Shown: one piece after another, positions 1 through 24,272 of the stretch
Layout of the letters: every line of letters starts with the position of its first letter
Numbering within the stretch: position 1 is the stretch's first letter
Source: a virus
IMG/VR virus record: IMGVR_UViG_3300025687_000318
Coordinates: 1 to 24,272 of that record
Length of the DNA stretch: 24,272 nucleotides
Direction: 5' to 3' (one strand)
Notes under the pieces: generated by a model
Told to the model about the DNA's origin: nothing
Seen by the model: only the letters and a program-made list of their open reading frames with translations
The model's database searches: none
Translations under genes and position numbers: made by a program

Positions 1-269
1 AAGTACACGTCGCTACCAATAGCTTGGTATGTCGTGAGCTTGGCCTCACTGTTTCTCCTAGTTTGGATCGCCTCCGCAAGGCAACCATTAATTGGGTGAT
101 GCAGCCCCTGGGCAAGTCAGACGACAAATACCTGGATAGGCAGTTCTGGCTCGACCAGAGCGACAGCTTGATGTACGCAGGTAAAGCAGAGGGTCTCATC
201 GAAACACAACGAGCTCGTATGCCAGCGTTTTTCGAGATGAGTAACTCTGATCTCCCAAGCTACGCTTGA
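1..269 (+). CDS. 3' end of an unidentified phage protein (partial)
   Basis: The frame is open from the first complete codon (position 3) to a TGA at 267-269, giving about 88 C-terminal residues. An internal ATG lies at 24, but nothing shows it is a real start, so this is best read as the tail of a gene that begins before the window. The visible protein is soluble, mixed in charge and rich in Trp and Phe (for example INWVMQPLGKSDDKYLDRQ), with no motif I recognise. In T7-like phages the gene before the gp7.3/portal block usually belongs to DNA metabolism (exonuclease, or a nucleotide-metabolism gene in cyanophages), but I cannot assign this fragment to any of them. It is followed by only 20 nt before the next ATG. 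Confidence 0.6.
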   Translation, partial: VHVATNSLVCRELGLTVSPSLDRLRKATINWVMQPLGKSDDKYLDRQFWLDQSDSLMYAGKAEGLIETQRARMPAFFEMSNSDLPSYA

Positions 270-289
270 TATAAACCTCAAGTAGGGCT

Positions 290-856
290 ATGGCGCTTTC
301 CCAAGATCAGTTTTTTGATCAGTATTTTCCGGGCACTGAATACGCTCAACAGGTTTCTCAGTATAGAAACGCCGTAATTATTGACGGCAATACTAGACGG
401 AATCCTACTGGTGGTGAAGTTGCCAGAATTGAAAGTCAAATGCGGGCTGCCGCTCGGGGTAGCTCAGGCTTTCAACAAGCTTGGGGTAATTATGAAGCTC
501 AGCAAAAGGCTGCCGCTGCAGCTGCTGCTCTTGAAGCTCAAAGACAAGAGCAAGCCAGAGTTCTTGCTGAAGCGCAGACGCAAGTAGAAGCAGCACAAAA
601 AGCTGCAGGAATTGCAACTAAAAAGGCCGTTGCTGTTTCCGCTCAAAGCAGATCTCAAGCTCAGATTCAGCAGTCTCAGCTAGAACAATCTCAAAGACAA
701 ACTGTTCAAGTAGCTAGAGCGCAACAACGAAAAACAGCAGGAGCCACGGTAGGCCAGCCTGGTAGAACTAGAACTAGGGTTAGTTCCGGTCTTGGCATTG
801 GTGGTTATGGTGGAACAGCCGCTGGCCGTGTTACTTCAACTGGCTTGAATATATGA
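290..856 (+). CDS. gp7.3-like Ala/Gln-rich virion protein, copy 1
   Basis: 188 residues. The N-terminal ~60 residues look globular (FFDQYFPGTEYAQQ). Residues ~65-150 are a long Ala/Gln/Glu-rich coiled-coil-like stretch. The end is Gly-rich, with SGLGIGGYGG and a final TSTGLNI. From memory, T7 gp7.3, an ejected virion protein encoded just before the portal, is Ala-rich and ends in a similar Gly-Gly-x-Asn-Ile signature; position and C-terminus both fit. The gene at 1019 has the same layout and a matching C-terminus, so the two look like paralogues. Only a weak ribosome site (AGTAGGG) precedes the ATG. The stop overlaps the next ATG as ATGA. The gp7.3 assignment rests on synteny and the C-terminal signature, because low-complexity sequence gives little else. 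Confidence 0.75.
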   Translation: MALSQDQFFDQYFPGTEYAQQVSQYRNAVIIDGNTRRNPTGGEVARIESQMRAAARGSSGFQQAWGNYEAQQKAAAAAAALEAQRQEQARVLAEAQTQVEAAQKAAGIATKKAVAVSAQSRSQAQIQQSQLEQSQRQTVQVARAQQRKTAGATVGQPGRTRTRVSSGLGIGGYGGTAAGRVTSTGLNI

Positions 857-1026
857 TTGCTTACATTGATCCCGAGATTATCAAATACTTGGAGGAACTT
901 TATCCTGATAAGTCTCCCGACCTTAGTATGGAAGAGAAACTTATTTGGTTTTCTGCTGGTCAGGTGTCCGTTGTACGCCATTTGAAAGATCAGTACAACC
1001 TCCAGGAGGAAACAAAGTATGGCTAA
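853..1026 (+). CDS. small hypothetical protein (57 aa) between the two gp7.3-like genes
   Basis: ATG at 853 overlaps the previous stop by 4 nt (ATGA), and TAA at 1024-1026 overlaps the next gene by 8 nt. The 57-residue product starts MIAYIDPEIIKYLEELYPDK and ends LKDQYNLQEETKYG. It is soluble, slightly acidic and helical in appearance, with no Cys and no membrane segment. It fills an otherwise 162-nt gap exactly, and both junctions have the overlap architecture of neighbouring genes, which is the main evidence that it is real. It also contains the Shine-Dalgarno sequence of the gene at 1019. I do not recognise the family. Confidence 0.7.
   Translation: MIAYIDPEIIKYLEELYPDKSPDLSMEEKLIWFSAGQVSVVRHLKDQYNLQEETKYG
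1004..1010 (+). promoter_or_regulatory. strong Shine-Dalgarno for the 1019 gene
   Basis: AGGAGGA sits 8 nt before the ATG at 1019, inside the 57-aa ORF. It is among the best ribosome sites in the window and fixes the downstream start. Confidence 0.75.
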
Positions 1027-1543
1027 CGATTGGGCAAAACTTATAGTTGGTTTGGCTGCAGCAGGTGCTGGTGCTTACGCTGGTTACCAAATGTCAAAAA
1101 CCAGCTCTGCTCAAGCAGATCAAGCAAAAGCTGCTAGAGAAGCTGCAGCTCAACAAGCTCAACAAACTAGGGCTGCTGCTTTAGCTCAAGCTCAACAATT
1201 TCAAGCTGATGCAGCTCAACGTCAACAGCAGTTTGAAGCGTCTATTGCTTTAGCTAAACAACAGACTACACAAGCAGCTGAAGCCGCAAAGATGGCACAA
1301 GAAAGTGCTATGCGGCAAATTGCTCAACAAAGAAGTTCTTCTGCTCTTGCCATTCAGCAGCAGCAGCTTCAATCTGCCATTCAACGCCAGATGTCTTCTG
1401 CTCCTGTTGGGAGTAAAGTACGTCGTCGAGTTGGTACGCCGCAAGCAATGCGTACTAGTTTAGAGATACAATCTCCGTTTGCTGGGACCGGCGGAGGTCT
1501 TGGTATTGGAACAGAAACTTCAGCTGGTGGTTTGAATGTCTAA
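1019..1543 (+). CDS. gp7.3-like Ala/Gln-rich virion protein, copy 2, with N-terminal hydrophobic segment
   Basis: 174 residues. The N-terminus (residues ~5-24) is a small-residue hydrophobic segment containing GLAAAGAGAYAGYQM, which could insert into or cross a membrane. A long Ala/Gln coiled-coil-like region follows (~30-125), then a basic patch (KVRRRVG). The end has TSLEIQSPF, GGGLGIG and a final SAGGLNV. The C-terminus parallels that of the gene at 290 and the remembered T7 gp7.3 ending, and the gene lies directly before the portal as in T7. Likely role: a virion protein packaged near the portal or core and ejected on infection (inference). The start is supported by AGGAGGA 8 nt upstream. 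Its end overlaps the portal start by 8 nt. Confidence 0.75.
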   Translation: MANDWAKLIVGLAAAGAGAYAGYQMSKTSSAQADQAKAAREAAAQQAQQTRAAALAQAQQFQADAAQRQQQFEASIALAKQQTTQAAEAAKMAQESAMRQIAQQRSSSALAIQQQQLQSAIQRQMSSAPVGSKVRRRVGTPQAMRTSLEIQSPFAGTGGGLGIGTETSAGGLNV

Positions 1544-3122
1544 CGCTGCGGCTCGTTATTCGGCTCTTGAGCCGGAAAAGACTATTTATCTTGATCGTGC
1601 CATTGAGTGCAGTAAGTACACTCTGCCGACTCTTATTACCGATAACGACCGTAGCAGCGGAAAGAATATCTACACCAAAATTGCTACTACCTACCAAGGT
1701 CTAGGAGCTCGTGGTGTAAATAACTTAGCAAGCAAACTTCTTATTGCTTTGCTTCCTCCTAACCAAGCTTTCTTTCGTCTTTCAGTAGACGATATGAAGC
1801 TCAAGCAGGAGCTTGATAACTATAAAGAACTTCAGTCGCAGTTTGATCAGCAGCTGTCCCTGATGGAACGTTCCGTGATGCGGGACATTGAAGAGTCAGG
1901 TGATCGCACTGCACTGTTTGAAGCGCTGAAGCACCTTATCATCGGTGGCAACGCGCTTCTCTACGTTTCCGAAAATGGTACCAGGGTATATCCACTCAAA
2001 TCGTTTGTACTTAATCGTGATCCTGAAGGAAACATCCTTGAGGTTGTGGTCCGTGAAGAGGTCAACCCTGAAGTTCTTCCAGAAGGTATTGCGCCTAAAA
2101 AGACTGAAGGTGGCTTTGCAGACAAAACTGTTTTCCTTTATACCCACGTCAAATGGGATTACAAGAAGGATCGTTGTAACTGGCAACAAGAGGCGTACAA
2201 CAAGCCTGTTGGTAAGCCTGGTTCTGTTCCTATTGATAAGAGCCCTTGGATTCCTCTTCGTATGTTCCGTGTGGCTCACGAAGCTTATGGACGTGGTTAC
2301 TGCGAAGAACTACTCGGTGACCTGAAGAGCCTTGAGTACCTCAGCAAAGCCATTGTCGAAGGTAGTGCAGCAGCAGCCAAGATCATCTTCCTCTGCAATC
2401 CAAACGGCACGACTCGTCCTGACGCTCTTGCTCGGGCTGCCAATGGATCAATTGTGGCAGGCAACCCAAATGACGTGGCTCCTCTGCAAATGCAGAAGCA
2501 AGCAGATCTCACGGTTGCTCTCAACACCATTGCAAGGATCGAGCAACGCCTGAGCTTTGCGTTCCTTCTTAACAGTGCCATCCAAGCCGGTGCCTCTGGT
2601 CGTGACCGTGTGACGGCTGAAGAGATCCGTATGGTGGCTCAAGAACTGGAAGCAGGTCTTGGCGGCATCTACTCGATTCTTTCGATTGAGTTACAACTGC
2701 CTCTCGTGAACCGCAAGATGGCGATGATGGAGCGGCAAGGTCGTCTCCCTCGTCTTCCTAAGGATGTTGTCAAACCTCAGATCACTACCGGCCTTGACGC
2801 CCTCGGTCGTGGTAACGACAAAGCCAAGCTCATTGAGTTTTTACAGACCTTGGCCGGAACTCTGGGACCGGAAGCTATGGCGAAGTTTGTTAATAGCCGA
2901 GAGCTTATTACTCGTCTTGCTGCTTCTGACGGTCTTGATACGTACAAACTCATCAAGAGCGAAGAAGAACTTATGGCAGAAGAACAACAACAAGCTATGA
3001 TGATGCAGCAACAAATGGCCGCGCAAGATCCTAACAACGATCCTGCTAAACAGGCCGCACTAGTTAAAGCTGAAAATGACTCAATCCGAGCCGAGCAAGA
3101 AACCGCAACCGGCGGTGGCTAA
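1536..3122 (+). CDS. portal (head-tail connector) protein, T7 gp8 family
   Basis: 528 residues, close to T7 gp8 (536). It forms the dodecameric ring at the unique capsid vertex through which DNA is packaged and ejected, and docks scaffold, core and tail. Family blocks are clear: GLGARGVNNLASKLLIALLP (~55-74), the FEALKHLIIGGNALLYV region, RVTAEEIRMVAQELEAGLGG (~358-377) followed by IYSILSIELQLPL, and ITTGLDALGRG. The C-terminus is Gln/Met-rich, as in T7. The start overlaps the upstream stop by 8 nt (ATGTCTAA) with only a weak GGTGG before it. The 3' end is overlapped by the small ORF at 3076. Confidence 0.97.
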   Translation: MSNAAARYSALEPEKTIYLDRAIECSKYTLPTLITDNDRSSGKNIYTKIATTYQGLGARGVNNLASKLLIALLPPNQAFFRLSVDDMKLKQELDNYKELQSQFDQQLSLMERSVMRDIEESGDRTALFEALKHLIIGGNALLYVSENGTRVYPLKSFVLNRDPEGNILEVVVREEVNPEVLPEGIAPKKTEGGFADKTVFLYTHVKWDYKKDRCNWQQEAYNKPVGKPGSVPIDKSPWIPLRMFRVAHEAYGRGYCEELLGDLKSLEYLSKAIVEGSAAAAKIIFLCNPNGTTRPDALARAANGSIVAGNPNDVAPLQMQKQADLTVALNTIARIEQRLSFAFLLNSAIQAGASGRDRVTAEEIRMVAQELEAGLGGIYSILSIELQLPLVNRKMAMMERQGRLPRLPKDVVKPQITTGLDALGRGNDKAKLIEFLQTLAGTLGPEAMAKFVNSRELITRLAASDGLDTYKLIKSEEELMAEEQQQAMMMQQQMAAQDPNNDPAKQAALVKAENDSIRAEQETATGGG

Positions 3123-3279
3123 AGCAGTTGAAGCTGAAGCTCCTAAGAAAACTAAGCTTGAAGAACTTCTAGATCGCCTTAAAGAAGAGAAGCCTGCGCT
3201 GTACGAGCAGTATGTAAACGCTGCTAAGAATAAACGGCCAGTTTGGGTGTACCCTGATCTCACCCTGCGTATTGGTTGA
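3076..3279 (+). CDS. small charged protein overlapping the portal 3' end (54-67 aa)
   Basis: From the ATG at 3076 the product is 67 residues and overlaps the portal by 47 nt. An in-frame GTG at 3115 (GTGGCTAA) would give 54 residues and the same 8-nt overlap seen at the 1019 and 1536 starts, so the true start is uncertain. Neither has a good Shine-Dalgarno. The product has a Pro/Ala/Lys-rich N-terminus, a charged helix (KKTKLEELLDRLKEEKPALY) and a compact C-terminal stretch (RPVWVYPDLTLRIG). It is soluble and of unknown function. Its place between portal and scaffold suggests a head-assembly accessory role, which is inference only. The gene fills the gap to the scaffold start. Confidence 0.75.
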   Translation: MTQSEPSKKPQPAVAKAVEAEAPKKTKLEELLDRLKEEKPALYEQYVNAAKNKRPVWVYPDLTLRIG

Positions 3280-3281
3280 TC

Positions 3282-3914
3282 ATGGAAGTTATTGCTGATG
3301 GTGTGCTGTCTCAGGAAACTGGGGCGTACAACGAACAAGACTTGCAAATTCTTCAGGAAGCTGAACAGCAAGAACAGCAGCAAGCTCAAGACGAACTCAT
3401 TGGTGGCAAATTCAAAAACCCTGATGACCTCCTAAAGGCTTATCAAGAGCTTGAGAAGAAGCTGGGTAATCGTTCTGGTTACGACACCAATGAAGATGAA
3501 CAGCCTTCTGAAGCAGAAGAGCAGGATCAAGAACCTGTTGTTCTGTCTCAAGAAGAAGAGTCCACCATTATGGAAAGTATTGGTGGTCAAGAAAACTTTT
3601 CAGCTGTTCAGAGTTGGGCTCGTGAAAACCTTGAAGCTGGAGAGCTAGAGGCTTACAACCGCGAAGTTAACAGCGGAGATTACTACCGAGCTCGTAACGC
3701 TTTGCAGTCTCTGTACTTTGCGTTTAAAGAGAACGCTGGTTATGAGCCTGATTTGATTGGTGGCAAGCTGTCTGGTAACAGCAGTGATGTGTTCCGTTCA
3801 AGTCAAGAAGTTATGGCTGCAATGAACGATCCTCGTTATTTGCAAGACCCTGCTTACACCCAAGACATACAAGATAAGTTGCTTCGCAGCGACGTTCTTG
3901 GTCCTAGGGGTTAG
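3282..3914 (+). CDS. scaffolding protein, T7 gp9-like
   Basis: 210 residues from the ATG at 3282 (MEVIADGVLSQETGAYNEQD). An in-frame TTG at 3276 would add two residues but seems less likely. The protein is strongly acidic and Gln/Glu-rich, with helical coiled-coil character, and carries the signature-like LIGGKFKNPDDLLKAYQELE (~residues 37-56) often found in podovirus capsid assembly proteins. Together with its place between portal and capsid, this supports a scaffold that guides procapsid assembly and is then lost. It is shorter than T7 gp9 (307). No Shine-Dalgarno is visible. The stop precedes a 93-nt gap before the capsid gene. Confidence 0.88.
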   Translation: MEVIADGVLSQETGAYNEQDLQILQEAEQQEQQQAQDELIGGKFKNPDDLLKAYQELEKKLGNRSGYDTNEDEQPSEAEEQDQEPVVLSQEEESTIMESIGGQENFSAVQSWARENLEAGELEAYNREVNSGDYYRARNALQSLYFAFKENAGYEPDLIGGKLSGNSSDVFRSSQEVMAAMNDPRYLQDPAYTQDIQDKLLRSDVLGPRG

Positions 3915-4007
3915 TATTTGAGTAAGCGAACGTAAACATTGTTGCCGCTGAGGCGATAACAACAGTGAAAGCGAGCGCAGTTAATCATTCCTACCTACTA
4001 ACTAACG
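3915..4007 (+). other. 93-nt leader before the capsid gene
   Basis: This is the longest non-coding gap in the window, located where T7 has a late promoter for gene 10. I see no recognisable -10/-35 pair, no known phage promoter consensus and no Shine-Dalgarno before the ATG. A small imperfect hairpin (GCC at 3944 with GGC at 3952, flanked by GTT and AAC) and a short CTAC/CTAA repeat just before the start are the only structures. A promoter or a translation-enhancing leader is plausible by position but not shown. Confidence 0.35.
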
Positions 4008-5420
4008 ATGCCTGACTTTGCATCTCTTAGCCGGTTGGGTGGACTTAATGGCGTTCAATATAACGCTGGTTCCGCCTCCGGTAACTTTGAGCGTGAAAAC
4101 GCTAATTTTCTTAAAATTTTTTCTGGCGAAGTTCTGACCACGTTCAACCGTGAGACGATCTTTAAAGATCTCACGATGAAGCGCTCGATCTCTTCGGGCA
4201 AGTCTGCAAGCTTCCCCATTACTGGTCGCTTCTCTAGCCGTTACCACCGTCCTGGTGATTGGATTGTTGGCCAAGGTAACAAAGGCATGATCGGTGAGAA
4301 GATCATCACCATTGATGACCTTCTTATTGCTGATGCTTCGATCTACGACCTCGATGAAGCCAAACTTCATTGGGACGTGAGGAGCATCTATTCCACGGAA
4401 TTGGGCAGGGCTTTGGCTCGGGCTTATGACCAGCGCCTTGCTCGCACCCTGCTGACTGCTTCTGAGTCTGACGGTCGCGTCAAGGACTGGGATTCCAAGC
4501 GCTTCCAAATCGCAGGCGGTACCTACAGCTCTGTCTCGGGTACCACCATCACCATGAGCGCTAACTTCGCTACCGCTGAACTCAGCTACTGGGCAGTGGG
4601 TGAAGTTGTTTACGGTGAAGATTCCGGTGCTTATGCCGTCATCACCACCGCTCCTACCAACGGTGCAGCCACCTTCGGTATCAGCCCCATCAGCGCTATC
4701 GGTACTGGCTCTCTGGCAGCCTTCACCGCTGGCGAGCGTCTGTTCGTTCTGAATGCACTGCCTGGTGGTACCTCCTATACCGGGATTAACCTCAACGGTG
4801 CTGCTGACCGTAACGCTCGCGGCGATCTGATCGTTGAGAACCTGTTCAAAGCTTGCCAAGCTCTGGACGAAAAGGATGCTCCTAAGGACGGTCGCGTTTG
4901 TGTTCTGAGCCCTGGCGCCTACTACGACGTTCTGGCTTCTGACCGCGCAATCAACACTGACTTCAACGGTGGTACTGGTGCTAACGGCACCTTTGCTTCT
5001 AACCGTGTTGCTTCTGTGGCTGGTTTTACCCTGCGTACTTCTAACCACCTGGGTATTAACAGCTATACCTCTGGTCAGACCTACGTTGGTATTAACAACC
5101 AAGCCGCTACCACCCGTGGTGAGCGTCCTAACTACGTCAACGGCCGCGACGGCTCTGACGGTCAGGCTGCTTCTGGCTACAACGATTACTGGCAAGATGA
5201 GCAGGGTAACACCAGCTCCATCGCCAACTGCTTCGGCCTCTGCTTCACTAAAGAAGCTGTGGGTACTGTGTCCCTGAAGGACGTTTCGATGCAGATGACT
5301 GGTTCTGAGTACAAAGCAATGACTCAGAGCACCATGATGGTTGCTAGCTATGCCGTGGGTCACGGTGTGCTGCGTCCTGAGTGCTGCGTCAGCCTGCTGC
5401 ACGACGGCAACCCCTATTGA
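4008..5420 (+). CDS. major capsid protein, T7 gp10 family, enlarged
   Basis: 470 residues; T7 gp10A is 345. It forms the icosahedral shell (HK97-type fold in this family). Landmarks: FLKIFSGEVLTTF (34-46), RSISSGKSASFPITGR (59-74, E-loop region), EKIITIDDLLIADASIYDLD (97-116), the spine helix VRSIYSTELGRALARAYDQR (124-143), and near the end AVGTVSLKDVSMQM and YAVGHGVLRPE. Compared with remembered T7 gp10, most extra length lies after the spine helix (~162-258) and before the C-terminal strand (~370-408). Codon choice is strongly biased: no TTA, CTA or TCA codon occurs through 5402, consistent with very high expression. No Shine-Dalgarno precedes the ATG. An intrinsic terminator follows. No T7-style gp10B frameshift extension is possible. 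Confidence 0.97.
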   Translation: MPDFASLSRLGGLNGVQYNAGSASGNFERENANFLKIFSGEVLTTFNRETIFKDLTMKRSISSGKSASFPITGRFSSRYHRPGDWIVGQGNKGMIGEKIITIDDLLIADASIYDLDEAKLHWDVRSIYSTELGRALARAYDQRLARTLLTASESDGRVKDWDSKRFQIAGGTYSSVSGTTITMSANFATAELSYWAVGEVVYGEDSGAYAVITTAPTNGAATFGISPISAIGTGSLAAFTAGERLFVLNALPGGTSYTGINLNGAADRNARGDLIVENLFKACQALDEKDAPKDGRVCVLSPGAYYDVLASDRAINTDFNGGTGANGTFASNRVASVAGFTLRTSNHLGINSYTSGQTYVGINNQAATTRGERPNYVNGRDGSDGQAASGYNDYWQDEQGNTSSIANCFGLCFTKEAVGTVSLKDVSMQMTGSEYKAMTQSTMMVASYAVGHGVLRPECCVSLLHDGNPY

Positions 5421-5451
5421 TAAATAGGTTCTAGTTAATTACCAATACAAT

Positions 5452-5480
5452 GGGGGAAGCAGAAATGTTTCCCCCTTTTT
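5452..5480 (+). terminator. intrinsic terminator after the capsid gene
   Basis: Left arm GGGGGAAGCA (5452-5461), loop GAAA (5462-5465), right arm TGTTTCCCCC (5466-5475): ten pairs including one G-U, capped by a GNRA tetraloop and followed by five T (5476-5480). This is a textbook Rho-independent terminator. It sits exactly where T7 has Tphi, just after gene 10, and would lower transcription of the tail and core genes relative to the capsid. Confidence 0.93.
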
Positions 5481-5489
5481 ATTGCGATA

Positions 5490-6128
5490 ATGGCAACCAG
5501 TAAACTCAGTGCAGTTAACACGCTTCTTGCCATTATTGGCGAAGCTCCTATCAACTCTCTTAATCCACCACTAACTGGTGACGCTAGTCTTGCTGAGCGT
5601 ACCTTGGATGAAGTCAGCCGTGAGGTCCAAGGAGCAGGCTGGTCTTGGAACACGATGCTTTATGACTCCATTCCTCTGGACGCTTCTACAGGTCAATCCC
5701 AGCTTCCTGGTAACACCCTGGCTGTCCGGTTTAACCCGCTTACCTACCCTTCACAAAGGTTTGTTCTTCGTGGTCTTAGGCTTTTTGATCGCGTTAAGAA
5801 TACATACGATCTGAGAAGCAGCATTGGTGTAGCAACGACTGGTAACACCAGTGATCTTGTTGCTGAGATTATTGAAGAACTTCCTTGGGACAGCATTCCA
5901 GAAACCGGTCGTCGTTACATAATGATTCGTGCGGCACGGATGTTTGCAAATCGTGCTGTGACTTCTGCCAGTATTGAAAGCTATACAGCTGAGGACGAGC
6001 AAAGCGCCTTACAAACGTTGAAACGTACTGAAGACATGGCGCAAAACTATAACTTCATTAGCGGCCCTGACGATATGTATGGCGGTCGTGTGATTACTAA
6101 TTTTGGTCCTGACATCCTGAGCCGCTAA
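5490..6128 (+). CDS. tail tubular protein A (head-to-tail adaptor), T7 gp11 family
   Basis: 212 residues (T7 gp11 is 196). It forms the ring joining portal to tail nozzle. The N-terminal block KLSAVNTLLAIIGEAPINSL followed by ERTLDEVSREVQGAGWSWN matches the family pattern. The C-terminal half has the RRYIMIRAARMFANRAV helix typical of gp11, and an acidic segment then leads to the C-terminus. The start lies only 9 nt after the T-tract of the capsid terminator and has no Shine-Dalgarno, so expression depends on read-through of the terminator or on a promoter hidden nearby. The stop overlaps the tail tube B start by 1 nt (TAATG). Confidence 0.95.
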   Translation: MATSKLSAVNTLLAIIGEAPINSLNPPLTGDASLAERTLDEVSREVQGAGWSWNTMLYDSIPLDASTGQSQLPGNTLAVRFNPLTYPSQRFVLRGLRLFDRVKNTYDLRSSIGVATTGNTSDLVAEIIEELPWDSIPETGRRYIMIRAARMFANRAVTSASIESYTAEDEQSALQTLKRTEDMAQNYNFISGPDDMYGGRVITNFGPDILSR

Positions 6129-9100
6129 TGTCTAGAGAACTTTTTAGCCAAATCATTGGACCACTTAACAAAGGTGTAAACCAACAAGCAGATAGCTTTG
6201 TTCTTCCTGGTTTTGCCAAGGTCCTAGACAACGGCGTTTGTGACCTTGTAGAGGGTCTTAAAAAGCGTTTGGGTTCTGTGCCGCTTAAACGAGTTGATAC
6301 GTTGACTCAGAACGCTGGTGGACTAACTCTGACTGCACCGATCAAATGGAACGAAGCTTGGGTTTATGTTTACAACCGAAGCAGCACAGAGCGTTTCATT
6401 CTGATTGCAGCAGACGATAGTAGGACTGTTTCTCGTACTGGAAACATAACAAACGGATCTGCAGTGGTAGCTTCTGTAAGCTCTATGACAGATTTGTTTA
6501 TTGGAGCTGGAGTAACAGGTACTGGTATCCCCGCAAATACCACCATTGTTGATATTGATACTGCTGGCTCTCGCGTCACTCTTAGCAAAAACGCAACTGC
6601 TACGACAACTGGAGTCACGCTAACGGTTGAATCTAATTACACCTTTGTAACTGGTGTATCAAACGTCGAGCCTATTAGTGGCATTCTTCCTGAGGTGGTT
6701 CCTGTTGAGCAGTCTTTTTCAAACATTACCTCCGCCAATCTTGAGTACCTACGTGGATCTGGCAGGGCTCGTGATCGGTTTAGGGCTACGTCATTCCAAG
6801 ATTATGTCTTTATTACAAACGTTCAAAAGGAAGTTAGTTACGACGCTACAGAAACGCTAACTCGTTACAACATCAGTAACATTAGTAGCAACTTCAGACC
6901 TACTCGTGCTCAGGTATGGGTCAAGCTGGTTGACTACGATACTGAGTATTCAGTTCACATCACTCTTGATAACGGTGATGAGATTAGTGGTCACTACCTA
7001 AGCCCTTCTCTTACTGACGCTGCTGGAAACGCAAACGTTGTTAGTTCTGCTGACATTGCAGCAAGACTTGTCAGCTTTACCAACACCATTACAGGTTCAA
7101 CATCTATTGGTAGCTCTACTATCACAAGTGTCACAACAACCGATATTAAACAGGTACACGGCGGAGAGCGTATTACTGGTACTGGTATCCCTGCTAATAC
7201 CTTTATCGGTACTGTAGACACCACAGCACTGACGTTCACACTGGTCAACGAAGCTGGTACAGCCGTCAACGCTACTGCTAATGGTTCTACCACTTTGACC
7301 ATTGGGCACGGTCTTGATCAAGTTGATATTCATAATGAACTCAACTTTGAAATTCAAGACTCTCAAATTCTGATTACCTGCGCCAACGCCAACAGGTTTA
7401 TTCAAAGCATTGTTGCTGCTGACGCTCGGGGCAACACTTTGATGGCTGGTTTCTCCAATCAGGTGACCAGTATTGTTGAGCTTCCTCCGTTCTCTTGGGA
7501 GGGTTATACAGTCCTTGTAGCTCCCGATGGTTCTTCAGATCAAAGCTCGTACTACCTAACCTTTAACGCTGAGAACACTACAACTAACGGTGACTTTGCT
7601 CGAGGTGTGTGGGAGGAATCTGCTGGTTGGGGAACTAGAGGTCAGTACGATGACAACACAATGCCTCATGCGTTTGCTTACTACCGAAACGCAAGCGGTC
7701 TTGTGCGGTTTACTTTCCAACCTTTTAGCGGCACTACTTACACTGACGGTACTGTTTCTATCGACCTTCCTGGTTGGACTAATCGCCTTGCTGGTGACGC
7801 AGATGAATTACCAGGACCGTCTTTTGTAGATAACGCTATTAACGACATTGTGTTCTTTAAGAACCGTCTTGGATTCGTTAGTGGTGAAAACGTCATCCTG
7901 AGTGAAGCAGGTGCCTATTACAACTTCTGGCAGCAGTCAGCTCTACAGGTTGTAGATAGCGATCCTATTGACCTCACAGCTGTCAGTAACGACGTTGCTG
8001 TGTTGAACTATGCGTTGCAGCAGCAGGACGAACTTGTACTGTTCTCAAACGAGAACCAGTTCCGTCTGTACTCTGGTGACAACGTTACGTTCTCTCCTGA
8101 AACAGCCTCTGTAGGCCGTATTAGCTCCATCAGTATGGAGCCCTATGTAAAGCCTGAGCAGGTGGGTCCACAGGTTCTGTTCCCTGTTAAAGAAGGAGAC
8201 TTCACTGGTTTCCATACCTTCATTACTACTGACCGAACTGTTGGTATCAACTTGGGACAAACAGCAGTCATCACAGAAACTGTTCCCAAGTACATCCCTA
8301 AAAACATTGACTCGTTGGCTGTCAGCCGTACAGACCAGTATTTGGTAGCTCTCAGTCGTGACGACTCCGATGCTTTGTATGTGTATCAGTTCTTCTGGGA
8401 GGCTTCTGGAGGCTCTCTAACCAACAGACAGAACGCTTGGCATCGTTGGACGTTCCCTAATAAGAGTATTCACTGGTGTGATTTTGTGGAGGGCACTCTC
8501 TACAAGCTGGTTAGCTACAACAACGCTGGTACGACTGAATACTACCTTGAGGGTCTTAACGCTTCTAGACCTCCTCAATCCAGCAATGATTTGTTCCTGT
8601 TGGATCGTCAGCTTTCTAGCTCCATTACGACTGACTTGGGTGCTGTAACGTTCAGCTACAACGCTGCAACAAATAAGACTACAGTTAATTTGCCTTACCG
8701 TACTGTTAACACAAGTCAGTTCGCCGTAATCAAGGTTGATTCGTCTGATGCAGCAGAATCTCAGAAGCGCTGGATCGTGGCTAATAGTGTTCCGGCTGGT
8801 GTTACTAGTTTCGTTTGCGATAGCCTTGGGGATTTTTCAAGCAGCTCTTGGGTCTTTGGTGAGCAATTTACGTTTACCTATCGACCGCCTCAGCTCATGC
8901 CTTACAGCAGAACAGCGACCGAAAACACTTTTATTGGCAATCGTACTGGTCGTCTGCAGCTGCGATATCTTGATGTTTATTACAGCGATGCAAGATACTT
9001 CACTGTTGAAGTGACACCTAAGCATCGAGATCTAGTTACCTATGAGTTTGACCGTCGAGATCCTCTTAACGGAAACATCGTTATCAGCCAAGAGGAGCCA

Positions 9101-9247
9101 TTTGAAGAGGCTAAATTCAGAGCCTATATTCAAAGCAAGAACGACCAAGTTACAGTGGAGCTAGTGAACGACAGCATCGACCAGGCTAAGTTCATTGCCC
9201 TTGAGTGGACTGGTCTGTATTTTGACGTTGCGAGGAAGTACGGCTAA
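6128..9247 (+). CDS. tail tubular protein B (tail nozzle), T7 gp12 family, with extra modules
   Basis: 1,039 residues (T7 gp12 is 794). It forms the tail nozzle through which DNA leaves. Family blocks: GPLNKGVNQQADSFVLPGFA near the N-terminus, VEGLKKRLGSVPL, the W-rich DDNTMPHAFAYYRN region, NDIVFFKNRLGFVSGENVIL (572-591) with DPIDLTAVSNDVAVLNYALQ after it, and GRLQLRYLDVYYSDARYF near the end. Two related ~70-75-residue modules, each with GTGIPANT (131-138 and 351-358), are absent from remembered T7 gp12 and explain part of the extra length. The gene overlaps its neighbours by 1 nt on each side (TAATG). Confidence 0.95.
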   Translation: MSRELFSQIIGPLNKGVNQQADSFVLPGFAKVLDNGVCDLVEGLKKRLGSVPLKRVDTLTQNAGGLTLTAPIKWNEAWVYVYNRSSTERFILIAADDSRTVSRTGNITNGSAVVASVSSMTDLFIGAGVTGTGIPANTTIVDIDTAGSRVTLSKNATATTTGVTLTVESNYTFVTGVSNVEPISGILPEVVPVEQSFSNITSANLEYLRGSGRARDRFRATSFQDYVFITNVQKEVSYDATETLTRYNISNISSNFRPTRAQVWVKLVDYDTEYSVHITLDNGDEISGHYLSPSLTDAAGNANVVSSADIAARLVSFTNTITGSTSIGSSTITSVTTTDIKQVHGGERITGTGIPANTFIGTVDTTALTFTLVNEAGTAVNATANGSTTLTIGHGLDQVDIHNELNFEIQDSQILITCANANRFIQSIVAADARGNTLMAGFSNQVTSIVELPPFSWEGYTVLVAPDGSSDQSSYYLTFNAENTTTNGDFARGVWEESAGWGTRGQYDDNTMPHAFAYYRNASGLVRFTFQPFSGTTYTDGTVSIDLPGWTNRLAGDADELPGPSFVDNAINDIVFFKNRLGFVSGENVILSEAGAYYNFWQQSALQVVDSDPIDLTAVSNDVAVLNYALQQQDELVLFSNENQFRLYSGDNVTFSPETASVGRISSISMEPYVKPEQVGPQVLFPVKEGDFTGFHTFITTDRTVGINLGQTAVITETVPKYIPKNIDSLAVSRTDQYLVALSRDDSDALYVYQFFWEASGGSLTNRQNAWHRWTFPNKSIHWCDFVEGTLYKLVSYNNAGTTEYYLEGLNASRPPQSSNDLFLLDRQLSSSITTDLGAVTFSYNAATNKTTVNLPYRTVNTSQFAVIKVDSSDAAESQKRWIVANSVPAGVTSFVCDSLGDFSSSSWVFGEQFTFTYRPPQLMPYSRTATENTFIGNRTGRLQLRYLDVYYSDARYFTVEVTPKHRDLVTYEFDRRDPLNGNIVISQEEPFEEAKFRAYIQSKNDQVTVELVNDSIDQAKFIALEWTGLYFDVARKYG
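6422..6631 (+). repeat. GTGIPANT module, copy 1, within tail tube B
   Basis: Residues ~99-168 of the tail tube B product: a Ser/Thr/Val-rich beta-type module with the core VTGTGIPANTTIVDIDTAG followed by VTLSKNATATTTGVTLTV. It parallels the copy at 7082. At DNA level GGTACTGGTATCCC occurs in both copies (6518 and 7178). Confidence 0.8.
7082..7309 (+). repeat. GTGIPANT module, copy 2, within tail tube B
   Basis: Residues ~319-394: the same pattern as copy 1, with core ITGTGIPANTFIGTVDTT followed by FTLVNEAGTAVNATANG and STTLTIG. Such modules recur in marine phage structural proteins and are thought to be surface-exposed beta domains; that role is inference here. Confidence 0.8.
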
Positions 9248-10143
9248 TGGCTAAAACAGAAAAAACTATTATCCCGCAAGCTTCTCCAGTAAAACCTAAA
9301 TCAAGCATCTTTGATCTGCCCTCAATTCTTAGTATTGCCCAGTTTGGTCTCGGCACTTTGGGAGCCGTTGCTTCCTATAAGTATCAAAAGCTAGAAACCG
9401 AACGGGCTAACGCTGCAGCTCAGACAGAGTTCTGGACTCGTTACGCAGACCAAAGCGCTCAAAACTACCGTAACTACGAGCTACAACTTAACTCTTGGTA
9501 TCGGGAGTCTGACTACGTTGAACGACGTAGACAATACGAAGAGCAGCTCGCAGCGCAACAAGCCGCCTATAAAGGCGCTGTAACCACTGCTGCTACTAAA
9601 AACTTTGAGCGGCAGTTAGCGGACCTTGAAGGTCGCTTCTATGAAGAGGAAGCAAAGGAAACTATTGAGCTGGAAAACATTCGAGCTCAAACCATTGCTG
9701 CAGCTGCTAAAAAAGTGGCTGGTGGTCAAGTTGGTCGTTCTGTTATAAATCTTCAGAACCAATACAACCAACAGTATCTTGCTAATCTCAGCAACCGTCA
9801 GATTACTCGTGGTTACAGGATTGCAGACAAAGTGAGAGCTGGTGAGGCACTTAACATTGCTCGTGAGAACACTAGTAATCAAGTTCAGTTCTATACGCCT
9901 CAACCTATTGCTGATCCTGTCAAACCGATGGCACCTCTGCCTATCCAAGCTGTTCCACCTACAGCAGCTGGCGGTCCTAGTGTTTCCAACCTTGCAGTTC
10001 AAATTGGAACCCTTGGTTTGGATTCTTATTTGAACTACAGAGCTATGCAGCCCCCAACTCCTAAAACTGTTGCAGGGCAATCCCAGTATTCTGGAACTAA
10101 ACCAGCAGCACCCGCACCTACTACTCCTGAGGAGTCACCCTAA
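9247..10143 (+). CDS. internal virion protein, T7 gp14-like
   Basis: 298 residues (T7 gp14 is 196). A Pro/Lys-rich start leads to a hydrophobic segment at ~24-44 (SILSIAQFGLGTLGAVASYK), then a long charged, Gln/Ala-rich helical region (~45-165) with many Tyr, and a Pro-rich tail (TKPAAPAPTTPEESP). This hydrophobic-plus-helix layout and its position after tail tube B match gp14, a core protein ejected first and thought to form the outer-membrane pore. The start is supported by GAGGAAG at 9232-9238, 8 nt upstream, and overlaps the previous stop (TAATG). Assignment is from layout and synteny; direct sequence similarity to T7 is weak by eye. Confidence 0.82.
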   Translation: MAKTEKTIIPQASPVKPKSSIFDLPSILSIAQFGLGTLGAVASYKYQKLETERANAAAQTEFWTRYADQSAQNYRNYELQLNSWYRESDYVERRRQYEEQLAAQQAAYKGAVTTAATKNFERQLADLEGRFYEEEAKETIELENIRAQTIAAAAKKVAGGQVGRSVINLQNQYNQQYLANLSNRQITRGYRIADKVRAGEALNIARENTSNQVQFYTPQPIADPVKPMAPLPIQAVPPTAAGGPSVSNLAVQIGTLGLDSYLNYRAMQPPTPKTVAGQSQYSGTKPAAPAPTTPEESP

Positions 10144-12899
10144 TGACTAGCAGCTTTGGTATTACGCCTCAACGCCAGATTCGAGATCTGGTAGCTCAAC
10201 CAGAAAAACCTGCTGCTCTTCCAGCTCCTGCTCAACCAAGTGCTATTCCTCAACAAGTAGGAGGTCAGTTGATGTATGCCGCTAGTTATCAGCGGGATAC
10301 TGCAGCAGAACAAGGCATTAGAAACATTGAAAACTTCTTAGCTGATAACGGAGTTTTTGATCGTGGTTCAAAGGCTCTTTTTGAAAACTACAAAGCAGAA
10401 AAGAAGCAACAAGCTCAACGTCTTTTCCAACAAGAAGCCAAGGCTTTATACGACACTGTTCAAAACACAAATGAAGTAAAAGAGCTTCAAAAGAAAGGCG
10501 ACACAGAGTTAGCTAAAAAGACTCAACTTAGTAATCCTTGGGTTAACTTCTTTTATTACGACGCTAAGGCCACTAATGCTGGTCAGCAAACTGCTGTAGA
10601 GCTGGCTGCTTGGGCTAAAAGCAATGTAATCAATCTTGCTGAAATTGATGATCCAGCACAGCGTTCTATTCTTGTAGCTCAAAAAGCACAGGAACTGCTT
10701 ACTCAATATGCTGACATTCCTGAAGCTTTTAAAGCTGCAAAGATTGATCCGTTGCTTGCAGCTACTCAAGCTGATATCAAAGCAGACATAGCTAATAAAG
10801 CCTTTGAGCGCCGTGAGCGCGTCATGATCTCTACTGCTCGTGAAAAACTTTTGGGCAAGTGGAAACTTGGCGCTTCGCTAAGCAAAGCTACTAATACAAC
10901 TCAATTTGATCGCCAGTCCATTGCAGCGGGTGTGCTTGAGTTCCGTAAAACCTTGGAAGGTTATGGCTATAAGAGTCAGTTTATTACTGATACGTTAAAT
11001 AACCTTTTTAGAAAGGACGATATTTTCATTGATTTGAATAACGATCAATTAAGTGATATCGGTAACACCTACACCTCTAGAGACCTTTTTAATGCCTTAG
11101 AACCAATCAAAGTTGATGGTATCTCCATCCTTGATTTGGTGGATAGCAAGGGTGACACTCTTCGTCGTGTGATTCGACAAGCAACAAGCCGAGCAATCAA
11201 AGAAAGCGAACTGCACGAAGGCTCTATTGAACGCACCATTCAGCGTCAACAGCGAGAATCAAAACGAATCATTACTGATCGTTCTTCCTCTTGGTGGGCA
11301 AATAATCCAAACCCAACCAACGAGCAAATTGCTGATCAAATCAAAATTGAAATTAATTACATCGACCAACTAAATAAAGCTAATCTACTTCCAGATGGAT
11401 TTGGACCTCAAAACGCAAAAGACTTTGTAAGGGACCTCTACAAATTTAATACCAACAAAGTCGTTACTCCTGAAGAGCAGGCTGATCTTATTCAAGCAGC
11501 AAATAACGAAATAGCAAATGGAGTTGATTCAATTCCTGATTACCTAAAGCAAGCAGCAGAGGGGACGCCTGTTTATTCAGATCTCATCAAAATGTTTGGT
11601 GAGGCAAAGCGCAAAAACACTGCAGGTGATAAAGCTCAAATCAACACTGTAAAAGGTAGTTTGATTAAAACGCTTGTAGATGGTCTCAAGGATTCCTTTA
11701 ACCAAGACGAGGATTTCAAAAGGACTCGTCAACTACCTCGCTACAGGCAGGAAGCTAATGCTGCTCGAGATGCGGCTGTAAGTGCTGCTACACCGCTGTT
11801 TAAGGGTGAGGCTTCAGTTCTTGTAGAGCGCGAATTAAGAACAGCTAAAGCGCGAAACGAAGATATTAACGATCCAAACGTCCAAACTCGCATTCTTAAA
11901 GAAGTTCAATCCAAACTTTATGGACGTGATGAGTTTAAAAATGTTGATCGTTATATCAACGTAGCCAATCCTTCCAAAATCGGAACCGTAACATCTCCTG
12001 TGCCGATCCTGTCAAGTAGGGACACAATTACTGGACAGTGGACCAATTTGATTAAAGACACAGACAGCCGAGCCTCTTGGTCTTCTTTGGCTTCTGCCAC
12101 TTACGGAAACAATCCCAAGGTAGCCCGACAAGCCTTAAACAGCTATTTAATGCTTAATTCCACTGAAATTGGAGAGATCAACAACGCAATCATTAACCCC
12201 GATGCAAAGCTAAGTTTTGCTACAAAGCAGTCGCTTTCAAATCTCAATCAAATTGCCTTTAAAAACAACATACCTATTTCTGAGATTATTGAGCGACAAA
12301 TGAAAACATATTACAGCAACCAGTTTTTGCCGCAAAACTTGTCGGCTAGGGCAAAGGCTCTTGCTAAAACCATTCGATCTGTTGCTGCTGTAACTGGTCC
12401 AACTCCTACTGATATTGGAATTGAAATCTACGACTGGAATCATAGTCACTCAATAAATGGCTCTGGAAATGCAGCAATTGATTTCACGCCTGTAAGGCAG
12501 AACGGTCAATTGGGAAACAACGTCCCTTCTCCTATTAGTGGTCGAGTTGTTTTTGCCGGTAGAGACGGGGGTTACGGCCTTTCAATCATTATTGAAGCTG
12601 CTACCAGTGGTCCTGGTTACAACAAAAACGACCGCATTCGATTTGCTCATTTGGCTCGTTTGTACTGGAAAGCTGGTGACACGATTTCTCGTGGAAGGCC
12701 TGTTGGCAAAAGCGGTGATAGTAGTGCTCATGATTCTAGGCCCGGCTACTCAGGCACTGGTGATGGAGATCCTGGGCACGTCCACGTTCAACGCTATAGA
12801 CCAGGTAAAGGCGTTCCTAAGCAAGCAGATCAGTACCAACAAATTGATCAAGCTAAGTTTGTAAAAGAAGCTTTAGTGCCTTTGTTCCGCCGCAAATAG
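10143..12899 (+). CDS. internal virion protein (gp15 position) with C-terminal M23-type peptidase domain
   Basis: 918 residues (T7 gp15 is 747). Residues ~1-750 are charged and largely helical, as expected of a core protein that is ejected and helps form the periplasmic channel. The C-terminal ~150 residues read as an M23 (lysostaphin-type) fold: GNAAIDF (D780), SPISGRVVFAG, GGYGLSIIIEA, RFAHLARLYWKAGDTISRG (H836), VGKSGDSS and GHVHVQ (H879, H881). The usual first motif HxxxD is NAAID, so the first zinc ligand is Asn776; two His (767, 769) lie just before it. If active, it would cut peptidoglycan during DNA entry. GAGGAG at 10129-10134 lies 8 nt before the start. The stop is followed by 50 nt without a gene. 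Confidence 0.88.
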   Translation: MTSSFGITPQRQIRDLVAQPEKPAALPAPAQPSAIPQQVGGQLMYAASYQRDTAAEQGIRNIENFLADNGVFDRGSKALFENYKAEKKQQAQRLFQQEAKALYDTVQNTNEVKELQKKGDTELAKKTQLSNPWVNFFYYDAKATNAGQQTAVELAAWAKSNVINLAEIDDPAQRSILVAQKAQELLTQYADIPEAFKAAKIDPLLAATQADIKADIANKAFERRERVMISTAREKLLGKWKLGASLSKATNTTQFDRQSIAAGVLEFRKTLEGYGYKSQFITDTLNNLFRKDDIFIDLNNDQLSDIGNTYTSRDLFNALEPIKVDGISILDLVDSKGDTLRRVIRQATSRAIKESELHEGSIERTIQRQQRESKRIITDRSSSWWANNPNPTNEQIADQIKIEINYIDQLNKANLLPDGFGPQNAKDFVRDLYKFNTNKVVTPEEQADLIQAANNEIANGVDSIPDYLKQAAEGTPVYSDLIKMFGEAKRKNTAGDKAQINTVKGSLIKTLVDGLKDSFNQDEDFKRTRQLPRYRQEANAARDAAVSAATPLFKGEASVLVERELRTAKARNEDINDPNVQTRILKEVQSKLYGRDEFKNVDRYINVANPSKIGTVTSPVPILSSRDTITGQWTNLIKDTDSRASWSSLASATYGNNPKVARQALNSYLMLNSTEIGEINNAIINPDAKLSFATKQSLSNLNQIAFKNNIPISEIIERQMKTYYSNQFLPQNLSARAKALAKTIRSVAAVTGPTPTDIGIEIYDWNHSHSINGSGNAAIDFTPVRQNGQLGNNVPSPISGRVVFAGRDGGYGLSIIIEAATSGPGYNKNDRIRFAHLARLYWKAGDTISRGRPVGKSGDSSAHDSRPGYSGTGDGDPGHVHVQRYRPGKGVPKQADQYQQIDQAKFVKEALVPLFRRK

Positions 12900-12917
12900 A
12901 GATATATCCAGTATTTT

Positions 12918-12947
12918 GGAGGAAGCGCCCTTAGTTGCTCTTCCTTC
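12918..12947 (+). promoter_or_regulatory. hairpin that would mask the Shine-Dalgarno before the gp16-like gene
   Basis: GGAGGAAG (12918-12925) can pair with CTTCCTTC (12940-12947): eight pairs including one G-U, with a 14-nt loop. The left arm holds the only good Shine-Dalgarno (GGAGGA). The right arm ends 2 nt before the ATG at 12950. A TTG start at 12935 lies in the loop. No T-tract follows, so it is not a terminator. A translational control role is inference. Confidence 0.5.
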
Positions 12948-12949
12948 AA

Positions 12950-15900
12950 ATGCCTTATATCCCTCTTCGTAATGGTCAATCTGTCTTTATTGAAGACCCT
13001 CAACAAGCTGAAGATCGATACAACCAGGAATGGAAACAGACTTCCGCCAAACCCCAAACTGCACCTGTAAAGCCTGCTGCTGCTAAGCCTACAGCTGTTA
13101 AATCTCAGCCTAAGCCTCAACCCAAACCTAAAGCTCAACGTGGGTTTGATTTAGGCCAGTTTCTTCGTCAGCAAGCTACAGGCGCTGTTAAGGGCGTCAA
13201 GCGTGACGTTGTTGAGGCTGTAAAAGGTGCTGGCCTGACCATGGCTGCAGGACCTTTTGCCCCTGTTGTAGCAGCTACTAGGGCCTCTCAAGGGGTCGCT
13301 CAAACACCAATTCCTGGTACTAAAACAACTGTTGGTGCTGAAGCAGCAAAAGTAATCAAAGATATCCCTCGTAAGGCCGTTAACGAACTTGTAGCAACTG
13401 CTGAGCAGATTTCTAAAACAACTGAAGGAGCAACTCCTGCTGGTCTTCTTGGTGGTCCTATGACTACCGGAGACCTTGAGCGTGATAAGCAAATTGAGCA
13501 AGAAAAGATTCAAAACGCTCAGATTGCTGTAGAAACGCTTCGTAGAACTGGTATGACTCCTGATGGGTTTAGCTACGGCATTAAACCGTCTACGCCTCTC
13601 ATTGGTCCAATGTTTAGTGATGACAGTGCGTATGTCAAAGCTGAAGTCGTCCCAGAAACTGCTGTAGGCCGTCTAGCGTCTTCTATCGGCGCTGCAATGT
13701 TGTTTGATCGGGGCGTTAGTACTTTGGTTCAAAGCCCCTCCATGGTGGCTCGAACTGGTAAAGCGTTTAAAGATATTTGGAGATCTAAAGACGTTAAAGA
13801 AGGTCTTCGTGCCGGTGCTCTTTTTCTAGCAAAAGATGTTTTTCCAAACACAGCTCAAGACTTGATTTACTTTGGTCCTGAGATTCCCGTCAAGATCCAG
13901 AAACAGTTTGAACCTATTCAGCAAATGCAATCAGCTGAAGAGCGTTTGAACGCTACTAAAGCTGTTACGGCCTCTTCTCCTCAAGAGTTTGATTACTACT
14001 ACGAGCAGTTTCTAAACGCTGCAGGTGGTATTGGTGTTCTTACTGGCGTTCGTGCTGCTGTAGGACTGCGTTCTACTTTTATGGCAGCAAACCGTTTTTA
14101 CAACAAAACGGCTCAAGGCGTACCTTCTACCCAAGCAATGGAAGATGCTTTGGATGAAGTTGTACCAGTAACTCAGCAAGAGATTGAAGTAAAAGGCGTA
14201 GAGCAAGCTTTTGTTGATATTGAAGACAAACTAGGCGCCATCAACACTGATCTGTACCGCAAGATTGATGAAAATACAGCAAAAATTGCTTTTTCTACTC
14301 GATCAGGTGCTGAGACGTTTTTGAAAAAGCAGCAAGAAATCACACCTGAACTTCAAACTCTTCAGCAAGGACTTGCTGCTGTGCCTCCGACTGGTACAGA
14401 ACGTGTCACTACCCAAGCTGAAATTGATTCTTTGCAAAAAGCTCTGGGGGTTAAGACTCCTGAACAGGTAGTTGCAAAGCAAAAGATGCTGGAAGAGCGT
14501 CTAGCTGCCTATGAGGCTGCTTCTGCTGCTGATCCTGAGTGGATTAACAAGTCCACAGGTACTGGCAAACGAGCCAGCAAAAACAGCACAAAGCTTCGCA
14601 TGGCTACTGTTGCTGCTGAGCGTCTCCAACAGCTTCAATTACTGCAAACCAAACTTCAATTGCTGGACAACACTGAGCTTGAGCGTGTTGCCAAAATAAG
14701 CGCTCTTGAGGCCAAGATTGCTGAAAGCAAGACTAATTTTGTTGCTTTTACTGATTCTCTTGGCGAAGCTCGCCAATTGGTCAACGCTCTTGATGAACTG
14801 GATGCAGAACGAATTAAGTACTCAGAAGCTCGTAATTCTTTGCTGCTAAGCCAAGGTCGTACTGATGAGATTGAACCTGACCTGTCACTACAAGATGACA
14901 TTGGTTTGGCTTACAAAGCTCTTAAAGACCTTTTAAACGAGGCTGACATTGCTGTTGCTTCAGATCAACTAACTCCTGAATTTGTTCAAAATTTTGTCAG
15001 CCGTGTTGATGACATTCACAACAGAATTATTGATAACGGTGGTGTTGCTCCTTCTGTAATTGAAGGTGCTGAAGGCATTCAGGTAACAGAAGATATGCTT
15101 CTGAATCCTCGAGCTGAAGCGCCAGTTAAAAATGAGGTGCCTGTAACAATTGATGAAAACGGAGAGGTCGCTGTAGACACTGATGAGCTGGGTCTTCGTC
15201 GCTTGGCAACTGAAACGCCAGTTAACGATGTCGAAGCCTCAAGCAAGGAGATTACTAAAGCTCTTAATAAAGAACTTAATCAATATCAAAACCCAACCGA
15301 AACTCAAGAAACCCTTGATGATTGGTTGCGTGGTTTTGATGAGACTTTGGCAAAACAACAAGAGCTAGCAGATCTTGATGCGATCAACGGGACCAATCTT
15401 GCTGAAGAAGCTACTGAAATCTTTAATACCAACGCACTTAAATACACTGATACTTTTGAAAATGCAGCAGCTGTTAAGGCCGCTGTCGAAAAGCTTAATC
15501 AAAGAGATCCTAATTTAGTTGCAAAACAAGCTCGTATTGCCATCAGTAAATTAGCTACAACACTTGGCGATGATTCTATTTTCCGTCAAATGGCTTTGCT
15601 AACAGAAGCAGAAAAATTTGGTCAGGATGTTAAACAAAATCTCAACCTTGTTATCGTTGCAGCTTCAATGCTGGATAACAGCGCTGTAAGAGCTCTTCGT
15701 TCTGCTCGTGATTACAAGGTTTCATTTAATAATCCAGACGTTTCACCTGTAGAGCGAGTCAAAGTTTTACAAAATTTTAAAGACAATTTTATGGTTCTAA
15801 TGATGAACCTTAAAGCTCTTGATGCTCAGTTTGAAGGTATCGGTAACGCTCTTCGTTTATTTAGCGACAAGAATCAACTGGAGTACTCCACTGATGCTCC

Positions 15901-18628
15901 TAAGCAGCTGTTCAGTGAATTTAATCGTCAACTAGCTTCTTTTGGCGATGCTGCTGATTTTGCAGACAGCACTAGCAAAGCAGCTCGAGCAGCAAAAGAT
16001 GATCTCAATCAAATGCTTGGAGATCTGTTTAACAAAGATGAGTTTAGTCCTGAGGAATTTGAAAACATTACAAATTTGGTAGACAAGCTGTATCAAACTC
16101 GTGGAGACCTTTCAAAACTTAAAAATCTTGAGATCACTGCAAGCGCTGTTTTGCGTGGTGTCCAAAGTGGTGGTGTTATCTCAGCTCCTCATACAGCTTT
16201 CTCGATTCCCATTATGGGCGTTGCTAACGCAGTTAAGCAGATTATGGGAGTAAATATCGGGGCAAACGTCACTGGAGTTATGGCTGAATTTGTCAGTAGA
16301 AATCCAACTGTATCTGCAGAAGCGTTTCAACGAGCAAAACTGGAATGGGAAACTATTAACACTTTGACTGAAACTTGGCGTCTTGCTTTAAAAGATACCT
16401 ATAACTCGTTCTTATTTGGCCGTTCTATTGCTGACCCGGCTCAAGCCAAGGAAACTGCGTATGAAATGCCTAAAAGCCTTGGTTTGGCCCGTGAACAAGC
16501 AATCCTTGACGATCTAGATGCTAAAGAAATTCGTATTCCTTGGGTTAACTGGGTGTACGAACGAGGAGAAGGTAAAGATGAAATTTTTGACACTATTAAC
16601 AACTCTCGAGTGTTTATGAAAGTCTTCCATGACTACTTCATCGCCGGAGATCGCCAACAATATCGCAGTGCATTTGGAAGAAGAGTTTTGTCTCCAATGA
16701 CAACTGCAATTAGCAATCTTCAAAGAAAAGCCGGTGGAGGAACAGCCAGCTATTACCCAGGCGGTGAGTACGCCAATATGAGTCTGCCGTTCCGTCTAGC
16801 TGCTGCTGGTGACGAATTTGTAACTTCAGCGTTTGCAAATGCACGAATTATTGCAAAAGCAAAATCTGACGTTGATTCCATGATCAACATAGGTCTTATT
16901 AAAGAAGCTGATCGAGGAGCAAAGATTGCTGAATATATGAATGAAAATTTGAAGAAAATGTATCAACCCGTAAAAGTTGGTCTTGATCAAACCTCTATTG
17001 GTAATTCAATTCGGGATCAACAATTTATGGAGGTTATGCAATATGTGAACCAAACCAAAGAACTGACCGGAGCAGCTAAGTCGGTTTCAGATGCCATCAA
17101 CGAGCTGCGTTACAGCGATAACCGTTGGCTTGCTGCTTTTGCAAACGACATGGCTGCTGTTGTTACTTCACCTCTAAACGCAATTCAACAAATTATTAGG
17201 TTTGCTGCCGGTGGTGAGATTCTTCAGTTTGGTGCTGACGTAACCCGTGTTGGCGGAAAGAGTTTAGTTAACACTGTTATCAAAAACATCACTCCTCAGG
17301 AACGTCAAAAACTTATTGATTTTGAAAGTAAATATTTCAGTTCTGATATAGAAACCCAGTTTAAAGCTCGTGGGGCTTTGGCTCTTGCTGTTGGTTTGCA
17401 GCTTGCAGTGTTTAGTTTGGTTCGAGATGGAAATCAAGACATTACTGGTGGTCTTGAAAACACTTACAGAGAAGTTACAGGCAAGGTTGATCCATTTACT
17501 TGGAAAGTTGGTGGTGTACGAATTCCGTATCGTTACATCGGCTTACTTGGAGACACCATTGCTTTGCACGTCACGTTGCGTGATATGCACCAGTTTGGAA
17601 TGACTCGAGGTAACGATCAACTTGTAGCTTTCTACAGCGGCCTTCTTGCTAGCTACATCTTGGAAACTCCAGGTTTGGCTGGTCTTGAACGGTCTATGAA
17701 AGCTCTTGATTACGTCACTAGAGGTGATACCGATAAGCTTGCCAAGCTTCTAAGCGGCAGCCTTGCTCGAGGAGGTGAGCCGTACATCAATCTCCGTAAA
17801 ACCATTATGGAGGGAATTGATCCTCGTAAACCGGCAAGTCCTACTACTCGCTTTTCTGAAAAAGGTTGGTACAAGCGTAATGAAAAGATAAAGCTTGAAA
17901 CTATGACCTTAGAAAACCTTTCTGGAATGCTTGGAGGGGCTGCTAACAATATCATCAGCACTGGACTAAATACTTTTGGTCTTACGGCTGAATACAACCC
18001 TGCAAGACCCTTCATTGATCGTCTTACTGCGTTTGTTAAAAACCAACCAGAAGCAGCCTCTCGTAAAGCCCTTTGGTATGGCAAGCCAGGTGAAACCGTG
18101 AATGCTAACCACGCTGGTAAGTGGTATGTCTTGCAATCCATTCTTGGCCGCTATTGGCCGTTCCCGGACAAACTTGAAACGGATCCCGTAGCTAAGGAAA
18201 TAGTGCTTAATCTAGTTCCTCCTCCAAAGAAAACTGATTTTATTAGTCAAGGAGTTGGCATAGACGATACTATGCAAAACAATTTTGAACATTTTGTTAA
18301 TTCTGAATTTGAGTACACTAGCGACATTACGGGTAAAAGCTACAAAGGCATTTACAATGTGTTTTTAGACGAAATTAAAAGCGAGTTTTATCAAAAACTG
18401 CCAAGCGTTGACAGCCCGTTCAAATTTGCAACTCCTGAAAACCAAGCAAATTGGGAACGTGATGAAAACCCTCGTAGGGAGTATTTGATGCAACTTAGAA
18501 ACAAACTTTTAGGTAAAGCTCGAGAGCAATTTATCAAAGGAGACCTTCCCGGTCAAAGATACAAAGCCCCTGCAGAAATGAAACAGTTTATTCTTGAAAA
18601 GGGACAACAGCTGCCTGAGAGGTTCTAA
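12950..18628 (+). CDS. very large internal virion protein, T7 gp16 position
   Basis: 1,892 residues from ATG 12950 (T7 gp16 is 1,318). A TTG at 12935 would add five residues and is better spaced from GGAGGA, so the start is open. The product begins MPYIPLRNGQSVFIEDP, then has a Pro/Ala/Lys-rich linker (~33-64) and an amphipathic region (GAVKGVKRDVVEAVKGAG). A long charged helical part follows (~400-1,000), then a C-terminal half with aromatic-rich helices and a hydrophobic segment (~1,476-1,491, ALALAVGLQLAVFSLV). Size, position and helical layout fit the gp16 core protein that forms the inner-membrane part of the ejection channel. I find no soluble lytic transglycosylase motif at the N-terminus, unlike T7 gp16. 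Confidence 0.85.
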   Translation: MPYIPLRNGQSVFIEDPQQAEDRYNQEWKQTSAKPQTAPVKPAAAKPTAVKSQPKPQPKPKAQRGFDLGQFLRQQATGAVKGVKRDVVEAVKGAGLTMAAGPFAPVVAATRASQGVAQTPIPGTKTTVGAEAAKVIKDIPRKAVNELVATAEQISKTTEGATPAGLLGGPMTTGDLERDKQIEQEKIQNAQIAVETLRRTGMTPDGFSYGIKPSTPLIGPMFSDDSAYVKAEVVPETAVGRLASSIGAAMLFDRGVSTLVQSPSMVARTGKAFKDIWRSKDVKEGLRAGALFLAKDVFPNTAQDLIYFGPEIPVKIQKQFEPIQQMQSAEERLNATKAVTASSPQEFDYYYEQFLNAAGGIGVLTGVRAAVGLRSTFMAANRFYNKTAQGVPSTQAMEDALDEVVPVTQQEIEVKGVEQAFVDIEDKLGAINTDLYRKIDENTAKIAFSTRSGAETFLKKQQEITPELQTLQQGLAAVPPTGTERVTTQAEIDSLQKALGVKTPEQVVAKQKMLEERLAAYEAASAADPEWINKSTGTGKRASKNSTKLRMATVAAERLQQLQLLQTKLQLLDNTELERVAKISALEAKIAESKTNFVAFTDSLGEARQLVNALDELDAERIKYSEARNSLLLSQGRTDEIEPDLSLQDDIGLAYKALKDLLNEADIAVASDQLTPEFVQNFVSRVDDIHNRIIDNGGVAPSVIEGAEGIQVTEDMLLNPRAEAPVKNEVPVTIDENGEVAVDTDELGLRRLATETPVNDVEASSKEITKALNKELNQYQNPTETQETLDDWLRGFDETLAKQQELADLDAINGTNLAEEATEIFNTNALKYTDTFENAAAVKAAVEKLNQRDPNLVAKQARIAISKLATTLGDDSIFRQMALLTEAEKFGQDVKQNLNLVIVAASMLDNSAVRALRSARDYKVSFNNPDVSPVERVKVLQNFKDNFMVLMMNLKALDAQFEGIGNALRLFSDKNQLEYSTDAPKQLFSEFNRQLASFGDAADFADSTSKAARAAKDDLNQMLGDLFNKDEFSPEEFENITNLVDKLYQTRGDLSKLKNLEITASAVLRGVQSGGVISAPHTAFSIPIMGVANAVKQIMGVNIGANVTGVMAEFVSRNPTVSAEAFQRAKLEWETINTLTETWRLALKDTYNSFLFGRSIADPAQAKETAYEMPKSLGLAREQAILDDLDAKEIRIPWVNWVYERGEGKDEIFDTINNSRVFMKVFHDYFIAGDRQQYRSAFGRRVLSPMTTAISNLQRKAGGGTASYYPGGEYANMSLPFRLAAAGDEFVTSAFANARIIAKAKSDVDSMINIGLIKEADRGAKIAEYMNENLKKMYQPVKVGLDQTSIGNSIRDQQFMEVMQYVNQTKELTGAAKSVSDAINELRYSDNRWLAAFANDMAAVVTSPLNAIQQIIRFAAGGEILQFGADVTRVGGKSLVNTVIKNITPQERQKLIDFESKYFSSDIETQFKARGALALAVGLQLAVFSLVRDGNQDITGGLENTYREVTGKVDPFTWKVGGVRIPYRYIGLLGDTIALHVTLRDMHQFGMTRGNDQLVAFYSGLLASYILETPGLAGLERSMKALDYVTRGDTDKLAKLLSGSLARGGEPYINLRKTIMEGIDPRKPASPTTRFSEKGWYKRNEKIKLETMTLENLSGMLGGAANNIISTGLNTFGLTAEYNPARPFIDRLTAFVKNQPEAASRKALWYGKPGETVNANHAGKWYVLQSILGRYWPFPDKLETDPVAKEIVLNLVPPPKKTDFISQGVGIDDTMQNNFEHFVNSEFEYTSDITGKSYKGIYNVFLDEIKSEFYQKLPSVDSPFKFATPENQANWERDENPRREYLMQLRNKLLGKAREQFIKGDLPGQRYKAPAEMKQFILEKGQQLPERF

Positions 18629-18631
18629 AAA

Positions 18632-20278
18632 ATGGCTTTTGCATCAATCACCTACACCAGTGCATCTGGTACGACCTTTGCTCTGACGAATAGTGATGGC
18701 AACGCCATTGAATATCTTCGTCAAAGTGATATCTCTGTAACCGTCAACGGTACGCTTCAAACGCTTACCACTGACTACACGTTCAACGCTGCTGGGACCT
18801 CGATTGTCCTTAACAGTGCAGTAAGCGGTGCAACGGTTGTTCTAAGCCGTACTACCAGCATCACAGACGCCACGGTGAGTTTCACTGCTGGCTCTACGCT
18901 GACTGCTCAGGACCTCAACAACTCTGACAGACAGAACCGTTTTGCTCTGCAAGAGTTCTCAGATACCTACGGTGGTTTGACTACTGGTACTGGTGACCTG
19001 AGTGCTCTTGCTGGTTTTATCGGTGGCAGTGAGACGTGGGCTTCTGATGATGCTCACGCTGCTACTACTGCTGGTATTGACAGCCGAATCGATAGCAAAA
19101 TTGATACCGCTCTGACTAGTGACATCAGTGGTGGTGACGGTGTAACAATCGTTGATGACAGCCCTGCTGCTGGTCAAATTCGTATTGATCTTGATGCTGA
19201 CATTGCCACGCTGCGCAATATGCAAACAGGAGCTGCAACTGCTCTTGCTGCACTAACCTCTACGGAACTTGCAATCCTTGATGACGCTACGGTCACTACT
19301 GCTGAGTTGAATCAGCTTGATGGCAACACCCTGACCAACTCTCCAACTTGGACTTCTAGTACTGATTTCCCTTCAGCTAACGCGATTAACACTCGTATTG
19401 TTTCGCAGTTAGATGCTGTCGGTGGTTTCGTAGCTATTGCTGATGATCAAAGCTTCCCAACCACTAACCCTGATCCCTCTGACAACGCTGGTACTGTCGT
19501 CAGTATTGCTGATGCTGGTGGGCTTGTAATTGATGGTTCTGGTGAGAGCACCACTGGTCGTACTACTGGCGCTGATGTCGTAACCATTACTGGGTTCCCT
19601 GCAAGCCTTCAAAGCATTACTCTTGCTGCTGGTCTTGGTCTGCAGGTTCAAACCACAACGACTCTGCACACCTACACGTATCACAAAATCATCGCCAAAG
19701 AAGCTGATGTTATTCAGCTCAGCCAAGACATTGAAGACTTTGGTAACCGTTATCGGGTATCTGCTACTAACCCAACTACCGACAACGATGAAGGTGATCT
19801 GGTCTACAACACCACTGATGATGTCCTGAGGGTCTTTGACGGTACTAACTGGGTTACTGCTGCAGCTGCTAATGCCTCTCAAGTTGCCTCCACCGCAACT
19901 GGTGATATTGCAGCTACTAATGTTCAAGCAGCTCTTGCTGAACTAGATACTGAAAAGGTTCCTCGTACCTCTACCACTGGTTCTGCAAAACTCCCTAGTG
20001 GTGCTACAGGTGATCGAGATGCGTCTCCTTCTGCTGGTTATATTCGTTTTAATACCACTAACACTGGCTTTGAAGGCTATAACGGAACTACTTGGGGTTC
20101 TATTGGTGGTGGAGCTTCTGGTGGTGGTTCTGATGCTGTGTTTTATGAAAACGGTCAAACCGTCACCACGTCTTACACTATTACTAGCAATTCAAACGCT
20201 ATGAGTGCCGGTCCAATTACTATTAACAGTGGCGTCACCGTTACTGTTCCTTCTGGTTCTTCTTGGGTGATTGTCTGA
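18632..20278 (+). CDS. tail fibre with T7 gp17-type N-terminal attachment domain
   Basis: 548 residues. Residues ~1-112 match the T7 gp17 N-terminal domain that docks on the tail: EYLRQSDISVTVNG, TDYTFNAAGTSIVL, and LSRTTSITDATVSF followed by DLNNSDRQNRFALQE. A Ser/Thr/Asp-rich shaft follows, then modules I associate with cyanophage fibres (DDQSFPTTNPDPSDNAGTVV; EGDLVYNTTDDVLRVFDGTN), a Gly-rich hinge (GGGASGGGSDA) and a terminal beta module with PITINSGVTVTVPSGSSW. It probably forms trimeric fibres for host recognition. Start: ATG 18632, three nt after the gp16-like stop, with GAGAGG 9 nt before it. The stop overlaps the next ATG by 1 nt (TGATG). It is the only adhesin in the window with the gp17 docking domain. 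Confidence 0.93.
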   Translation: MAFASITYTSASGTTFALTNSDGNAIEYLRQSDISVTVNGTLQTLTTDYTFNAAGTSIVLNSAVSGATVVLSRTTSITDATVSFTAGSTLTAQDLNNSDRQNRFALQEFSDTYGGLTTGTGDLSALAGFIGGSETWASDDAHAATTAGIDSRIDSKIDTALTSDISGGDGVTIVDDSPAAGQIRIDLDADIATLRNMQTGAATALAALTSTELAILDDATVTTAELNQLDGNTLTNSPTWTSSTDFPSANAINTRIVSQLDAVGGFVAIADDQSFPTTNPDPSDNAGTVVSIADAGGLVIDGSGESTTGRTTGADVVTITGFPASLQSITLAAGLGLQVQTTTTLHTYTYHKIIAKEADVIQLSQDIEDFGNRYRVSATNPTTDNDEGDLVYNTTDDVLRVFDGTNWVTAAAANASQVASTATGDIAATNVQAALAELDTEKVPRTSTTGSAKLPSGATGDRDASPSAGYIRFNTTNTGFEGYNGTTWGSIGGGASGGGSDAVFYENGQTVTTSYTITSNSNAMSAGPITINSGVTVTVPSGSSWVIV

Positions 20279-21336
20279 TGACTATTCAAATTAACGGAAC
20301 CTCTGGAATCTCGGGTGTGGACGGTTCTGCCGCCACCCCGGCACTTCAGGGGTCAGATTCAAACACCGGCATCAGCTTTGGTACTGATGAGGTAAATATC
20401 AATACGGGTGGTACAACTCGGGCAACGGTTGATAGCAGCGGACGAGTTTTAGTTGGCACGTCTTCTGACTCTCAAATCTCCACAGTTGTCTTGCAGGGGC
20501 GGAGTGATGACGCTACTCAAAATGCCGTTTTGCGATTGTGCAGAGGCAGCACACCTACAACTACCCAAGCGCTCGGTTCTCTAGTTTTTGGCGGCAGCGG
20601 TCACGAATCAGCGGCTGGTATTAACGCATTTAGAGACAGTGGAACTTGGACTTCTGGCTCTAGCCATCCATCAGCGCTTGTGTTTAATACTACGGCGGAT
20701 GGGGCGTCTTCTCAGACGGAACGGATGAGGATAAGCAATGATGGTGTTACCACCTTAACCAGCCCAAGTCTCGATAATTATACTTTAACAGTCCAAAGTT
20801 CAGGCTCCTCAAACTATCAAAGAGGTCTTTTGCTTACTTTCCCAAGTAGATCTCCTAACGATGCTTCAAGTGTTTTCTGGGCAGCTATTGATACTACAGC
20901 CGTTAGGGGCGCATTTTACAGCAATGGAGGACTGTATAATTATCAAGCCAACGACGCTAATCTTTGCGACGAACGCGAAAAGAAAAACATTGAAAACTTG
21001 GAGAGCACTTGGGGTTGCCTGAAGAACTGGGATCTTAAAAAGTTCCACTACAACGAAGATGCCGACACCGACGACAAGCATTATGGCGTTATTGCTCAGC
21101 AAGTTGCTTCGCACTGCCCAGAAGTAATTACTGATTGGGTTAAGCAAAAAGCGGAAGACGCTGTTCTTGACGAAGACGGCAACATTGTCACCCCTGCCAA
21201 GGAAGAAATTGTCCGAATGGGCGTCAAAGAACAGCAGATGATGTGGATGGCAATCAAAGCGCTGCAGGAAGCACAAACCCGCATTGAAACCCTGGAAACC
21301 CGCCTTACCGCCCTTGAAGGAGGAACCAACCCATGA
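20278..21336 (+). CDS. tail spike/fibre protein with C-terminal S74 intramolecular chaperone
   Basis: 352 residues from ATG 20278, which overlaps the previous stop (TGATG); a TTG at 20263 would add five residues inside the upstream gene and is unlikely. The N-terminal part has NINTGGTTRATVDSSGRVLV, common in phage fibres, then a variable beta-rich body. Residues ~229-352 fit the peptidase S74 chaperone domain: CDEREKKNIENL (C230, K235), KHYGVIAQQVASHCPEV, VKEQQMMWMAIKALQEA and a final coiled coil (RIETLETRLTALEGG). In the family this domain trimerises the fibre, then cuts itself off with a Ser-Lys pair. Here Cys stands at the Ser position. The stop overlaps the next start by 4 nt. Confidence 0.9.
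   Translation: MTIQINGTSGISGVDGSAATPALQGSDSNTGISFGTDEVNINTGGTTRATVDSSGRVLVGTSSDSQISTVVLQGRSDDATQNAVLRLCRGSTPTTTQALGSLVFGGSGHESAAGINAFRDSGTWTSGSSHPSALVFNTTADGASSQTERMRISNDGVTTLTSPSLDNYTLTVQSSGSSNYQRGLLLTFPSRSPNDASSVFWAAIDTTAVRGAFYSNGGLYNYQANDANLCDEREKKNIENLESTWGCLKNWDLKKFHYNEDADTDDKHYGVIAQQVASHCPEVITDWVKQKAEDAVLDEDGNIVTPAKEEIVRMGVKEQQMMWMAIKALQEAQTRIETLETRLTALEGGTNP
21317..21324 (+). promoter_or_regulatory. strong Shine-Dalgarno for the C1q-like adhesin
   Basis: AAGGAGGA lies 8 nt before the ATG at 21333, inside the last codons of the S74 fibre gene. It supports independent strong initiation on top of ATGA coupling. Confidence 0.75.
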
Positions 21337-21935
21337 CCCTAAGACTTAACGGTTCCACATCCGGCTATGTGGAGATTGATGCACCGGCAACAGCTGGTAG
21401 CAACACGCTTGTCCTGCCGAATGGTAATGGGACCAGTGGGCAAGTGCTGAGCACCAATGGGTCGGGGGCGTTGAGCTTTGTTGACCGGATGACGGCTGCT
21501 GGTCCGGCGTTTAGTGCTTACTTAGATGGAACTCAAACTATTTCCTTAAATACATTTACTAAAGTACAGTTTAACGCTGAAGAATTTGATACTGCATCTT
21601 CCTATGACAGCAGCACTAATTACAGATTTCAACCCAATGTAGCCGGGTACTACTCCTGCACTTTTGTTACGTCATTTTTCTCAAGCACCTCTGCTGGCAG
21701 GAACATTACTGCTTTCTATAAAAACGGTAGCGCTGCGCAAAGGATGCACGATCTCCAGCTTTCTTTTGGAACGACGCGCATAATGTACAACGGAACATCA
21801 TTGATATATTTAAATGGGTCCACTGATTATGTTGAAGTTTATCTTTACGTAGAAGGTTCTGGAACTATTACCCTTGGTCATGCCAGCTCGTCCGAAACTT
21901 GCTATTTTCAAGCTCACCTCGCTCGCCCCGCATAA
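21333..21935 (+). CDS. tail adhesin with C1q/TNF-like jelly-roll domain
   Basis: 200 residues. Residues 1-50 form a short module of a type common in phage fibres (MTLRLNGSTSGYVEIDAPAT; NTLVLPNGNGTSGQVLSTNG). Residues ~57-200 have the layout of a C1q-like jelly roll: AFSAYLDGTQTI, FNAEEFDTASSYDSSTNYRF, PNVAGYYSCTFV, YLNGSTDYVEVYLYV and a final CYFQAHLARPA. Such domains act as trimeric receptor-binding heads. No gp17-type docking domain is present, so how it attaches to the virion is unknown; it may join another fibre. The start has ATGA overlap and a strong Shine-Dalgarno. The stop is 3 nt before the next small ORF. Confidence 0.85.
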   Translation: MTLRLNGSTSGYVEIDAPATAGSNTLVLPNGNGTSGQVLSTNGSGALSFVDRMTAAGPAFSAYLDGTQTISLNTFTKVQFNAEEFDTASSYDSSTNYRFQPNVAGYYSCTFVTSFFSSTSAGRNITAFYKNGSAAQRMHDLQLSFGTTRIMYNGTSLIYLNGSTDYVEVYLYVEGSGTITLGHASSSETCYFQAHLARPA

Positions 21936-21938
21936 GCC

Positions 21939-22109
21939 ATGACTCTTTACGAACAAATCACAGCTCTATATCCTGAGCTAACCAGCGATGACTTCACAAC
22001 GGTCATCACCCTGCAAAACGACTCCGACGGTCGTGGTGATTACATCCGGGAATGGAACCACCCAACGCTTCCCGAGCCAACCCCTGAACAACTGGAGGCA
22101 GCAGAATGA
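21939..22109 (+). CDS. small acidic protein (56 aa), XkdW-like fibre-associated
   Basis: 56 residues, starting MTLYEQITALYPELTSDDFT and ending EWNHPTLPEPTPEQLEAAE. The pattern (short helix, an acidic LQND.DG segment, a Tyr-Ile-x-x-Trp, and a Pro-rich PTPEQLEA end) resembles small XkdW-type proteins found beside phage tail fibre genes. I judge this by eye and with moderate confidence. The function is not established; an assembly helper for the adjacent adhesin is plausible. No Shine-Dalgarno precedes the ATG. The stop overlaps the next start by 4 nt (ATGA), and the GGAGG for that gene lies at 22094-22098 inside this ORF. Confidence 0.8.
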   Translation: MTLYEQITALYPELTSDDFTTVITLQNDSDGRGDYIREWNHPTLPEPTPEQLEAAE

Positions 22110-23173
22110 GCACCTTACGAGTAAATACCCTACAAAACACCTCCACCACTGACGGTGGAATCTCCATTGACACCTCCGGTCACGTCACGGTTGATGGCGT
22201 GGCAATGCCTTCTAGTGGACCGCTCAGCAACCGCAATAAGATCATCAACGGTGATATGCGGATTGACCAAAGGTTTGGCGGGACAGCTGCAACCTATGGT
22301 GTTGGTTATGCCTATGTTCTAGACCGATGGAACGGGGCAGCGACTATTGGAAGCAATATGAGGGTGCAGCAAGTAACCGACGCACCTGCGGGATTTACAA
22401 ATTCATTAAAAGCTGACGCAGTAACAGGTGCCACGATAACTGCCTCTGATTATTTCTCGGTCCTGCAATCTATTGAAGGGTTCAACGTTTCTGATCTAGG
22501 CTTCGGCACTGCTTCGGCATCGTCTGTCACCCTTTCATTCTGGGTTAAGTCATCAGTTACAGGAACGCACTCTGGCTCTTTGCGAAACTCTGCAAACGAT
22601 CGTTCTTATCCATACACTTACGAGATTTCTTCTGCTGATACTTGGGAAAAGAAGACAATCATTATTCCTGGTGATACAAGCGGAGCGTGGTTAACAACTA
22701 ATGGTGTTGGGATTCAAGTTAATTTTGATTTAGGCACGGGATCTACTTTTCGTGGTACAGCTGGAGCTTGGGCAGGTGCTAACTATGCTGGGGCAACAGG
22801 AGCTGTTTCGCCCCTTGCAACATCAGGTGCCACTTGGTACATCACCGGCGTCCAACTCGAAGCTGGATCCGTCGCCACACCGTTTGAACACCGGAGCTAC
22901 GGCGATGAGCTGGCGAGGTGTCAGAGGTATTATCAGCACAACGTCTTAAGTTGGGGAACAAATAGATACTCCGATGGCGTTATTCATGCTCCAGGATTCT
23001 TTAAGCAAACAATGAGGCAAACTCCAAATCTTGTCCAAAATCAAAACACATATGGACAGACAACATCAATTCAGACTGTCAATGGAGATATGTATGTAAC
23101 ATATACAAGTGCTGCAAATGCTGGAACCAGCGATGCTACATTTATTGGGTACAATGCTTCTGCGGAGTTGTGA
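22106..23173 (+). CDS. tail fibre/adhesin with lectin-like jelly-roll domain
   Basis: 355 residues. A ~35-residue N-terminal module (MSTLRVNTLQNTSTTDGGIS) precedes the block NRNKIINGDMRIDQ (42-55), widely seen in phage fibre proteins. A beta-sandwich resembling carbohydrate-binding modules follows, ending in WYITGVQLEAGSVATPFEHR (I246-E252 lies in it). ELARCQRYY (268-276) leads into a ~75-residue tip region. The last part is more AT-rich than the GC-rich hinge before it, suggesting exchange of the tip. The likely role is binding host surface sugars (inference from domain type). GGAGG lies 7 nt before the start. No gp17-type docking domain is present. Confidence 0.88.
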   Translation: MSTLRVNTLQNTSTTDGGISIDTSGHVTVDGVAMPSSGPLSNRNKIINGDMRIDQRFGGTAATYGVGYAYVLDRWNGAATIGSNMRVQQVTDAPAGFTNSLKADAVTGATITASDYFSVLQSIEGFNVSDLGFGTASASSVTLSFWVKSSVTGTHSGSLRNSANDRSYPYTYEISSADTWEKKTIIIPGDTSGAWLTTNGVGIQVNFDLGTGSTFRGTAGAWAGANYAGATGAVSPLATSGATWYITGVQLEAGSVATPFEHRSYGDELARCQRYYQHNVLSWGTNRYSDGVIHAPGFFKQTMRQTPNLVQNQNTYGQTTSIQTVNGDMYVTYTSAANAGTSDATFIGYNASAEL

Positions 23174-23178
23174 AACAG

Positions 23179-23334
23179 ATGTACACTATCAATCAATTTG
23201 GAATTATCCAAACATTGTCTTCTAATGGTTCACTTATGTTTCTGCCTCCCGAAGACAACGGCACGCCTGAATGGACTGCTTACAAAGAATGGCTAGCAGA
23301 AGGCAACGAACCGCTTCCTGCTGACAATGCGTAA
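23179..23334 (+). CDS. small acidic protein (51 aa) after the jelly-roll fibre
   Basis: 51 residues from ATG 23179: MYTINQFGIIQTLSSNGSLM, then FLPPEDNGTPEW and a C-terminal YKEWLAEGNEPLPADNA. Short proteins with a Trp-Leu-Ala-x-Gly-Asn and Pro-Ala-Asp ending are common next to phage fibre genes; their role is unknown, possibly fibre assembly. GGAG at 23164-23167 is 11 nt from this ATG. An in-frame GTG at 23170 overlaps the fibre stop (GTGA) but would be only 2 nt from that GGAG, so ATG is preferred. The end overlaps the next ORF by 8 nt. Confidence 0.75.
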   Translation: MYTINQFGIIQTLSSNGSLMFLPPEDNGTPEWTAYKEWLAEGNEPLPADNA

Positions 23335-23452
23335 AACAATCAGCGGGGGAAAGATCAAACTTCCCCCAAAACCCAAACAGACTACACAAGGCTCTAGCAA
23401 GAACAGTAAGCCTAAAATAGGAAAAAAGGCATACCGAGGCCAAGGTAGATGA
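23327..23452 (+). CDS. small very basic protein (41 aa)
   Basis: 41 residues: MRKTISGGKIKLPPKPKQTT then a Lys/Ser-rich run ending KKAYRGQGR. With about a quarter Lys/Arg and no acidic residue, it could bind nucleic acid or a negatively charged partner, but I recognise no family. It starts inside the previous ORF (8-nt overlap) and ends with an ATGA overlap into the next fibre ORF. Codons 7-14 coincide with a perfect 7-bp hairpin at 23345-23367, so part of its sequence may be constrained by RNA structure. There is no clear Shine-Dalgarno. Because it is short and Lys-rich, its coding status is less sure than its neighbours'. Confidence 0.6.
   Translation: MRKTISGGKIKLPPKPKQTTQGSSKNSKPKIGKKAYRGQGR
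23345..23367 (+). other. GC-rich hairpin without T-tract
   Basis: GGGGGAA (23345-23351) pairs with TTCCCCC (23361-23367) around a 9-nt loop. The stem arms are identical to the base of the capsid terminator stem, but here AAAA follows rather than T, and no T-tract follows on the minus strand either. It is not a standard intrinsic terminator in either direction. Confidence 0.55.
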
Positions 23453-24272
23453 AAATTATTGCTCCCAAGCAATTGATGGAAAACCAAGCTCCCATTATTC
23501 GTAATGGGGGCATTTTTAGTAGGGCATCCCTTGACCTTCAGTTTGCTCGGACTAGAACCATAGATCCCCGCGTTACTCACACCCGCCAAAGTAGCGCAAC
23601 GTATGTTGACGGCGATGGGGTGATTAGAACGGCGGTTACGAATTTGTTGCTGAGAAGTGAGGAGTTTGATGCTGGCAGTTGGACATCGCTTGGGTTGCTG
23701 GGATTTGGCAGTGGCTCAACAGCCAACGCCATTACCGCCCCAGATGGAACACTTAGTGCGGATTTGATCACTGAAGACACATCGGCTTCTACGCAACATC
23801 TCGTTTATCAAGTAATTAACGTTTCACCTGGAGCTACTGTTACATTCTCTGTGTACTTAAAAGCGGGCGCTAGAACGTTTGCCAGATTGATTGTTTATGA
23901 AGATGGTGGATTTTCTAACAACTTAAGCAGGTTTTATGACTTGTCTACCGGATCTACTGGATTAAGCCTTGTTAGTGGGACTGCGGTGCAAAACAATGCA
24001 AATAGTACTCCTATTGGAGATGGCTGGTATCGTTGCGAAATCACTGGCAGTGTTCCCGGTGCTACAAGCTATCAAGTCAGGATTAACATAGCCAATAGCA
24101 TTACCACAAGTTCTTACACCGGCGACGGTACCTCTGGCATCTACATCTGGGGCGCCCAACTAGAGGAATCCAGCACCGTCGGACAATACGTCAAAACCAC
24201 CACCGCGATCAACAGTGCTCCACGGTTTGATCACGACCCAACGACGGGTGAGAGCTTGGGGTTGTTGGTGGA
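23449..24272 (+). CDS. tail fibre/adhesin with lectin-like domain (partial, runs off the window)
   Basis: The frame stays open from ATG 23449 to the window end (274 codons). After an unusual N-terminus (MKIIAPKQLMENQAPIIRNG) comes a recognisable fibre layout: LDLQFARTRTIDPRVTHTRQ, SATYVDGDGVIRTAVTNLLL, a beta-sandwich with VSPGATVTFSVYLKAGAR, GDGWYRCEITGSVPGATSYQ, and GIYIWGAQLEESSTVGQYVK, then FDHDPTTGESLGLLV. It shares the G-x-Q-L-E end of the sandwich with the fibre at 22106. The start overlaps the previous stop (ATGA). Oddly, codons 14-23 form a terminator-like hairpin. The rest of the gene, possibly a second lectin-type domain, lies outside the window. Confidence 0.88.
   Translation, partial: MKIIAPKQLMENQAPIIRNGGIFSRASLDLQFARTRTIDPRVTHTRQSSATYVDGDGVIRTAVTNLLLRSEEFDAGSWTSLGLLGFGSGSTANAITAPDGTLSADLITEDTSASTQHLVYQVINVSPGATVTFSVYLKAGARTFARLIVYEDGGFSNNLSRFYDLSTGSTGLSLVSGTAVQNNANSTPIGDGWYRCEITGSVPGATSYQVRINIANSITTSSYTGDGTSGIYIWGAQLEESSTVGQYVKTTTAINSAPRFDHDPTTGESLGLLV
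23488..23517 (+). terminator. terminator-like hairpin inside the start of the last fibre ORF
   Basis: Left arm GCTCCCATTA (23488-23497), loop TTCG (23498-23501), right arm TAATGGGGGC (23502-23511): ten pairs including one T-G wobble, with a stable UUCG tetraloop, then A and five T (23513-23517). It has all parts of a Rho-independent terminator, yet it lies 36 nt inside an open fibre frame. It may end the upstream late transcript or act as an attenuator that translating ribosomes would disrupt. Confidence 0.75.

Follow-up and report, generated by a model that had tools for sequence, protein, structure and literature searches.

A probably active M23 peptidase domain on the gp15-position core protein of a T7-like phage module

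In the window (the whole stretch of viral DNA analysed, 24,272 bases), the C-terminal 165 or so residues of the gp15-position protein very likely constitute an M23 zinc endopeptidase with a full catalytic site, carried on an ejected core protein, in which the zinc is held by H769, D780 and H881. In this explanation, which is the best available and carries that probability as a whole, N776 would be a conserved non-ligand residue that closes a loop of variable length.

The window is a T7-like structural module in which the end of a class Ia ribonucleotide reductase gene is followed by the genes for the portal, scaffold, major capsid protein, tail tube and nozzle. After the nozzle, genes for proteins of 298, 918 and 1897 aa occupy the positions of T7 genes 14, 15 and 16, giving the T7-type gp14-gp15-gp16 order downstream of the tail tube genes, and tail fibre genes come next. 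All three are on the forward strand. The gp14-position core protein (9247..10143) gave a weak match to PF24072 T7_gp14 (E 0.007, below the cut-off). The gp16-position protein (12935..18628) gave no Pfam match at E<=1, with no lytic-transglycosylase domain detected; its first 1522 residues had no tblastn match in the phage collection. The 918-aa gene (10143..12899) lies between these two, in agreement with the gp15 position that the first-pass annotation had given it, and from this gene order we infer that its product is located in the virion core and is ejected. In the full-length AF2 model, a low-confidence N-terminus is followed by a region predicted to be all-helical (about 53-744), the M23 domain (about 755-885) and a short helix (900-914). 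The overall pTM was 0.31, and the comparison with the helical gp15 fold gave only a weak match, to the T7 core protein 9jyy_G, with an E-value of 0.011 and a TM of 0.25. Direct DNA comparison of the whole window with sequenced phages returned zero matches, as did a phmmer search of the full protein against PDB sequences.

The first-pass annotation had also proposed an M23-type peptidase fold at the C-terminus of this protein, and both the profile search and the structure prediction bore this out. Pfam family PF01551 (Peptidase_M23) matched the 918-aa protein with an E-value of 4.8e-9 and 36.7 bits against a curated cut-off of 28.7, and exceeded its cut-off in all 18 of the catalytic-clade records searched. 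The match spans residues 789-862 (profile positions 11-77 of 96) and both metal motifs lie outside it, so that the assignment of these motifs rests on the family alignment together with the fold. An AF2 model of residues 735-918, with 15 family members as input, had a pLDDT of 80.5. The best PDB matches of this model in Foldseek were to LytM (E 1e-7, TM 0.71 by target length), followed by dozens of further M23 structures, among them lysostaphin and the 2638A endolysin. Profile and model thus agree in predicting an M23 fold for residues 750-918 or so (12390..12896, forward strand). Cellular relatives of the domain were sought among 84,980 genomes and none was confirmed, and no published account of M23 in this phage group was found in the literature searched.

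The motif residues stand where the first-pass annotation had placed them, position 12441 being the first base of the H767 codon. They comprise, all on the forward strand, H767-S-H769 (12441..12449), then after a loop of variable length, S770-G775 (12450..12467), the stretch N776-A-A-I-D780 (12468..12482), H836 (12648..12650) and finally H879-V-H881 (12777..12785). Relatives were gathered from IMG/VR using both the whole protein and the domain as queries. In 24 of 24 distinct sequences, the window's included, H767, H769, N776, D780, H836, H879 and H881 are invariant, the common pattern being H-x-H-S-x(n)-N-x-[AS]-[VI]-D ... H ... G-H-[LV]-H. Since the Asn is invariant across the clade, N776 is a constant of the family and not a lost His, and its interpretation as a change unique to the window is ruled out. 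Conservation is higher in the domain than in the remainder of the gp15-position protein. In most pairs the domain is under purifying selection (dN/dS 0.02-0.26); one close pair gave 0.63, on few changes.

The apparent anomaly of N776 is explained by the definition of the M23 family, in which the first motif is H(x)nD with n variable; n is 12 in LasA, and phi29 gp13 has a long spacing (PMC9662197). The window contains H769-x10-D780, with n ranging from 6 to 12 among its relatives, as well as the HxH (H879xH881) with a catalytic His upstream of it (H836). The earlier view of N776 as a first ligand position gone wrong therefore falls, while the accompanying suggestion that H767 or H769 might supply the ligand has gained from the finding that the two form an invariant upstream HxH at a variable distance. 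Between the second His of this pair and the Asp, 17 sequences have 6 residues and four have 12; single sequences have 7 and 8, and the window has 10, its four-residue insertion falling between H769 and N776. On a tree built from the N-terminal 740 residues only, the length of this loop has changed away from 6 at least four times. In that tree a long-loop sequence (L033) lies close to a short-loop one (L034), and their domains are very similar. Such repeated changes would be expected if a His, and not N776, were the ligand. In the AF2 model a strand ends at residue 767, residues 768-774 form a low-confidence loop and D780 belongs to the strand that follows. As judged from these alignments, the first zinc ligand is most likely H769, with D780 and H881 as the predicted second and third. 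H836 is the predicted catalytic His, and H879 and H836 together would activate the attacking water (roles of the HxH from PMC9662197). The signature H-x-H-S-x(n)-N-x-A-[VI]-D is of practical importance, as ordinary scans for HxxxD would call such domains inactive.

The choice of H769 over H767 depends in part on phi29 gp13, whose own sequence contains H188-x6-D195, H247 (the equivalent of H836) and H278xH280, with a Thr at the -4 position. Its x6 spacing is that of most of the window's M23 family when counted from H769, and the profile alignment places H769, not H767, on H188 and D780 on D195, albeit with poor statistics (hhalign E 0.19, probability 0.3%) attributable to gp13 being a single sequence. 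It could be argued that the enzyme is the same with H767 as the first zinc ligand and H769 orienting the substrate or stabilising the transition state, since H767 is no less invariant than H769 and H767-x12-D780 has exactly the H(x)12D spacing of LasA (PMC9662197). We regard this as unlikely given the gp13 comparison and the sequence of Prochlorococcus phage P-RSP2 (HQ332139), whose protein PRRG_00027 has a degraded M23-like end. There the equivalent of H767 is kept, whereas that of H769 is Glu and those of D780 and H881 are lost, although this is one sequence and the first part of it is weakly aligned. These losses match the set H769/D780/H881. The annotated end of PRRG_00027 falls inside the degenerate M23-like region, and the similarity continues in another frame at about 14330-14750 of the P-RSP2 genome; this frame break is either real or a sequencing error.

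With two invariant His upstream of N776, an Asn ligand becomes unnecessary. The invariant N776 does lie precisely at the canonical -4 position, and in latent LytM an Asn (Asn117) occupies the zinc site, though it comes from the pro-region (PMC9662197). However, Thr occupies -4 in the M23 enzyme phi29 gp13, and it is highly improbable that N776 serves as a zinc ligand or self-inhibiting residue that keeps the enzyme latent in the virion. The first-pass annotation had offered a non-catalytic wall binder as a second option. In such a reading the domain would resemble EnvC or NlpD, N776 would mark an inactive site, and binding of the wall or of a partner would be the domain's sole role. M23 proteins that lack the full ligand set and work through protein contacts do exist (PMC9662197), and a distant relative clade (L052, L054, L055 and L056) has D780 replaced by Arg, H836 by Gly and the HxH by Gln-Leu-Gln, with the upstream HxH absent. 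In the window's own clade, by contrast, the metal and catalytic residues plus the two upstream His are kept in every distinct sequence, and where function has been lost all the motifs have been lost together. We therefore consider a non-catalytic role improbable for the 918-aa protein; the wall-binder idea fits the distant relatives, where the catalytic residues are replaced. The complete M23 zinc endopeptidase remains our preferred reading, and the domain of the 918-aa protein is probably active.

The distant clade consists of four distinct gp15-position proteins (L052 5763-8549; L054 5670-8444; L055 5772-8549; L056 5026-7800) in which the M23 domain is almost full-length (34-36% identity); over its full length, the L052 protein is 25% identical to that of the window. 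N776 at first seemed a candidate for retention in this clade, which was ruled out, as the proper alignment has Leu in that column and Asn one residue later. Despite the loss of the catalytic residues, purifying selection is stronger on the M23 domain (dN/dS 0.11-0.17) than on the remainder of the protein (0.41-0.50), and a bootstrap over codons gave 0 reversals in 1000 in each of three pairs, these being drawn from only four close sequences. It is conceivable, though we hold it only tentatively, that the M23 domain of the group serves two purposes, to cut the wall and to hold either the tunnel or the wall, and that the second was kept after catalysis was lost, as in these four proteins. With its dead but conserved M23, this clade is a natural reference for telling apart the contributions of cutting and holding to DNA ejection. 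Both this clade and P-RSP2 are on long branches in the N-terminal tree, so that their losses may represent one event or two.

In the mechanism we propose, the gp15-position protein would be stored in the virion core and then pass via the tail into the periplasm, where its M23 domain would cut peptidoglycan stem peptides or cross-links locally, allowing the gp14-gp15-gp16 tunnel and the DNA through. This cut would substitute for that of T7, in which a transglycosylase at the N-terminus of gp16 opens the wall (PMC8954989). No SLT domain (PF01464) was detected at E<=0.1 in the window or in 21 related records, many of which are fragments, while the control genomes were positive. The window protein resembles the T7 system in gene order and may resemble it in having an all-helical core, and differs in that T7 carries its wall-cutting transglycosylase on the N-terminus of gp16 and has a gp15 without an enzyme domain. 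The contrast with T7 drawn in the first-pass annotation is thus real, but it has precedents in phiKMV gp36, SP6 gp36, the OEP of Pectobacterium phage PhiM1 and cyanophage A4.

Among these, phiKMV gp36 and SP6 gp36 have a wall-cutting domain of the lysozyme type on the gp15-position protein (PMC5380687), as have K1E/K1-5 (PMC8954989), and in the PhiM1 OEP such a domain was located at residues 718-903 by cryo-EM (PMC11440229). In phiKMV and PhiM1 the domain is C-terminal as in the window, but it is lysozyme-type and not M23. The M23 type is found in Anabaena phage A-4L, a short-tailed cyanophage whose gp15-position ejection protein, ORF28 (1058 aa, annotated "Internal protein"), carries it and is flanked, like the window protein, by a gp14-like gene and a larger gp16-like gene. 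Unlike the window protein, ORF28 has a canonical HxxxD (HAGED), and its M23 domain is internal at residues 664-755 with some 300 residues after it. A-4L belongs to a different family (Saffermanviridae), ORF28 was not among the tblastn matches of the window protein, and the similarity between the two M23 domains is M23-generic. By eye, the stretch of ORF28 (25324-28497 of the A-4L record) that follows its M23 domain is transglycosylase-like; Pfam finds M23 only. The top PDB match of our full-length model was the pre-ejectosome of A-4L (cyanophage A4; 9K2V), with an E-value of 7e-5, a TM of only 0.12 and an origin at least partly in the M23 domain. Further fold matches to the domain are proteins of about 1000 aa annotated as peptidases in cyanophages PP and TR020, and an unannotated one of Pf-WMP4. 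phi29 gp13 (PDB 3CSQ) is likewise an M23 virion enzyme with H(x)6D, no His at -4 and the same order of catalytic residues; it is, however, a tail-knob protein with an N-terminal lysozyme, from a phage of a Gram-positive host, and not an ejected core protein. The M23 domain of the window protein is well supported and of a kind already known, and its location has precedents. In T7-like ejection machines the wall-cutting module again appears exchangeable: it may be a glycosidase or a peptidase, and either gp15 or gp16 may carry it.

The portal of the window (1536-3119) is 87% identical to that of P-RSP2, which represents a cyanopodovirus clade of its own (PMC9860041), and on this basis a cyanobacterial host is likely. 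As a further clue to the host, psbA was sought in 22 records and found in none. PRRG_00027 shares the gene position and a similar N-terminus with the window's gp15-position protein (27% identity over the N-terminal 366 residues, with no tblastn match beyond), and differs in its degenerate, interrupted M23-like end. The contrast between the portal and the gp15-position protein reflects either extremely unequal rates of evolution or a swap of the core genes. One of the gathered records (IMGVR_UViG_3300042503_000838), at 125,842 bases roughly three times as large as such genomes, has a T7-like core module at its end and a second, weak M23 match near 65 kb, and may be a chimeric assembly.
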